Of a DNA stretch of 64,000 nucleotides, positions 1 through 64,000 are shown piece by piece. This stretch comes from Terrimicrobium sacchariphilum. GTDB lineage: Bacteria > Verrucomicrobiota > Verrucomicrobiia > Chthoniobacterales > Terrimicrobiaceae. Each line of letters begins with the position of its first letter. Within the stretch, counting starts at the first letter, position 1. The stretch lies in NCBI RefSeq assembly GCF_001613545.1, contig NZ_BDCO01000002.1:434001-498000 (forward strand), read 5' to 3'. The notes beneath the pieces were generated by a model that had not been told where the DNA came from, made no database searches, and saw only the letters and a program-made list of their open reading frames with translations. The translations under genes were made by a program, and so were the position numbers.

Positions 1-1
1 C

Positions 2-193
2 GAAGTGCACCAGTGGGCTTATGACCGCTACGAGATGATGCGAGTTATGCGGGACGCTGGATTCAGGTCCATCATAGCAAGAAATCACGGCGAGAGCGAA
101 ATCCCGAGATGGGCGTACTATCATCTGGAGGTTGATGAGGCGGGCGTGATTGAGAAACCCGATCTCATGGTGATCGAAGCGAGAAAATCTTAA
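2..193 (+). CDS. C-terminal end of a probable SAM-dependent methyltransferase (5' partial)
   Basis: The reading frame is open from the window edge, so only the last 63 or so residues are visible. They contain H-Q-W-A-Y-D-R-Y, a central R-D-A-G-F and the closing M-V-I-E-A-R-K. This pattern is common at the end of class I methyltransferases in polysaccharide clusters, where the last beta strands close the Rossmann fold. The SAM-binding motif lies outside the window, so the call is inference. The gene ends 10 bases before the epimerase gene and is probably cotranscribed with it. Confidence 0.45.
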   Translation, partial: EVHQWAYDRYEMMRVMRDAGFRSIIARNHGESEIPRWAYYHLEVDEAGVIEKPDLMVIEARKS

Positions 194-203
194 GGAAGTT
201 TTC

Positions 204-1166
204 ATGAAAGCACTCATCACTGGCGGACTCGGCTTCATTGGCTCGAATCTGGCTCGGCGGCTTGTGGCTGAGGGGGCGACGGTTACTTTGATCGACAGCC
301 TGGTGCCGGAGTATGGCGGCAACCTCTTTAACATTGAAGGTATCGAGGATAGGGTGCGAGTCAATATCTCGGATGTGCGGGACCAGTATAGTCTCTGCCA
401 TTTGGTGAAGGGGCAGGATGTCTTGTTCAATCTGGCGGGGCAGACGAGCCACATGGACTCGATGGCTAGGCCGGAGATTGATCTGGATATCAACTGCAAG
501 GCGCAGCTTTCGATTCTCGAGGCTTGCCGACATCATAATCCAAATATTCGTGTCATTTTTGGCAGTACCCGGCAGATTTATGGGAAGCCGCGTTATCTGC
601 CAGTGGATGAAAACCATCCGCTCGATCCGGTGGATGTGAATGGAGTCAATAAGCTCGCGGGCGAGCAATATCATCTGCTTTATGGTAAGGTTTATGGCAT
701 AGCAACAACTGTGCTGAGATTGACCAACGTGGTTGGTCCTCGCATGCGGGTAAAGGATGCCCGCCAGACGTTTCTTGGCGTCTGGATTCGCAATTTGATC
801 GATGGCAAGCCGATCGAGGTCTGGGGGGGGGAGCAGTTGCGCGACATCCTTGATGTTATTGATTGTGTGGATGCCCTTGTTCTTGCGGCGCGCTCGGACA
901 AATCCGCCGGACAGGTTTATAATGTCGGCTCCAAAGAATCGATCAACCTCCTCGATCTCGGCAGATTGTTGATTGATGTGAATGGCGGGGGCGAACTCCT
1001 AGTGCGCGAGTACCCTACCGATCGCAAAAGCATCGACATCGGCGACTACTATACAAATGCCGACAAAATTCACGCCGACCTCGGATGGGCTCCCGATGTC
1101 AGCCTGCGGGATAGTCTGGCAGGCCTGCTGGCTTATTATCGGAAGAATCTCTTCTCCTATGTCTGA
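204..1166 (+). CDS. NAD-dependent epimerase/dehydratase (extended SDR, sugar nucleotide modifying)
   Basis: A 320-residue extended short-chain dehydrogenase, the usual length for nucleotide-sugar epimerases and dehydratases. The NAD-binding GGLGFIGS motif is at residues 7-14. The S-T of the catalytic triad is near 121-122 (FGSTRQIYG). The expected YxxxK reads N146-G-V-N-K150, so the catalytic tyrosine position is Asn. The rest of the fold is intact (RLTNVVGPRMR, the E-V-W-G-G-E-Q region and a C-terminal N-V-G-S). AAGGAAG lies about 7 bases before the ATG. It overlaps the next gene, an aminotransferase, by 8 bases (ATGTCTGA), which suggests the two act on the same NDP-sugar. The exact substrate cannot be told. 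Confidence 0.85.
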   Translation: MKALITGGLGFIGSNLARRLVAEGATVTLIDSLVPEYGGNLFNIEGIEDRVRVNISDVRDQYSLCHLVKGQDVLFNLAGQTSHMDSMARPEIDLDINCKAQLSILEACRHHNPNIRVIFGSTRQIYGKPRYLPVDENHPLDPVDVNGVNKLAGEQYHLLYGKVYGIATTVLRLTNVVGPRMRVKDARQTFLGVWIRNLIDGKPIEVWGGEQLRDILDVIDCVDALVLAARSDKSAGQVYNVGSKESINLLDLGRLLIDVNGGGELLVREYPTDRKSIDIGDYYTNADKIHADLGWAPDVSLRDSLAGLLAYYRKNLFSYV

Positions 1167-2274
1167 TCCGTTCCTTGTCTTTCCCGCGAATCCGTCGGCT
1201 TCCTACCAAGTTCACCGCGAGGAGATCGATGCGGCGCTACATACGGCGCTGAACGGGACGAACTACATCCTCGGCGATCAGGTGGCCGCTTTTGAGAGAG
1301 AGTATGCGGAATGGATGGGCGGAGGGTATGCGATCGGCCTGGCAAACGGCACCGATGCCGTGGAACTTTGTCTGCGGGCTTGCGGGGTGCAGCCCGGCGA
1401 CCACGTGGCGATACCCACTCATACGGCGGTGGCAACGGCTACGGCGGTGGTCAGGGCTGGTGCCAGACCGGTGTTTCTCGATATCAATCCGGAGACATTT
1501 TTGCTCGATCTCGCCTCCTTAGAAAAGGTGCTGGTTTCGGAGAGAAAGCTGGCGGCCGTGGTACCGGTGCATCTTTACGGTCAAGCGATTGACATGACGA
1601 CGCTCATGGCCTGGGCGGAAATACATGGCTTTCAGGTGGTGGAAGATTGTTCGCAGGCTCACGGGGCTTTGTGGAATGGGGGCAAGGTTGGAACGTTCGG
1701 TCATGCCGCGGCATACAGCTGTTATCCGACCAAAAATCTTGGAGCCATGGGAGACGCCGGTGTGGCTTTCACTCGGTCACCGGAAATCGCTGAGTGCATT
1801 CTCTCGCTGCGTCAATACGGGTGGCGGGAACGGTACATTAGTTCCGAGGTGGGGATGAACTCTCGGCTCGATGAACTGCAAGCGGCAATCCTGCGGGTAA
1901 AACTCCGCCATCTCAATGCGGACAATGCTCGGCGTCGCGCTATTGCCAGTCAATACGACAAGGCGTTTGCCGCGCTGGACATCCTTCGCCCAGTGGTTCA
2001 TGACGGGCATGTTTTCCATCAGTACACCATCGCGACTTCACGAAGGGATGAGTTCAAAGCCCATCTGGCGGAGCGCAAAGTGCTGGCGGGGATTCTCTAC
2101 CCGCAGCCCATTCATCGTCAGCCCGCATATTATGAATATGTCGATGAAAGCACTGTCGACCTTGGCGCGTCTGAGGAGGCCTGCCGCACCTTGCTGTGTC
2201 TGCCAATGCACCCGCATCTCATGGATGGGGAGGTGGCTCGAGTGATTGATGGCGTGGTTAGCTTCTTTGCATGA
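1159..2274 (+). CDS. DegT/DnrJ/EryC1/StrS family sugar aminotransferase
   Basis: A 371-residue PLP-dependent aminotransferase that would transfer an amino group to a keto-sugar nucleotide. An N-terminal substrate loop (GTNYILGDQVAAFE) is followed by LANGTDAVEL for cofactor binding, V-E-D-C with D163 contacting the pyridine nitrogen, and the Schiff-base lysine in Y-P-T-K192-N-L-G-A-M-G-D-A-G. The reading frame is open further upstream to 1057, but that part overlaps the epimerase. The ATG at 1159, overlapping the epimerase stop, gives a normal family N terminus. Its 3' end overlaps the next gene by ATGA. It probably makes an amino sugar with the preceding epimerase. Confidence 0.9.
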   Translation: MSDPFLVFPANPSASYQVHREEIDAALHTALNGTNYILGDQVAAFEREYAEWMGGGYAIGLANGTDAVELCLRACGVQPGDHVAIPTHTAVATATAVVRAGARPVFLDINPETFLLDLASLEKVLVSERKLAAVVPVHLYGQAIDMTTLMAWAEIHGFQVVEDCSQAHGALWNGGKVGTFGHAAAYSCYPTKNLGAMGDAGVAFTRSPEIAECILSLRQYGWRERYISSEVGMNSRLDELQAAILRVKLRHLNADNARRRAIASQYDKAFAALDILRPVVHDGHVFHQYTIATSRRDEFKAHLAERKVLAGILYPQPIHRQPAYYEYVDESTVDLGASEEACRTLLCLPMHPHLMDGEVARVIDGVVSFFA

Positions 2275-3287
2275 GGCATTTCTGCACGTACGCAGATCAT
2301 CGGTTTTTGTCCCGGGCTTTGGCCTTGGTGGAGTCCATGCGGAAGAGTGGGGGCGAATTTCGCCTTTGGTTCCTTTGCCTGAGTCCTGAGTGTCGCGAGC
2401 GGTTGGACCGTTTGGCGGACGAAAATATCGTGGCGGTGAGTCTGGGGGAGTTGGAGGCATTCGACTCCGCCTTGCTCACGGTGAAGCCGGAGCGCAGCCC
2501 ATCGGAGTATATTTTTACGCTGACGGCGGCGTGGATGACCTTCCTCTTCGGGAGGCATTCGGAGATAGATATCCTGACCTATCTCGATGCGGATTTGTAT
2601 TTCTTCAGCAACTATGAGGCGGTCTTCCGGGAACTCGGAGACGCGTCGATCGGGATCATTGAGCACCGGCATGCCCGTGCCTATTCCGACCGACTGCAAT
2701 ATGGGCGCTTCAATGTCGGATGGGTTTCGATCCGGCGTGATGAAGAAGGGCTGCGGTGTGTTCGTCGATGGCGCGAGCAATGCATCGAATGGTGCTATGA
2801 CCGTCCGGAGGACGGAAAGTTCGGTGATCAGAAGTATCTGGATGAGTGGCCGACTCTCTATCGAAAGGTCAAAATCATCGATCATCCGGGGGCGAATCTT
2901 GCGCCTTGGAACCTTGGTAGACACAAGGTTAGCGGCGTTTGGGCGCATCCCGCGGCAGATGGGCGCCCAGTCCTTTTTTATCATTTTACCAATATGTGGC
3001 AATCTCGGCCCAGTTACGTTTGGACGGGTCTAGGAGATTATGAAATATCAACCGCAAGAAAATGGATTGCGGCGAAGTTGCTATATAAACCCTATCTCGA
3101 AGCAGTGATGCATGCCTCAGCTCGGTTGGAGGCAGTAGGCTATAGGGATATTGCATTTAATTATTCTCGCCATTCCGTAGCGGGTGATCCCTCACGGAAG
3201 CCGAAATCCTTGGTAAGAAGGTGGGAAAAATGGAGTAAGTTCATGGCGGAGCGGATACGAGCCGAAGTCCTCAGATTTGCTGAGTAA
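2271..3287 (+). CDS. Putative GT-A fold glycosyltransferase (GT8-like)
   Basis: 338 residues. The start (M-R-H-F-C-T-Y-A-D-H-R-F-L) and the Y-L-D106-A-D108-L-Y-F-F-S motif resemble nucleotide-diphospho-sugar transferases, in which the DxD pair binds the metal and sugar nucleotide. A later F-G-D-Q-K-Y-L-D-E-W (about 188-197) matches the acceptor-site helix of such enzymes. It overlaps the aminotransferase by ATGA and is followed 3 bases later by a GT2 gene. The donor and acceptor are unknown. The stretch around 2980-3180 looks more A/T rich than the rest of the cluster. Confidence 0.65.
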   Translation: MRHFCTYADHRFLSRALALVESMRKSGGEFRLWFLCLSPECRERLDRLADENIVAVSLGELEAFDSALLTVKPERSPSEYIFTLTAAWMTFLFGRHSEIDILTYLDADLYFFSNYEAVFRELGDASIGIIEHRHARAYSDRLQYGRFNVGWVSIRRDEEGLRCVRRWREQCIEWCYDRPEDGKFGDQKYLDEWPTLYRKVKIIDHPGANLAPWNLGRHKVSGVWAHPAADGRPVLFYHFTNMWQSRPSYVWTGLGDYEISTARKWIAAKLLYKPYLEAVMHASARLEAVGYRDIAFNYSRHSVAGDPSRKPKSLVRRWEKWSKFMAERIRAEVLRFAE

Positions 3288-3290
3288 AAT

Positions 3291-4181
3291 ATGGTAGGTG
3301 ACTTGAAGGTATCTGTGGTCACTCCGAACTTCAATGGGGAGGCGCGGCTTGCTCGCACGGTGGATTCCGTGTTCGCGCAGGATTACCCGAACTTCGAGTA
3401 CATCGTTGTGGACGGTGGCAGTACGGATAAGAGTCCTGAGATCCTGAGCGGTTATCGTGATCGTTTCTCCAAACTCATTATCGAGCGGGACCGTGGGCAA
3501 TACGATGCAATCAATAAAGGGTTTTCCCATGCTACGGGGGATGTTCTTTGCTGGCTGAATAGCGACGATGTCTATTTCCCATGGACTTTGCGCGTTGTGA
3601 ATCGGATCTTTCGCGATTTTCCAGAGGTAGAGTGGATTACGGGCATCCGTAGTGAGTTGCGGGATGGCGCTGTCCAAGGGATGTCCAACCTTACCCCTTT
3701 TCCCCGGGAGCTGTTGGCGGGAGGCGCATTTTATCCCGGCGGATTGGGCTGCGTGATGCAGGAGTGCTGTTTCTGGCGGCGCAGCCTGTTTGAGAAAGCC
3801 GGGGGCTTGGACCTGCGATGGACCATTGCGGGAGATTTCGAATTGTGGACGCGTTTTGCCCGTCATGCCGATTTGGTGGCGACGACTGCGTTACTTGGTG
3901 GATTTAACTACACGGATGCCAACCGCTCGTTTCAAGGGGCGGATCTCTATCGTGAGGAGGTCCAAAAAGTAAGGAGCTCGCTGCCAGCGGAATCCGTCCG
4001 GCGGGGCGATGCCTTAATCCAGAGAAAAGACACGGCCGAGAGGTTCTTTTTCAAGCGTCCATGGTCGCGCCGGCTCTTGCACTCGTGGTTTTATCAAACT
4101 GCTTACCGAGGGCCTGTCTTGGGCTTTGATGCCGGAGCGGACAGGTATGTGAAGTTCCATCCGACGTATGCAATAACATGA
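3291..4181 (+). CDS. Glycosyltransferase family 2
   Basis: 296 residues with a typical GT2 N terminus: S-V-V-T-P-N-F-N-G-E, then V-V-D-G-G-S-T-D-K-S for the donor and L-N-S-D-D-V-Y as the metal-binding DxD equivalent. D-F-E-L-W at about 185 serves as the acceptor/catalytic region. It would add a sugar from an NDP donor to a glycan at the cytoplasmic membrane face. No transmembrane segment is evident. It lies between two other transferase genes. The donor sugar cannot be assigned. Confidence 0.88.
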   Translation: MVGDLKVSVVTPNFNGEARLARTVDSVFAQDYPNFEYIVVDGGSTDKSPEILSGYRDRFSKLIIERDRGQYDAINKGFSHATGDVLCWLNSDDVYFPWTLRVVNRIFRDFPEVEWITGIRSELRDGAVQGMSNLTPFPRELLAGGAFYPGGLGCVMQECCFWRRSLFEKAGGLDLRWTIAGDFELWTRFARHADLVATTALLGGFNYTDANRSFQGADLYREEVQKVRSSLPAESVRRGDALIQRKDTAERFFFKRPWSRRLLHSWFYQTAYRGPVLGFDAGADRYVKFHPTYAIT

Positions 4182-4206
4182 TCGTGGGAATCGCGGAGCT
4201 CGGTCT

Positions 4207-5052
4207 TTGGTGAAATTTTCCATCATTACTCCCTGCCGTAATGCGGTGGGTTTGCTTGGCGAAACGATTGACTCGATCGTTAATCAAACGGCGGTTCGTG
4301 ATGGCTCTGTCGAACTGGAGTATCGGATCGTTGATGGGGCATCGACGGACGAGACCGCGTCGCTCGTGGAGAGATATGCAGATCGGGGTGTGGAGTTTCA
4401 TTCCGAGGCGGACTCGGGGATGTACGATGCGTTAGCCAAGGGTTTGCGATCCGCTACAGGCGACGTCGTGGCGTACCTGAATGCCGGAGATACCTACCAT
4501 CCTCACGCCTTCGAGATTTTGGCGGAGGTATTCACTCATCCTGGGGTGGACTGGGTAACGGGATACAGTGTGCTGCAGAATGACCGCTCACAGATCATCG
4601 CATCGTGGAAACCGCCGCGGTTTCGGCGGGAGTTTTTCGAGACGGGCGTATACTTGGGTCCGCATCCGCGGCCCGGCGTGCAGCAGGAGTCGACCTTCTG
4701 GTCGGCGAAGCTGAATCGCACCATCAACTTCGAAAAGTTGCGCCGGTTCCGATTGGCGGGTGACTATTTTCTGTGGCATTCCTTTGCGACACAGGCTCCA
4801 CTGCATTCGGTGTATTCGCATCTGGGAGCTTTCCGCATTCATCATGGTCAGCTCAGCGGTAGCATCGACGCCTACAATGAAGAGGCTCGCTCGCTCGTGC
4901 GTCCGATGACCTTCCGGGAGAAGCTTACTGAATATTGGGAATACCGCTGCAACCCGGTGCTGCGGGGTTTGTTGTGGAATCATATCCTCCCTCCGTCTCC
5001 TGCGCGCATTTTCGAGTACGATTGCGCTGAGGCGCAGTGGAGGGCGCGGTAG
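4207..5052 (+). CDS. Glycosyltransferase family 2
   Basis: 281 residues, a close relative in layout to the preceding GT2: F-S-I-I-T-P-C-R-N-A, I-V-D-G-A-S-T-D-E-T, L-N-A-G-D-T-Y in the DxD position and A-G-D-Y-F-L-W at about 183. The DxD equivalent is N-A-G-D, seen in the subgroup related to WcaA/colanic-acid type transferases. The start is uncertain. TTG at 4207 is followed directly by GTG at 4210, and neither has a strong ribosome site. It may be a paralogue of the gene upstream. Confidence 0.85.
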   Translation: MVKFSIITPCRNAVGLLGETIDSIVNQTAVRDGSVELEYRIVDGASTDETASLVERYADRGVEFHSEADSGMYDALAKGLRSATGDVVAYLNAGDTYHPHAFEILAEVFTHPGVDWVTGYSVLQNDRSQIIASWKPPRFRREFFETGVYLGPHPRPGVQQESTFWSAKLNRTINFEKLRRFRLAGDYFLWHSFATQAPLHSVYSHLGAFRIHHGQLSGSIDAYNEEARSLVRPMTFREKLTEYWEYRCNPVLRGLLWNHILPPSPARIFEYDCAEAQWRAR

Positions 5053-5069
5053 ATCCTTCGGTCTGTCTC

Positions 5070-5711
5070 ATGAAAAAGCCCGTCGTTTTCCAGTGGATCG
5101 AGCCGTGCCGGAGCGAACGTCTCCGCAATGCTCAGGCAAAGCTGCTTGAGAGTATCGAGGCTTTTGGTCTTGATCCCGTCATCTTTCGCGCTGGGCCGAA
5201 GATGGTAAAGTTTGCCGAAATCCTAAAGCTCGGTCGCGCGAACTCCAATGGGCGGGGATTCGTGTGGTGCAACTCAGACGTCATCATCACTCGCGACCCT
5301 TTCGATCTTCCGAACCTCGATATTGCGCATGGTTTTCATCGTCGGGAGTTGCCCTCGCATGAGATCACCTACGGCGTCGACATGTATTATATCCCCGATG
5401 TCATCTGGGACGATCTGCTGGTGCGAGATATGCCGGATCTCTGGTGTGGGGCGGCGACCATTGACTGGTGGCTCTCGCGCGCCTGCCAGAAGGCGGGGGC
5501 TTACGAAAACCACGTCGGCTACATCGATCATCCCTCGCACGAGCGCTCCCAGGCCAGCGCGGGTGGGGATCGGTATTTCAAGCATAACGTGAAGCATTAC
5601 AATGCATGGGCTCGACGCAATGGCATTGGCACGCTGGATACTTACATCGAGTTGCCATTGCTCGGGGTTTGGCAAAATTCCATTCGCTCACTCTGGAGGA
5701 AAAGCCGTTAA
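5070..5711 (+). CDS. Unrecognised protein of glycan cluster, possible GT-A-like transferase
   Basis: 213 residues from the ATG at 5070 (M-K-K-P-V-V-F-Q-W-I-E). I do not recognise the family. F-V-W-C-N-S-D-V-I-I-T-R-D-P at about 70-83 looks like the metal-binding strand of a GT-A transferase, and a later W-C-G-A-A-T-I-D-W-W-L segment could be the acceptor helix. No signal peptide or membrane segment is visible. It lies between GT2 and GT-D-like genes, so a role in glycan assembly is inferred from context only. Confidence 0.55.
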   Translation: MKKPVVFQWIEPCRSERLRNAQAKLLESIEAFGLDPVIFRAGPKMVKFAEILKLGRANSNGRGFVWCNSDVIITRDPFDLPNLDIAHGFHRRELPSHEITYGVDMYYIPDVIWDDLLVRDMPDLWCGAATIDWWLSRACQKAGAYENHVGYIDHPSHERSQASAGGDRYFKHNVKHYNAWARRNGIGTLDTYIELPLLGVWQNSIRSLWRKSR

Positions 5712-5723
5712 GACCTGATCATC

Positions 5724-6641
5724 ATGGCAAGCTGTTCATCCATTCTCTCCTCATTGAGGTCAGTGCTGTCGGGTTCCCGCGGACGGACGGTGTCTCTTCC
5801 CGATCAACGGTTGACGCCGACACTTAATCACTACCTAGTCGGACAGTTTATCGGCGGAGCACTGCGTGACCGAAGGCCATTTCTGGCGAGCCGACTTGGT
5901 TGGATGGAAAGCAACTGCATCGGGGTATTTCAGGAGACAGGCCGGGCGGATGAGGCGTTTTTACAAAAGGTTTGGTTGCATGCCGGCGTATATCCCGCGA
6001 CGAGGGATCAGTTTGCCCGGTTTACGGAGACCTATCTGGGTGCGCTGGAAGAGGCTGATCTGCTGGGGCTGATGAATGCTCCTTACGAGGCGGAGCATAT
6101 TCGCAGTCGCTGCCCTGGTGCTGCATTGACGGATCTCGGTTCACTCGAGCCGTACCTTGGTCCCGAGCCTTGGTCACGTCATCTGGCCGGTCTTGACGTG
6201 CTGGTGGTGCATCCGTTTACGGAGTCGATTGAGGATCAGTATCGTAATCGCCGGGAAGCCATATTTACGAATCCCGACGTGCTCCCCTCTTTTAACCTCA
6301 AGACTCTGCGACCGCCACAGACGCTTGGCGGCAATAGCGATGGACGCGAGTCGTGGAGCGGGAGTTTTGATGCGCTAGCCCAGGCCGTAGCCTCACAGAC
6401 ATTCGATGCTGCGATAGTGGGTTGCGGGGCCTACGGTTTGCCGATTGGCGCAGTGATCAAGAAGATGGGCAAGCCGTGCATCCATCTCGGCGGAGCGACG
6501 CAACTTCTGTTTGGTATCGCTGGCACGCGCTGGCGGGAGCAGCCCGCCTTTCGGGCGCTCCAAACCACCGCATGGCGCAGCCCGCTTGAATCTGAGCGGC
6601 CAGCGAATTGGAACAAGATCGAGAATGGCTGCTATTGGTGA
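5724..6641 (+). CDS. GT-D-like domain protein, putative glycosyltransferase
   Basis: 305 residues. The C-terminal third has D-A-A-I-V-G-C-G-A-Y-G-L-P-I-G near 229-243, K-K-M-G-K-P-C-I-H-L-G-G-A and L-L-F-G-I-A-G-T-R-W near 260. This G-A-Y-G ... H-L-G-G ... F-G-I ... R-W pattern is what I recall from the GT-D (DUF1792-type) glycosyltransferase fold. The N-terminal R-L-G-W-M-E-S fits its short nucleotide-binding start. The family assignment is from memory of motifs, not from a search. It sits between transferase genes and would act in the cytosol. Confidence 0.55.
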   Translation: MASCSSILSSLRSVLSGSRGRTVSLPDQRLTPTLNHYLVGQFIGGALRDRRPFLASRLGWMESNCIGVFQETGRADEAFLQKVWLHAGVYPATRDQFARFTETYLGALEEADLLGLMNAPYEAEHIRSRCPGAALTDLGSLEPYLGPEPWSRHLAGLDVLVVHPFTESIEDQYRNRREAIFTNPDVLPSFNLKTLRPPQTLGGNSDGRESWSGSFDALAQAVASQTFDAAIVGCGAYGLPIGAVIKKMGKPCIHLGGATQLLFGIAGTRWREQPAFRALQTTAWRSPLESERPANWNKIENGCYW

Positions 6642-6673
6642 TGGGGCGGCTCGCTCGATATGGATACAATTGA

Positions 6674-7606
6674 TTGAAGCTCGCTTCTCCAAATCTTCCG
6701 GATCGCATCCGCAAGGATTATGTGAACTCTGACCGTTTGATCGGACTGTGCGACCACGTTTTCTGGCAGGATAGTTTCGGTGCATGTCCGGCGGATAGTG
6801 GTTTCCGGGGCGGCCAGTCGATCTTTTGCAAGATCGATCGGGTTTGGGAATGTTTTGGCCGTTTGGTGCGGACGCGCCGTCGGGTGGTGCTGATCACGGG
6901 CCAGGGGGATTTTCCAGTTGATGACCGGCGACTTGCAGAGGCTCCGGCCAATATCTTTGCCTGGTTCGGCAGCAATGCGGTGGTGGAGGACCCGAGGGTA
7001 CATCCGCTGCCCCTGGGGCTGGGTTCCAAGCATAGCGCGGTTACCCTGTGCGCAGAGGAGCTGGCTGATGGGCTGGAGTCCCATCGCCCGAGGGAAAGAT
7101 GGCTTTACGTGAATTTCCGGCCCGACACAAATCCCCAGGTGAGGCAGCCGGTCTATGATCGTTTCCAGAGCTTAAGCGGTGAGGACTGGGTGACCTTTCA
7201 GGCTCCCGCGACGCATGGCGACAACTCTGGCTACCTTGAGGCGCTCCTTACCCATCGCTTTGTATTGGCGCCTCCGGGCAATGGGATCGATACCCACCGC
7301 ATGTGGGAGGCGCTATATGCGGGAGCGATCCCGATCGTGCTGAGATCACCGGCAATGCGGGCGTTTACCGGGCTACCCATCCTGTTCGTCGATGATTTCT
7401 CCGAGATCACTTTTGACCGGCTTCGCGAGGAGGAGCTTCGCATCCGGAGTGCGGAGTGGCATCTCGATGCGATGTTCCTGCCCTATTGGCGGGAGAAGGT
7501 TCTCGCCGCCTGTCGCGAGGTGCAGCGTCGGCCTGCCTTGAGTCTCCTCGAGTGGCTCCCATCGTTCCACCAGGCATTTGTCCGCCGGTTTTTTAACAGG
7601 CAATGA
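6674..7606 (+). CDS. Exostosin/GT47-like glycosyltransferase
   Basis: 310 residues from a TTG at 6674; an in-frame GTG at 6721 is the next candidate start and neither has a clear ribosome site. The C-terminal half has F-V-L-A-P-P-G-N-G-I-D-T-H-R-M-W-E-A-L-Y-A-G-A-I-P-I-V, which is the donor-binding signature of exostosin-type inverting transferases (GT-B fold). A preceding W-L-Y-V-N-F-R-P fits the family too. It overlaps the next gene by ATGA. The acceptor and donor are unknown. Confidence 0.65.
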   Translation: MKLASPNLPDRIRKDYVNSDRLIGLCDHVFWQDSFGACPADSGFRGGQSIFCKIDRVWECFGRLVRTRRRVVLITGQGDFPVDDRRLAEAPANIFAWFGSNAVVEDPRVHPLPLGLGSKHSAVTLCAEELADGLESHRPRERWLYVNFRPDTNPQVRQPVYDRFQSLSGEDWVTFQAPATHGDNSGYLEALLTHRFVLAPPGNGIDTHRMWEALYAGAIPIVLRSPAMRAFTGLPILFVDDFSEITFDRLREEELRIRSAEWHLDAMFLPYWREKVLAACREVQRRPALSLLEWLPSFHQAFVRRFFNRQ

Positions 7607-8622
7607 AGTCCGCGCCGCTGATTTTCATCCACTACGGCGATGCGCCTTATCTGCGAATCGTACTGCGTACGGCGCAGCTCACGAATCCCGGAAAACGCAT
7701 CGTATTACTTGGAGATGAAGCCAACCGGAAATACGCCCGCAATGTGGCGGATTTCGTGCCATTTGAGGATCTCGCCTTCGGTGCCGACCTTTCACTCTTT
7801 GAAAAGGTCTTCCAGCCGATCCAGGGATCGCGGCACCGCTTCAACAAGCTGAATGGCACGGATTTCTGGCTTCGTTTCGTCTTTCGCAGGTGGTTTCTCA
7901 TTGCGAACTTTCTTGAGCGCGAGGGCATCGATGCTTTCTGGACGTTTGACTCCGACACGCTGGTGCTGGCGCCGCTCGCTCCCCGTGAAGAGCGGCTGGC
8001 TGCGTATGATTGCACGGAACAGTGCCGGGGAGAGTGCCTTAATGGCTATGTCGCCTCCTCTCGCGTGGCGCGCGACTTTGTGCGCATGATCAACGTGCTC
8101 TTCCTGGACGAGGCCTACCTCCAGGAGCAGCGCGACCGCCTCGAGACGCACCTGGGTCTGGCCTTCAACGAAATGGATGCCTACCGCGAATTTCGCGCCC
8201 GGGCAGGGATTCGGTCGATCCGTCTTTCTGTACCGTACGAGGGCGAGGCTTTTGATGATGCATTGGCTTTTGCAGAAGACTACGAGGAAAATCCGACCAA
8301 GCTGGTGGGGCGCACGACCGTGAAGCGACTCTGGACCGGGCCGCATGGCGGACTGTTTGCGCGGCTCAAGACCGGGGAGGGTATCCGCCTGCTCTCTGCC
8401 AATATGAGCTGGATGCCGCTGTACCTCTATCGCCGTCTAGGTCTCATGGCGGCATCGCCCAAGGCGGAGGTTGCGATCGGCCCGTGCACCTACAGCCCAC
8501 TATTATCGATTTCCTATGATGAGCCGCTTACTGATGCCGCGTTGCGACGACTGCGGTTGAGGCTTGCACCTGTCGAGAAAATCGCCTCCCAATTTATACG
8601 CCGTTTCAAGCCGTGTCCCTGA
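7603..8622 (+). CDS. Putative GT-A-like glycosyltransferase, family not recognised
   Basis: 339 residues. The protein starts L-I-F-I-H-Y-G-D-A-P-Y-L, and carries A-F-W-T-F-D-S-D-T-L-V-L-A at about 110-122, in which D-S-D fits a metal-binding DxD on a GT-A fold. F-N-E-M-D-A-Y at about 187 may contribute to the acceptor site. No membrane segments are visible. Both ends overlap neighbouring transferase genes (ATGA at 7603; the next GTG lies 10 bases before its stop). The function beyond probable sugar transfer is unknown. Confidence 0.6.
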   Translation: MKSAPLIFIHYGDAPYLRIVLRTAQLTNPGKRIVLLGDEANRKYARNVADFVPFEDLAFGADLSLFEKVFQPIQGSRHRFNKLNGTDFWLRFVFRRWFLIANFLEREGIDAFWTFDSDTLVLAPLAPREERLAAYDCTEQCRGECLNGYVASSRVARDFVRMINVLFLDEAYLQEQRDRLETHLGLAFNEMDAYREFRARAGIRSIRLSVPYEGEAFDDALAFAEDYEENPTKLVGRTTVKRLWTGPHGGLFARLKTGEGIRLLSANMSWMPLYLYRRLGLMAASPKAEVAIGPCTYSPLLSISYDEPLTDAALRRLRLRLAPVEKIASQFIRRFKPCP

Positions 8623-9752
8623 CTCAAAAAATTCGTAAGGTTCTCAAGAAGCCCCGCCGTGTTATTACGCTGAAGCCCGAGGGGCGTAATCGCGGTGTCG
8701 TTGCATTATCCTACATCACCTGGCCCTTTGTGGATGGTATCGATATTCCGAAGGCTATGGGCCACACGAACCCTTTCGAGTGCGTCACCATGGCCGAGAG
8801 TTTCCGGAAGGAAGGCTTCGAGGTGCAGGTGGTGGACCATGACAATTTCGACTACGAGCCGCCGGCAAATTGTCGCGTCGCGGTGGATATCCATTCCAAC
8901 CTGGAGCGCTGGCATCCTCATCTGCCCGCGGACTGTGTGCGAGTCTTGCATGCTACGGGATCGCACTGGCTGGGCTGGAACCATGCGGAGCTTACACGGC
9001 TTTGTGCCATCCGGGATCGCAAGGGCATCGCGCTCGTGCCTCGCCGCAATGTCCCGCCGTCCCGCGGTTCGGAGGTGGCGAACCAGATTTCCATCCTCGG
9101 TAATCAATACACCATCGACAGCTTCAAGTTTGCGGGCAAGCCGATCACGCGCGTTCCGCTGTCCTCAGCCGTGGAGCATCCCTGGCTTGAAGGGCGCGAC
9201 TTCGAGCAGAGCCGCCGGAGATTCCTCTGGCTCGGCAGCTACGGCATGGTCCACAAAGGACTCGACCTCGCGCTCGATGCGTTTGCCGACATGCCCGACC
9301 TGGAGTTGACCGTCTGCGGGCGTCCGGAAAAGGAGGATGACTTTTACCGCCTCTATCATCGTGAACTGCGTGAACTGCCCAACATCCGCCATGCGGGTTG
9401 GATGGATATGACGTCCCCGGCATTCGTGGAAATCGCCCGCACGCATGCCAGCATTATTTATCCATCCTCGGCGGAGGGCGGTGCCGGAAGCGTGCTGCAT
9501 GCGATGCACGCAGGCATGGTGCCGATAACGACCTGGGAGTCCTCGGTCGATCTTGGCGACTTTGGGGTGCCTATCGCGCGCGGGGACGTCGAGTCCGTGA
9601 AAGCAGCTGCTCGCGCATTGGCCTCTCTTTCGCCGGCTGAGGTGGCCCAGCGGGCCCGCGCTTCGTACGATCATGTGCGCAGCGCACATACCCGGCCCCT
9701 CTTTGCGACGAACTACCGCGCCTTTGCCCACAAGATCACTGCCGCGCTGTGA
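8613..9752 (+). CDS. Glycosyltransferase family 4 (GT-B)
   Basis: 379 residues from a GTG inside the previous gene. The second domain carries the GT4 pattern: F-L-W-L-G-S-Y-G-M-V-H-K-G-L-D for phosphate contact, E-L-T-V-C-G-R-P, and an S-S-A-E-G-G-A-G-S-V-L-H-A-M stretch replacing the E-x7-E donor site. The last departs from the standard motif because the second Glu is missing. The N-terminal basic stretch (K-I-R-K-V-L-K-K-P-R-R) could help it bind the membrane. The stop overlaps the next GTG (GTGA). Confidence 0.75.
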   Translation: MSLTQKIRKVLKKPRRVITLKPEGRNRGVVALSYITWPFVDGIDIPKAMGHTNPFECVTMAESFRKEGFEVQVVDHDNFDYEPPANCRVAVDIHSNLERWHPHLPADCVRVLHATGSHWLGWNHAELTRLCAIRDRKGIALVPRRNVPPSRGSEVANQISILGNQYTIDSFKFAGKPITRVPLSSAVEHPWLEGRDFEQSRRRFLWLGSYGMVHKGLDLALDAFADMPDLELTVCGRPEKEDDFYRLYHRELRELPNIRHAGWMDMTSPAFVEIARTHASIIYPSSAEGGAGSVLHAMHAGMVPITTWESSVDLGDFGVPIARGDVESVKAAARALASLSPAEVAQRARASYDHVRSAHTRPLFATNYRAFAHKITAAL

Positions 9753-10633
9753 AGCTTTCGCAAAAATTCTGGAAACGGCTTTCGGATCTCTACGACGCCA
9801 CGCTTTGCCAGCCGAAAGCGGTTGCAAAGCAGGGCCACGCGCCGGCGAAGCCATTTGCCGGGGAAAAAATTTCCGTCGGCATCCCGCATTATAATCGTGG
9901 CAGCCGTATCCACCGTCCGCTGCGCAATCTCCTCAATGATCCTCGCGTCGGCGAGGTGGTGATCTGCGACGATGCCTCATCGGCGGAGGAGTATTCCGCG
10001 CTTCAGCGCAACGTGCGCTCGCTCGATCCTCATGGGAAGGTGCGCATCGTCCGACACGAAAAGAATCTCGGGGCTATGGCCAACAAGCTCTCGTGCGCAG
10101 AGAATGCATCGTTGGAGTGGCTCGTCATTCTCGATTCCGACAATACGATCTTCCGCAACTACCTCGATGCCATCTACGCCCTTCCGGAGTGGGACCCGCA
10201 GGTCATTTATTCGCCGAGCTGGGCGTTTCCCTATTTCCCGTTCAAGCGGCTCATCGGAGAGCGGCTCGACTTTGATCGCGTGGTGGAGCTTTGCCGGGAT
10301 AATACGCTCAAGCGCGTCTATTATCTTAACGACGGCAACTATTTTGTGAACCGCAAGGCTTATACCAACGCCGTCGGTTGTCTGGCCGAGCTTAAGTACG
10401 ATGTCGCCGACGTGATGGTTGCCAATTATCTCTGGCTCTCGCTGGGAAACAGGCTGCAGGTCCTGCCCAATGCGCATTACTTCCATCGCATCGACGCCTC
10501 GAGCTTCTGGGTACGAACACAGGAGGAATCCCGCCGTCGGGTCTTTGAGCTTTTTGATCTGCTGGAGAGCAACACCCGATGGACTCCCGACCTGCTGGAG
10601 CGGTTTCGGAAATCAGCGGCAAAGGAAGAATGA
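9749..10633 (+). CDS. Glycosyltransferase family 2
   Basis: 294 residues from a GTG overlapping the previous stop. The GT2 core begins after about 40 residues with I-S-V-G-I-P-H-Y-N-R-G, then V-V-I-C-D-D-A-S-S and V-I-L-D-S-D-N-T as the DxD strand. The lead of about 40 residues is basic and lacks a signal peptide. Y-L-N-D-G-N-Y-F at about 190 is the likely acceptor region. The donor sugar is unknown. Confidence 0.82.
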   Translation: MKLSQKFWKRLSDLYDATLCQPKAVAKQGHAPAKPFAGEKISVGIPHYNRGSRIHRPLRNLLNDPRVGEVVICDDASSAEEYSALQRNVRSLDPHGKVRIVRHEKNLGAMANKLSCAENASLEWLVILDSDNTIFRNYLDAIYALPEWDPQVIYSPSWAFPYFPFKRLIGERLDFDRVVELCRDNTLKRVYYLNDGNYFVNRKAYTNAVGCLAELKYDVADVMVANYLWLSLGNRLQVLPNAHYFHRIDASSFWVRTQEESRRRVFELFDLLESNTRWTPDLLERFRKSAAKEE

Positions 10634-10687
10634 CGCTGGTGTTTCCCGGCTTGTCAGCAGAGCGGATTTTGATACTGGAGCAGAACT

Positions 10688-11476
10688 ATGGCCATCGGAT
10701 CGAAAATTGAGACACGCGGACATATCGTAGGTTTCCGCGAGGAGATCCAGGCGGCTTCCGGCAAATCGGCGGATGACTTTTTCACGTGGTTCGACAGCGC
10801 GGCGGATGCCGATGCGTCGTTCGTGCGGGGACAGTGGGATTTCTCGCTGCATATCGCACCCTACATTGCCAAATACGTTCCGCAGCCGGAGACGAAGACG
10901 ATCCTTGAGATCGGGTATGGCGGCGGGCGAATCCTGGCCGCGGCGGCCCGCTCGTTTCGGGGAGCGGTGGGTGTGGACATCCACGATGAAGCGGCGCGTG
11001 TTAAGGGAGAACTCGCGGCCCGCGGGGCGCGAAACATTGAGCTGTTCAAGTGCGACGGTGCCAAATGGCCGTGTCCGGATGCCAGCGTCGATGCGGTCTA
11101 CACGTTCATCGTACTTCAACACGTCGAGAAGATCGCGATATGGAGATCGTGCATCGAGGAAACCGCTCGCGTGCTCAAGCCGGGCGGAGTCGCCATGCTG
11201 TATTTTGGCCGCTGGGCTCCGGTCTCGCTGAATCGCGCTCTGCCGCTGGCCTACTGGGCGGAGCGATTTACTGAGCGGTTTTTCCTTCCGCAAGGTTACA
11301 AGGAACTCAAGGCTCACGTAAATGACACCAACCTGCTTGTGACCCTGTCATTTGCTCGCAGGGCGCTGCGTGAGGCGGGCTTTCGTGTGCTGGATACCGC
11401 GGTGTCGCGCAAGAAGGTGCCAGACGGGCTGCACCAGTTTGGCTCACAACACGGTCTGCTCGTCCAGAAAATCTAG
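10688..11476 (+). CDS. Class I SAM-dependent methyltransferase
   Basis: 262 residues. Motif I reads I-L-E-I-G-Y-G-G-G-R near 72-81, the acidic end of the next strand is G-V-D-I-H-D-E, and D-A-V-Y-T-F-I-V-L-Q-H-V-E and R-V-L-K-P-G-G complete the fold. It would methylate a glycan or sugar hydroxyl in this cluster. GGAG lies 8-11 bases before the ATG. A 54-base gap separates it from the previous gene, so it may have its own translation start rather than coupling. Confidence 0.85.
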   Translation: MAIGSKIETRGHIVGFREEIQAASGKSADDFFTWFDSAADADASFVRGQWDFSLHIAPYIAKYVPQPETKTILEIGYGGGRILAAAARSFRGAVGVDIHDEAARVKGELAARGARNIELFKCDGAKWPCPDASVDAVYTFIVLQHVEKIAIWRSCIEETARVLKPGGVAMLYFGRWAPVSLNRALPLAYWAERFTERFFLPQGYKELKAHVNDTNLLVTLSFARRALREAGFRVLDTAVSRKKVPDGLHQFGSQHGLLVQKI

Positions 11477-11510
11477 ATCTTTCGTGTGACGGTCTCGCGC
11501 CGTCGTTGCC

Positions 11511-12446
11511 ATGCCATCGGTTAGCATTGTCATTGCCTCGTACAACTCGGCGGAGTATCTCCCGGCGACGTTGGTGAGTTGTTTGAATCAGGTCACTCCC
11601 GCTCGCGAAATCATCGTCATTGACGATGGCAGCACGGACGATACTCCGGCGGTCTGTGCGGGATTTGGGGAGTCGATCACTTATCGCCGGGTGGAAAATG
11701 GAGGCGTCTCGGCCGCCCGGAATCTCGGCGCCAAGCTCGCCACCTCGGACTGGATTCTCTTTCTGGATTCCGATGACGTACTGCTTCAAACCGCAGTCGC
11801 ATCCCTGCTGGCACGGTCCGAGCAGGTCCCGTCGGCAGGCGTGGTCTACGGCATGGTGCTCCAGCGCATGGAGCCGCCGCAGGAGCCGCGTCTGAGCGGG
11901 TTTGATTACTGCGCGGGTGATCCGCCGCTGCCTGCTCAGAGAAATCTCTACCGGTGTGCCATCATCACGCCCGGCTCTGCCATCGTCCGCCGCGAGGTGC
12001 ATCTGCGGGTGGAGGGATTTGTGTCCGGCTATGAGCCGATGGAGGATCGTGATTACTGGATCAAATGCGGCCTGCTCAAGCCGGTTGCCTTTTGTGATAC
12101 AGCCGTGCTCGACAAGACATGGCGACCGGCCTCCGCCGGGACCCAGGATGCCAAGCGCATCTACCGCAGCCTTCTTGCTCAGGTCGCCTTGCGCAAATGG
12201 TGCAAGGAGCGTGGTATCGACTTTTCCTGGGCGCCGAAAAATGCGGGATTTGCCCGCGAGGCCATCCGGCAGGCGTTGTTTTGGAAAACGCCCGCCATCA
12301 TGCCTGCTCTGCTGCGCAAGGCGGATGACCTGGGGTATCGTGGGCTGTGGTACTTCCGCGCCCAGTTGGAGCTTTTGAAGCTGCGATTCACCGGCGGCAT
12401 CCCGCCCGAACCAGCCTGGCTCAATACGCCCACCGGTATACGCTGA
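11511..12446 (+). CDS. Glycosyltransferase family 2
   Basis: 311 residues with a very clear GT2 core: V-S-I-V-I-A-S-Y-N-S-A, V-I-D-D-G-S-T-D-D-T, A-R-N-L-G-A and F-L-D-S-D-D-V-L for the metal site. E-D-R-D-Y-W-I near 180 is the acceptor/catalytic region. The C-terminal 80 residues are basic and amphipathic. The next gene, also GT2, starts 1 base after the stop. Confidence 0.9.
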   Translation: MPSVSIVIASYNSAEYLPATLVSCLNQVTPAREIIVIDDGSTDDTPAVCAGFGESITYRRVENGGVSAARNLGAKLATSDWILFLDSDDVLLQTAVASLLARSEQVPSAGVVYGMVLQRMEPPQEPRLSGFDYCAGDPPLPAQRNLYRCAIITPGSAIVRREVHLRVEGFVSGYEPMEDRDYWIKCGLLKPVAFCDTAVLDKTWRPASAGTQDAKRIYRSLLAQVALRKWCKERGIDFSWAPKNAGFAREAIRQALFWKTPAIMPALLRKADDLGYRGLWYFRAQLELLKLRFTGGIPPEPAWLNTPTGIR

Positions 12447-12447
12447 C

Positions 12448-13347
12448 GTGCCTTTTTTTTCTGTCATCACGCCGTCCTTCAACCAGGGCGCCTATATCGG
12501 CGAATGCGTGCGCTCCGTGCTCGCGCAGAACGATGCTGATTGCGAGCATCTCATCTTTGACAATTGCTCGACCGATGAGACAGCCGCGGTGCTCGGGGGA
12601 TTCCCCCATCTGCAGGTGACCCGGGAAAAGGACCGTGGCCAGTCCGATGCCGTAAATCGTGGTTTTCAGGCCGCGACGGGCGAAATCATTTGCTGGTTGA
12701 ATTCCGACGACGCGTACCCGCCGGGGCTCTTTGCCCGGCTGCGGGAGGTTTTTGCCGATCCCTTGGTACAGGTCGTTTTTGGCGATGTTACGCAGATCGC
12801 TTATGATGGTTCGGCTCCGCAGCGAGTCGAGGGGCGATTCGATCGGCGCGAGGACATGGTACGCTGGTGGCGTAGCGACGTACGGCTGCACCAGCCTGCG
12901 ATTTTTTTCCGCTCGTCCGTCCAGCGCGCTACCGGGCTGCTTCGCGAGGACCTGCACCTCGTGATGGATTATGAATACTGGTGGAGGATGTCCGAAAAGT
13001 TCGCCTTCCATTATGTTCCCGAGGTGCTCGCCGTCCAGCATCGGCAACCCGAATCAAAGACCATCCTCGACTGGCAGGGCGTCTTCGCCGAGAGAGAGAG
13101 GGTCTTTTCGCCCTTTTACAGCCTGGTCGACGGCGGAAACCGGCAGGCTTTTGATCAGGAGCGTCGCCAGGGTCTGGCCGAGCGGTATCTCGGCGAGGCC
13201 TATCACAATGCCTCGACCCATCCGCAGGCAGCCATCCGGGCGTTCGTTCGTTCCTTGAAGGAAGCACCTGCGTATGGTTTACACGCACGTTCACTCGGTT
13301 TGTTACGTCGCCTGGACTGGCGGCGGCTTTTGAGTTCCACGAAATGA
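12448..13347 (+). CDS. Glycosyltransferase family 2
   Basis: 299 residues from GTG at 12448. It has F-S-V-I-T-P-S-F-N-Q-G, F-D-N-C-S-T-D-E-T, L-N-S-D-D-A-Y and M-D-Y-E-Y-W-W-R. The E-K-D-R-G-Q-S-D-A-V-N-R-G-F stretch is shared with the GT2 gene at 3291 (R-D-R-G-Q-Y-D-A-I-N-K-G-F), so the two look like paralogues. The end overlaps the epimerase gene by ATGA. Confidence 0.9.
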   Translation: MPFFSVITPSFNQGAYIGECVRSVLAQNDADCEHLIFDNCSTDETAAVLGGFPHLQVTREKDRGQSDAVNRGFQAATGEIICWLNSDDAYPPGLFARLREVFADPLVQVVFGDVTQIAYDGSAPQRVEGRFDRREDMVRWWRSDVRLHQPAIFFRSSVQRATGLLREDLHLVMDYEYWWRMSEKFAFHYVPEVLAVQHRQPESKTILDWQGVFAERERVFSPFYSLVDGGNRQAFDQERRQGLAERYLGEAYHNASTHPQAAIRAFVRSLKEAPAYGLHARSLGLLRRLDWRRLLSSTK

Positions 13348-14498
13348 AAATACTTCTTATCGGCGGCGCCGGATTCATCGGCTCACACACGGCCCTGCGT
13401 CTTTTGCGCGAAGGCCACGAGCCCGTCGTCCTCGATTCCCTTGATCCGCAAATTCACGGAACCGATCTAGGCACGTCGGCCACCTTTGGCCTGCTGAGCG
13501 GTCGGGTGCCGGTGATCTGCGGCGACACTCGCGATCGCGGCGCGGTCGAGCGCGTCGTGCGCGATGTGGAGGCCATCTACTACTTTCCGGCAGGAACCGG
13601 CACTGGCCAATCGATGTACCAGATCGAGCGGTATACGGATATCAATGCGCGTGGCGCGGCGGTTTTCGGCGAGATTCTTGGAGAACACAAGGCACACATC
13701 CGCAAGGTCATCGTCAGCTCCACCCGGGCTATCTATGGAGAGGGCGCGGCGACCTGTCCGGAGCATGGCCGGGTTTACCCCGACTCCCGCAAGTTGACAG
13801 ATCTTGAGGCGGGTGTCTTTGAAACGAAGTGCCCGATTTGCGGCGCTTCGGTGGAGGCTGCTGCCTCGCTGGAGTCCGACCCTGCGCGGCCGAGTTCCAT
13901 CTACGGGATTACAAAGCTCGCCCAGGAGCAGATTGTTTCCAACGTCTGCCAGTCGCATGGCATCCCGGCGGTGGTTTTTCGCTACCAGAATGTCTACGGC
14001 CCCGGCCAGTCACTGAACAACGCCTATACCGGCATCCTCTCCATTTTCACCCAGCTCCTGCTTGCCGGACGCGAGATCAACCTCTTCGAGGACAGCCTGC
14101 CCAGCCGCGACTTCGTCTTCATCGACGACCTGGTGGAGTACAACTTCCGTGCGCTTTCGCTGGCATCCGAGGGATTGGAGGTCTTCAATCTCGGCTCCGG
14201 GGTGCGCAGTACGCTGGTCGATCTGGTCGAGGCGCTCGCGGCCGCGCTGGGTGTGGAGTTAAAGTATTTCATCTCCGGCCAGTTTCGCGTGGGCGACATT
14301 CGCCATGCCGCTGCCGACCTGACGCGTTTGACCGCGGGTCTCGGGGCGCATGAATTTCTCTCCCTGCGCGATGGCGTGAAGCAGTTCACAGACTGGGTGG
14401 GTCGCCCGGGCGAGCAGGTCACAGAGGCGAACCGCCGATTTGACCATTCCCTCAACGAAATGGCCGCTGCCGGGTTGCTTCGTTCCAGCCGCAAATGA
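13344..14498 (+). CDS. NAD-dependent nucleotide-sugar epimerase with a cysteine-containing insert
   Basis: 384 residues, longer than the usual 310-330. The NAD site is I-G-G-A-G-F-I-G-S (7-14), the triad is S-S-T at 125-127 and Y187-G-I-T-K191. Between them, C138-P-E-H141 and C163-P-I-C166 could bind zinc. Such a cysteine insert is what I recall from dTDP-L-rhamnose 4-epimerase (WbiB-like) enzymes, so that activity is a reasonable but untested guess. N-L-G-S-G and a C-terminal helical tail of about 50 residues complete it. It overlaps its neighbours on both sides by ATGA. Confidence 0.82.
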   Translation: MKILLIGGAGFIGSHTALRLLREGHEPVVLDSLDPQIHGTDLGTSATFGLLSGRVPVICGDTRDRGAVERVVRDVEAIYYFPAGTGTGQSMYQIERYTDINARGAAVFGEILGEHKAHIRKVIVSSTRAIYGEGAATCPEHGRVYPDSRKLTDLEAGVFETKCPICGASVEAAASLESDPARPSSIYGITKLAQEQIVSNVCQSHGIPAVVFRYQNVYGPGQSLNNAYTGILSIFTQLLLAGREINLFEDSLPSRDFVFIDDLVEYNFRALSLASEGLEVFNLGSGVRSTLVDLVEALAAALGVELKYFISGQFRVGDIRHAAADLTRLTAGLGAHEFLSLRDGVKQFTDWVGRPGEQVTEANRRFDHSLNEMAAAGLLRSSRK

Positions 14499-15400
14499 GC
14501 GACCTCTGCATCCTTGTTTCGGTCTATCACCCATATAAATGGGTGGCGGACTTTACGCACCGCTTCATGGATCGGTTCTGGCCGGATCATCCACCGCTCT
14601 TTTTCTGTGGGCTCACTTCCGAGGAGGCGGGCGATCTGCCACACATTCCCTGTCGTGACCAGGGGCTACCCCGCAGCTGGGCAAAGTTCGTACGCGACGC
14701 CTGCGAGGATCTCGCCGCCCGGGGATACAAAAAGTGTTATTTTCTCCTGGAGGATCATCCTCCCCTGGCTCCCTGCCATGTAGGGCATCTGAATGAGACC
14801 CTGCCCGAACTCCTCGATGTCATGGGCGCTGCCTATATCGGCTTGATGGGATGGGACAATCGCCGCTTCCTCGCCCGGGGTCCGGTGCTGGCCAATGGTC
14901 TCATGCATCTCACCGAGCGGGAGTCCCCGCGTTTTCACCTCCATCCCTCGCTTTTCCGCCTCGATGTCCTCATGGGTTGCCTGGACTTGCTCCTTCAGCA
15001 GAAAAACCAGACGCCATGGGGATTTGAGAAGACCTGTGACAAGGCCGATAATTCGCTCCCGGAGGAGTGGAAGCAGGCATGCTATCAGATTCGCGGAGAG
15101 GATCTGGCGGTGCATCCTTCCGTCGGGATGGGGAGGCTCCTTCGCACCGCCGAGCGGAAGTTCTATCACCGCGCGATGAGCCTTGTCCCCGTGACGCAAA
15201 AGCTCGGGCTGGGCATGGCCTTCTGGGACGCGCTGGGTTATGACGACTTCTTTTACAATGGGCCGTATCCCATGTTTTACGCGGGCGTGATGTCGCGCGG
15301 AAAGGTTAACCCTTTCCTGCTCAAGTACCTCGAGCGTCATAAGTCCGATCCGGCCCTTCAGGAGCTTATTGCAGCCTCAAAGGCGCAGGGAGCCGCTTGA
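14495..15400 (+). CDS. Unrecognised protein of glycan cluster
   Basis: 301 residues with no family I can name. It begins S-D-L-C-I-L-V-S-V-Y-H-P-Y-K-W-V-A-D and has C-Y-F-L-L-E-D-H-P-P-L-A-P at about 82-94, placed like the DxD strand of a GT-A transferase. A later I-R-G-E-D-L-A-V-H-P-S could be an active-site loop. No signal or membrane segment is visible. It overlaps the epimerase by ATGA and ends the first coupled run. A predicted promoter follows. Confidence 0.5.
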   Translation: MSDLCILVSVYHPYKWVADFTHRFMDRFWPDHPPLFFCGLTSEEAGDLPHIPCRDQGLPRSWAKFVRDACEDLAARGYKKCYFLLEDHPPLAPCHVGHLNETLPELLDVMGAAYIGLMGWDNRRFLARGPVLANGLMHLTERESPRFHLHPSLFRLDVLMGCLDLLLQQKNQTPWGFEKTCDKADNSLPEEWKQACYQIRGEDLAVHPSVGMGRLLRTAERKFYHRAMSLVPVTQKLGLGMAFWDALGYDDFFYNGPYPMFYAGVMSRGKVNPFLLKYLERHKSDPALQELIAASKAQGAA

Positions 15401-15456
15401 ACCCATCATTTTCGCTGATTCTCCACCTCCTGGGCTGCATTCCCATCGGGCCAAAG

Positions 15457-15484
15457 TTGCCATCGGCAAATTTCGGCCTAAACT
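15457..15484 (+). promoter_or_regulatory. Predicted sigma-70-like promoter before the methyltransferase gene
   Basis: TTGCCA at 15457 and TAAACT at 15479 are 16 bases apart. They lie in the 126-base gap before the gene at 15527, one of the longest gaps in the glycan cluster. A short hairpin, TGCGG-TTCA-CCGCA at 15496-15509, follows in the leader. This would start a second transcript for the later part of the cluster. Confidence 0.35.
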
Positions 15485-15526
15485 GCGGCCCGGAATGCGG
15501 TTCACCGCACAACCAAGTAACTCGTA

Positions 15527-16333
15527 ATGGCATACTTTCGTGAAATTTTCCGCCCGCAGCTGAAGCCGGCATTCTGGGCAAAAACCTTCCTGCATCTCGT
15601 GACGCCTGGAGGGTACGGCTACATTCGCGAACTCCGCAGTCGTCAGGACGCTTCCTACAACCACGAGCGCGACAAGCACGAGGTGCGGCACAAGCACCAC
15701 GGGCAGGGCGGCTGGAAGGCCGAAAAGGACGAGACCGGCCTGCTCAAGCGCGACTACGCCAGCTACGACGAGTACCTTACCCACCAGAAGCTGAAGCTCG
15801 ACGAGATGGTGAAGATCAAGGGTGGTTTCAGCAATTTCGACATCTTCGATTATCGTCTGAAGTTTTACGTGCGGTTCCGCCAGCTGCTCACGCTCCTGCC
15901 TTCCGATGCGAAAATTCTCTGCTGCGGCGCCCGCCAGGGTACTGAAGTCGAGGTCCTGCGCGACCTTGGGTTCACCAATGCCATCGGCATCGACCTCAAT
16001 CCCGGCGACGGCAATCCACTGGTTCGCCCCGGAGACATGATGAATCTCGACTTTCCGGACAACTCGCTCGACCTGCTCTACACGAACTGCGTCGACCACG
16101 CCTTCGATCTCGAGAAGATGATCGCCGAGCACTCCCGCGTGCTGAAACCCAACGGCTACCTGCTTTACGACATCGGTGTGAACATGGAGGAGGGCGGCGG
16201 TCCCTTTGAGGCGATCTCCTGGGATCGTACGGAGGATATCGTCATCCGCCTGCTCCGCACCTTCCGCGAGGTCGTTCGCATCGAGCGCGAGAAACAATGG
16301 CTGTGGGTCCTGCTCCGCAGCAAGATGGCTTGA
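15527..16333 (+). CDS. SAM-dependent methyltransferase (type 11-like)
   Basis: 268 residues. The first 110 form a charged, His/Lys-rich region. The Rossmann part follows, with I-L-C-C-G-A-R-Q-G-T-E at about 125-135 as motif I, A-I-G-I-D-L-N-P, L-D-L-L-Y-T-N-C-V-D-H and R-V-L-K-P-N-G. The usual E/D-x-G-x-G-x-G of motif I is weakly kept (C-C-G-A-R-Q-G). It probably methylates a glycan sugar. It is the first gene after a gap and a predicted promoter, and overlaps the following GT2. Confidence 0.75.
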   Translation: MAYFREIFRPQLKPAFWAKTFLHLVTPGGYGYIRELRSRQDASYNHERDKHEVRHKHHGQGGWKAEKDETGLLKRDYASYDEYLTHQKLKLDEMVKIKGGFSNFDIFDYRLKFYVRFRQLLTLLPSDAKILCCGARQGTEVEVLRDLGFTNAIGIDLNPGDGNPLVRPGDMMNLDFPDNSLDLLYTNCVDHAFDLEKMIAEHSRVLKPNGYLLYDIGVNMEEGGGPFEAISWDRTEDIVIRLLRTFREVVRIEREKQWLWVLLRSKMA

Positions 16334-17130
16334 GCCGTCCCCGCATCGTCGGCGTCGTCCTCGTGCACAACGAGGATGTCTTCGTGGAGCGGGCCGTGCG
16401 CAATGCCGCCCCGTTCTGCGATCACATCCTGCTCATGGACCACGGGTCGACGGACGCTACCGTACCGATCCTCAAGCGGCTGGCGAAAGACCTGCCCTCG
16501 GCGGAATTTCACCGCCTTTCCCATCCGCGGGAATCCCACAGATTGATTGCCGGGCTGGCTGGACAGGATACGTGGATTTTTGCTGTCGATGGAGACGAGA
16601 TCTACGACACGGCAGGGCTGCTGCGTTTACGCGAGCGAATCAACGCCGGGGAGTTTGCCCGCACCTGGATGATCCTCGGCAACGTGCTCAATGTCACCAC
16701 GTTGGCTCAGGATTTTCGTTCCGCCAGCGGACATCTGGCACCACCCTGCCGCAGCATGACCAAGCTGTACAATTTTGCTGCGATCAGCTCTTGGGACGGC
16801 GATGCACCGGAGCGTCTGCATGGCGGTGAGGTGGTCTTTCGACCTGGATTTTCCAACTCCGATCGACGCATGCTCCACGATGAAGTGCCGTGGGAGGAGA
16901 GCGATTTTCGTTGCCTGCACATGTGCTTCCTGTCACGGAGCTCCAAGGAATCTGCCGATGCCGCAACGCGGGAAAACATCATGGAAAAATACGGAAACTC
17001 CTGGCAGCGCGTCATTCGCACCCTGCGCCGCTGGGTTGGTCTGCCGGTGACAAACTGGAAGGACTCCCGTTATCGGCGCGGCCCGGAGGTTACGGTTTCC
17101 ACCACAGCTTTTTTCCCGCTCGAGTCATGA
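16297..17130 (+). CDS. Glycosyltransferase family 2
   Basis: 277 residues from the ATG at 16297, which overlaps the methyltransferase by 37 bases. A TTG at 16330 (TTGA overlap with the stop) would give a 266-residue protein and starts nearer the conserved core. The core reads I-V-G-V-V-L-V-H-N-E-D-V, L-L-M-D-H-G-S-T-D-A-T and F-A-V-D-G-D-E-I-Y, which is the subgroup related to LpsA-type or SPBc2-type GT2 with D-G-D-E in the metal site. The end overlaps the next gene by ATGA. Confidence 0.8.
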   Translation: MAVGPAPQQDGLSRPRIVGVVLVHNEDVFVERAVRNAAPFCDHILLMDHGSTDATVPILKRLAKDLPSAEFHRLSHPRESHRLIAGLAGQDTWIFAVDGDEIYDTAGLLRLRERINAGEFARTWMILGNVLNVTTLAQDFRSASGHLAPPCRSMTKLYNFAAISSWDGDAPERLHGGEVVFRPGFSNSDRRMLHDEVPWEESDFRCLHMCFLSRSSKESADAATRENIMEKYGNSWQRVIRTLRRWVGLPVTNWKDSRYRRGPEVTVSTTAFFPLES

Positions 17131-18098
17131 TCTTTTTCCGCAAAAAGCCTATCGCCACCGTCGCCTTTAATCTCGCGCCGCGTCGCACGGCGTTTGGCGG
17201 GGGCAATCAATGGCTGAACCAGCTGTCTCAGTATCTGAAGCGCTGCGGTTACGATGTGGTCTATCAAATCACGCCGGACGTCGATTGTGTCATGGGCACT
17301 CACGCGGGATTGAGCGGCAAGCTCACGATTTCCTATGACGATGTGGTCTGGGCCAAGCGCCGCAATCCGCGTCTCAAGTGCATCCAGCGCATCAATGACA
17401 ATGATGTGCGCAAGGGAACGGACAAGATGGACGCTCGTCTTGCGGAAGCCAACACCGCAGCCGACCACACGGTTTTCGTTTCGGAGTGGCTTCGCGACCA
17501 TCACGCCGCAAAGTGGTTTTCCCAGGATCGGCCGCACACGGTCATTACCAACGGAGCTGATCCTGCCGTCTTTCATCCGTTTGGCTCGCCCGTCTGGCAG
17601 CCAGGGCATCCGCTGCGTCTGGTGACGCATCATTGGTCCGACAACATGGCCAAGGGTTTCGATATCTACCAGGAGGTCGATAATCTCATAGCCAGCGGCG
17701 ATCTCAAGGGAGTCGAGCTCTGGGTCATAGGGCGGTGGCCGAAACAAATCACCTGGAAGAAGGCGCGCACTTTCCCGCCCTGTACAGGGGCAAAGCTCGC
17801 CGGTCTCCTGCGCCAGTGTCACGTGGGCATCACGGCTTCGCGATACGAGCCAGGCGCCATGCACCCGGTCGAGGCGATGCAATGCGGCCTGCCGCTCTTT
17901 TATCATCGCGATGGGGGGGGCACGGTGGAACTGGGGCAACGCTTCGGCGTGGAGCTCACGGAGAATCTCCCGGAATCCATCGAGACCCTGAAGGACCGCT
18001 ATCACGACCTGCGGGCCAGGGTTCTCCGCGAGGCCCCTGCGGGCGACCGTATGTGCGCCGCCTATCGACAGATCATCCAGTCCCTCATCAACCAGTGA
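17127..18098 (+). CDS. Glycosyltransferase family 4-like protein
   Basis: 323 residues from the ATG at 17127, chosen because it overlaps the previous stop; the frame is open further upstream. The N terminus (G-G-G-N-Q-W-L-N-Q-L) is the acceptor-binding loop, V-F-V-S-E-W-L-R-D and T-N-G-A-D-P-A-V-F are GT4 hinge motifs, and S-R-Y-E-P-G-A-M-H-P-V-E-A-M-Q-C-G-L-P is the E-x7-E donor site. It would act on the cytoplasmic side of the membrane. GTGA couples it to the next GT4 gene. Confidence 0.85.
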   Translation: MIFFRKKPIATVAFNLAPRRTAFGGGNQWLNQLSQYLKRCGYDVVYQITPDVDCVMGTHAGLSGKLTISYDDVVWAKRRNPRLKCIQRINDNDVRKGTDKMDARLAEANTAADHTVFVSEWLRDHHAAKWFSQDRPHTVITNGADPAVFHPFGSPVWQPGHPLRLVTHHWSDNMAKGFDIYQEVDNLIASGDLKGVELWVIGRWPKQITWKKARTFPPCTGAKLAGLLRQCHVGITASRYEPGAMHPVEAMQCGLPLFYHRDGGGTVELGQRFGVELTENLPESIETLKDRYHDLRARVLREAPAGDRMCAAYRQIIQSLINQ

Positions 18099-19348
18099 GC
18101 ACGCTGTGGCATGTCCATTTTACCGGCGGCGAAAAGGTCGCCTGGGCGCTCGATGAAGACCTGCGGGTCGCGCGAGAGGCCATGGAGGGGCATGTCATTC
18201 CCACCTCGCCTGCGGCGGCCCGTGTCATTCACTCCGCCTACTGGCCGCGTCTGCTCGATTTCGGCGAGCGTGCGGTACGGGGAAAAAAGCTCGTCTGTTT
18301 CGCGGATAATCCCCCGGTTTATTCACTCACGCAGCCGGAGTTTTCTCAGGCGGCGGCACGGGTGGACCTCTGGATCGCCCGCACCCGCGAGGCTGAGTCG
18401 CAATTTCGCATGCTGGGTCTTCCAGTCGCTCGTGCACCGTACACGGTTGACGCCACCATCTTCCGTCCGCTGGAAAATGACGGCGGACTCCGTCGCGAAC
18501 TGGGCATCGACAAAAAGGCGTTCGTCATTGGGAACTTTCATCGCGATACCGAGGGCACGGACCTGCGTCGATTGAAGCGGCAGAAGGGGGCGGACATTCT
18601 TTTCGAAATCGCCAAGGAACTCTATCAGCGTCTACCGAATCTCGTCGTCCTCCTCGCAGGCCCTCGCCGCCATTGGCTTCGTCGCCGCCTGACTGCGGCA
18701 GGCATCCCCTTCCGTTTTCATGGACGCATTGGCCCGAACGACCAGGACGATTACGATCGCAACATTCTGCCGCGTACGGAACTGAACCGCCTTTATCAGG
18801 CGCTGGACGTTACTGTTGTCCCGTCGCGCTGGGAAGGCGGACCACATTCTCTCCTCGAAGCCCTTTTTGCCGGTCAGGCGGTGATCAGTACGCCTGTAGG
18901 TATCGCCCGGGACATCCTTCCATCGGAGATGCTATTCCGTACGGTGGACGAAGCTGTGAGCATCCTTGAGAACCATGCAAAAACCGGTTCGCTTCGGGAA
19001 CCCGCATTTCTCGCCAGCCGTCGAGCGGATCGAGAAAACTCCACCTCGGCCCTGAGCGAGGCACTGGTGGCGATTTATCAGGAGTTGCCCCGGGGACCAG
19101 AGCGTCCCATGGCCCGGCTCTCGAGCGCGATTGCCTCGTCCCTTTTCCGCGTGCGCCGCCAGCTCGGCCAGCGTCAGGTCGTTTTCCCACCGAATGAGCA
19201 ATCTGCCCTGGCCGATCGGATCATCGCCAAGGTGCAGAGTCGTCATGGAGCGGCTGCTCAGTCGGCGGAGACTCCGCTGGGCGTACATGATCCTGCGAGA
19301 GACGAGCAGATCCTGCTCGGCGCAGCATTGTTTTGCCAAGGGCGATGA
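18095..19348 (+). CDS. Glycosyltransferase family 4
   Basis: 417 residues from GTG at 18095, overlapping the previous stop. The frame is open upstream to 17735, but that part is a shadow of the preceding gene. G-N-F-H-R-D-T-E-G precedes the donor domain, and S-R-W-E-G-G-P-H-S-L-L-E-A-L-F-A-G-Q-A-V is the nucleotide-sugar site with the E-x7-E spacing. The C-terminal 110 residues extend past the usual fold. A likely amphipathic helix lies there, rich in Arg and Gln. Confidence 0.85.
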   Translation: MSTLWHVHFTGGEKVAWALDEDLRVAREAMEGHVIPTSPAAARVIHSAYWPRLLDFGERAVRGKKLVCFADNPPVYSLTQPEFSQAAARVDLWIARTREAESQFRMLGLPVARAPYTVDATIFRPLENDGGLRRELGIDKKAFVIGNFHRDTEGTDLRRLKRQKGADILFEIAKELYQRLPNLVVLLAGPRRHWLRRRLTAAGIPFRFHGRIGPNDQDDYDRNILPRTELNRLYQALDVTVVPSRWEGGPHSLLEALFAGQAVISTPVGIARDILPSEMLFRTVDEAVSILENHAKTGSLREPAFLASRRADRENSTSALSEALVAIYQELPRGPERPMARLSSAIASSLFRVRRQLGQRQVVFPPNEQSALADRIIAKVQSRHGAAAQSAETPLGVHDPARDEQILLGAALFCQGR

Positions 19349-20460
19349 AAAAGGTGCTGTGTTTCAAGCAGGGCAGTTTTTCGTTCGTGAACGAGAGCAT
19401 TGCCCGCACGCTGCCAGCGGCCTTGCCCGGCTATGATTTCCGGTGGCTCGACATCATCGATGATATCGCCCGGCGCCGCCCGGCGACCTACTTTGCCGGA
19501 TTGATTGAGGCCACGCTGCGCTATCCCCAACCGATCTTTCGATATCGGTTTTCGCCCCAGGCGTTCCTGCCACGGACCGTGACGTTCCTCCGTATGTTTG
19601 AGCACTGGGTTGCGACCAGCGAGGAGTTCTCCGGCGCGGCCTTTTCCTTCCAGACCCAATCGGTTTTTCGTGCGATTCGTGCCGGCATACCGCATTTCGG
19701 GTACACGGATCACACCCATCTGGCGAATGCGCGGTATGGCAGCGGCCGCAAGCTCCAGCCGATGACCCCGCAGTGGCTCGCGATGGAGCGATCGCTCTAC
19801 ATGGACTCGCGCGTGACGTTTACCACCGGGGAGTTCGCCGCGAGGTCGGTGATCGAGGATTACAACATCCCGTCCAGCCGGGTGGAGTGCGTGCATTCCG
19901 GGATTAATATCGCCTTTCCCGAGGTATTGCCTGCCAAGGTCAATCCTCACCCCCGCATCGTTTTTGTCGGTGTCGAATGGGAGCGAAAGGGCGGTCCCGA
20001 GATGATCGAAGCCTTTCGAAAACTCACGGGTGAGTTTCCGCAATCCGAGTTGCACATCGTCGGTTGCGACCCTGGCTTGAGCATGGATCGGGTGGTGATC
20101 CATGGCCGTATCCCGCGTGAGCAGGTGGGAGAGCACCTCACGCGAGCGGATATTTTTCTGATGCCCAGCCGCTCCGAACCGAGCGCGGTGGCTGTAGTCG
20201 AGGCGGCGGCGTATGCTCTGCCCGTCGTCACGACCTCAGTAGGGGCCAATGCCGAGCGCGTCCTGGAGGGTGAGAGTGGCTTTCTGGTCCCGCCGCGTAA
20301 TCCCGAGGCCATCGCCGGAGCTTTGCGCAAGCTGCTTTCCGATGCCGCCTTGCGCCAGCGGTTTGGGGAAAGGGGCAGGGCCTTGGTCAAGGAGCACTTC
20401 TTGTGGGAAACGGTGGCTGACAAAATCGCCCGACGCATTCGGGCCGAATTATCCGAATGA
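19345..20460 (+). CDS. Glycosyltransferase family 4
   Basis: 371 residues from the ATG at 19345 (ATGA overlap). It has R-I-V-F-V-G-V-E-W-E-R-K-G-G for phosphate contact, E-L-H-I-V-G-C and P-S-R-S-E-P-S-A-V-A-V-V-E-A-A-A-Y-A-L-P-V-V with the E-x7-E donor residues. The C terminus (A-L-R-K-L-L, R-G-R-A-L-V) is standard for the family. It is coupled to its neighbours on both sides. Confidence 0.88.
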   Translation: MKKVLCFKQGSFSFVNESIARTLPAALPGYDFRWLDIIDDIARRRPATYFAGLIEATLRYPQPIFRYRFSPQAFLPRTVTFLRMFEHWVATSEEFSGAAFSFQTQSVFRAIRAGIPHFGYTDHTHLANARYGSGRKLQPMTPQWLAMERSLYMDSRVTFTTGEFAARSVIEDYNIPSSRVECVHSGINIAFPEVLPAKVNPHPRIVFVGVEWERKGGPEMIEAFRKLTGEFPQSELHIVGCDPGLSMDRVVIHGRIPREQVGEHLTRADIFLMPSRSEPSAVAVVEAAAYALPVVTTSVGANAERVLEGESGFLVPPRNPEAIAGALRKLLSDAALRQRFGERGRALVKEHFLWETVADKIARRIRAELSE

Positions 20461-21560
20461 GTCTTCCCTGGCAGATTGCCTCCGCCGTCCGGGGCGTATT
20501 GGATTTTCCCGAGAGGATGAGGGTTCGCCAGACGCGGGCAGATATCTCTCTCGCATCGTCGGGTGATCCAGTGCTTTCCTTTGGCGGAGTGCTGGAGCGA
20601 CGGGAATTTCTCCATGGCGGAGCCATCAAACTCCTTCATCTCCGCGACGCATTTCCCTCCCATGCCCAGGCGTTCAACATCCTGTACCTGGTCAGCAGCG
20701 CCCAGCCACGTTTTGCTCGGGATCTCTGGGACACCTGCCGTCGCCGAGGGATAAAACTCGTCTGGAATCAAAACGGCGTTGCTTATCGCGGATGGGCGGG
20801 CGCAGAGGCCGAGCGGTTTAATGGCCCGATGCGGTGGCTCCGCGACCGCGCCGACTATGTCGTGTATCAATCCGGGTTTTGCCGAACGGCTTCCGACGAA
20901 TTCCTGGGTCCGGCGGATCGCCCGTCGAGCATACTTTTCAATCCGGTCGATCTGGAAAAGTTTTCGCCCACACCGGAGCCGCTCCCTGCAATCCCGCTCC
21001 GATTGCTCTCATTGGGCACACACAGCTATCCCGACCGGGTTTTGTCGGCATTGCAATGCCTGTCCGTGCTGAGGAAAGAAGGCATCGAGGCGACCCTCAC
21101 GGTGGCGGGCAAAATGGAGTGGCCCGGAGCCACGGACCAGGTGCGTGCCGAGATTCAGAGGCTCGGCCTGGAAGAGGAAATCCGCCTCCTGCCTGCATTC
21201 ACCCAGGATGAGGCGGTGGCGCTTTATCGAGGTCATCATATCGTCCTTCATCCGAAATATCTCGATCCCTGCCCGACGGTTGTCATCGAGTCGCTGGCAT
21301 GTGGGTTGCCCGTTGTGGGTTCCGCCAGTGGCGGATTGCCTGAGATGGTTCCCGCGAATTGTGGTGCGTTGATCCCGGTGCCTCTCGTCTGGGATCGGAT
21401 GATCACGCCGCCCGCTGCAGAATGGGCTGCCGCGGTGAAAAAGGTGATACCGCATCTCGCGGAGTATTCCCAGGCAGCCCGGCAGCATGCCGTCCAGTGC
21501 TTCCAGGCGGAAACATGGATCGCCGAGCATCGACGGATTTTTGAAAATCTCCTCGCGTGA
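20457..21560 (+). CDS. Glycosyltransferase family 4
   Basis: 367 residues. The N-terminal half holds an acceptor-type segment (L-V-W-N-Q-N-G-V-A-Y-R-G-W) and F-N-P-V-D-L-E-K-F at the hinge. The donor half has L-R-L-L-S-L-G-T-H, L-T-V-A-G-K-M and L-H-P-K-Y-L-D-P-C-P-T-V-V-I-E-S-L-A-C-G-L-P. In this last, the first Glu of E-x7-E is Asp-Pro. The start overlaps by ATGA and the stop by GTGA. Confidence 0.85.
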   Translation: MSLPWQIASAVRGVLDFPERMRVRQTRADISLASSGDPVLSFGGVLERREFLHGGAIKLLHLRDAFPSHAQAFNILYLVSSAQPRFARDLWDTCRRRGIKLVWNQNGVAYRGWAGAEAERFNGPMRWLRDRADYVVYQSGFCRTASDEFLGPADRPSSILFNPVDLEKFSPTPEPLPAIPLRLLSLGTHSYPDRVLSALQCLSVLRKEGIEATLTVAGKMEWPGATDQVRAEIQRLGLEEEIRLLPAFTQDEAVALYRGHHIVLHPKYLDPCPTVVIESLACGLPVVGSASGGLPEMVPANCGALIPVPLVWDRMITPPAAEWAAAVKKVIPHLAEYSQAARQHAVQCFQAETWIAEHRRIFENLLA

Positions 21561-22546
21561 GTACGCCCGCCGTCACAGTTCTCATGACAGTCTACAATGC
21601 GCGAGCCTACCTCGACGTTGGCATCCGCAGCATTCTCGGGCAGACATTTCGAGACCTTGAGTTTCTCATTATTGACGATGGCTCGACGGACGGGGGAGAG
21701 GAGATTTTAAAAGCCTGGGCGGGAAAGGATTCACGCATTCGGCTCATCCTCAATCCGGTCAACCAGGGGCAGACTGTTTGCCTGAACCAAGGCATCACGG
21801 AGGCGCGCGCACCATGGATCGCCCGTCAGGATGCTGACGATCTGCCCCATCCACAACGTTTGGAACTCCAGATGGCCGAGCTTCACCGCCGGCCCGAACT
21901 GGTCATTCTCGGCACGAACGGATGGCTTATCACCGAGGACGGCACATTTTGCGGCCTGATCAACGCCCCGTGCGGCGAGGAATCTGTTCGCTGGTTCACC
22001 CTGTACGACAACCCGTTCATCCACGCCTCGGTCTGTTTCCGGAGGGACGCTGCTCTGGCGGTTGGAAAGTATGATCCGCATTTCCGCATCACGCAGGATT
22101 ACGATCTCTGGCTGAAGCTCCTCAAAACAGGCCCGGGCGACAACCTCCCCCAGCGCCTGATTTCCTACCGGGTGGTCGACTCTTCCCTTTCGCACCAGAA
22201 AGCCGAGGCCACCGCCTCCGAGGCGATGGAGGCAAATCGCCGCGCGTTCGTGCAATGGGGGCTGGAATCCCACGCCACCCGGAGCAATCTGGCGCTTGTC
22301 AGCCAGCTTCGCGATGGATTCGTGCCGGGCAAACGCGCGGAATTTTGGGCTTTGCACCGGGAACTCGAGAAGACGCGCCCGGCTCCTGCCTGCGATCGCG
22401 CCGAGGCCAGATGCCTCCTCCATTGGAAAGCGGCAGGCAAATTGGGAGCATCAGCGGCGATGGCTCAGGAAATGTCAGCGAGCCTTCGCGCTCAACCGGA
22501 CTTGTTTTTCAGCCTGCTGCGGGATCGAATGATGGGACCGCGATGA
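21557..22546 (+). CDS. Glycosyltransferase family 2
   Basis: 329 residues from GTG at 21557. The core is V-T-V-L-M-T-V-Y-N-A-R, I-I-D-D-G-S-T-D-G-G and A-R-Q-D-A-D-D-L at the metal site, with I-T-Q-D-Y-D-L-W-L-K at about 175 as the catalytic region. This is a standard WcaA-like GT2. It is coupled to the GT4 before it and to the acetyltransferase after it. Confidence 0.9.
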   Translation: MSTPAVTVLMTVYNARAYLDVGIRSILGQTFRDLEFLIIDDGSTDGGEEILKAWAGKDSRIRLILNPVNQGQTVCLNQGITEARAPWIARQDADDLPHPQRLELQMAELHRRPELVILGTNGWLITEDGTFCGLINAPCGEESVRWFTLYDNPFIHASVCFRRDAALAVGKYDPHFRITQDYDLWLKLLKTGPGDNLPQRLISYRVVDSSLSHQKAEATASEAMEANRRAFVQWGLESHATRSNLALVSQLRDGFVPGKRAEFWALHRELEKTRPAPACDRAEARCLLHWKAAGKLGASAAMAQEMSASLRAQPDLFFSLLRDRMMGPR

Positions 22547-23034
22547 ATAGCCTTTTTCAGGACTGGGATGTGAATGTGGGAAACCCGAAGGGGCGCGCCG
22601 TGCTTGTCTTCTGGCGGCTCTGCCGGGCGATTCGTTCCCTGCCGGGAGGACTGTGGCTGCTGGGTTCTCCGCTCCTGCTCCTCTATGTCGTGGGAGTGGA
22701 GTGGATCATGGGGATCGAGCTCGGCTACTCCACGCGTATCGGCACGCGTCTGCGCCTTTATCATGCCAGCGGCCTCGTGGTGCATCCTGCGGCGGTGATC
22801 GGAGATGATTGCATCCTGCGACAGGGCGTGACCATTGGCTACCGACAGGCGGGTGAGGGGGTTCCGGTCCTGGGGAACAACGTCGAGATCGGTTGCGGGG
22901 CGATCCTGCTCGGTGCGATCCGGGTCGGCGATGGTGCGAAAATCGGAGCCGGAGCAGTAGTCATCAAAGACGTCCCCGCCGGAGCCGTGGCGGCAGGGAA
23001 TCCTGCGAAGGTCATTCGGGCACAACAGGCGTGA
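22543..23034 (+). CDS. Serine acetyltransferase-like hexapeptide O-acetyltransferase
   Basis: 163 residues from the ATG at 22543. An N-terminal helix (about 18-60, with a hydrophobic stretch L-L-G-S-P-L-L-L-L-Y-V-V) precedes the left-handed beta helix. The helix has L-Y-H-A-S-G-L-V-V-H-P, I-G-D-D-C-I-L-R-Q-G-V-T-I-G and I-G-A-G-A-V-V-I-K-D-V-P, then the usual N-P-A-K-V end. It is shorter than CysE (about 270) and fits the WcaB/colanic-acid type that acetylates sugars. The histidine of the catalytic site is probably H in L-Y-H-A-S-G. Context favours sugar O-acetylation over cysteine synthesis. Confidence 0.8.
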   Translation: MNSLFQDWDVNVGNPKGRAVLVFWRLCRAIRSLPGGLWLLGSPLLLLYVVGVEWIMGIELGYSTRIGTRLRLYHASGLVVHPAAVIGDDCILRQGVTIGYRQAGEGVPVLGNNVEIGCGAILLGAIRVGDGAKIGAGAVVIKDVPAGAVAAGNPAKVIRAQQA

Positions 23035-24125
23035 GGTTTCTTTTTCTTTCCAGTTACGCGCATCTGGTACTTGATCCGGCCTCGACCCGGGTCTCCGGAG
23101 GAGCGGAGCTTCAGGTTGCTCTGCTGGCGCGGGAACTTGCTGGTCGCGGCTACGAAACCACCATCGCCGCAGGGGACATCGGCCAGCCGGACGGGCAGGT
23201 CTTCCAAGGCGTGAGAATCCGCAATGGCGGAAAGTTTCAAACCGGCGGCCTGGTCGATAGCCTGAGGGCGCTCCCCAGGGTGGCTCGCATCCTCCGCGAG
23301 GAACGACCTGATCATGTGCTGATTCTCGGCTGGACGGCATGGCTGTTCATCCTCTGGCTGCTCCGCCCCATTTTTGGTTTTCAGCTTCATTTTATCTGTG
23401 GTCTCGACACGGAGGTGAATGGTGGCTTTCGGCGCGACAATCCGGTACGAGGATGGCTCTTTGAATTTGGCATGCGCCACTGCGACCAGCGCTTTGCCAT
23501 GACGAAGCTGCAGGAACGGCTCTTCCAGAAGCAGGGCATGCCGTGTTCCCTGTACCGGAATCTGATCCTGCCCCGGGCAGAACCTCGCACGGCGGAAAAG
23601 ACGGTCGATTTTCTCTGGGTCGCCCGATGCCAGCCGATCAAGCAGCCCCATATCTTTCTCGATCTCGTCGAGGCGATCCCCGAGGCCCGCTTTGAGATGA
23701 TCTGCCCCTGCGAGGATGCCGCGCTCTTTGAATCCGTGCGCATACGGGCGGAGAAGCTGCCCAATCTCATTTTCCATAACGGCGTTCCCTATCGCGAGGT
23801 GCAGTCTCACTACGATCGCGCACGGGTCTTTGTAAACACCTCGACGTGGGAGGGGTGGCCAAACAGCTTTATCCAGTCCGGCCTCGCCTCCACAGCGCTG
23901 CTCTCGCTCATTGTGCGTCCCGACACGCTGTTTGAAGACTTTCAGCTAGGCGCCTGCATGGGTGGAGACCGGGAGCGATTCGTGGTTCTCGCCCGACAGT
24001 GGTTTGCTGACCGTGTCGCCACGGAGGCGATGGGGCGTGAGGCTGAGCGCTTTGTCCGCGAGCTTCATGATAATACGAAGGAAACCGACGCCTTCCTCGC
24101 CGGGCTGCCGGTCGCGAAACGATGA
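23031..24125 (+). CDS. Glycosyltransferase family 4
   Basis: 364 residues from GTG at 23031, overlapping the acetyltransferase stop. The acceptor loop is S-G-G-A-E-L-Q-V-A-L-L-A-R-E-L. The donor half has F-L-W-V-A-R-C-Q-P-I-K-Q-P and N-T-S-T-W-E-G-W-P-N-S-F-I-Q-S-G-L. The second Glu of E-x7-E appears as Gln, a departure from most of the family. It is coupled by ATGA to the last gene of the cluster. Confidence 0.82.
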   Translation: MRFLFLSSYAHLVLDPASTRVSGGAELQVALLARELAGRGYETTIAAGDIGQPDGQVFQGVRIRNGGKFQTGGLVDSLRALPRVARILREERPDHVLILGWTAWLFILWLLRPIFGFQLHFICGLDTEVNGGFRRDNPVRGWLFEFGMRHCDQRFAMTKLQERLFQKQGMPCSLYRNLILPRAEPRTAEKTVDFLWVARCQPIKQPHIFLDLVEAIPEARFEMICPCEDAALFESVRIRAEKLPNLIFHNGVPYREVQSHYDRARVFVNTSTWEGWPNSFIQSGLASTALLSLIVRPDTLFEDFQLGACMGGDRERFVVLARQWFADRVATEAMGREAERFVRELHDNTKETDAFLAGLPVAKR

Positions 24126-25243
24126 TCAAGGTTCTCCAGGTCATCGATCATCTGGGTTCCGGCGGAGCGCAAACCGTCCTGCTCAACTTGCTGAAGTTTC
24201 GCGATCAGCGGGACTTTTCCTACACCGTGGCCTGCCTGCACGGGAAAGGAGGCGTCGCCGCGGAGCTGGAGGCCATCGGCGTGCCAGTGGTCTCATTGTC
24301 TCCCGGGAAACTGCCGCCGCTCTATGTGCCGAATCTCGCACGGTTGCTCATAAAAGAGCGTTTCGACATCGTGCATTGCCATCTATTTGGGGCGAATTGG
24401 CTGGCTCGCCCCATCGCCGCCCTCTGCGGGCAGAGAGCGATCTTTGCCCACGATCATTGTAATGATGCCCTGCGCGAGCGCCTCGCTCCATTTCTCGTCG
24501 ATCGCCTGACCAATCTGCTTTCGTGCAAGATCCTCGCGGTCTCACGCACCACCCGCGAGTTTCTCCTCCGCCAGGAAGGACTCTCCGATGAGGTGGTCGA
24601 ATATTTCACCAACGGCGTGGACGTGGATGCCTTCCAGCCTCCATCGCCTGAGGCCCGCGCGGCGTTTCGTGCTCGCTGGGGGTTGAAGCCGGGGGATTTT
24701 GTCATTGGGGGCATTGGTCGCCTCGTGCCGCAAAAGGACTTCACCACCTTTCTCCGAGCCGCCGTACTGGTGGCGGAGAAATCGACCGCCGCCCGCTTTG
24801 TCATCTTTGGGGAGGGTCCGGAGGAGGCGGAACTGAAAGCTCTGGCTGAAAGCCTCGGCCTCGGCGATCACGTACGATTTGCCGGATACGTCGGCGACCG
24901 ACAGGCGGTTTATGGGGCCATCGATCTCCTGCTCCTCACCTCCCGCTATGAGGGAACTCCCATGGTCTTGCTGGAAGCCATGGCGGCAGGGGTGCCGATT
25001 TGCGCCACCGGGGTCGATGGAACGGCGGAGATTCTGGCATCGAGAGAGACGGCATTGCTCTTCCCTCCCGCTGATCCGCAGGCCGCGGCCGAGGCGGTTC
25101 TTGAGATGCAAAATCAGCCATTTTCGCACAAACTGAGCCTTGCCGCCCGGTCGCGCGTGCAGGCGGATTTCTCGGCCAAGTCCCTCTGCCACAGGCTTGA
25201 ACAGTTGTATCGCGAGATGCTCCCGGTTGCGCCGACCGGATAA
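24122..25243 (+). CDS. Glycosyltransferase family 4
   Basis: 373 residues and the last gene of the coupled run. V-I-D-H-L-G-S-G-G-A-Q-T-V is the acceptor loop, I-G-R-L-V-P-Q-K-D-F the phosphate site and S-R-Y-E-G-T-P-M-V-L-L-E-A-M-A-A-G-V-P the complete E-x7-E donor motif. The C terminus ends with a standard helix. A hairpin with a T-tract lies about 35 bases after the stop and probably ends the operon. Confidence 0.92.
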   Translation: MIKVLQVIDHLGSGGAQTVLLNLLKFRDQRDFSYTVACLHGKGGVAAELEAIGVPVVSLSPGKLPPLYVPNLARLLIKERFDIVHCHLFGANWLARPIAALCGQRAIFAHDHCNDALRERLAPFLVDRLTNLLSCKILAVSRTTREFLLRQEGLSDEVVEYFTNGVDVDAFQPPSPEARAAFRARWGLKPGDFVIGGIGRLVPQKDFTTFLRAAVLVAEKSTAARFVIFGEGPEEAELKALAESLGLGDHVRFAGYVGDRQAVYGAIDLLLLTSRYEGTPMVLLEAMAAGVPICATGVDGTAEILASRETALLFPPADPQAAAEAVLEMQNQPFSHKLSLAARSRVQADFSAKSLCHRLEQLYREMLPVAPTG

Positions 25244-25275
25244 GCCTCCTTGCCTAGTCGAGAGGGAGTTACTAA

Positions 25276-25311
25276 GGTCGCCCGCGATGTTTCCCGAGGG
25301 CGGCCTTTTTT
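25276..25311 (+). terminator. Rho-independent terminator of the glycan cluster
   Basis: GGTCGCCC at 25276-25283 pairs with GGGCGGCC at 25298-25305 (one G-U pair, 14-base loop) and six T follow. It lies 33 bases after the last glycosyltransferase stop. An ATG at 25287 that could start the next gene sits in the loop, see the entry for that gene. Confidence 0.7.
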
Positions 25312-25829
25312 CGTATGTGCGACAGACCAGCGTACGGCTGGCGCTGTTCGCCGTTGCCGTGATCTTGTCCGGCTGCGCAGCTACCCAGACTTTCACCCCC
25401 CAGACGGCTCCGGACTACGTGATGATCCGGGACTACACTCCGTTTTATCGGCTCGGGCCGATGCAGGGGAGGCCGGATGCCTCGCTGCCCTCCGGGACGC
25501 GGGTGAAGCTCCTGCGTCAGGAAATGGGCTTCAGCCTCGTCCAACTTTCCGACAGCCGTACAGGATATGTCGCCAATGAGAATATGGTGCCAGCCCCGCC
25601 ACTTCCTCCATCCGCGACGGACTCAGACTCTTCGGACTCCTCGTCCAAGCCCGGCAAGAAGCGCCGCAACGTGCCGGACAGTCCGCGCTACACTGGCGAA
25701 CAGCTCAACGATATCCCGATGCCCGAGCCACACACCCCGGCTCCGGACCTGAATATCGCTCCTGAGGACGTGGCCGCGCCAGCTCCGACTCCGACGCCGC
25801 CGGCGGAAAAGCCAAAATTCCGGTATTAA
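25287..25829 (+). CDS. SH3-like domain lipoprotein
   Basis: 180 residues if started at the ATG at 25287. The lipobox L-S-G-C is followed by A-A-T-Q-T-F, so it should be lipidated and held at the membrane. A GTG at 25317, just after the terminator's T-tract, would give a shorter and more usual signal peptide (M-R-Q-T-S-V-R-L-A-L-F-A-V-A). Residues about 45-105 carry a bacterial SH3-type fold (T-P-F-Y, G-T-R-V-K-L-L, G-Y-V-A-N-E). The rest is Ser/Pro/Lys-rich linker. It may bind peptidoglycan or a partner in the envelope. Confidence 0.7.
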   Translation: MFPEGGLFSYVRQTSVRLALFAVAVILSGCAATQTFTPQTAPDYVMIRDYTPFYRLGPMQGRPDASLPSGTRVKLLRQEMGFSLVQLSDSRTGYVANENMVPAPPLPPSATDSDSSDSSSKPGKKRRNVPDSPRYTGEQLNDIPMPEPHTPAPDLNIAPEDVAAPAPTPTPPAEKPKFRY

Positions 25830-25881
25830 ACTTCTTGTGCCTGAGCCATTCGCGGGGCATTCCGTGTTGGCCTAGCACACG

Positions 25882-28833
25882 ATGTCCGACCCGGTACGTT
25901 TTCAACATTTCGAGGTATTGCGCCGCGAGGACGGTTCGCTGTTCGAACTCGGTCGCGGTGCCATGGGCATCACGTACAAGGCGTTTGACACGAATCTGCG
26001 CTGCTTTGTCGCCCTCAAGGTCATCAACGGCACGTATTTAAACAGCGACATCGCCCGCCAGCGGTTCCTGCGGGAGGCCCGGGCTGCCGCCGCGCTGCGC
26101 CACCCGAATGTGGCGACCGTCTTTCACCTCGGTGACGAGGAGGATAATTACTTTTACGCCATGGAGTTCATCGACGGCGAGACCGTCGAGGCCTTCATGA
26201 AGCGCGAGGGCGCGGTGCCGCCCGTGATGGCTCTGGAGATTGCCCTGCAGGTCTGCCGGGCTCTCACTGCCGCCGAGAAACAGGGGCTCGTCCATCGCGA
26301 TATCAAGCCCGCGAATCTCATGCTCATCTGGGAGGATGATACGGAGTTCACGGTCAAGGTGATCGATTTCGGCCTCGCGAAGAACTCCAGCAAGGAGGAC
26401 GGCGAGGATGCTGCCACGCTCACGGCGGGCGGATTCCTTGGCACTCCGCACTTCGCCAGTCCCGAGCAGCTCGACGAGCGAGAGATCGATATTCGCTCCG
26501 ATATTTACTCCCTCGGGGTGACTCTCTGGTACATGCTCGCGGGCAAGACCCCCTTTAGCGGTTCGCTCGCCCAGGTGATGAGCCAGCACCTGCACCGCGA
26601 CCCGCCGTTTCAGTCCCTCGACGGCCAGATTCCATCTGTGGTTGGACTGCTCAAACACATGATGGCCAAGGCCCCGGAGGACCGCCCGGCCACGCCAGCG
26701 GCCCTCCGCAAGGAAATCGAGGAGTGTCTCGCAGCCCTGCGGCAGTCCGGGGCATCCACTGCTCCCGCCACCAGTGCAGATGCGGAATCATTCGAGACGG
26801 TCGTCCTGCCCGAGCCGATCGCCGAGGCGGAAACTCTCGCCTCCGGGCAAATGCTCGCGGGTCGTTTCCGACTTATCGCCGAGACTGTGGCCTCGGATCA
26901 CGGTCGATTGTTCAAGGCCGATAGCCTGGAGGACGGCAAGACTGTCGCGGTGCTAATCCTGCATTCGGAAAAGTTCGCCACCTCGCAGGCATTCACCCAG
27001 CTCGAGCAGGAGATCGAGACGCTCCAGCGCCTTCGCGCCCCGGCCTTGCAGAAAATCCTCTCGCTGGAGCGCACGGACTACCACAGCTTCATCGTCCTGG
27101 AATGGGTCGACGGGCCGACCTTGCTCGACCTGCTGCGCACCCGCCGCCTGCTCCCTGTTCCCGAGGCGGTGCGACTGCTCGCTCCGCTGGCGGAAGCGTT
27201 TGATAACATTGCCGAGGCGGGACTGAATTGCCCCGATATCGCGGCTCATGAGGTGACTCTCACTGGTGGGGAAGTCGACACTCCGGTGACGGGCTGGACG
27301 ACCTGCCACCCGCGTTTCCTCGGCCTGAGCCAGGCCGGAGCCTCAAACCTGCCCGCCGACGCCACCATGGTGGCGACATCCTACGCGCTGATGAAGGCCG
27401 CCGGCGCGTTCGCGGCCAATCCTCGCAATGCCTTTGTTTACGCCGTCGCCACGCTTGCTTTTGAAATGCTGGGCGGGGTGAGGGGAGGGTCGTCGATCGG
27501 GACGTTCGTTCCCATCGCCGGTCTTTCCGAGGATGGCAACAATGCCCTGCGCCAGGCGCTTGATCCCGCGAAAGGCTTCGCCACGGCCGCCGAGTTTGTC
27601 ACACGCCTTTCCGAGGCCCGGTCGACTGCCGCGGTCCCTTCCGCTCCGGTCATTGCTCCTGCGATTCCTTCGCCGGCTCCGTCGGTGGAACCGGCCACGG
27701 CTGCGACTATTCCCGGCAGGAAGAAGACCTCGCCCATCCTCATTCTCGGAGTGTCGGGAGGAGTCCTGGTTATTCTCGCGATTCTCGGTGTGCTCCTCAG
27801 TGCCCGCAAAGGCGCCCCGGCGGAAAAGCCTGTCGAGCCAGTGGTCGCTTCTGCCACGCCGACGCCCACGCCGGTTCCCGCGACACCCACGCCGATCCCG
27901 GTCAACCAGCCGTATCTCGATGACATGGCCAGGGCCGACGCCTTGCTTCACGAGGGCAACTTTCCCGGTGCGCTCGCCGCCTACACCAGGGTCGCGGTGA
28001 ATTACCCGGATGAGAAAAAACCGCTCGATCAACTCGAGCTCGTTTCAGCGAGTCTCCGCGCGCGAAAGATCCCGGCCAGCCAGGTCGCCTCGCTACGCGG
28101 CCCGCTTGAGACGGCAGCGGAGTTGAAAGTTCGTTCCGCCCAGATGGCTCTTGGGGAAATGTTGAGGGTGAGCGATCCATCGGCTGCGTTGAAATGGTTC
28201 ATCGCGGCGGCGGATCAGGGTCAGACCGAGGCGATGGTCTACGCCGGTCAGATGCAGGCCAGCGGGCAGGGCGTCTCCGCTCCGGATTTCGTCAGCGCCG
28301 CCAAGTGGTTCACCAAGGCAGCTGATGGGCAGGATGCCGACGGCATGTACTTCCTCGCGGAATGTTATCTCAGTCCCGACAGCTCCAAAGGCGTGCTTCG
28401 CGATCCGCAGAAGGCCTTTGTACTGCTCTCCACCGCCGCCACGGTCAGGAACCACACCCGGGCCATGAATCTCCTCGGGGATATTTACACCAAGGGCATT
28501 CCGAACGTGGTGGAGCGTGATTACGCCAAGGCGTTTGATTTCTTCAGTAAGGCCTCCGCAGGCGGGCTGCTCGACGCCCAAGGAAATCTCGGCGTTCTCT
28601 ACATCAATGGGCAGGGAGTCGAAAAAGATCCGGCCAAGGCAGCTGCGTTATTCAAGGAAGGCGCGGAGCAGAAAAATCCTCTCTGCATGTACTTCTACGC
28701 GATGTGCCTGGACGGCGGCTTCGGCGTTGAGAAAAACGCCTCAGAGGCCAGGGAGATGTATCGTGCTGCCGCAAGGCTTGGAAATGCCAAGGCACTGGAT
28801 TGGTGCCGATCGAAGGGCGTCTCTCTGGAGTGA
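25882..28833 (+). CDS. Membrane Ser/Thr protein kinase with degenerate second kinase domain and Sel1 repeats
   Basis: 983 residues. The first kinase domain (about 10-280) is complete: L-G-R-G-A-M-G loop at 23-29, K46, H138-R-D140-I-K-P-A-N145, D162-F-G164, and S-P-E at 193-195. Residues 326-580 look like a second kinase fold but lack the lysine (V-A-V-L-I-L at 355-360), the HRD motif (C-P-D-I-A at 450-454) and the DFG (T-G-W-T-T-C). A Pro-rich linker, one membrane segment (about 618-640) and another Pro-rich stretch follow. Sel1-type repeats fill about 755-975, with A-A-K-W-F-T-K-A-A-D and A-F-D-F-F-S-K-A-S as units. The Sel1 part should face the periplasm. Confidence 0.88.
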   Translation: MSDPVRFQHFEVLRREDGSLFELGRGAMGITYKAFDTNLRCFVALKVINGTYLNSDIARQRFLREARAAAALRHPNVATVFHLGDEEDNYFYAMEFIDGETVEAFMKREGAVPPVMALEIALQVCRALTAAEKQGLVHRDIKPANLMLIWEDDTEFTVKVIDFGLAKNSSKEDGEDAATLTAGGFLGTPHFASPEQLDEREIDIRSDIYSLGVTLWYMLAGKTPFSGSLAQVMSQHLHRDPPFQSLDGQIPSVVGLLKHMMAKAPEDRPATPAALRKEIEECLAALRQSGASTAPATSADAESFETVVLPEPIAEAETLASGQMLAGRFRLIAETVASDHGRLFKADSLEDGKTVAVLILHSEKFATSQAFTQLEQEIETLQRLRAPALQKILSLERTDYHSFIVLEWVDGPTLLDLLRTRRLLPVPEAVRLLAPLAEAFDNIAEAGLNCPDIAAHEVTLTGGEVDTPVTGWTTCHPRFLGLSQAGASNLPADATMVATSYALMKAAGAFAANPRNAFVYAVATLAFEMLGGVRGGSSIGTFVPIAGLSEDGNNALRQALDPAKGFATAAEFVTRLSEARSTAAVPSAPVIAPAIPSPAPSVEPATAATIPGRKKTSPILILGVSGGVLVILAILGVLLSARKGAPAEKPVEPVVASATPTPTPVPATPTPIPVNQPYLDDMARADALLHEGNFPGALAAYTRVAVNYPDEKKPLDQLELVSASLRARKIPASQVASLRGPLETAAELKVRSAQMALGEMLRVSDPSAALKWFIAAADQGQTEAMVYAGQMQASGQGVSAPDFVSAAKWFTKAADGQDADGMYFLAECYLSPDSSKGVLRDPQKAFVLLSTAATVRNHTRAMNLLGDIYTKGIPNVVERDYAKAFDFFSKASAGGLLDAQGNLGVLYINGQGVEKDPAKAAALFKEGAEQKNPLCMYFYAMCLDGGFGVEKNASEAREMYRAAARLGNAKALDWCRSKGVSLE

Positions 28834-28892
28834 TTAGGGAGTCATTAGGCAACCCATGATGCGAAAAGTGCAAAATTCGCATAGAGCATTCC

Positions 28893-28921
28893 TTGCAACC
28901 CGCGGAAGGGGCTGGTAATCC
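28893..28921 (+). promoter_or_regulatory. Predicted promoter of the sucC-VOC-sucD operon
   Basis: TTGCAA at 28893 and TAATCC at 28916 are 17 bases apart. The -10 ends 23 bases before the sucC ATG. The fit to consensus is moderate and no operator is evident. Confidence 0.35.
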
Positions 28922-28944
28922 GAGTCTCTTTTCCTCTTACCCGA

Positions 28945-30132
28945 ATGAACATCCACGAATACCAAGCGCGTGAGCTTTTCGCCAAATTTGGCGTCGCGAC
29001 CCAACCCGGAGCGGTTGCTTTTACTCCTGATGAAGCCGAGGCCGTTGCTTCGAAACTCGGAGGAAAGATCGTCGTCAAGGCCCAGATCCACGCGGGCGGA
29101 CGCGGCAAGGGGACGTTCAAAAACGGTTTCAAGGGCGGCGTGCATCTTTGTGACACCCCGGCCCAGGCTCGTGACCTCGCTTCCCAGATGCTCGGCCAGG
29201 TGCTCGTGACGCACCAGACCGGCCCGGAGGGCAAGGAAGTCGGCAAGGTTTTCGTCGGCGAGGCGGTCGACATCACGAAGGAACTGTATTTCGCCATCCT
29301 CCTCGACCGCGCCACCTCGGCTCCGGTCGTCATCGCCAGCACCGAGGGCGGCGTGGACATCGAGTCCGTCGCCGAGCACACCCCGGAGAAGATCATTCGC
29401 GTGGGCGTGAATCCGGCCCTCGGTCTCATGCCCTTCCAGAGCCGCAAGATCGCCGCGACGCTCGGCCTCACCGGCCCGCTCGCCAACCAGGCGGTCAAGC
29501 TGTTCGCCAATCTCTACAAGCTCTTCATCGACTGCGATTGCTCGATGGTCGAGATCAACCCGCTGGTCATCACGGCCAAGGGCGAGCTCCTCGCGCTCGA
29601 CGCGAAGTTCAACTTTGACGACAACGCTCTTTACCGTCAGCCCGCCATCGTGGCGATGCGCGACAAGAGCGAGGAAGACCCCCGTGAGGTGGCGGCTTCC
29701 GAGTACTCGCTGAATTACATCGGACTCGACGGAAACATCGCCTGTCTCGTCAACGGCGCCGGTCTCGCCATGGCGACGATGGACATCATTCAATACGCGG
29801 GCGGCAAGCCGGCGAACTTCCTCGACGTCGGCGGCGGCGCGAGCAAGGACCAGGTTTCCGCGGCCTTCCGCATCATCCTCGGCGATGCCAACGTGAAGGG
29901 CATCCTCGTGAACATTTTCGGCGGTATCATGGACTGCAACATCATTGCCAACGGCATCGTGGAAGCAGCCCGCGAAACCAGCCTCAGCATCCCGCTCGTC
30001 GTTCGCCTGGAAGGCAACAACGTCGAGGCGGGCAAGAAGACGCTCGCGGAGAGCGGCCTCGCCCTCATCACGGGCGACGACATCCTCGACGCCGCCCAGA
30101 AGGTCGTCGCCGCGGTCGCCAAGGCTGCCTGA
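28945..30132 (+). CDS. sucC: Succinate-CoA ligase (ADP-forming) beta subunit
   Basis: 395 residues, the normal length. The N-terminal M-N-I-H-E-Y-Q-A and [10 protein letters not shown] are diagnostic, followed by the ATP-grasp region ([14 protein letters not shown]), metal-binding M-V-E-I-N-P-L at about 197-203 and D-V-G-G-G-A-S. With SucD it converts succinyl-CoA to succinate in the TCA cycle, with phosphorylation of ADP or GDP. A VOC gene lies between it and sucD, all on one strand with short gaps, so they should be cotranscribed. Confidence 0.97.
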
Positions 30133-30141
30133 TTCACGAAA

Positions 30142-30531
30142 ATGATCAAGGAAGTCGCATTCATCGGATACCCCGTTACGGACGTGGCCCGTGCGCGCGC
30201 CTTCTATGAGGGTTTTCTCGGACTCAAGGTTCATTGCGCGGAGGAGATCAAGACCATGCCTGGCATCTGGTGGATCGAGTACGATGTCGCCGGTGTGACG
30301 GTTGCGATCTCCAATGCCTGGCCCCCTTCGGGCCAGAGTGGACCCGGGGTGGCATTTGAGGTCGACGATCTCGACGCCTTTGTCGCCAAGACCCGCGAAG
30401 CCGGAGTTTCCTTTGCTTTTGAGCCGATGGAGAGCCCGATCTGCCGATTCTTCGGCATCAAGGACCCCGACGGCAACGATATCACCATTCACCAGCGTTC
30501 CGCGGATCACCCGGAACATTCCCATTCTTAA
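30142..30531 (+). CDS. VOC (glyoxalase/bleomycin resistance) superfamily protein
   Basis: 129 residues, one complete vicinal-oxygen-chelate module. The strands include I-K-E-V-A-F-I-G-Y-P-V-T-D-V-A-R-A-R-A-F-Y-E at the start, V-A-F-E-V-D-D-L in the middle and F-F-G-I-K-D-P-D-G-N-D-I-T-I-H-Q at the end. The metal ligands of glyoxalase I are not all evident: the first-strand His is replaced by the F-I-G-Y-P region, while H (I-H-Q) is kept. The His-rich tail H-P-E-H-S-H-S is odd. It lies between sucC and sucD with 9-base gaps on each side, so it is made with the enzyme. Function is unknown. Confidence 0.82.
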   Translation: MIKEVAFIGYPVTDVARARAFYEGFLGLKVHCAEEIKTMPGIWWIEYDVAGVTVAISNAWPPSGQSGPGVAFEVDDLDAFVAKTREAGVSFAFEPMESPICRFFGIKDPDGNDITIHQRSADHPEHSHS

Positions 30532-30540
30532 CCCCACACC

Positions 30541-31437
30541 ATGGCCATCCTCGTCAATCCCGACACGCGCATCCTCATTCAGGGCATCACTGGCAGCTTC
30601 GGCGCCAAGCACGCCCAGCTCAGCCTCGACTACGGCACGAAAGTCGTCGCAGGCGTCACCCCCGGTAAAGGCGGCCAGCTTTTCTCGAACGTCGTTCCGA
30701 TCTTTGACACGGTCGACCAGGCCGTGAAGGAGACGGGCGCCACGGTTTCCGTGGTATTCGTCCCGCCGCCATTCGCTGCGGACGCGATCCTCGAAGGCGT
30801 TGACGCCGGTCTCGATCTCGTGGTTGCGATCACCGAGGGCATCCCGGTCAATGACATGGTGAAGGTGAAGCAGGCCATGCGCGGTTCCAAGACCCGCCTC
30901 ATCGGGCCGAATTGTCCCGGTCTCGTCACTCCCGGCGAGGGAGAGAAGTCCCATGGCGGCTGCCGCATCGGCATCGCTCCCGGCTACATTCATAAGAAGG
31001 GCAACGTGGGCGTGGTCTCGCGTTCCGGCACCCTTACGTACGAGGCGGTATGGCAGCTGACCACGCGCGGCTACGGCCAGAGCACCTGCGTCGGCATCGG
31101 CGGCGATCCGGTCAACGGCACCTCGCACACCGACGTACTCAAGATGTTCAACGATGACCCGGAAACCGAGGCCATCATCATGATCGGCGAGATCGGCGGC
31201 ACGGCCGAGGAAGAAGCCGCAGCATGGGCCAAGGAATACTGCAAGAAGCCGATCGCGGCCTTCATCGCCGGCGCCACGGCGCCTCCGGGACGCCGCATGG
31301 GCCACGCTGGAGCCATCGTGTCCGGCGGCAAGGGCACAGCGGCCGCCAAGATCGCGGCCCTGGAGGATGCGGGTATTGCCGTTTCCCCGACCCCGGCCGA
31401 GATGGCCGACACGCTGATCCGCCACTGGGGCAAATAA
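30541..31437 (+). CDS. sucD: Succinate-CoA ligase (ADP-forming) alpha subunit
   Basis: 298 residues, standard length. [12 protein letters not shown] and G-V-T-P-G-K-G-G form the CoA-binding Rossmann part, I-G-P-N-C-P-G is the phosphate loop, and G-H-A-G-A-I-V near residue 257 carries the histidine that is phosphorylated during the reaction. It partners the sucC product. A strong terminator follows 20 bases after the stop. Confidence 0.97.
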
Positions 31438-31457
31438 CCGACGCCAGTCTTTTTCCG

Positions 31458-31492
31458 GCGCGCTCGCACTCCGGTGTGAGCGCGCTTTTTTT
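31458..31492 (+). terminator. Terminator of the sucC-sucD operon
   Basis: GCGCGCTCGCAC at 31458-31469 pairs with GTGTGAGCGCGC at 31474-31485 (one G-U pair, 4-base loop TCCG), then seven T. This is a textbook hairpin directly after sucD. Confidence 0.92.
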
Positions 31493-31681
31493 ATTCCCGG
31501 ATCACGGGAAAAGCATGTGCGGGAGGGCATCCGCGAGCGGGAAAAAAGCGTATAACTTTGCCCCCTTTTCGGCCTTTCGCAAGGATCAGGAAGACTTTGA
31601 GGAAAAATCGGTTACGAAGGCAGGTTTTGATTGGCGAACCGGGATGAGCGGGGCATACCGTTGGAGAAACCCAATTCGCTT

Positions 31682-32809
31682 ATGCCCGTTACCGCCAAAG
31701 GACTCGAAGGTATTATTGCCAACTCCACCCGCCTCAGCGATGTGCTCGGCCAGGAAGGAGTGCTGATATATTCGGGCTACAATATCAATGAGCTCGCTGG
31801 CAAAGCGACGTACGAGGAGGTCGTCTATCTCCTCTTCTACGGCGAGCTTCCCAATCAGGAGGAGTTGGATGCGTTCTCGGCCAGTCTCCGCGCCGAGCGT
31901 GATCTCCCCGAGGGCGTGGTGGCTTTTCTGAAAACCGCTCCCAAGGACGCCAACCCGATGGACGTCATGCGCACGGCGACTTCCATGCTGGGTCTCTACG
32001 ATACCGAGGTGACTGGCGATGATCGCGACAAGGCGGACTATCGCCGCGCGATCAGCATCACCGCAAAGATGGGCGTCATTGCGGCCTATTATCATCGCTC
32101 CCGGCAGGGACTCGACCTGCCGCCGGTGCGCAAGGATCTCGGCGAGGCGGCGCACTTTCTCTATCTTCTCAATGGCGAGACCCCGAGCGAAGATGCGGCC
32201 AAGACGCTGGACGTGGCTTACGTGCTCCATGCCGACCATGGCATGAATGCCTCGACCTTCAGCGCCCGCGTGACCATCGCCACCCTGAGCGACATTTACT
32301 CCGCGATCACCTCCGCCATCGGCACCCTCAAGGGCCCCCTCCACGGTGGAGCCAACGAGGGTGTTATTCAGATGCTTCTCGAGATTGGCAGCGAGGACAA
32401 GGTGGACGCCTGGGTCGAGGAGCAACTCGTCCAGAAGAAGAAGATCATGGGCATCGGACATCGCGTGTACAAGGTGCTCGATCCCCGCGCGCCTCACCTC
32501 CGCGCCATGGCCATCAAGCTTTGCGAGCAGCTCGGCGAGGGTAAATGGATCCGCATGAGCGAGCGCATCGCCACGATCATGAAGGAGCGCAAGGGGCTCA
32601 ATGCCAACGTCGATTTCTACTCGGCCACGGTCTACTACTCCCTGGGCATCCCGACCGATATGTTTACCCCGATCTTTGCCATCGCCCGCACGAGCGGCTG
32701 GACGGCTCACGTCCTCGAGCAGCTCGCGGACAATCGTCTCTATCGTCCACTCAGCGAGTACGTCGGACCGGCGGTGGGCAAGCAGTTTGTCCCCATCGAG
32801 CAGCGCTAG
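31682..32809 (+). CDS. gltA: Citrate synthase
   Basis: 375 residues from the ATG at 31682. An upstream in-frame TTG at 31631 would add 17 residues that do not look like the family, so I prefer the ATG. Catalytic residues: the His of H-A-D-H-G at about 182-186, G-P-L-H-G-G-A-N at about 218-225, G-I-G-H-R-V-Y at about 257-263 and the Asp of N-V-D-F-Y-S near 310. It condenses oxaloacetate and acetyl-CoA in the first TCA step and fits the neighbouring succinate-CoA ligase. The 244-base gap before it holds the sucD terminator and no strong promoter that I can see. Confidence 0.95.
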   Translation: MPVTAKGLEGIIANSTRLSDVLGQEGVLIYSGYNINELAGKATYEEVVYLLFYGELPNQEELDAFSASLRAERDLPEGVVAFLKTAPKDANPMDVMRTATSMLGLYDTEVTGDDRDKADYRRAISITAKMGVIAAYYHRSRQGLDLPPVRKDLGEAAHFLYLLNGETPSEDAAKTLDVAYVLHADHGMNASTFSARVTIATLSDIYSAITSAIGTLKGPLHGGANEGVIQMLLEIGSEDKVDAWVEEQLVQKKKIMGIGHRVYKVLDPRAPHLRAMAIKLCEQLGEGKWIRMSERIATIMKERKGLNANVDFYSATVYYSLGIPTDMFTPIFAIARTSGWTAHVLEQLADNRLYRPLSEYVGPAVGKQFVPIEQR

Positions 32810-32836
32810 GCGTTTTCTCGAGTTTAGGGAGTTCCC

Positions 32837-32880
32837 AAGGCGGCACGCGGCGAAAGCCGGTGCCGCCTTTTCTTTGTTTC
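32837..32880 (+). terminator. Terminator after citrate synthase
   Basis: AAGGCGGCAC at 32837-32846 pairs with GTGCCGCCTT at 32860-32869. An inner stem CGGC-GAAA-GCCG at 32848-32859 has a stable GNRA tetraloop. A T-rich run follows (TTTTCTTTG...). A very stable hairpin placed 27 bases after the stop. Confidence 0.9.
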
Positions 32881-33009
32881 GGAGAGAGGCTTTCGATACA
32901 TGGCAGACTGGATGGCTGGGAATTTGACCTCAATCCCCGGGGGTTGCCTGACCCTCTCATAAGGCATTTTCGGCCTTGGACTTTCGCGCCGGGTCCATAG
33001 AGTGGGGGC

Positions 33010-35208
33010 ATGAATCCTTCGACGCTTTCGGACGATGATTTCTACCCCCTGATCGAGGCTCGTCATTGCGACCCGTTCAAGGTTCTCGGCATCCGGGAGT
33101 TGCAAGGCAGTTGGTTTGCCCGCGTACTGCGTCCCGATGCTGCTGAGGTCGTGGTGGTGGATGCGCAGGATTCGTCGCGACGCTTCCCGCTGCAAAAGGT
33201 ACACGACTGCGGGTTCTTTGAATCCGTCCTGCGTGGAGTCGATGGGCCGTTCGATTATTTCCTGGAGATGAAGAGCTACGCCGGGGTGACGTGGCGGGAG
33301 CGGGACGTCTATTCCTTTGGGCCAGTGCTCGGGGAGATGGACATCTATCTCTTCAACGAAGGCACGCACTACGAGGTCTATCGCAAGCTCGGTGCGCACA
33401 TCATGGAGCTCGGCGGAGTGCGCGGCACGCATTTCGCCGTCTGGGCGCCGAATGCCCAGCGCGTCAGTGTGGTGGGTGACTTTAACAATTGGGATGGCCG
33501 TGTGCATCCCATGCGCAAGCTCGTGCCATCCGGCATCTGGGAGATCTTCCTGCCCAACGTGCAGGAGGGCGCCCATTACAAGTTTGAGATTCGCGGGCCG
33601 CAGGGTGAGGTGTTTTTGAAGACCGACCCGTTTGCGACCTTTGCCCAGCACGGCACGGAAACGGGCTGCATGGTGTACGACATCAACCGCTACTCCTGGA
33701 GCGACTCCGAGTGGATGGAGCAGCGCCCGAAGAAGGATGTTTATAACACCCCGATGAGCATCTACGAGGTGCATCTCGGCTCGTGGCAGCGCATCCCGGA
33801 GGATGGGAATCGCTATCTTAGCTATATCGAGCTCGGTGACCGTCTGATTCCCTACGTGAAGGAGATGGGCTTTACCCACATCGAACTCATGCCCGTGATG
33901 GAGCACCCCTTTGATGGCTCGTGGGGTTATCAGGTGGTGAACTATTATGCGCCCAGCAGCCGGTTTGGAAATCCGGACGAGTTTCGCAACTTCGTCGACC
34001 GCTGCCACCAGGCGGGAATCGGCGTCATCCTCGACTGGGTGCCGGGCCATTTTCCCAAGGACGCGCATGGTCTCGCCCGTTACGATGGTACCTGCCTCTA
34101 TGAGCATGAAGACCCGCGTCTCGGCGAGCACATGGACTGGGGCACGCTCATTTTCAACTACGGTCGCAATGAGGTGAAAAATTTCCTCATCGGCAACGCC
34201 CTCTTCTGGCTCGACGAGTATCATCTCGACGGGTTGCGCGTGGATGCGGTGGCCTCGATGTTGTACCTCGACTATTCCCGCAAGCCCGGCGAATGGGTGC
34301 CCAACCGCCATGGTGGTCGCGAGAACCTCGAGGCGATCAGCTTCCTCCAACATTTCAATTCCATCGCCTACGAGCGTTTCCCCGGAGTGATCACCATCGC
34401 CGAGGAATCCACCTCCTGGCCCGGCGTCTCCAAGCCGACCTGGGAGGGCGGGCTGGGCTTTGGATTCAAGTGGAACATGGGCTGGATGAACGACAGCCTG
34501 CGCTATATCGCGCGCGATCCGATCCACCGGCGTTTCCACCAGGGGGATATTACCTTTTCCATGCTCTACGCCTTCCATGAGCATTTCATCCTCGTGCTGA
34601 GTCACGACGAGGTGGTGCATGGCAAGGGGTCGCTCCTCAACAAGATGCCGGGTGACATGTGGCAGAAGTTTGCCAACGTGCGCATGTTCCTTGCCTGGAT
34701 GTGGGGACACCCGGGCAAGAAGCTCATCTTCCAGGGCATGGAGTTTGGGCAATGGGCCGAGTGGTCGCATGCGCGCAGCCTCGACTGGCACCTGACGAAT
34801 TTCTCGCTTCACGACGGATTGCGCCGCCTGATCCAGCATATGAACTGGCTCTACCAAAATGAGCCGGCCCTCTCCGACCAGGATGATAGCTATGCGGGAT
34901 TTGAGTGGATCGACTTCAATGATGCGGACAACACCGTGTGGTCGTTCATCCGCAAGGCCCGCGATGGCAGCGAGATCGTCTTTGTCATTAATGCCACGCC
35001 GGTGGTGCGCGGAGCCTATCGCGTGGGGGTCAATAGTGCCGGCTGGTACGAGGAGATCCTTAATACCGATGCGGAAACCTATGGGGGTGGCAATGTTGGC
35101 AACTATGGGGGACGGCAGTCGGAGGAATGGGCGTGGCAGGGCAAGCCGCGCTCCATCGCGATCGACCTCCCTCCGCTGGGTGTCGTTGCCTTCAAGTACA
35201 AGGGCTGA
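33010..35208 (+). CDS. glgB: 1,4-alpha-glucan branching enzyme (GH13_9)
   Basis: 732 residues, the usual length. An N-terminal beta-sandwich (N1) is followed by the CBM48 part (G-T-H-F-A-V-W-A-P-N-A-Q-R-V) and the (beta/alpha)8 barrel. The barrel has L-M-P-V-M-E-H-P, D-G-L-R-V-D-A-V-A-S with the nucleophile Asp near 410, I-A-E-E-S-T with the acid/base Glu near 463 and L-S-H-D-E-V-V-H-G-K near 530. It introduces alpha-1,6 branches in glycogen. It stands alone here, with no other glg gene nearby. A possible promoter TTGGAC-N16-TAGAGT lies unusually close to the ATG. Confidence 0.96.
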   Translation: MNPSTLSDDDFYPLIEARHCDPFKVLGIRELQGSWFARVLRPDAAEVVVVDAQDSSRRFPLQKVHDCGFFESVLRGVDGPFDYFLEMKSYAGVTWRERDVYSFGPVLGEMDIYLFNEGTHYEVYRKLGAHIMELGGVRGTHFAVWAPNAQRVSVVGDFNNWDGRVHPMRKLVPSGIWEIFLPNVQEGAHYKFEIRGPQGEVFLKTDPFATFAQHGTETGCMVYDINRYSWSDSEWMEQRPKKDVYNTPMSIYEVHLGSWQRIPEDGNRYLSYIELGDRLIPYVKEMGFTHIELMPVMEHPFDGSWGYQVVNYYAPSSRFGNPDEFRNFVDRCHQAGIGVILDWVPGHFPKDAHGLARYDGTCLYEHEDPRLGEHMDWGTLIFNYGRNEVKNFLIGNALFWLDEYHLDGLRVDAVASMLYLDYSRKPGEWVPNRHGGRENLEAISFLQHFNSIAYERFPGVITIAEESTSWPGVSKPTWEGGLGFGFKWNMGWMNDSLRYIARDPIHRRFHQGDITFSMLYAFHEHFILVLSHDEVVHGKGSLLNKMPGDMWQKFANVRMFLAWMWGHPGKKLIFQGMEFGQWAEWSHARSLDWHLTNFSLHDGLRRLIQHMNWLYQNEPALSDQDDSYAGFEWIDFNDADNTVWSFIRKARDGSEIVFVINATPVVRGAYRVGVNSAGWYEEILNTDAETYGGGNVGNYGGRQSEEWAWQGKPRSIAIDLPPLGVVAFKYKG

Positions 35209-35243
35209 TTTCCCTCGGGAAACCATTGACAAATCGGATGGTT

Positions 35244-35267
35244 GGGGTGAGCATTAGGCATCACCCC
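35244..35267 (+). promoter_or_regulatory. Hairpin covering the translation start of the pseudopilin gene
   Basis: GGGGTGA at 35244-35250 and TCACCCC at 35261-35267 are a perfect 7-base inverted repeat with a 10-base loop. The loop holds the only Shine-Dalgarno-like AGG, and the ATG follows 1 base after. A TTGACA lies upstream at 35226. The hairpin could limit or tune translation. Confidence 0.4.
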
Positions 35268-35268
35268 A

Positions 35269-35874
35269 ATGAAACGACTCCGTTCCTCCGCGTTCACGTT
35301 GATCGAGCTCCTCGTGGTTATCTCGATCATTGGTATTCTTGCAGCCCTCGCTCTGCCGGCCATCACCAGCGCCCTGACCAAGGGCCAGATGACCCAGACC
35401 CTGAGCAACATGAAGCAGCTTCACCTTGCCACCCAGCAGATGGCTCTCGACGCCACCACGACTGGTGACACCAACCTCGGTTGGCCCGGCGACACGGGTG
35501 GAACTTGGGCTGGCTGGACGACGAATCTCGTCGGAGGCAATTACCTGACCTCCAGCGATCTGGCGAAGCTCCTCTCCGCTCCGGGTATCATCGTTCCGGT
35601 TCCTTCTGCGAGCAATGCCCCGACGAAGAGCGCGCTCCTCCTTTACAATGTGTCGGAGAACAGCGACGGCTCCACGGTTTTCCTTTCCACGGCGAACTTC
35701 ACCAACAGCGCCTCGGGCGGCACGGCTCCGATCGCCACGGCCAAGCCCTACGGTAACAAGGGATTCGTTGTGTTCCGCAAGGCGGGTGACGGCATCATCC
35801 TTCAGCCCCGTCAGGCCGGCAACACGAACCTCGTCGGAATGTTCACGAACACCATCGCGGTGCCGAGCAACTAA
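35269..35874 (+). CDS. Type II secretion pseudopilin-like protein
   Basis: 201 residues. R-S-S-A is followed by F-T-L-I-E-L-L-V-V-I at residues 9-18, the prepilin peptidase site with Phe as mature residue 1 and Glu5 of the mature chain. The residue before the cut is Ala, not the usual Gly; Ala is common in Verrucomicrobia pseudopilins. A 20-residue hydrophobic helix and a globular Gly/Ser/Thr-rich C-terminal part follow. The pilin assembly genes are not in this window. Terminators flank it on both sides, so it is a single-gene unit. Confidence 0.88.
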   Translation: MKRLRSSAFTLIELLVVISIIGILAALALPAITSALTKGQMTQTLSNMKQLHLATQQMALDATTTGDTNLGWPGDTGGTWAGWTTNLVGGNYLTSSDLAKLLSAPGIIVPVPSASNAPTKSALLLYNVSENSDGSTVFLSTANFTNSASGGTAPIATAKPYGNKGFVVFRKAGDGIILQPRQAGNTNLVGMFTNTIAVPSN

Positions 35875-35901
35875 CGGAACGGTTTAGATCTCATCGACCT
35901 C

Positions 35902-35937
35902 AAAAAGCCCCGCAGCGATGCGGGGCTTTTTCTTTTT
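35902..35937 (+). terminator. Terminator after the pseudopilin gene
   Basis: AAAAAGCCCCGCA at 35902-35914 pairs perfectly with TGCGGGGCTTTTT at 35919-35931 around a GCGA loop, and more T follow. The A- and T-runs make it able to work in both directions. It lies 27 bases after the stop. Confidence 0.94.
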
Positions 35938-36018
35938 CAGCGGCCCTCGTAACGGGGCCGTTTTTGCTCTGGTAATTGCCAAATGGCTCGTTAAAGTATC
36001 CGGTTCACGTCAAATCTC

Positions 36019-37791
36019 ATGAAGACAAAGAAAACCTCCTCGAAATCCCCGAAGGCCGCGCCGGATCGTGGTCAACTCACTGACGGGGCCAGCATTCTTG
36101 TAAATTGCCTGGAGCGCGAGGGGGTCGACGTCATTTTTGCCTATCCCGGTGGAGCGTCCATGCCGATCCATCAGGCGCTGACCAAGTCCAAGAAGATCCG
36201 CGTGATACTACCCCGCCATGAGCAGGGTGGTGTGTTTGCCGCCGAGGGGTATGCCCGCGTGACGGGCAAGGCCGGCGTCTGTATGGCCACCTCCGGCCCG
36301 GGCGCGACGAACCTCATCACAGGCATCGCTGATGCCTACATGGACTCGGTGCCACTCGTGGCCATCACGGGTCAGGTGAACCAGGACATGATTGGCCGTG
36401 GAGCTTTCCAGGAGACCGACATGTTCGGCCTTACCCTTCCGATCGTGAAGCACAGCTACCTCGTGTGGGACATCAATGACATCCCGCGTATCGTGAAGGA
36501 GGCGTTTCACATCGCCCAGAGCGGACGTCCCGGCCCGGTGCTCATCGACATTCCGAAAAACATCCAGAACCAGCGCGCCCAGCCCATCTACCCGAAGGAA
36601 GTGTCGCTGCGTGGCTACAATCCCGTGGTGAAGGCTGATGACGTGGCCATCAACGAGATGATCGGCCTGATCCAGAGCGCCAAGAAGCCCGTGATCTACT
36701 GCGGTGGCGGTGTGATCACCGGCGAAGCCTCGAAGGAACTCCTTGAGTTCGCCGAGCGCACCCAGATCCCGGTGACGACCACGCTCATGGGCATCGGCTC
36801 GTTCCCGGAGACTCATCCGCTTTCGCTCAAGTGGCTCGGCATGCATGGCACCGTGTATGCCAACAATGCCGCCAACGAAGCAGACCTCCTCATCGCCATC
36901 GGCGTGCGTTTCGACGACCGCGTGACGGGCAAGGTGGAGAAATTCTGCGAGCACGGCACGATCATCCACATCGACATCGACAACTCCGAGCTGAACAAGA
37001 ACAAGCTCGTCCGTCTGCCGATCCTGAGCGACCTGAAGTATGCTCTCTCCCGCGCCAACGGAATCCTCGACAAGCAGGGCCTGAAGCGCGCCAAGTCCTT
37101 CACCCGCTACCCCGAGTGGTACAAGCTGATCGATGGCTGGAAGAAGAAGCACCCGCTTTCCTACAACGACACGCCTGACGCGATCCAGCCCCAGCACGTG
37201 ATCAAGCTCCTCAACGAGCTGACCAAGGGCGAGGCCGTGATCACCACGGGCGTGGGTCAGCACCAGATGTGGGCGGGCCAGTTCTACAACTACAGCGAGC
37301 CGCGCACCTTTGTGAGCTCCGCCGGTCTCGGTTCGATGGGCTTCGGCTACCCGGCCGCTCTCGGCGCGAAGGTGGCTTTGCCGCACAAGGAAGTCATCGA
37401 CATCGATGGCGACGGTTCGTTCCTGATGAACGTGCAGGAGCTTGCCACCGCGCACATCGAGGGCATCGCCGCCAAGGCCATCATCCTCAACAACCAGCAC
37501 CTCGGCATGGTGGTGCAGTGGGAGGATCGCTTCTACTCGAGCAATCGTGGCCACACCTTCCTCGGTGATCCGCGTGATCTGAAGCGCATCTACCCCGACT
37601 ACGTCGAGATCTGCAAGGGCTTCGGCGTGAAGTGCGAGCGCGTGCTTCACAAGAAGGACCTCCGCGCCGCTGTCCAGCGCATGCTCGACTCCAAGGAAGC
37701 CTACGTCCTCGACGTAATGACTCCCTACACCGAGCACGTGCTGCCGATGATCCCGGCCGGTGCCACCTACAAGGACATCATCACCGAGTAG
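36019..37791 (+). CDS. ilvB: Acetolactate synthase, large (catalytic) subunit
   Basis: 590 residues. A Lys-rich lead of about 20 residues precedes the TPP enzyme fold. I-F-A-Y-P-G-G-A starts it, P-R-H-E-Q-G-G holds the catalytic Glu near 66, and G-P-G-A-T-N-L follows. [12 protein letters not shown] near 470 with N-N-Q-H-L-G-M is the TPP-binding GDG...N motif. It makes acetolactate from pyruvate for branched-chain amino acids. leuB lies elsewhere in the window; no ilvH small subunit follows. The stop is 1 base from the stop of the converging pxpA. Confidence 0.96.
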
Positions 37792-37792
37792 G

Positions 37793-38491
37793 TTATCGTT
37801 TCTTTCGTCCGCCGGGGCCGAGCGCCCCGGCGACGATCCTTAAAGTTCGCGTGGCCTGCGGAGAGTCCGAGTGCACGCAAATGGTGTCCGCCATGTTCAG
37901 GCTGACCAATCGCGCCAGCTGGCTGCGAATCTCCTCCGGGTCTTCCAGCACTGCCCCTGCCTCGGTGCGAGGAACCAATGTGCCGTCATCCCGGTAGCGG
38001 CGTTCAGCGAAAGCCTCCCCCCAGGTCGTCATTCCCCGCCGCAGCGCCTCGCGGTGAACCCTTGCGCCATGGAGCGCGATGATCCGTAGTCCCGGACAGA
38101 ATGCCGCGACAAAATCCAGGTACGCTTTTGTTAGCTCCGCGCTTCGGTCGACCTGGTGGTAGAGCGCTCCATGGAGCTTTATGTGGCGGAGCCGGATACG
38201 CAGGCTCGTGGCGATGAGTTGCAGCGAGCCAATCTGCTGGGAGAGCAGGCTGGTTAACTCGCGAGGGGAGATGGGGAGTTCCTTTCGCCCAAAATTTACC
38301 CGGTCAAAATATCCGGGGTGCGCCCCCGGATGGACCTTCATCCCGGCACAGAGCCGCAGGCAGCGATCCATGGAGGCGAGGTCGCCTGCGTGGCCGCCGC
38401 AGGCGATATTGGCCGAGGTGGCATAGTGGAGCAAGGCGCGGGTCCGGGCGGCGGATTCGCCTTCGCCGAGATCGCAATTGATGTCTTTCAT
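37793..38491 (-). CDS. pxpA: 5-oxoprolinase subunit A (LamB/YcsF family)
   Basis: 232 residues from the ATG at 38491 (M-K-D-I-N-C-D-L-G-E-G-E). The frame is open 14 residues upstream, but this ATG gives the family's normal start and overlaps the pxpC stop by ATGA. It carries A-C-G-G-H-A-G-D and V-H-P-G-A-H-P-G-Y, both conserved, and R-H-I-K-L-H-G-A-L-Y. With PxpB and PxpC it cleaves 5-oxoproline to glutamate with ATP. It is the last gene of a three-gene operon with tight overlaps. Confidence 0.93.
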   Translation of the reverse strand: MKDINCDLGEGESAARTRALLHYATSANIACGGHAGDLASMDRCLRLCAGMKVHPGAHPGYFDRVNFGRKELPISPRELTSLLSQQIGSLQLIATSLRIRLRHIKLHGALYHQVDRSAELTKAYLDFVAAFCPGLRIIALHGARVHREALRRGMTTWGEAFAERRYRDDGTLVPRTEAGAVLEDPEEIRSQLARLVSLNMADTICVHSDSPQATRTLRIVAGALGPGGRKKR

Positions 38492-39342
38492 GGTGAGCCG
38501 AGTTGAAACTGAAAACGGGTGCCGGGCGCGCACTGGGCGAGACGGTCGAGATCGGGAGGCGAGACGGAAGCCAGCCGGGCATAACCGCCCACGGTGGGTC
38601 CGTCCCGCATGAGGATGATCGGTTGTCCGCTTGGGGGGACCTGGATGGTCCCGGTCAGGACGGGACCGCTCAGGATGCCTGGGGGACCGCCGGGGAGAGA
38701 TGCCCCTTGGAGACGATATCCTGTGCGATCACTCTGGGCGGAAACTTCCCAGTCCCCTTCCAGAAGGCGGGTGCGCGAAGATTCGGGGAAAGCCTCCCAT
38801 TCCGGCCCGGGCCAGATCTCGATATTAGCGGGGTGTCTCCAGTCGGGAATGGCTTCTGGAGAGAGGAAACGGCCGGCGATCGTATTGGTCCGAAAATCGC
38901 GGGAGCGTCGTATGATGTCGCCGGGGCGCAGCATCCGGCCAATGCCCGCCCGTTGATAGACGCTTGCGCTGCCCAGGAAATGCGGCGCGTCCATTTCGCC
39001 CTCGAGGGCAACATAGCACCACAACCCACTCTTCGCGCCTCGGAGGTGTACGCTCTCCCCTGGGGTGAGGCGCAGGGTTCTCCATAGGGGGTGGCTCGCT
39101 GAGGCATCGGCGCCAGTCAGGGCTATGGTGACGCTGGCAAGGGCGCGAAATATTGCACGCCCGAAGGCGATTTCCAGCACGGGAGATTCATCGCGATTTC
39201 CCACCAGCCGGTTGGCCTGGCGCAGGGATTCCTGATCCATCGCTCCGCTTGAAGGTACTCCGAAAGAGCGCCATCCCTTGCGGCCTGCATCCTGTATGCT
39301 GGCGGCCGGAGCCTCGAGAATTTCCAAGGCCGGCGTACTCAT
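38488..39342 (-). CDS. pxpC: 5-oxoprolinase subunit C (biotin-dependent carboxyltransferase/KipA family)
   Basis: 284 residues. S-I-Q-D-A-G-R-K-G-W-R-S-F-G-V-P-S-S-G-A-M-D-Q near the N terminus is the family signature, and G-P-T-V-G-G-Y near the C terminus is also typical. It is the middle gene of the operon. ATGA overlaps join it to pxpB (upstream) and pxpA (downstream), so the three subunits should be made in balance. Confidence 0.93.
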   Translation of the reverse strand: MSTPALEILEAPAASIQDAGRKGWRSFGVPSSGAMDQESLRQANRLVGNRDESPVLEIAFGRAIFRALASVTIALTGADASASHPLWRTLRLTPGESVHLRGAKSGLWCYVALEGEMDAPHFLGSASVYQRAGIGRMLRPGDIIRRSRDFRTNTIAGRFLSPEAIPDWRHPANIEIWPGPEWEAFPESSRTRLLEGDWEVSAQSDRTGYRLQGASLPGGPPGILSGPVLTGTIQVPPSGQPIILMRDGPTVGGYARLASVSPPDLDRLAQCAPGTRFQFQLGSP

Positions 39343-39986
39343 GAGACGGGTTCGAACTTTACTCTGTCACCCAGGGCGAAGCGGAAAGCCGTTGCGTTGT
39401 CACGTGTCGGATCAAAAAGAGCTTCCGGCGTCCTTCCCAGCAGCCACCAGCCACCGGGCGAGGCGATACTGTAGAGGCCCGTGTGGGTGCCGCCGATGCC
39501 GATGCTGCCTGCTTCAACCCGAAGGCGGGGAGTCTCCCGGCGTGCCAGATGCAGGCGCGGGTCGAGCGGTCCGAGATACGCAAAGCCTGGAGCGAAACCC
39601 ACCAGAAACACATCATAGGTCGGAGCGGAGTGGATCTCGATTACCTCTGCCTCGCACAGGCCTGTGCGATGGGCGAATTCCCCCAAGTCGGGGCCGTCGT
39701 AGCTCATTGGGAGCCGGTGCAACCGCGCACCCTCTCCGGGAATGGGACGAGCTTTCGAGACGGCTTCCCTGGCGAGGTGCTTGCCCGAGGAAAGAAAGTC
39801 TACACCCGGAAGATCGATCAAAATCTCTCCGTAGCCGGGCACGAACTCTGTCCCGTCTGGAAATCCGGCCGCATTCAATGAGGCAAGCAAGCCGCGGCAA
39901 CGCTCCAGAGAGAGGAGAGTGGCGGAGCTGGCGAAGCGTACGATGAGGGCCGAAGGCCCCCAATGCTCGATGGCGACGTGGTCCAT
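39339..39986 (-). CDS. pxpB: 5-oxoprolinase subunit B (KipI family)
   Basis: 215 residues from the ATG at 39986 (M-D-H-V-A-I-E-H-W-G). The frame is open 35 residues further, but the added part would be hydrophobic and unlike the family. The core has E-F-V-P-G-Y-G-E-I-L-I-D, V-G-F-A-P-G-F-A-Y-L-G and P-R-L-R-V-E-A-G-S-I-G-I-G-G, all typical of KipI/PxpB. It is the first gene of the operon. Confidence 0.93.
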   Translation of the reverse strand: MDHVAIEHWGPSALIVRFASSATLLSLERCRGLLASLNAAGFPDGTEFVPGYGEILIDLPGVDFLSSGKHLAREAVSKARPIPGEGARLHRLPMSYDGPDLGEFAHRTGLCEAEVIEIHSAPTYDVFLVGFAPGFAYLGPLDPRLHLARRETPRLRVEAGSIGIGGTHTGLYSIASPGGWWLLGRTPEALFDPTRDNATAFRFALGDRVKFEPVS

Positions 39987-40110
39987 GGGGTAAATCCCTA
40001 AAAAGATACAGGCCACCGCGACGAATGCCACGGTGGCCTGTTGTTCCCCCCAGAACAGTTTCCAAAGTATGCAATCGCTCCCAACACGCAAGGGAAATTC
40101 TCGAAATTTT

Positions 40111-40602
40111 CTATAGAGGGGGATTTTTCAGCCAGCGAACGTCGTGGGAGAGCATATTCTCCCCGTCAAAAACGAAGTATCCCTCGAATTCCCCTCCCGC
40201 GATCACTCCGGGCAGCCAATGGGCGTCGTCTGCCCACATCTCATCATAGGGAATGGCGTCGAGCGGAGTCCAGATCGGCAGAGCCTCTGGTGTTTCCATC
40301 GGGATGCCCCGGTAGTCGGGAGAGACGAATACGCTGCAGGTGAGGCTATAGCCGTCGAGGAACTGAAAATGCAGTCGGCCCCGCCATTCCGGGGAGAGCG
40401 GAGTGATACGGAGTTCCTCGATGGTCTCTCGCACGGCGGCTTCCTCGGGTGTTTCGCCGGGTTCCAGCCGGCCTCCGGGACCGTTGATCTTTCCAGCGCC
40501 AAGGCCCCGCTTTTTGCGAATCAGCAGGATCTGGCCGTCCTTGATGACAAAAAGCAATGTTGCCCGTTCCTTTGGCTCCCAGGTCGTCCAGTCCACATTC
40601 AT
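40111..40602 (-). CDS. NUDIX hydrolase (MTH1-like)
   Basis: 163 residues from the ATG at 40602. Starts at 40617 and 40710 are possible, but the latter overlaps the divergent gene at 40696. The NUDIX box is complete: G-G-R-L-E-P-G-E-T-P-E-E-A-A-V-R-E-T then E-E-L-R-I. G-A-G-K-I-N-G-P-G-G-R before it fits the 8-oxo-dGTP/2-hydroxy-dATP diphosphatase (MTH1) type, as does the W near the C terminus. It probably cleanses oxidised nucleotides. The substrate is inferred. Confidence 0.88.
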   Translation of the reverse strand: MNVDWTTWEPKERATLLFVIKDGQILLIRKKRGLGAGKINGPGGRLEPGETPEEAAVRETIEELRITPLSPEWRGRLHFQFLDGYSLTCSVFVSPDYRGIPMETPEALPIWTPLDAIPYDEMWADDAHWLPGVIAGGEFEGYFVFDGENMLSHDVRWLKNPPL

Positions 40603-40695
40603 TGTGCCGGTCACCATACGGAGAGCCGCCGCTGGTGACAATGGCGGGAATTTCTTGTCATAAATTTCACGAATTGTTAGTGTTAGCTCACCGTA

Positions 40696-41295
40696 ATGAG
40701 CACGATCCATGTGCTAAAAAACGGGGAAAAATGGGGGCCGTACACCACGGAGGAACTCGAGGGTCACGTGGAGCAGGGGACTTTTACCTCCGAGGATCTC
40801 GTCTGGTGGGAAGGTTTGGAAGACTGGCAGCCGCTGTCTTCGTTGTTTGAGGAAGAGGAGCCGCCTGATTTCGAATGTGATGGAGTGCGAGTTTTCGCCG
40901 ATCGCTTGGAGCTGGACGGAGTGAGCCTTCTGGCTCCCTTGATTTTACGAGCGTCCGTGCAGAGACAAAGAAACCGCCGGGTCAAACCCGTCATCGGGGC
41001 GGTCCTGGTCGGTGTGTTCGCCGTCTGCGTCGCCTTTGTGCCGATCCCGCGCCAGAACCATACGGAATGGATCATCTGGGGGCTGGTCCTTCTCGGCTTG
41101 GTGATCTGGTGTTTACGGCTGATGTATGCCGGACTGGGAGGGGGGCGTTCGCTCCTTATCGTGGATCTCGCCGATGGCAATGAGCGGATACGGCAGGTCG
41201 ATCCCGCCATCGCACCCCAGCTTGAGGAAGCTCTCGGGCGAGTCATCGTGACAGGTCGAGCCGGTTTCCCGGCGGCCCCAAATCAAGCGAGCTGA
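40696..41295 (+). CDS. GYF-domain small membrane protein
   Basis: 199 residues. The first 55 match the bacterial GYF_2 module: I-H-V-L-K-N-G-E-K-W-G-P-Y, E-L-E-G-H-V-E-Q-G-T-F, and D-L-V-W-W-E-G-L-E-D-W-Q-P-L. Two membrane helices follow (about 98-116 and 124-144), then a soluble tail. GYF domains bind Pro-rich peptides, and the window's Pro-rich envelope proteins (kinase linker, PBP2 tail) are possible partners, but this is speculation. It starts divergent from the NUDIX gene. Confidence 0.72.
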   Translation: MSTIHVLKNGEKWGPYTTEELEGHVEQGTFTSEDLVWWEGLEDWQPLSSLFEEEEPPDFECDGVRVFADRLELDGVSLLAPLILRASVQRQRNRRVKPVIGAVLVGVFAVCVAFVPIPRQNHTEWIIWGLVLLGLVIWCLRLMYAGLGGGRSLLIVDLADGNERIRQVDPAIAPQLEEALGRVIVTGRAGFPAAPNQAS

Positions 41296-41397
41296 CGCGA
41301 GCCGCGCACAGGGTCGGGGCTGGCGTATCTTCTGTCACATTCTCCGGAGTGTTGCGCTTCCCAAAGGCCGGGAGCCATAGTAGAAGGCGTCGCTCAC

Positions 41398-42180
41398 ATG
41401 ATTGCTTTCCTGCCGATTCTGGCCGCTGCTGCGATTTCCACCGGAGGTTCCCCTGCGGAACTCGCGATTGCCTTTGTCACCCTCTGCGTTCTCGAGGTCG
41501 TGCTCGGCATCGACAACATCATCTTCATCTCCATCCTGGCCTCGAAGCTGCCGAAGCACCAGCAGGCCAAGGCGCGTCTCATCGGCCTTTCGCTGGCGAT
41601 GATCACCCGCGTGCTGCTGCTTTTGTCCATTTCCTGGATGGCAACGCTGGTGAAGCCGCTCTTTGAGGTATTCGGGCATGGCGTGACCGGGCGTGATCTC
41701 ATCCTGGTCCTCGGTGGTTTGTTCCTGGTCTGGAAGAGCACGCACGAAATCCATGCCAAGCTTGAGGGAGCCGAGGAGGAGCACTCTGTCGGCCGGGCTG
41801 CGGCGGCCTTCTCGACCACCATCGTCCAGATCGTCCTGATCGACATCGTCTTCTCGCTGGATTCCGTCATCACGGCGGTGGGAATGGTCAATAACATCCC
41901 GATCATGATCGCGGCAGTGATCGTGGCGGTGATCTTCATGATGTTCTGCTCCGGGCCGATCAGTGATTTCGTGGACCGCCACCCGACGATCAAGATGCTG
42001 GCGCTCAGCTTCCTCCTGCTCATTGGCGTGGCCTTGATCGCAGACGGATGCGGCCAGCATGTGCCGAAGGGCTACATTTACTTTGCCATGGGCTTCTCTG
42101 TCTTCGTGGAATTTCTCAACATCCGCATGGGCCGGGGCAAGGAAAAGCCGGTCAAGCTGCACCAGCAGATCTCCGAGTAA
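41398..42180 (+). CDS. TerC family integral membrane protein
   Basis: 260 residues, about seven membrane helices. It carries the conserved E-V-V-L-G-I-D-N-I-I-F-I near 31-42 and S-L-D-S-V-I-T-A-V-G in the second half, with the metal-site acidic residues inside helices. TerC proteins are thought to export manganese or to assist metalation of exported proteins. I looked for the yybP-ykoY manganese riboswitch that often precedes such genes and did not find its conserved core. Confidence 0.9.
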   Translation: MIAFLPILAAAAISTGGSPAELAIAFVTLCVLEVVLGIDNIIFISILASKLPKHQQAKARLIGLSLAMITRVLLLLSISWMATLVKPLFEVFGHGVTGRDLILVLGGLFLVWKSTHEIHAKLEGAEEEHSVGRAAAAFSTTIVQIVLIDIVFSLDSVITAVGMVNNIPIMIAAVIVAVIFMMFCSGPISDFVDRHPTIKMLALSFLLLIGVALIADGCGQHVPKGYIYFAMGFSVFVEFLNIRMGRGKEKPVKLHQQISE

Positions 42181-42226
42181 GGAGGGTTTTGCATGCAGAG
42201 GCCGGGATTTGGGCTAAGATAGGAAG

Positions 42227-43033
42227 ATGAGCGAAGTTTCCGAAGATCAGGATCGCGGGATCGAAGTCAGGACATATTTTGCCCGGGTTCGCAACGCGCT
42301 GGTCGCGCGGGCGGATTTTGGCGAGTTGTATGCCAGCCTTTACCTGCACCAGATGGATGCGGGTATCCGCCTGGAGCCCGTCATGGACGATCTCCTGCGC
42401 GAGGCCCTCGCCGCGGTGACGCTGCATTGCGCCTCGCGTCCCTGGAAGGAGACGGTGGCTTGGACGGTGAACTTCCAGCATCCACTGGCCAATGTCTTTG
42501 TCTCCGGCGACAATCGTCTCGGCACCGTGGTGGGCAACATCTTCACGGAGAACGTCCGGGAGACGGACAAAAATCTTTTCTACGCCGATGTCGTGACCGA
42601 GGACCAGCCGCAGCGGCGCAGCGTGGTGGAGTTTGAAGGTGGCAGCTTTTTCCGGGCGATGGAAAAATTCTATGAGCAGAGCGAGCAGCGTGTGGTACGG
42701 ATCTTTCCGTACGACGAGGAGGAGTTTGTCCTCATCGCGGCCCAGCCCGATTGCGATATCGAGTGGCTCAAGGGCCTCGATGCAGAGGCGGTAAAGACGC
42801 TCGACAAGGATGTGGAGCTACGGTTGCTCGAGCAGCGGTACTACCGTTTTGCCTGCGGCTGCAACCAGGACCGCATGCTCGCGATGCTGGCGCCGGTTAT
42901 GCGGCACCAGCCCGAGGATTTATTTCAGGGCGAGGAAACGATCCGCGTGAGCTGCCCGCGTTGCGGCGCGAGGCACACGATCACGCGGGAATCTCTCGAG
43001 GCCCGGATCGCGACGGAGAAGTCGTCTGGTTAG
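42227..43033 (+). CDS. hslO: Hsp33-type redox-regulated chaperone
   Basis: 268 residues. The N-terminal fold has L-Y-A-S-L-Y-L-H-Q-M-D and a substrate-binding region with F-V-S-G-D-N-R-L. The C-terminal switch has a C-x-C pair in F-A-C-G-C-N near 208-212 and C-P-R-C near 243-246, the four cysteines that bind zinc when reduced. On oxidative stress, the zinc is released and the holdase becomes active. It converges with the small lipoprotein gene, their stops overlapping by 4 bases. Confidence 0.85.
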   Translation: MSEVSEDQDRGIEVRTYFARVRNALVARADFGELYASLYLHQMDAGIRLEPVMDDLLREALAAVTLHCASRPWKETVAWTVNFQHPLANVFVSGDNRLGTVVGNIFTENVRETDKNLFYADVVTEDQPQRRSVVEFEGGSFFRAMEKFYEQSEQRVVRIFPYDEEEFVLIAAQPDCDIEWLKGLDAEAVKTLDKDVELRLLEQRYYRFACGCNQDRMLAMLAPVMRHQPEDLFQGEETIRVSCPRCGARHTITRESLEARIATEKSSG

Positions 43034-43242
43034 TTGGACGACTTCTTGGTCGGGCACTGCGACGACTGGACAGGGCACTGCTGGGCCTTGGTCTTGCACT
43101 GGGTCTTGGAGACGCAGCACGAAGCGCCCTTGGCGGGACAGACACCCTTGCCTGCCGGGGCCGGCTCAGGCTTGCTGGCGCAACCGCCTGCGAAGGCGAC
43201 GAGGGCGACCGATGCGGCGAGAGTAGTGAGGAAGTTCTTCAT
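43030..43242 (-). CDS. Small lipoprotein made of cysteine heptapeptide repeats
   Basis: 70 residues. The signal peptide ends in A-F-A-G-G-C21, the lipidation site. After a Pro/Ala linker, residues 33-67 form five seven-residue units, each with Cys at position 3 (C35, C42, C49, C56, C63); C43 is an extra one. Units read like G-V-C-P-A-K-G and S-Q-C-P-T-K-K. Metal binding or a disulfide role at the outer membrane is possible but not shown. I do not recognise the family. Confidence 0.7.
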   Translation of the reverse strand: MKNFLTTLAASVALVAFAGGCASKPEPAPAGKGVCPAKGASCCVSKTQCKTKAQQCPVQSSQCPTKKSSN

Positions 43243-43275
43243 GACGTTCGTATTATAACGCGGGAAAACGCGTTT

Positions 43276-43662
43276 TCATGTTTTTTTGACCGTCTTTTTC
43301 TTCGCTGGTCTGGCCTTTTCCTCCCGGACCTGGCGCTCGGCTTCGACCCAGTCGGAGTGTTCGTCTCCCGGCCAGCCATGGTGGCGGCGGCGTTCGGAGA
43401 TGAAGTAAGCCCGGAGGCTGATCTCCTCGACCGAGATGACGACCTCGACCGGGGCGGCCTCTTTCTTGGGGCGGGGCGCAGCGGGGCGTTTGGCGCGAGC
43501 CTTGGGCTTGGGGGATTCCTCCGCGACGACAACGGGCGTGGCTTCAGCCTTTGGCAGTGCTGCCGCCGGTTCTACCGGTGCGGGAGTCGCCGTGATGATT
43601 GCCTTCTTTGGTTTAGCCTTTTTGGGCTCCGGGGATTTTTCCTTCTTTTTCTCTTTTGACAT
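43276..43662 (-). CDS. DUF2934 domain protein with Lys/Ala/Pro-rich N terminus
   Basis: 128 residues from the ATG at 43662. The first 75 are low complexity and very basic (K-K-E-K-S-P-E-P-K-K). The DUF2934 module lies near 77-112: V-E-E-I-S-L-R-A-Y-F-I-S-E-R-R-R, then W-P-G-D-E-H-S-D-W-V-E-A-E-R. The C-terminal tail is again Lys-rich. Such proteins may bind nucleic acids, but no function is established. It is divergent from the holin-like gene. Confidence 0.75.
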   Translation of the reverse strand: MSKEKKKEKSPEPKKAKPKKAIITATPAPVEPAAALPKAEATPVVVAEESPKPKARAKRPAAPRPKKEAAPVEVVISVEEISLRAYFISERRRHHGWPGDEHSDWVEAERQVREEKARPAKKKTVKKT

Positions 43663-43755
43663 ATTCCCTCCGTTAACGAATCCGGTTTTCCTCGCGGGTG
43701 GGAGGAGTTGCAAAATAAATCTTCAAAAATTTCATTGCTAAAATACCTTAGGGTC

Positions 43756-44175
43756 ATGGCCGCATTTCTTTTGAGATGGCTGGTGACAACGGTTGCGGTG
43801 CTCGCCGCAGCGCATGTTATCCCGGGTATTCGCTACGACAACTGGGGTTCTCTGCTGGGGGCGTCGCTCCTCCTGGGGATTATCAACGCCTTTGTGCGTC
43901 CTGTGCTCCTGTTGCTCAGCATCCCATGGATCATCATCACGATGGGGCTGTTCATTTTTGTCGTGAATGCCCTGCTGCTGATGCTGGTGGCGGCGATGGT
44001 TCCCTCCTTCCATGTGGATGGGTTCTGGAGCGCCTTCTTTGGTGCGATCATCGTCAGCCTGGTGAGCTGGCTCTTGAGCTCCTTCTTCCGCGGCAGTGAC
44101 GGGCACATCTATGCGATCACCCACCACTCCGCTCCTGCGGGCATGAAGAGGGCCAGCGCACGGGTGATCAAATGA
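43756..44175 (+). CDS. Small holin-like membrane protein (mycobacterial 4-TMS type)
   Basis: 139 residues from the ATG at 43756. Upstream TTG starts (43708, 43735) are possible. About four membrane segments: R-W-L-V-T-T-V-A-V-L, L-L-L-G-I-I-N-A-F-V-R-P-V-L-L-L-L, L-F-I-F-V-V-N-A-L-L-L-M-L and A-F-F-G-A-I-I-V-S-L-V-S-W-L-L. The N-A-F-V-R-P pattern is typical of this family (COG1950). Its end overlaps the Anbu gene by ATGA. No phage gene is near. Confidence 0.82.
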   Translation: MAAFLLRWLVTTVAVLAAAHVIPGIRYDNWGSLLGASLLLGIINAFVRPVLLLLSIPWIIITMGLFIFVVNALLLMLVAAMVPSFHVDGFWSAFFGAIIVSLVSWLLSSFFRGSDGHIYAITHHSAPAGMKRASARVIK

Positions 44176-44914
44176 CGTATTGCCTGAGCCTTCACTGTAG
44201 TGAGGGGCTTGTCTTTCTCTCGGATTCACGCACGACGGCGGGCATCGACAATGTGACGCTGCATCCGAAGATGCGCATCTATGAGCGCGAGGGCGACCGC
44301 GTGCTGTGCATCCTGAGCTCCGGCAATCTCTCCATCACCCAATCCGTCTCGGCCTTCATTGACCGCGACATGGAACGCGCGGTCGGAGAGGCCGGCGGGT
44401 GCTGCCTGATGAACCAGCATAATCTCTACGAGACGGCCCGCTATGTGGGGGAGCGCATCCGTGAGGTGCGACATCTCGACGCCGACGCGCTGCGGCAGGG
44501 CGGGTTGGATTTCAATATCAACCTGATCGTGGGCGGGCAGATCGGCTCCCAGCCGCCGGAGATTTACCAGGTCTATGCCGAGGGCAATGCCATTCATGCC
44601 AGCCGGGAGTCGCCCTTTCTCCAGATCGGCGAGCTGAAATATGGCAAGCCGATCCTCGACCGGGGATTCACTTACGACACACCGCTGCACGAGGCGGTGA
44701 AATTTGGACTGCTCTCGCTCGACTCGACGGCGAAAAGCAATCTTTCGGTCGGCACCCCCTTTGAGTTGTTCTGTTATCGGGCGGGCGACCTCCGGGTGAG
44801 CCATCGCATGGTGTTTCCGGAGGATCATCCCTACTTGAAGGATTTACGCGACCGGTGGCAGAATGGATTAATTCAGCTTGTGCATGAGATTCCGCCGCTA
44901 GACTGTCTCCTGCG

Positions 44915-44918
<4 letters not shown>
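44172..44918 (+). CDS. Anbu, proteasome-like N-terminal nucleophile hydrolase
   Basis: 248 residues. M-T-Y-C at the start exposes Thr2 as the nucleophile after removal of Met. S-D-S-R-T-T-A-G-I-D-N near 17-27 and S-S-G-N-L-S-I near 49-55 are typical of the proteasome beta fold. This is the 'ancestral beta subunit' family, which forms a helical or ring-like assembly. The transglutaminase, alpha-E and ATP-grasp genes that normally accompany Anbu are absent here. It overlaps both neighbours by 4 bases (the holin-like gene and trpF). Confidence 0.88.
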
Positions 44919-46733
<1,815 letters not shown>

Positions 46734-46845
46734 GGAATGCCTTGACGCAGAACCTCCGCAACCCCAATTTTCGGCAACACTTACGGCGAGGGGTGTGCTC
46801 GGGCGATGAAAGCGCCCTGCGCCGTTGGCGTTCACCACTTTTTAT

Positions 46846-47895
<1,050 letters not shown>

Positions 47896-47949
47896 CGACC
47901 CCTTCGCTCCTGCGAGCGGACAGCCTGACATATCCCGGAAATTCGCCCG

Positions 47950-48759
47950 ATGAATCGACTGCTTCTTGTTATCGTTTTCCTGATCGTGGCGGGAGCTGTG
48001 CTGCTCTCGACGCTTGGTTCCGATGCGATGCACAAGATGCAGTCTGGTTTCCTCGGCATCGTCGCTCCGTTTGTCAAAACCGGTTCCGCCGTGCAGCGGC
48101 AGATCGGTGAAATGGGCTCGGGGTTGAAGAACCTCGATGAACTGGAGGCCGAGTACAACAGGCTCACGGTGGAAAACCGGGAGCTGCGCACGGAGAATCA
48201 GCTGCTCCGTGACATCGAGGCCGAGAACAACAAGCTGCGCCAGGCGCTCGAGTATCGCGAGCGCTCGGTCTTCAAGCTGCTCCCGGCCCGGGTTATCTCG
48301 CGCGACGGGTCGACATGGTGGAGCACGATCAAGATCAACCGTGGCTTCGAGGATGGCGTCGAGGTGGACGAGCCTGTCTTGACTGATGCGGGCCTGGTCG
48401 GCAAGACGACCACGGTCGCAAAGAACGAGTCCATCGTCCTCCTCATCACCGACGAGACCTGCAAGGTCGCGGGCAAGGTGGAGGGGAGCCGGGAGCAGGG
48501 AATACTCTCGGGTGTGCGGGTGCAGCAGAGCGACACGCCCGGGCTGCTCCAGATGGATTTCCTTTCCAAGCAAGCCAACCTGCAGCCAGGCCAGAAGATT
48601 TACAGCGCCGGTGTCAGCAACGGCGTTTTCCCCTCGGGGATTCCCATCGGAGTCGTGAAAAGTTTCCAGGTGCGTGCGCTCGACGGGAGGGCTATCGTCG
48701 AACCCGCCGTGGATACTTCGATGGTCGAAGATGTCTTCGTAATCGTCGGAGCCAAATGA
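47950..48759 (+). CDS. mreC: Rod shape-determining protein MreC
   Basis: 269 residues. A membrane helix (about 3-21) is followed by a coiled coil (about 60-100, L-E-A-E-Y-N-R-L-T-V-E-N-R-E-L) and the beta-sandwich with G-L-V-G-K-T-T-T-V and G-V-F-P-S-G-I-P-I-G-V. It links MreB to the wall synthases in the periplasm. It overlaps mreD by ATGA. Confidence 0.93.
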   Translation: MNRLLLVIVFLIVAGAVLLSTLGSDAMHKMQSGFLGIVAPFVKTGSAVQRQIGEMGSGLKNLDELEAEYNRLTVENRELRTENQLLRDIEAENNKLRQALEYRERSVFKLLPARVISRDGSTWWSTIKINRGFEDGVEVDEPVLTDAGLVGKTTTVAKNESIVLLITDETCKVAGKVEGSREQGILSGVRVQQSDTPGLLQMDFLSKQANLQPGQKIYSAGVSNGVFPSGIPIGVVKSFQVRALDGRAIVEPAVDTSMVEDVFVIVGAK

Positions 48760-49313
48760 AGGACGTCCTGGGCGGCATCAGCTTCGCGATCTGCATCTTC
48801 CTGGCTCTCGTTGTCCAGGAGTTCATTCCTCCGGTGCGCATGCTCCTCGGGGCACATGTGCTGCTGGTGCCGACATTGTTTTGCCTGGCTGCCATTGCCT
48901 ACTCCCCCTGGACGATGCTTTCGCTGGCGGTCTTCACCGGCTTCATCATGGATTTGATGAATCTCCATATCGTCGGGGGCCGGGTTGAAATCGCCCTCGG
49001 CTGGTCTATCGTCTATTTCGTGTTGCTGGGGCTTCTTTGTCATGGGTTTCAACCCGCGTTTCTCCGCGGCGGCTGGTGGATTCACACCTGCCTTTCCGTG
49101 GGGGGGACCTCGCTGTATCTCGCCTTGCAGTATGTGATGATCTGCTTCCGCAGGGAGGGAATCGTGCTGAACGAGATGGTCTTCTGGCGCATCGTGGGGC
49201 CGGGGCTCATCGCGGCAGCGCTTGCGCCGCTGATCTATCTGGCTTGGGAGTCGGTGCGACACTTCATCCCGGGCGAGTATGCTCGCGGTGATCGTTTTGG
49301 AGGTCGGGCATGA
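48756..49313 (+). CDS. mreD: Rod shape-determining protein MreD
   Basis: 185 residues, about five membrane helices, including I-S-F-A-I-C-I-F-L-A-L-V-V near the start and a conserved M-D-L-M-N near 66-70. It forms the membrane complex with MreC and PBP2. Sequence identity within MreD is low, so context between mreC and PBP2 carries much of the call. ATGA overlaps join it to both neighbours. Confidence 0.88.
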   Translation: MKDVLGGISFAICIFLALVVQEFIPPVRMLLGAHVLLVPTLFCLAAIAYSPWTMLSLAVFTGFIMDLMNLHIVGGRVEIALGWSIVYFVLLGLLCHGFQPAFLRGGWWIHTCLSVGGTSLYLALQYVMICFRREGIVLNEMVFWRIVGPGLIAAALAPLIYLAWESVRHFIPGEYARGDRFGGRA

Positions 49314-51577
49314 GGCGTACGGGACCAGCTCTGCGTTTTGTCTTTGTCGGAGTCGTCATCGTGCTGGCACTCTCCGCGCTGGTGGCCCGCCTTTGGATCG
49401 TCCAGATCGCTCATGGTGCGGAGTACACGGCGAAGACCGGGTCCACCTCGCGGGTGACGGTGCGCATTCCCGCCGTACGCGGTGAGATTCTCGACCGCAA
49501 TGGCATCCCGCTGGTCCAGAACCGCGCCAGCTTTGACGTCGACTTTTACCTGCCCGACATGGTCTCGGCCTACCGGCGGACTCATAACAACCAGGTCCCC
49601 AAGGTGCGGTATCGCGGCACGGTGCGCAACATGCCCAAGGACATGGAGGAGGCCGACGTGGCGCGCATCGTCTCCGAGCAGATCATTCCCCGCCTGGAGG
49701 AGCTGGGTGTCGCTCAGGACTACAACGCCAAGCGCCTGCAGATCCACTTTCGGAACAAGAGTGAGATCCCGTTCAACTACATGCAGGATCTCGACTTCGA
49801 GAAGATGGCCGTGCTTTCCGAGAACAACCTCGGGCTGCCGGGCGTCAGCGTGACGAAAAAGCCCGTGCGGCAGTATGTCTATGGCTCGCTGGCCGCCCAC
49901 CTGCTTGGTTACGTCGGCGCTCCCAACAATCTTGAGAAGCTGCCCGACATCAACAAGTACAAGTTTTACGAGCCGGATACCGAGGGCAAGGCCCAGATCG
50001 AACTCTTCATGAACGAGTACCTCAAGGGCACGGCGGGGGTGAAAATCCTCCAGCGTGACGCCAAGGGGCAGATCATGCGCAATGACGTGGAGATCGTGGA
50101 GCCGAAGCAGGGCGACAATGTCTACCTCACGATCGACGCTCGCATCCAATACATCGCGGAGAAGGCCCTCCGTGCTGTCGGTCGCGGCGCCGCCGTGGTG
50201 ATCGACCCGAACAATGGCGACGTGCTCGCGATGGCTTCCGTGCCGTCCTACGATCCGAATAAATTCATCCCTTCCATCGCGGCGAAGGACTGGATCGAGC
50301 TGAACAAGGACGAGACCAATCCGATGCTCAACCGGGCCATCAGCGCTTACGCTCCGGGGTCCACCTACAAGGTCCCCATCGGCCTCGCCGGTCTCCGCGC
50401 CGGGGTGGGCGACAAGACATTTACCTGCTCGGGCGGCGTCACCTACGGCAATAAATACATGATGTGCTGGGTGACGCAGAAGCATCTCCCGCCGCACGGG
50501 ACCCTGAGGCTCCCCGATGCGCTGAAATACTCCTGCAACGCCTTCTTCTACCAGTACGGCAATGCCGCCGGCATCGATAACATCGTGGCGATGGGCAACA
50601 TGCTCGGCCTGGGGCAGAAGTCCGGCCTTCCACTTTCCGGAGAGATGGCTGGTGTATTGCCGGGTCCTGATTATCTGGCTCAGGTCAGCCCCAACGAGCG
50701 CTGGTCGAGCGGCTATACGGCCAATACCTCAATCGGCCAGGGCATGGTGCTGGCCTCGCCCATCCAGATGGCCATGATCGCAGCGACTGTGGCCAATGGC
50801 GGTACCTGTTATTACCCCCGTCTGATCGACAAGGTCGTCGCCCAGGACGGCAAGGTGGTCCTGCAGGAGCCTGCACGGGTGCGCACCGACCTGATCAAGG
50901 ATGGCGGGCTGACCCGCGAGCAGATCGAGAAGGTCCGCCTCGGCATGGACAAGGTCGTTAACGAAGGCGGCGGCACTGCGGGCAAGGCCCGAATCAAAGG
51001 CGTCGAGGTCGCGGGCAAGACCGGCACCGCCCAGTTCTGGCGCAATGGCGTGAAGGACAACCACACGTGGTTCATCTGTTTTGCTCCCTACGAGGCTCCG
51101 AAGTACGCAGTGTGCGTGCTGGTGCAGGGCGCTCAATCTGGCGGCGGCGTGGCGGCTCCGATCGCGGCCAAGATCCTCGAGGACACCTTTGCCTTGGAGA
51201 AAACACCCGAGGCCCCGGCGGAACCCCCGGCCCCGGATGCCGCACCGACTCCCCCTCCGCCGCCTCTGGTGGCATGGCTCGATCCCGCCGTGGGAAATTT
51301 CAATCACGTCGACAGCGTCGATTTCGGGCGCGACATCCCGGCTGCCACGACGGTGACGGCCGACCAGGACACCGGCACGGGGGACAACACCTCGGGCGGC
51401 GGCCAGGAAAGTCAGGTCGCAGCGGCTCCGAGCGTACGTGATGAAGCGGATGAAGGCGGCCGCGTGCGCAATCGTCAAAACGCCAAGCCCTCGGGCTTGG
51501 AAAAATTCTTCAATTTCTTCCGCGGAGGGGACAAAAAGAAAAAGGAATCAAATCCTTCCCCCAATCGCAGTAGATGA
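49310..51577 (+). CDS. mrdA: Penicillin-binding protein 2 (transpeptidase)
   Basis: 755 residues, longer than the usual 620-650. Membrane anchor at about 8-28, then the R-G-E-I-L-D-R-N-G dimerisation region at 58-65. The catalytic motifs are S351-T-Y-K354, S408-C-N410 and K570-T-G572. A tail of about 110 residues follows the catalytic domain, with a Pro/Ala-rich stretch (P-A-E-P-P-A-P-D), an acidic part and a Lys-rich C terminus. It makes the crosslinks of side-wall peptidoglycan. rodA, often the next gene, is not here; rng follows. Confidence 0.95.
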   Translation: MRRTGPALRFVFVGVVIVLALSALVARLWIVQIAHGAEYTAKTGSTSRVTVRIPAVRGEILDRNGIPLVQNRASFDVDFYLPDMVSAYRRTHNNQVPKVRYRGTVRNMPKDMEEADVARIVSEQIIPRLEELGVAQDYNAKRLQIHFRNKSEIPFNYMQDLDFEKMAVLSENNLGLPGVSVTKKPVRQYVYGSLAAHLLGYVGAPNNLEKLPDINKYKFYEPDTEGKAQIELFMNEYLKGTAGVKILQRDAKGQIMRNDVEIVEPKQGDNVYLTIDARIQYIAEKALRAVGRGAAVVIDPNNGDVLAMASVPSYDPNKFIPSIAAKDWIELNKDETNPMLNRAISAYAPGSTYKVPIGLAGLRAGVGDKTFTCSGGVTYGNKYMMCWVTQKHLPPHGTLRLPDALKYSCNAFFYQYGNAAGIDNIVAMGNMLGLGQKSGLPLSGEMAGVLPGPDYLAQVSPNERWSSGYTANTSIGQGMVLASPIQMAMIAATVANGGTCYYPRLIDKVVAQDGKVVLQEPARVRTDLIKDGGLTREQIEKVRLGMDKVVNEGGGTAGKARIKGVEVAGKTGTAQFWRNGVKDNHTWFICFAPYEAPKYAVCVLVQGAQSGGGVAAPIAAKILEDTFALEKTPEAPAEPPAPDAAPTPPPPPLVAWLDPAVGNFNHVDSVDFGRDIPAATTVTADQDTGTGDNTSGGGQESQVAAAPSVRDEADEGGRVRNRQNAKPSGLEKFFNFFRGGDKKKKESNPSPNRSR

Positions 51578-51640
51578 ACTCCCCCGGATCCCCCCTAATC
51601 ACCCTTTCCTCCTACCGTGGAGACCAACCTCCGTTTTTTC

Positions 51641-53221
51641 ATGATCGAAACAGTCAAAAGAATTTTGGGCCTAGGCAAGAAGACCACAGGAATTAAACTC
51701 ATCGTCAACTGCGAGCGCCTCGAGAAACGGGTCGCTCTCCTCGAGGACAACCGCCTCGAGGAACTGACCACGGAACGCGAGTCCGACCGCAATATTGTCG
51801 GCGCGATCTACAAGGGCAAGGTGCGGAACATCGAGCCGGGCATCAAGGCGATGTTCGTCGATATCGGGTTTGAGAAAAACGCGTTCCTGCAATTCTGGGA
51901 TGCCATCCCGGCGGCGCTCGACAGCGGCGTGGAAGCCGTGAGCCGAGGCGGTGGCAAGAACAACCAGAAGAAGCAGAAGATCACTCACAAGGATGTGCCG
52001 AACATTTACCCGGTCGGCTCGGATATCCTCGTGCAGGTGAAAAAAGGCCCGATCGGAACGAAGGGACCCCGCATCACCACCGATGTGAGCCTCGCCGGTC
52101 GCTATCTCGTGCTCATGCCGTTCAATGAGCAGTGCGGTATCTCGCGCAAGATCGATGATCCCAAGGAGCGCGAGCGCCTGCGCAAGATCCTGCAGGAGCT
52201 CGATATCCCCGAGGGCATGGGCGTCATCATGCGCACCGTGGGCCAGGGGCAGCGCGCCCGCTATTTTGTTCGTGACCTCAGCCTGCTCCTGGAGCAGTGG
52301 GCGGAGATTCAGCGCGGCATGGAGGAGCTTCCGGCTCCGGCCTGCCTGTATGCCGAGAGCGACCTCATTGATCGCACCGTGCGCGACTTTCTCACCGACG
52401 ATGTGGATTCCATCATGGTCGATGACCAGAAGGCGTTTGAACGGATGCAGAATCTCGTCGGCCAGATCTCCAAGCGCGCCCGCAAGCGCGTGCAGCTCTA
52501 CACGGGCACTCAGCCGATCTTCGATTGCTTCGGAGTTCAGTCCCAGATCGACGCGGCCTTTCACCGTCAGGTCTGGCTGCCCTGCGGCGGCTACATCGTG
52601 ATCGACGAAACCGAGGCGCTCATCGCGGTCGACGTGAATACGGGCCGCAACAAGGGATCGAAGGATATGGAGAAAACCATCCTCCAGACCAACCTTGAGG
52701 CGGCGGACGAGATTTGCCGCCAGATGCGCCTGCGCAATATCGGCGGCATCATCATTGCGGACTTCATCGACATGAAGAGCCGCAAGGACCAGCAGTCCGT
52801 CTACCAGCGCATCAAGGAGCGCCTGAAGCGCGACAAGGCCCGCACCCACGTGCTTCCGATTTCGCAGCTCGGTCTCATGGAGATGACCCGTCAGCGTGCG
52901 GCGGAAAGCCTCGCCAGCACGCAGTTCGTGCCGTGCCCGCATTGCGGCGGCAAGGGCGTGATCAAGAGTCCCATGACGATGAGTGTCGAGCTTCAGCGCG
53001 CCCTGCACACCGTGATGCGGCAGAACCAGGAGAGCGTGCATGAGATCAAGGTCATCGTGCATCCCGACCTGCTCAACCGCCTGCGCAACGAGGACGAGGA
53101 GCATCTCGTCGACATCGAGCGCCGCTACGCCGGTCGCCTCAGCTTCCGTGCCGATCCGACGTTCCATCCGGAGAAGTTTGTCATCACCAACGCTGTCACC
53201 GGCGCCGAGATCAAGGCGTAG
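51641..53221 (+). CDS. rng: Ribonuclease G/E family endoribonuclease
   Basis: 526 residues from the ATG at 51641; a GTG at 51617 would add 8 residues. An S1-type RNA-binding part (I-V-G-A-I-Y-K-G-K-V, A-M-F-V-D-I-G-F-E-K-N-A-F-L) is followed by the 5'-sensor and the DNase I-like catalytic part with I-A-V-D-V-N-T-G and I-I-A-D-F-I-D-M. C-P-H-C near 432 matches the zinc-link of the family, in which two chains share the metal. It matures 16S rRNA and helps mRNA decay. A strong terminator follows. Confidence 0.94.
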   Translation: MIETVKRILGLGKKTTGIKLIVNCERLEKRVALLEDNRLEELTTERESDRNIVGAIYKGKVRNIEPGIKAMFVDIGFEKNAFLQFWDAIPAALDSGVEAVSRGGGKNNQKKQKITHKDVPNIYPVGSDILVQVKKGPIGTKGPRITTDVSLAGRYLVLMPFNEQCGISRKIDDPKERERLRKILQELDIPEGMGVIMRTVGQGQRARYFVRDLSLLLEQWAEIQRGMEELPAPACLYAESDLIDRTVRDFLTDDVDSIMVDDQKAFERMQNLVGQISKRARKRVQLYTGTQPIFDCFGVQSQIDAAFHRQVWLPCGGYIVIDETEALIAVDVNTGRNKGSKDMEKTILQTNLEAADEICRQMRLRNIGGIIIADFIDMKSRKDQQSVYQRIKERLKRDKARTHVLPISQLGLMEMTRQRAAESLASTQFVPCPHCGGKGVIKSPMTMSVELQRALHTVMRQNQESVHEIKVIVHPDLLNRLRNEDEEHLVDIERRYAGRLSFRADPTFHPEKFVITNAVTGAEIKA

Positions 53222-53250
53222 CCGGAAGTCATCGATCGTCTTTATTCCGG

Positions 53251-53283
53251 ACGGGCAGGCATCGCGCCTGCCCGTTTTGTTTT
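53251..53283 (+). terminator. Terminator of the mreB-rng cluster
   Basis: ACGGGCAGGC at 53251-53260 pairs perfectly with GCCTGCCCGT at 53266-53275 around ATCGC, and TTTTGTTTT follows. It lies 29 bases after the rng stop. Confidence 0.93.
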
Positions 53284-53296
53284 CCGCAAATAGCCA

Positions 53297-53324
53297 TTGA
53301 CCGGGGTCGTTTTCGGTCTAATAG
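53297..53324 (+). promoter_or_regulatory. Predicted promoter of the SDR gene
   Basis: TTGACC at 53297 and TAATAG at 53319 are 16 bases apart. The -10 runs into the palindrome at 53320-53345, so a repressor bound there would block RNA polymerase. The start codon lies 40 bases downstream. Confidence 0.45.
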
Positions 53325-53345
53325 TTCAAAAATCCTGAACAATAG
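53320..53345 (+). promoter_or_regulatory. Probable ArsR-type operator before the SDR gene
   Basis: A 26-base site whose core is GTTCA at 53324-53328 and TGAAC at 53336-53340, a perfect 5-base inverted repeat with a 7-base spacer. It matches the site at 54582-54607 at about 19 of 26 positions, sharing AATAGTT at the left and TGAAC near the right. The shared pattern and its place over the predicted -10 suggest one repressor. Confidence 0.55.
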
Positions 53346-53363
53346 GATTAACTAATAAAAACC

Positions 53364-54113
53364 ATGTCAAAACTCGACGGAAAAATCGCAGTGGTCACGG
53401 GCGGCAGCAGCGGCATTGGCCTCGCCATCGCGCAGAAGTTTGTGGAAGAGGGCGCCTATGTCTTCATCACCGGCCGCAGGCCGGCGGAACTCGAGAAGGC
53501 CGTGGCGGCCATCGGCAAAAACGTTACCGCCGTGCAGAGCGATGTCGCAAAGCTCGAGGATCTCGACCGCCTCTATGAGCAGGTGAAAGCCGAGAAAGGT
53601 GCGCTGGACATCATTGTCGCCAATGCCGGAATCGCGGAGTTTGCTCCTCTGGGCGAGATAACGGTGGAGCACTATGACAAGATCTTCGACATCAATGTCC
53701 GGGGAGTTCTCTTCACCACGCAAAAGGCGCTGCCCCTCCTGAGGGATGGCGGGTCAATCGTGGTGGTGGCGTCCGTCGTGCAGTACCTCGGCTTCCCCGG
53801 GGCGACGGTGTATTCCGCCACCAAGGCGGCGGTACGTTCGTTTGTCCGTACCTGGGCGGCGGAGTTGAAGGGCCGCGGCATTCGTGTCAACAGTCTCAGC
53901 CCGGGACCGATCGACACGCCGATCCTCGATGGGCAGCACAAGAGCAAGGAAGATGCCGACGCCACGAAGGCCGGTCTCGCGCAGATGGTGCCCCTCGGCC
54001 GACTTGGACGTTCGGAGGAGATTGCCGCAGCGGCGCTGTTTCTCGCGTCGAGCGACAGCAGCTATTCCACTGGCATCGATCTGCTCTCCGACGGCGGCAT
54101 GGCCGATATTTAA
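53364..54113 (+). CDS. SDR family oxidoreductase
   Basis: 249 residues, the classic SDR length. T-G-G-S-S-G-I-G-L at 12-20 binds the cofactor, A-N-A-G-I-A follows the fourth strand, and the catalytic set is Ser in V-V-A-S-V-V near 136, with Y-S-A-T-K near 150-154. S-P-G-P-I-D-T-P supports the standard fold. Substrate unknown; related proteins reduce keto groups or quinones. It has a predicted promoter and operator shared with the ArsR-type gene, which converges on it. Confidence 0.9.
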   Translation: MSKLDGKIAVVTGGSSGIGLAIAQKFVEEGAYVFITGRRPAELEKAVAAIGKNVTAVQSDVAKLEDLDRLYEQVKAEKGALDIIVANAGIAEFAPLGEITVEHYDKIFDINVRGVLFTTQKALPLLRDGGSIVVVASVVQYLGFPGATVYSATKAAVRSFVRTWAAELKGRGIRVNSLSPGPIDTPILDGQHKSKEDADATKAGLAQMVPLGRLGRSEEIAAAALFLASSDSSYSTGIDLLSDGGMADI

Positions 54114-54131
54114 CTCAAACCCAAAACGGGG

Positions 54132-54162
54132 AGAGCCGTCCGTTAACGCGGGCGGCTCTTTT
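54132..54162 (+). terminator. Terminator between the converging SDR and ArsR genes
   Basis: AGAGCCGTCCG at 54132-54142 pairs with CGGGCGGCTCT at 54149-54159 (one G-U pair) around TTAACG, then four T. The stop codon of the minus-strand ArsR gene lies in the loop. It ends the SDR transcript; on the minus strand the T-run is weaker. Confidence 0.75.
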
Positions 54163-54538
54163 CCGCGACGGACTTCTTTTTGGGTTCGGACGGGACGTTC
54201 TGAACCGATTCGCCGACCTTGAGGCCATAGGCGACGAGGACGGCGCGAATCAAATCGCCAAACCGTTCCTTCAGGTCGCCGCAGCGGCTGACGTTGCGCA
54301 GTTCGACGCCCTTGCGTTCGCTGCGGATGAGGCCCGCCTCGCGCAGGATCTTGAAATGCTGGCAGAGGGTGGACTTGGGAAGCTTGTGGTTTTTGAGGGT
54401 GAGGAAATTCGAGCAGGTGGGAGCTTCCTCGGAACACGAAATCTCCGAGTAAATCTGGGCCCGGATCGGGTCCGAGAGGGCGTAGAGAATACCCTCCGTC
54501 GAGATGTCCTCCTTCGAGGGATGGTACAGCGGTCTCAT
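54143..54538 (-). CDS. ArsR family winged-helix transcriptional regulator
   Basis: 131 residues from the ATG at 54538; the frame is open from a TTG 15 residues upstream. A-L-S-D-P-I-R-A-Q-I-Y starts the fold, the helix-turn-helix is near 53-73 (P-K-S-T-L-C-Q-H-F-K-I-L-R-E-A-G-L). Four Cys (35, 42, 59, 86) occur, but they are not in the usual CxC metal motif, so the signal is unclear. The C terminus is Lys/Arg rich. It is divergent from the RND pump, with the shared operator between them, and probably represses the pump, the SDR and perhaps itself. Confidence 0.85.
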   Translation of the reverse strand: MRPLYHPSKEDISTEGILYALSDPIRAQIYSEISCSEEAPTCSNFLTLKNHKLPKSTLCQHFKILREAGLIRSERKGVELRNVSRCGDLKERFGDLIRAVLVAYGLKVGESVQNVPSEPKKKSVAEKSRPR

Positions 54539-54567
54539 GGGTAACTGATTTTTAGGATACGACGAAT

Positions 54568-54596
54568 TTGACAAAGCGTCCAATAGTTTATAAATA
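54568..54596 (+). promoter_or_regulatory. Predicted promoter of the RND efflux operon
   Basis: TTGACA at 54568 and TAAATA at 54591 are 17 bases apart. The -10 lies inside the palindrome at 54582-54607, again a layout for steric repression. The ATG at 54640 follows about 44 bases later. Confidence 0.55.
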
Positions 54597-54607
54597 TTGA
54601 ACTATTG
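54582..54607 (+). promoter_or_regulatory. Probable ArsR-type operator in the regulator/pump intergenic region
   Basis: AATAGTT at 54582-54588 and AACTATT at 54600-54606 form a perfect 7-base inverted repeat with an 11-base spacer. It closely resembles the site before the SDR gene. It lies between the divergent ArsR gene and RND permease gene and covers the predicted pump -10. Confidence 0.6.
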
Positions 54608-54639
54608 AACTTACTGCCTGATTCCAGGCGAAACCGATT

Positions 54640-57600
54640 ATGTGGATTGTCCGACTGGCATTGAACCGGCCCTACACCTTTGTGGTGATGGCCGTCCTGA
54701 TTCTCCTGGCTGGCGTTGCGTCCTTCGTGCGCACGCCGAAGGATATTTTCCCGCAGATCGACATCCCGGTGATCAGCGTGATCTGGACCTACAACGGGCT
54801 GAGCGCGGAGGAGTTTGAAAAGCAGATCACGGTTTACTCCGAGTATTCGCTCTCGGCCAACGTGAACGACCTCGAGCGTATCGAGTCTCAGACGCTCGAT
54901 GGCGTGGGCATCATCAAGCTGTACTTCCATCCTGGAGCGAAGGTGGAGCGCGGTCTCGCGCAGGCCACAGCGGTGAGCCAGGCCATCCTGCGACGCATGC
55001 CTCCGGGGGTGCAGCCGCCGATCATCCTGCGCTACGCGGCGGATTCCGTGCCCATCATCCAGATGAGCCTCAGCAGCGACACGTTGAGCGAGGCGGAGCT
55101 TTATACCTACGGCATTTTCCGCATCCGCCAGCAGCTTGCGACGATCAACGGCCTTACGCTGCCCGCGCCATTCGGTGGCAAGGTGAGGCAGGTGATGGTC
55201 GATCTCGATCCCGCGAAGCTCCAGGCGCGAGGCCTCTCCGCCCGCGATGTGAACAACGCGATCAACGTTCAGAATCTCACCCTGCCCAGCGGCGCGGCCC
55301 GCCTCGGCGACACGGAATACCGGGTGAAGATGAACAACTCTCCCGACACTCTGGAGATGCTCAACAACCTGCCGATCAAACGGGAGAACGGCGTGGTGAC
55401 CTATGTGCGCGACGTGGCGCATGTGCACGATGGCTTCGAAGTGCAGCAGAATATCGTGCGTGCCGATGGCAAGAGAGCCGTGCTTTTGCAAATCTTGAAG
55501 AATGGCTCAAGCTCCACCCTCGACATCATTAAGGGCGTGAAGGAAAAGCTGCCGCAAATCCAGGCGGCGGCTCCTCCGGGAATGAAGATCGAGCTGCTGG
55601 CTGACCAGTCCATTTTCGTTGAAGCCGCGCTGGATGGCGTGGTGCATGAGGGACTCATCGCGGCAGCGCTCACGGCGACTTTTATCCTGCTCTTCCTCGG
55701 GAGCTGGCGGAGCACGCTCATTGTGGCGCTGTCGATTCCGCTGAGCATCCTGTCCTCGCTGACGCTGCTGAGTTTGATGGGGTATTCGCTGAACGTCATG
55801 ACGCTCGGCGGCCTCGCTCTCGCCATCGGCATCCTGGTTGATGAAGCGACGATCACGATCGAGAACATTCACCGCCATATCGAGCTGGGCCGTCCCTTGC
55901 GGGAGGCGGTGCTGGAGGGCTCGCGCGAGATCGCGCTCCCGGCGCTCGTCTCCGCTCTCGCAATCAGCATCGTCTTCGTGCCGGTGATGTTTCTGGTCGG
56001 CCCGGCGAAGTACCTCTTCACCCCGATGGCGCTGGCCGTGGTCTTTTCCATCCTCTCCAGCTATGTGCTGAGCCGCACGCTGGTGCCGGTGCTGGCGGAT
56101 TACATTCTGCGCTTCGAGCCGCATGGCGCTCCAGCGAGGCCCAATCTCTTTCAGCGTTTCCAAGCAGGATTCATCGGCGGGTTCGAGAAACTCCACGCGC
56201 GGTATCTCGGCGCACTGGGCTGGGCGCTGGCACATCGCGCCTCGGTCTTCCTGCTCTTTGGCATCCTTATTGGTAGCGCCTTCCTCGCGTTCCCCTGGGT
56301 GGGCCGGGACTTCTTTCCCACCGTGGATGCCGGGCAGTTCCGCCTGCACGTGCGGGCAGCCACCGGTACTCGCATCGAGAAGACCGAGACCATTTTCAGC
56401 GAAGTGGAAGACGAGATCCGCCGCATCATTCCGGCGAATGAGATCAAGCTGATCCTCGATAACTTCGGCGTCGTCTCGGAGAAATACAGCCTGGCCTTTG
56501 GCGACAACTCAACCATCGGTTCGCACGACGGCGAGATCATCGTGCAGCTCAACCACGAGCGCACCAAAACCACGCCGGAGTATATGGAAGAGGTGCGCCG
56601 GGGGTTGAAGGAGCGGTTTCCTGATCTCACCTTCTTCTTCCAGCCCGCCGACATTGTTTCGCAGATCCTGAACTTCGGTCTGCCCGCGCCGATCGATGTG
56701 AAGGTGTCGGGCTATGACAAGGCCAACAACTACGCCGTGGCTCAGGAAATACGCGACCGGATGGCCGCCATTCCCGGAGCGAAGGACGTGTATGTCCACC
56801 AGTCGTTTGACGCGCCCGCGCTGTTCCTGAATATCGACCGCACGCTCCTCGCTTCCGAGGGACTCGACCAGCGAGACATCGCGCAGGACGTGCTGGTGAG
56901 CCTGAGCAGCAGCACGCAGGTGACGCCAAACTACTGGGTCGATCCCGTGTACGGCATCCCATTCCTGGTCGCGGTGCAGACGCCTCCGCGCTTGATCTCG
57001 TCGGTCAATGAACTCCTGAACACCCCCGTTTCGGGACGCGTCGCCGAGGAAAGCGGATCAGGCAGCCAGTTGCTGGCGAACCTTGCCCGCGTCTCTCGCG
57101 CCCGCACCCAGAGCGTGGTGAATCACTACAACATCCAGCCCGTCTTCGATGTCTTCGCCAATGTCTCCCACCGCGATCTCGGCGGTGTTTCCGAAGAGGT
57201 CGACAGGATCGTCGCGGACGCCCGGCAAAAGCTCGCTCCCGGCAACACCATTTCCGTGCGCGGCCAGGTCGATAGCATGAATACGACCTTTCTCCGCATG
57301 GGTCTCGGCGTGATCGTCAGCGCACTGCTCGTCTATTTCCTGCTGGTGGTGAATTTCCAGAGCTGGAGCGATCCCTTCATCATTACGATGGCGCTGCCGG
57401 GAGCTTTTGCCGGCATCGTGTGGGGACTGTTTCTGACGGGAACCACCTTCAGTGTGCCGAGCCTGATGGGCGCGATCATGACCATTGGCGTGGCCACGGC
57501 GAACAGCATTCTCATGGTGACCTTTGCCAACGAGCGCCTCGCGGCGGGATTAAGCCCGATTGCCGCGGCGATGGACGCTGGAGCCACCCGCTTGCGCCCC

Positions 57601-57843
57601 GTGCTCATGACGGCGGGAGCGATGATCATCGGCATGTTCCCGATGGCCCTCGGTCTCGGCGAGGGCGGCGAGCAAAACGCCCCGCTCGGCCGCGCCGTGA
57701 TCGGTGGCCTCATCGTGGCGACCTTCACCACCCTGCTTTTCGTGCCCGTGGTCTTCAGCCTGCTGCGCCGCAAACCCAATCCCTACCTCCAGACGCAAAC
57801 CGCCGAGCCTCCGGTTGCCGGATCGCTCGCGCCTGCCCACTAA
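54640..57843 (+). CDS. RND efflux pump inner-membrane permease (AcrB/HAE-type)
   Basis: 1067 residues, the family's usual size. A first membrane helix (about 10-28) precedes the porter domain, then a bundle of helices, a repeat of the same layout, and a C-terminal bundle ending near 1045. The proton-relay helix reads L-A-I-G-I-L-V-D-E-A-T-I-T-I-E-N, where the second Asp of the usual D-D is Glu. F-P-W-V-G-R-D-F-F-P-T-V-D starts the second half. It would export toxic compounds with the membrane-fusion protein that follows; no outer-membrane channel gene is in the window. Confidence 0.94.
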   Translation: MWIVRLALNRPYTFVVMAVLILLAGVASFVRTPKDIFPQIDIPVISVIWTYNGLSAEEFEKQITVYSEYSLSANVNDLERIESQTLDGVGIIKLYFHPGAKVERGLAQATAVSQAILRRMPPGVQPPIILRYAADSVPIIQMSLSSDTLSEAELYTYGIFRIRQQLATINGLTLPAPFGGKVRQVMVDLDPAKLQARGLSARDVNNAINVQNLTLPSGAARLGDTEYRVKMNNSPDTLEMLNNLPIKRENGVVTYVRDVAHVHDGFEVQQNIVRADGKRAVLLQILKNGSSSTLDIIKGVKEKLPQIQAAAPPGMKIELLADQSIFVEAALDGVVHEGLIAAALTATFILLFLGSWRSTLIVALSIPLSILSSLTLLSLMGYSLNVMTLGGLALAIGILVDEATITIENIHRHIELGRPLREAVLEGSREIALPALVSALAISIVFVPVMFLVGPAKYLFTPMALAVVFSILSSYVLSRTLVPVLADYILRFEPHGAPARPNLFQRFQAGFIGGFEKLHARYLGALGWALAHRASVFLLFGILIGSAFLAFPWVGRDFFPTVDAGQFRLHVRAATGTRIEKTETIFSEVEDEIRRIIPANEIKLILDNFGVVSEKYSLAFGDNSTIGSHDGEIIVQLNHERTKTTPEYMEEVRRGLKERFPDLTFFFQPADIVSQILNFGLPAPIDVKVSGYDKANNYAVAQEIRDRMAAIPGAKDVYVHQSFDAPALFLNIDRTLLASEGLDQRDIAQDVLVSLSSSTQVTPNYWVDPVYGIPFLVAVQTPPRLISSVNELLNTPVSGRVAEESGSGSQLLANLARVSRARTQSVVNHYNIQPVFDVFANVSHRDLGGVSEEVDRIVADARQKLAPGNTISVRGQVDSMNTTFLRMGLGVIVSALLVYFLLVVNFQSWSDPFIITMALPGAFAGIVWGLFLTGTTFSVPSLMGAIMTIGVATANSILMVTFANERLAAGLSPIAAAMDAGATRLRPVLMTAGAMIIGMFPMALGLGEGGEQNAPLGRAVIGGLIVATFTTLLFVPVVFSLLRRKPNPYLQTQTAEPPVAGSLAPAH

Positions 57844-57847
57844 TGCC

Positions 57848-59062
57848 ATGAATACGCCCATCGATCGTCCTTTGCCCGAGCTCGGATATGCGAATACTCC
57901 GCACCCCGCGCCTCCCGGCAAATCCCGCGTCCCGACCCTGCTTCTGGCGGGGGGATTTGCGACCGTGCTCGGCCTCCTGCTGGTGCTCGGGATCAAGCCG
58001 CGGCTCGACAATGTTCACGCGCTCGCGGCGGAAGCGCCGTCCACCGCGTTTCATGCTGTTGTGCAGGAAGCAAAGCCCGCCGAGTCGGCGCTCGACATCA
58101 CCTTGCCGAGCCGGGTCGAGGCTGCGCAGCGTGCACCTCTTTATTCCAGGGTAAGCGGATACGTGAAGGAACTCCACACCGACATCGGCAGCCAGGTGAA
58201 GGCCGGCGATGTGCTGGCCGTCATCGAAACGCCCGAGCTCGACGAGCAGGTCAACCAGGGCCGCGCCGCGCTCGCGCAAGCCGCAGCCAACTTGAAACTC
58301 GCCCGGACCAGCTTTGATCGATGGACGAAGCTCTCGAAGGAAAATGTCGTCGCCGCCCAGGAATTGGATGAGCGCCGCGCAACGCTCGATGCCCGCGATG
58401 CCGACTACCAGGCGGCGCAGGCGAATCTTGACCGCCTCGAGCGGCAGCAGGAGTTTCAGAAGATCGTGGCGCCGTTCGACGGCACTGTGACCAAGCGCTT
58501 TATCGAGGTTGGCCAGCTGGTGACGGCCGATGTGAACGACGCCAGCCGCCAGCTCTTTGAGCTCGCGCACACGGCGACGCTCCGCGCCTTTATCGACGTG
58601 CCGCAGAGTTATTTCCGGCTGGTCGCGGTCGGGCAGGGAGCCGATTTGCGATTCCACGAGCTGCCGGGGGAAACGTATCCCGCCCGAGTCGTTCGCACGG
58701 CGGGTGCGCTCGATGATAACAGCCGCACCCTGCGCACCGAGGTGCTTGTTCCCAATCAGAATGGCAAACTCGTTCCCGGCCTGTACACCGAGGTGACGCT
58801 GCACGTGGAGCGTGCCCAGCCGCCGATCCGCATCGCGTCAAAGTCGCTCATCCTTGGTTCCGCTGGCGTACAGGTCGCGGTGCTGGATGAGGGAAATCGC
58901 GTGGCTCTGCGCAAGGTGACCATCGATCGCGACCTTGGCGATCAGGTGGAGATCATTTCCGGCCTGACGGCGGGAGACCGCTTCGTGGCCAATCCCACCG
59001 ACAGGCTCAAGGACGGCGCAACCGTGGAGGTCGAACCGGCTCCCAAGGTCGCCGCCAAATAA
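57848..59062 (+). CDS. RND efflux periplasmic adaptor (membrane-fusion protein)
   Basis: 404 residues from the ATG at 57848, 4 bases after the permease stop. A short cytosolic lead and one membrane helix (about 28-48) come first. Then a lipoyl-type half (A-P-L-Y-S-R-V-S-G-Y-V-K-E-L), a helical hairpin at about 125-200, the other lipoyl half (I-V-A-P-F-D-G-T-V-T-K-R) and the beta-barrel. It bridges the pump to an outer-membrane channel encoded elsewhere. The order permease then adaptor is the reverse of many RND operons. Confidence 0.9.
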   Translation: MNTPIDRPLPELGYANTPHPAPPGKSRVPTLLLAGGFATVLGLLLVLGIKPRLDNVHALAAEAPSTAFHAVVQEAKPAESALDITLPSRVEAAQRAPLYSRVSGYVKELHTDIGSQVKAGDVLAVIETPELDEQVNQGRAALAQAAANLKLARTSFDRWTKLSKENVVAAQELDERRATLDARDADYQAAQANLDRLERQQEFQKIVAPFDGTVTKRFIEVGQLVTADVNDASRQLFELAHTATLRAFIDVPQSYFRLVAVGQGADLRFHELPGETYPARVVRTAGALDDNSRTLRTEVLVPNQNGKLVPGLYTEVTLHVERAQPPIRIASKSLILGSAGVQVAVLDEGNRVALRKVTIDRDLGDQVEIISGLTAGDRFVANPTDRLKDGATVEVEPAPKVAAK

Positions 59063-59065
59063 CGG

Positions 59066-59383
59066 CTAACCCGGGATCGTGTCGCCCAGCTTGCGGATGT
59101 ACGGGAAGGTATAGATTCCCGTGCGATGGCCGTCGGCCCAGGTTGGTTGAACTCCATAGCCGCCAATGACTTCCCAGCTCTGGAGATCAAAGCTGGAGGG
59201 CTGATATTGGACGGTCGGACGGATCACCTTGCCGGTGACATCCGGCTCGCCTCCGCAGGCTGCGCAGGGACAGGCCCGGCGCAGGACCTCGGCTGGGATG
59301 TAGGTCTCGGTGCCGTCGCTCCAGGCGAAGGCGATTTCACGACCGACTTTATTGATAATCGTAGGCGTCAGGGGCTGGGACAT
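59066..59383 (-). CDS. DUF971 (gamma-butyrobetaine hydroxylase-like N-terminal domain) protein
   Basis: 105 residues. L-R-R-A-C-P-C-A-A-C-G-G holds three cysteines of a zinc-type site, and I-G-G-Y-G-V-Q-P-T-W-A-D-G-H and G-I-Y-T-F-P-Y-I-R are diagnostic for the family. The domain is found alone in many bacteria and beside Fe-S or Mrp-type proteins. Its role is unproven. It starts 52 bases before cysD, divergent, and its stop is 3 bases from the stop of the fusion protein. Confidence 0.9.
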   Translation of the reverse strand: MSQPLTPTIINKVGREIAFAWSDGTETYIPAEVLRRACPCAACGGEPDVTGKVIRPTVQYQPSSFDLQSWEVIGGYGVQPTWADGHRTGIYTFPYIRKLGDTIPG

Positions 59384-59435
59384 GAATTTTTTAGTGGCGG
59401 GAGGTAACGACTACCGCTTTAGTGGTTATTTTCCA

Positions 59436-60272
59436 ATGGATCATCTTGACCAACTCGAAGCGCAAAGCGTGTACATCCTTCGCGAAGCCTATCACAGCTT
59501 CTCGAACCTGTGTATGCCGTGGAGCATGGGCAAGGATTCCAACGTCCTGATCTGGCTCTCGAAGAAGGCCTTTTGCGGAAAGATTCCGTACCCGGTACTG
59601 CACATCGATACGACTTACGAATTTCCCGAGATGCTGGAGTTTCGTGAGTGGGCGCGCAAGGAGTATGACCTCGATCTGATCGTGAAGATCAATGAGGATG
59701 CCCGCGCTGGACGTGGATCCTACACGCAATCAGTAGGTTATGAGACTCATGACCCGGTGACGGTGACGCATGAACTCAAGACCGTGGCTTTGCAGCAGGT
59801 GATGGCGGAGCGGAAGTTTGACGCGCTCATCACCGGCATCCGCCGCGACGAGGACCCGACCCGCGCGAAGGAACGGTATTTCTCGCCCCGCAATGCGGAG
59901 TTTGAGTGGGACTACAAGGACCAGCCGCCGGAGTTCTGGAACCAGTTCACCACCGCCATCGAGCCGGGCGAGCACATTCGAGTGCAGCCTTTGCTCGACT
60001 GGGCCGAGGTGGACATCTGGCGCTACATCGAGCGCGAGAAGATCCCGATCCCGACCATGTATTTTGCCCGTCCGGGTGACGACGGAAAGAAGTACCGCTT
60101 CCGTTCCCTCGGCTGCTGGCCGATCACGAAGCCGGTGGAAAGCACGGCCTCCAACATCAGCGAGATCATCGCGGAACTCCTCGTCACCAAGACGAGCGAG
60201 CGCGCCGGTCGCGCCCAGGATCACCATGAGCGGAATGCGATGCAGAAACTGCGGGCCAAGGGATTCATGTGA
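59436..60272 (+). CDS. cysD: Sulfate adenylyltransferase subunit 2
   Basis: 278 residues from the ATG at 59436 ([11 protein letters not shown]); an ATG at 59382 is open but gives an unusual lead. The PP-loop reads [10 protein letters not shown] near 27-36, followed by [22 protein letters not shown] and L-G-C-W-P-I-T. It forms adenylyl sulfate from sulfate and ATP with the CysN part of the downstream fusion. A four-helix-bundle gene separates the two, starting in the cysD stop (TGATG). Confidence 0.95.
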
Positions 60273-60303
60273 TGTCGGAAGTGGGAAGGCGGAAGTCGGA
60301 AGT
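60271..60303 (+). repeat. GTCGGAAGT-type repeat, left copy
   Basis: The segment contains GATGTCGGAAGT at 60271-60282 and GAAGTCGGAAGT at 60292-60303. Both are found inverted at 60740-60765 as ACTTCCGACATC and ACTTCCGACTTC. The two copies flank the four-helix-bundle gene. The left copy carries that gene's start codon and encodes its N terminus. Confidence 0.7.
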
Positions 60304-60700
60304 TTCGCCTCGCAGTGAGTCTCCCGTGAAATCGGTCGGGCTCAAAAGCGTGGCAAATTTGCGAGATCGGACGTTTGAGTTCGCAGTACGATGCATTCGG
60401 GCTGCGGAGGCTCTTCCCGATTCGCGATCAGGTTCCGTCGTCTCTTCCCAATTGATCCGGTGTTCCGCCTCGGTCGGAGCAAACTACCGGGCAGCGCGCC
60501 GGGCGCGTTCGTCGGCGGAGTTTGTTGCGAAGCTGGGGATCTGTGAAGAAGAGTGCGATGAAGTGATTTACTGGCTGCAACTTTCCAAAGCACTCGGCCT
60601 CATCAAGCCCGCCAAACTTTCGGCCCTGGAAAAGGAAGCCGACGAAATCCTCTCCATCATTGTTGCCTCCATCAAAAGCAGCCGCAGCAAAAAGAAATAG
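60272..60700 (+). CDS. Four-helix-bundle protein (23S rRNA IVP-type)
   Basis: 142 residues from the ATG at 60272. The core is R-D-R-T-F-E-F-A-V-R-C-I-R-A-A-E-A-L, then S-S-Q-L-I-R-C-S-A-S-V-G-A-N-Y-R-A-A-R-R-A-R, E-F-V-A-K-L-G-I-C-E-E-E-C-D-E-V-I-Y-W-L and the final helix. This is the PF05635-type bundle that was first found in 23S rRNA intervening sequences and occurs as a mobile-looking singleton. The first 13 residues (S-E-V-G-R-R-K-S-E-V) come from the repeat. It lies inside the cysD-cysNC operon; no role in sulfur use is known. Confidence 0.88.
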   Translation: MSEVGRRKSEVSPRSESPVKSVGLKSVANLRDRTFEFAVRCIRAAEALPDSRSGSVVSSQLIRCSASVGANYRAARRARSSAEFVAKLGICEEECDEVIYWLQLSKALGLIKPAKLSALEKEADEILSIIVASIKSSRSKKK

Positions 60701-60706
60701 TCTCCA

Positions 60707-62668
60707 GTGCAAACGACTCTCGAACCCACAAAAGTTCCGACTTCCGACATCTCACTTCCGACTTCGCAAAAGCTGCGCATCGTGATCGTGGGCCATGTCG
60801 ACCATGGCAAATCCACGCTCATCGGACGTCTCTTTCACGACACCAACTCCCTGCCCGAAGGCAAGGTCGAGCAAATCCGCAAGGCCAGCGAACTCGAAGG
60901 CATGGAATTTGAGTTCGCCTTCCTGCTCGATGCTCTCCTCGAGGAGCAGGCGCAGAACATCACGATCGACACCACGCAACTGCCGTTCCGTACGGACAAG
61001 CGCGAGTACGTCATCATCGACGCTCCGGGCCACAAGGAATTCCTCAAGAACATGGTCACCGGCGCGGCCAGCGCCGACGCGGCGATCCTCCTGATCGATG
61101 CCAATGAAGGCATCCAGGAGCAGTCGAAGCGCCACGCCTACCTGCTTTCGCTCCTCGGCATCCGCCAGATCGTCGTCGCGGTGAACAAGATGGACCTCGT
61201 CGGTTACCGGCAGGAGCGTTTTGAAAAGGTGCGCGCCGATTATACGGAGTTCCTCGGAAAGCTCGGCATCGTACCACAGCACTTCGTGCCGATGTCCGCC
61301 AAGCTCGGCCTCAATATCACGACGGCCAGCCCGGAGCTCGCGTGGCACAAGGGGCCGGCGATCTTGGAGGCTCTTGAGCAGTTCCAGATTTCTGCTCCGC
61401 CGGACGACCTGCCGCTGCGTTTCGTGCTGCAGGACATCTATCGTTTCGACGAGCGCCGCATCCTGGCGGGTCGCATTGAAACCGGTTCGCTCCAGGTCGG
61501 GCAGGAGATTGTTTTCTGGCCGGATGGCAAGAGCAGCCGCGTGAAGTCCATCGAGGAATGGAATGCGCCGGAACCTCCGACCAGCGCCCTCGTTGGCGAG
61601 TCCGTCGCCATCACGCTCGAGGAGCAGATTTTCGTGGAACGCGGCGACATCGGCAGCGCGCCAGACCATGGCCCGGCCGAGGGTCGCGAGATCCAGGCCA
61701 GCCTCTTCTGGCTCCAGAATGATCCTCTGCCGCTCAATGTGCCCTTCACCCTGAAGCTCGGCACGCAGAGCGTCGAGGCGCGTTTGGTCGAGATCACGCG
61801 CGTGCTGGATTCCTCCACGCTCGAGCCGCTCGCGGGCAACCCGGGCATCATCCATAAGAACGAGGTGGCCGACGTGCGCATTCGCGCTCGCAAGCCGATC
61901 GCCTTTGACCGTCACGACCGCATCAGCGAAACCGGGCGTTTCGTCATTGTCACCGGCAAGCGCATTGGCGGTGGCGGCATCATTCGCGAAGCCGAGTATC
62001 AGGACGAGAAGCGTCTCGCCGGGGCGACGGAGAACCTCACGTGGACGGTCAGCCCGGTCACCCGGGAACTGCGTGCCGAGAATTTCGGCCATCGCGGAGC
62101 CGTTCTCTGGCTCACCGGCCTGTCGGGTTCCGGCAAGTCGACGCTCGCCACCGGCCTGGAGTATCATCTCCATCGCCGCGGGATTTTCAGCTACATCCTC
62201 GATGGTGACAACCTCCGCCACGGCCTCTGCGCGAATCTCGGCTTCTCCGCCGAGGACCGCTCGGAGAACATCCGCCGCGCCGGGGAAACCGCCCGTCTCA
62301 TGGCCGAGGCTGGTCTGGTGGTCATCTGCTCGCTGATTTCGCCCTTCCGGGCCGACCGCGACAATGTCCGCAAGATCTGCCAGCGCGACGGCATCCCATT
62401 TGCCGAGGTGTTCATCAACGCCCCGCTCGATGTGTGCGAGTCCCGCGATCCGCGCGGTCTGTATAAGAAGGCGCGTTCCGGCGAGATCAAGGAATTCACC
62501 GGCATCACGTCTCCGTACGAGGCCCCGCTCGCTCCCGAGCTGGAGCTCCGCACCGCCGAGCACACGCTGGACAACACCTTGCTCGACCTGACGCACTTTG
62601 CCGTCGATCTGTCCCGCATCCCCGAGCCTCAGATCGACGAGGAACTCGCACGCGGCGGGGGCATCTAG
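60707..62668 (+). CDS. cysNC: Sulfate adenylyltransferase subunit 1 / adenylylsulfate kinase fusion
   Basis: 653 residues from GTG at 60707. The GTPase half has G-H-V-D-H-G-K-S-T at 29-37, D-A-P-G-H-K-E-F and N-K-M-D, followed by two beta-barrel domains. The APS kinase half begins near 460 with [11 protein letters not shown] (about 468-478) and [13 protein letters not shown]. It makes APS and then PAPS with CysD. Residues 10-20 ([11 protein letters not shown]) are encoded by the repeat at 60734-60767 and are not part of the family's usual start. Confidence 0.95.
60734..60767 (+). repeat. GTCGGAAGT-type repeat, right copy (inverted)
   Basis: It holds ACTTCCGACATC at 60740-60751 and ACTTCCGACTTC at 60754-60765, reverse complements of the two 12-base blocks at 60271-60303. 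The order of the blocks is swapped compared with a simple terminal inverted repeat. It falls inside the first 60 bases of cysNC and supplies codons for residues 10-20. Confidence 0.7.
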
Positions 62669-62691
62669 TTCATCGACTTGCCGAAAGGACG

Positions 62692-62731
62692 AAATCGAAG
62701 ATCGGGAAAATCCGTTCCCGTTCTTTGATTT
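62692..62731 (+). terminator. Long hairpin after cysNC, probable terminator
   Basis: Bases 62692-62708 and 62715-62731 form a 17-base stem with one mismatch and one G-U pair around AATCCG. The stem ends with GATTTT. The T-run is short, so termination is likely but not certain. It lies between cysNC and the U32 gene. Confidence 0.55.
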
Positions 62732-62750
62732 TCCGTCCGTTTGGTGTTCT

Positions 62751-64000
62751 GTGCGGGTGGTGGTATCTCGACCTGAACTTCTCGCCCCGGCTGGAGACTG
62801 GGAATGCGTGCGCGCGGCCGTCGCCAATGGGGCGGACGCCGTCTACTTTGGCATGCCCCGGTTCAATGCCCGCATGCGGGCGGAGAATTTCGGCGCGGAC
62901 GATCTGCCGAAAGTCGTCGCCTTCCTGCATGCCCATGGCGTGAAGGCCTACGTGGCGCTCAATGTCCTGATCTTCACCAGTGAGCTTCCGGATGCGGTCG
63001 AGGAACTACGCCAGCTCAACGACGCCGGAGTGGATGCGGTCATCATCCAGGATGTCGGGCTGGCCGAGATCGCGCGCCGGATGTTCCCGGGCCTGCGCGT
63101 TCATGCCTCTACCCAGATGACCGTCACCTCGCCCGAGGGCGTGCGTTTTGCCGAGGAACTCGGGGCGAAACAGGTGGTGCTCTCACGAGAGCTGTCGCTG
63201 CGGGAACTCGCCAAGTTTGAATCCGACGTGCCCTTGGAGGTTTTCGTCCACGGTGCGCTTTGCGTGGCCTACTCCGGCCAGTGTCTCACCAGCGAATCGC
63301 TCGGCCAGCGCAGCGCCAATCGCGGTGAATGCGCCCAGGCCTGCCGCATGCCGTACCAGGTGGTGGTCGACGGCATCGTGCGAGACCTCGGCGACAAACG
63401 GTACCTCCTATCGCCGCAGGACCTCGCGGCGGTACGGGAGATTCCCGAGCTGATCCGGCTCGGGGTGAAGAGCTTCAAGATCGAGGGTCGGCTCAAGACT
63501 CCCGAGTATGTGGCCGCCGTCACCTCGGTGTATCGCAAGGCCATCGATGCCGTGCTGGAGGGCGAGAATGCAGAGCCCTCGGCCGATGATTGGTACCGCA
63601 TGGAGATGACCTTTTCGCGCGGGCTTTTCAGCGGCTGGATGCATGGCGTGAACCACCAGCAGCTCGTGCGCGCGGATTATGGAAAAAAGCGCGGTCCCTA
63701 CGCGGGCCGGGTTTCGCGGGTGGGGCGGAATTTTGTCGAAATCGACAGCGAGCTCGCGCTCAAGCCGGGCGACGGCATTGTCTTCGAGCACGCCGCCGAC
63801 ACGAACGACGAACAGGGCGGGCGCATCTACGAGGTGAGGAACGGGCAATACTACTTCCGCCACGGCGCGCTGAACTTCTCGCGCCTTTCGCCCGGCACGC
63901 GGGTCTGGAAAACGGACGACCCGTCGCTGGAGGCGGAGCTTCGCGCCACCTTCAAGTCCCGCATCGAACCCCGCTCCACGGGGAAGACGCCGCTCAACCT
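62751..64000 (+). CDS. Peptidase U32 family protein (3' partial; RlhA/TrhP-like)
   Basis: From a GTG at 62751 the frame is open to the window end (416 codons). The N-terminal R-P-E-L-L-A-P-A-G-D-W-E and G-A-D-A-V-Y-F-G form the barrel start. The U32 signature is present: V-F-V-H-G-A-L-C-V-A-Y-S-G-Q-C, then R-G-E-C-A-Q-A-C-R with the cysteines thought to bind an Fe-S cluster in relatives that hydroxylate tRNA or 23S rRNA. K-I-E-G-R-L-K fits too. Calling it RlhA-like or TrhP-like is inference, because the C terminus is missing. Confidence 0.9.
   Translation, partial: MRVVVSRPELLAPAGDWECVRAAVANGADAVYFGMPRFNARMRAENFGADDLPKVVAFLHAHGVKAYVALNVLIFTSELPDAVEELRQLNDAGVDAVIIQDVGLAEIARRMFPGLRVHASTQMTVTSPEGVRFAEELGAKQVVLSRELSLRELAKFESDVPLEVFVHGALCVAYSGQCLTSESLGQRSANRGECAQACRMPYQVVVDGIVRDLGDKRYLLSPQDLAAVREIPELIRLGVKSFKIEGRLKTPEYVAAVTSVYRKAIDAVLEGENAEPSADDWYRMEMTFSRGLFSGWMHGVNHQQLVRADYGKKRGPYAGRVSRVGRNFVEIDSELALKPGDGIVFEHAADTNDEQGGRIYEVRNGQYYFRHGALNFSRLSPGTRVWKTDDPSLEAELRATFKSRIEPRSTGKTPLN

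Follow-up and report, generated by a model that had tools for sequence, protein, structure and literature searches.

A predicted kinase-pseudokinase tandem in a putative membrane receptor of Terrimicrobium sacchariphilum

The stretch of Terrimicrobium sacchariphilum DNA analyzed here (64,000 nucleotides, referred to as the window) contains a gene which raises the question of why a bacterial protein would carry, between a complete Ser/Thr kinase domain (D1) and a membrane segment, a second kinase-like domain (D2) that has lost most of its catalytic residues. The open reading frame contains no internal stop and encodes 983 residues. Its features are the following (positions are those of the window; L and G numbers denote loci and genomes):

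25882-28833, plus strand: whole gene, 983 residues; kinase, putative pseudokinase, membrane segment, Pro/Thr-rich stalk, Sel1 array
25945-26712, plus strand: D1, Ser/Thr kinase domain with all motifs, residues 22-277 (Pfam, 6.6e-51)
26746-26829, plus strand: linker joining D1 to D2, containing Thr306 in FETVV
26830-27630, plus strand: D2, pseudokinase domain by homology, residues 317-583
27364-27366, plus strand: codon of Thr495, in a variable loop of D2 (Thr in 62 of 69 domains)
27538-27540, plus strand: codon of Asn553 in D2, the sole invariant residue (70 of 70 rows of alignment A3)
27736-27792, plus strand: membrane segment, residues 619-637 (mean Kyte-Doolittle hydropathy 2.8)
27910-28830, plus strand: C-terminal region, residues 677-983, with six Sel1 stretches (Pfam)

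The first-pass annotation had proposed a complete kinase at the N-terminus, and the Pfam Pkinase match together with the presence of every catalytic motif bears this out: Lys46, Glu65, His138-Arg139-Asp140, Asn145, Asp162-Phe163-Gly164 and Ser-Pro-Glu193-195 are present in the window protein and kept in all 64 D1 rows of the merged alignment; these rows comprise the D1 domains of the family except those cut at the 5' end (L040, L083, L108) and the two proteins that have none (L060, L086). Judged by the features of Hanks-type kinases, namely the G-loop, beta-3 Lys, alpha-C Glu, HRD, loop Asn, DFG, an APE-type motif (here S-P-E) and the alpha-F Asp, D1 is a Hanks-type Ser/Thr kinase domain with every catalytic motif. 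The membrane segment and Sel1 array, likewise proposed, are found as the single hydropathy peak of the protein, which is followed by a Pro/Thr-rich stretch, and as a Pfam Sel1 match (3.4e-36), in which six stretches each score E ≤ 1, three of them at 0.001. The nearest named relatives are from Verrucomicrobia, namely L037, and L038 of Spartobacteria bacterium LR76.

A second kinase-like domain had been claimed at residues 326-580, and homology at the level of Pfam, the PDB and profile-profile comparison agrees with this claim. Taken alone, residues 315-583 give 28.9 bits with Pkinase (9.3e-7; cut-off 31.7, narrowly missed) and 25.9 bits with PK_Tyr_Ser-Thr (cut-off 23.1, exceeded), and StkP is a PDB match of residues 321-583 at 4.9e-6. 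When the PDB is searched with a profile built from 70 D2 domains (A3), 1164 distinct sequences match at E ≤ 0.001; the best 60 of these are all protein kinases (best 2.4e-26), with StkP and PknA (1e-25 to 1e-26) and also PknB among the top matches. Furthermore, hhalign aligns the profile of D1 with that of D2 over 257 columns (probability 99.9%). D2 is therefore assigned a kinase fold by sequence homology. The AlphaFold models (pLDDT 35.2 for residues 1-610 and 39.6 for residues 302-599) are unusable, because the underlying alignment consists of three nearly identical rows (window, L037 and L038); D1, an unmistakable kinase, is modeled equally badly, and the low pLDDT is therefore uninformative on D2. 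A tree of 81 kinase domains, built by a quick method, places 27 D2-type domains across a long branch (support 100) from 28 D1-type and 26 single-kinase domains; with the midpoint rooting and long branches of this tree, a duplication of D1 is one possible origin of D2.

Which residues D2 has lost was determined over 69 proteins gathered from matches to the window D2, for which larger stretches were fetched and duplicate loci dropped, and some of which are truncated where a contig ends. From 68 of these proteins, 69 domains entered the alignment (L059 contributes two, and L079 was dropped for short cover), all picked by likeness to the window D2, and intact second domains could have escaped. In the window protein, the beta-3 Lys is replaced by Leu358, HRD by Cys-Pro-Asp452, the loop Asn by Glu457 and DFG by Gly-Leu-Ser. 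The earlier statement that Lys, HRD and DFG are lost thus stands for the Lys, for the His and Arg and for DFG, but not for Asp452 of this "CPD", the only catalytic motif residue left. Whether the missing residues are always absent among homologues also has a divided answer. The DFG Asp and the catalytic-loop Asn are absent in 69 of 69 domains, in an alignment that is uncertain around DFG, whereas the beta-3 Lys is lost in 49 and kept in 20, the HRD Asp is lost in 42 and kept in 27, and six domains keep both. As strings, DFG occurs in four of the 69 domains (two in the G-loop region, one near the C-terminal end) and HRD in one. Conservation specific to D2 (≥90%) is found at Arg328, Glu407, Gly411, Arg421, Glu428, Asp441, Thr495, Glu528, Gly532, Pro544 and Leu556-Arg557. 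Kinase homology combined with the loss of the residues canonically used to bind Mg-ATP classifies D2, at the sequence level, as a pseudokinase. A different catalytic activity acquired by D2 would have precedents in SelO, which AMPylates, and SidJ, which glutamylates (PMC12599244), and could draw on the partly retained Lys and HRD Asp and on the conserved residue set of the domain, including the invariant Asn553; such an activity is nevertheless improbable in view of the universal loss of the DFG Asp and loop Asn, the replacement of the Lys in the window protein and a G-loop that has mostly lost its first two glycines.

A motif-less domain could also be a functionless relic, retained merely by being in frame. 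Rates of substitution bear directly on this. In three pairs of genus members, dN/dS of D2 is 0.083, 0.044 and 0.095, compared with 0.027, 0.020 and 0.032 for D1, 0.096, 0.098 and 0.090 for the Sel1 part and 0.32, 0.48 and 0.27 for the juxtamembrane stretch beside D2. In the more distant pair of the window and L093, in which dS is near saturation, the values are 0.20 for D2, 0.08 for D1 and 0.19 for the Sel1 part. D2 evolves faster than D1 in all four pairs and has probably been lost in L156 (see below), as a relic might; within the genus, however, its dN/dS of 0.04-0.10 is like that of the Sel1 part (0.09-0.10), its residues are conserved over the order, and D2 proteins without D1 exist. D2 is under purifying selection and is not a decaying relic, in line with the view that the second domain is maintained, and we regard a functionless D2 as extremely improbable.

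The D2 profile (E ≤ 1e-40) finds at least 96 matches, spread over 39 of the 213 genomes searched in the order and numbering up to nine in one genome; with no more than 11 candidates scored in each, these counts are lower bounds. In samples of the class (384 genomes) and the phylum (387 genomes), with six candidates scored per genome, the strong matches listed lie within the order, except for G491 (182.9 bits), and the phylum search gave matches of at most 130 bits outside the order. Both G491 and G276 (119 bits) are tandems, as are the divergent L125 and L130 from the phylum search, and by these sequences divergent tandems extend to other families of the class. Generic kinase similarity was considered as a source of the matches outside the order. 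Of ten single-kinase domains taken from the phylum-search matches, eight have HRD- and DFG-type strings, and L127 and L132 have DFG only. No relative was found in the viral contigs searched with P0001. Among plasmids, 1020 records match in tblastn, none over 80% of the query, and the best 20 of these span D1, some reaching residue 400 at most.

The relation between kinases with and without D2 was followed through D1. From a D1 search of 286 class genomes, 30 loci were taken, of which 13 carry D2 after D1 (>100 bits), 16 do not, and one (L177) has a doubtful 44-bit match. The D2 profile applied to these loci was rebuilt with the D2 domains of L139, L125, L026 and L130; the scores of L165, L166 and L169 are raised by construction, because these are the same proteins as L125, L026 and L130, and with the earlier profile they score 116, 98 and 101 bits. 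Of the 52 domains in the D1 tree, 26 come from the 64 family rows, 20 from the 30 loci and six from elsewhere; L150-L155 and L157-L159, mostly repeats of family rows, and L177 are omitted. All 31 tandem rows fall into one set of 37 rows (support 99), the other six of which lack D2, and D2 presence requires at least four changes on this tree, which was built by a quick method and has many open forks. L156, which has D1 (460 bits) followed by a membrane segment and Sel1, is placed among tandem rows, and D2 was therefore probably lost there; the domain has probably been lost at least once. It also provides an example of the kinase-Sel1 proteins with a single kinase part that the first-pass annotation had mentioned. 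Together with L160 (D1 at 404 bits, then a membrane segment), it shares D1 and the membrane segment with the window protein and differs in lacking D2 and in the start of the membrane segment, 72 and 106 residues past D1. Such close relatives indicate that a kinase of this kind can do without D2, a point against the receptor reading favored below.

Beyond the two kinase-like domains, the proteins vary. A Pfam scan of 46 of the 69 proteins, some of them cut, with the other 23 outside the scan, lists Sel1 in 20, PEGA in 10, FGE-sulfatase in eight, CarboxypepD_reg in seven and TIR_2 in three, and these families may co-occur in one protein. TPR is also among the interchangeable partners. A TIR domain precedes D1 in L069, L076 and L085, and L059 has two consecutive D2 domains. 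In most rows examined, D2 is placed between the kinase and the membrane segment, and the layout of kinase, pseudokinase, membrane segment and Sel1 described for the window is also conserved across the family; 11 of the 69 rows, some of them incomplete, have no hydropathy peak. In L060, D2 occurs without a D1-profile match within the 12 kb fetched. L086 (G075) is a D2 frame without D1 (its start was chosen by eye) whose stop lies 16 bp before a frame with FHA and kinase-like domains. We rejected this neighbor as an active FHA-kinase partner, since its HRD reads His-Cys-Thr and its DFG reads Asn-Trp-Gly; by these substitutions its kinase-like domain is itself classed as a pseudokinase. A further stretch, on the opposite strand and close to where the contig starts, has both HRD and DFG intact and is cut by the contig end. 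Since the partners interchange and D2 occurs without D1 in L060 and L086, D1-D2 behaves as a core from which D2 can stand apart, and on sequence grounds the window protein belongs to a sizeable bacterial family of kinase-pseudokinase pairs. The occurrence of D2 without D1 in these two loci is a further point against the receptor reading favored below.

The closest known counterparts are receptor Hanks kinases of the PknB/StkP type, which resemble the window protein in having a kinase with all motifs, one membrane segment and repeats beyond it; StkP, PknA and PknB are, furthermore, the best PDB matches of D2 itself. The window protein differs from them in having no PASTA repeats and in the motif-less second kinase domain between kinase and membrane. 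It scores 275 bits against the NCBIfam model PknB_PASTA_kin, whose cut-off is 450, and Pfam finds Sel1 and no PASTA in it. Kinases controlled by a pseudokinase of the same chain are well studied in eukaryotes in the form of the JAKs, in which the pseudokinase JH2 precedes the kinase JH1. The JAKs share with D1-D2 the combination of both domains in one chain; they are eukaryotic, and the likeness is one of outline. The same combination is found in tandem kinase-pseudokinase proteins of plants such as Yr15, which are also eukaryotic (PMC6170490). MAD6, a kinase of the methylation-associated defense system (NCBIfam NF047741), differs in that the window protein is not a member of its family (166 bits, cut-off 460). 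With its 612-position model, one alignment covers residues 118-444, which take in the end of D1 and a portion of D2, and another lies on D2 alone at 489-608; MAD6 may therefore itself contain two kinase-like parts; no paper on it was found in the open-access literature.

Among bacterial pseudokinases, a 2025 review names seven families (PMC12599244). The hosts of ActPs1, ActPs3, GLW and CP1 are actinobacterial, proteobacterial or cyanobacterial, and the other families are ActPs2, DYD and DLHK (PMC12599244). The review also mentions the JAKs in its discussion (PMC12599244). The MviN pseudokinase (ActPs3, a mainly actinobacterial family) is phosphorylated by PknB and then recruits FhaA (PMC12599244). 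Like D2, it is a pseudokinase with decayed motifs that sits in a bacterial membrane protein; the two differ in that the review's section on ActPs3 describes no active kinase in the same protein (PMC12599244). ActPs3 is defined as a sequence family with an activation-loop deletion (PMC12599244). Gaps cover the APE columns in 36 of the 69 D2 rows, which might reflect a comparable deletion; MviN is absent from the best 60 of the 1164 PDB matches to the A3 profile. In GLW pseudokinases, GLW replaces HRD (PMC12599244), a string present in none of the 69 D2 domains. CP1 pseudokinases have no membrane segment and are linked to a COG3899 domain (PMC12599244); the window protein has a membrane segment, and the 11 Pfam families listed include no ATPase family. 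The words tandem, Sel1 and Verrucomicrob are absent from the review (PMC12599244). A bacterial kinase-pseudokinase tandem of the D1-D2 kind was not found in the open-access papers searched, most of them at the level of listings; for such tandems, for Sel1 kinases of Verrucomicrobia and for MAD6 together, the review was the one relevant paper. With its natural siblings that lack D2, a conserved and recombining bacterial tandem offers a simple setting in which to study the contribution of a pseudokinase to a kinase.

We favor, with slightly better than even confidence, the reading that the window protein is a receptor-type Ser/Thr kinase spanning the membrane, with D2 controlling or organizing D1. 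D1 and D2 would be cytoplasmic and the Sel1 array periplasmic, where it may bind a protein or cell-wall ligand. As the coupling part, D2 would keep D1 off or on, or organize D1 dimers, and upon engagement of the outer part it could release D1, like JH2 in the JAKs. Allosteric control by an envelope signal, as suggested in the first-pass annotation, is plausible.

D1 may also phosphorylate two residues, the conserved loop Thr of D2 and a Thr in the linker, creating a docking or switching site. We propose Thr306 and Thr495 as candidate sites. Thr495 lies in a variable loop aligning near the D1 activation loop, and its conservation may instead be structural. In the 65 D1-D2 linkers, the first pattern,.T[VILMK][VIL], occurs in 17. 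The pattern [EA]T[LIVMQ] occurs in 40 (500 shuffles: mean 8.3, maximum 18) and other patterns in 31 (shuffled mean 14.8, maximum 29), 17 (1.2 and 4) and 15 (2.6 and 8), the four patterns having been picked after viewing the linkers and the shuffle statistics ignoring kinship of the rows. The same Thr is central to a serious rival built on the analogy with MviN, which we consider possible, if less than likely: D2 would be a scaffold instead of an allosteric gate, and D1 would phosphorylate the loop Thr to recruit a pThr-reading FHA partner. A Thr so widely kept in an otherwise variable loop, the FHA frame just downstream of the D2 frame in L086 and the recruitment of FhaA after PknB phosphorylates the MviN tail (PMC12599244) would all fit. 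Against this, the residues flanking the Thr show no clear FHA motif, and the single FHA neighbor noted is fused to a second pseudokinase.

The wider form of the gating view, which we hold to be doubtful, would make D1-D2 a bacterial counterpart of JAK-like gating, presumably with a separate origin: a core from which a clade of Verrucomicrobia kinases descends, recombined with Sel1, PEGA, FGE-sulfatase, TPR and TIR, in which D1 phosphorylates the D2-loop Thr as a switch and sucCD-linked members couple the citric acid cycle to a signal from the envelope or from metabolism. The last element arises from the genes that follow the kinase gene in the window:

28945-30132, plus strand: sucC, 111 bp 3' of the kinase gene (Pfam ATP-grasp_2, 1.1e-76)
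30142-30531, plus strand: VOC-like frame (named by eye)
30541-31437, plus strand: sucD (named by eye and position)

The kinase gene lies directly upstream of sucC in the window, L037 and L038 (111 bp each), G006 (25 bp), G013 (86 bp) and G005 (73 bp), making the two neighbors in six of the eight genomes of the window's own family. In the remaining two, they lie on separate contigs, with 2.7 kb below the kinase free of sucC (G008), or a contig end truncates the kinase gene and no kinase is found in 2.2 kb above sucC (G011). Including two further families, kinase and sucC are adjacent in eight of 28 genomes (those of the 39 D2 genomes in which sucC was placed); for most other D2 genomes only contig numbers were compared, and separate draft contigs are compatible with adjacency. 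In 18 sucC stretches of other genomes, no D1- or D2-like kinase was found upstream (within 0.6 kb in one, 1.0 kb in another and more in the rest). A promoter and terminator scan gave zero and two sites, not above shuffles and none in the kinase-sucC gap, and the literature matches listed for kinase and sucCD contained nothing relevant. Linkage across three families suggests co-expression, with shared descent accounting for part of it, and suggests, for the window's lineage, an output of the kinase that is linked to central metabolism or to how this is controlled; action of the kinase on SucCD itself is a guess. In G043, of another family, the gap is 71 bp; this sucC-linked member has Val at the Thr495 position and stops after D2, lacking both the membrane segment and Sel1, and envelope sensing is therefore not general. 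In G079, of the third family, a 605-bp gap with a 164-residue frame separates kinase and sucC, and a VOC-like frame again lies between sucC and sucD.

The kinase-pseudokinase gene is flanked by the following genes in the window:
19333-25243, four ORFs matching glycosyltransferase, upstream
25140-25829, lipoprotein-like protein gene, upstream neighbour
28833-31437, region from the kinase gene's end through sucC-sucD, directly downstream

Directly upstream of sucC-sucD, the kinase-pseudokinase gene is also found in five loci of relatives (L093, L094, L095, L092 and L195), an arrangement spanning three families of the Chthoniobacterales. The lipoprotein-like gene likewise adjoins the kinase in both genus relatives; its product matches SH3_3 weakly (0.0015, under the cut-off), and translation, judged by eye, likely starts at an ATG near 25287. 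The glycosyltransferase-matching ORFs are perhaps part of a polysaccharide cluster.

In other relatives, the second, pseudokinase domain occurs in duplicate or as a separate ORF:
L059:621-6080, minus strand, protein of 1820 aa in which a single kinase domain is followed by a pair of pseudokinase domains; it also has PEGA in seven stretches
L086:996-3939, plus strand, standalone pseudokinase-domain ORF, then, 16 bp apart, FHA ORF with a kinase-like domain

In the FHA ORF, HRD and DFG of the kinase-like domain are likewise gone, and the L086 stretch is two pseudokinases and one FHA, adjoining. Close to the start of this contig, the opposite strand carries a stretch with HRD and DFG intact.

Three proteins of one genome, G106 (L069, L076 and L085), carry TIR, established by Pfam, ahead of kinase and pseudokinase, followed C-terminally by an FGE-sulfatase in L069 and TPR in L085; a similar N-terminal extension is present in L072, L073, L087 and L088. 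The union of TIR and kinase in one protein recalls conflict or defence systems. When the window protein was compared with the NCBIfam model of the MAD6 defence kinase (NF047741), the alignment ran over both the intact kinase and the pseudokinase domain, which hints that MAD6, too, may have two kinase-like parts.
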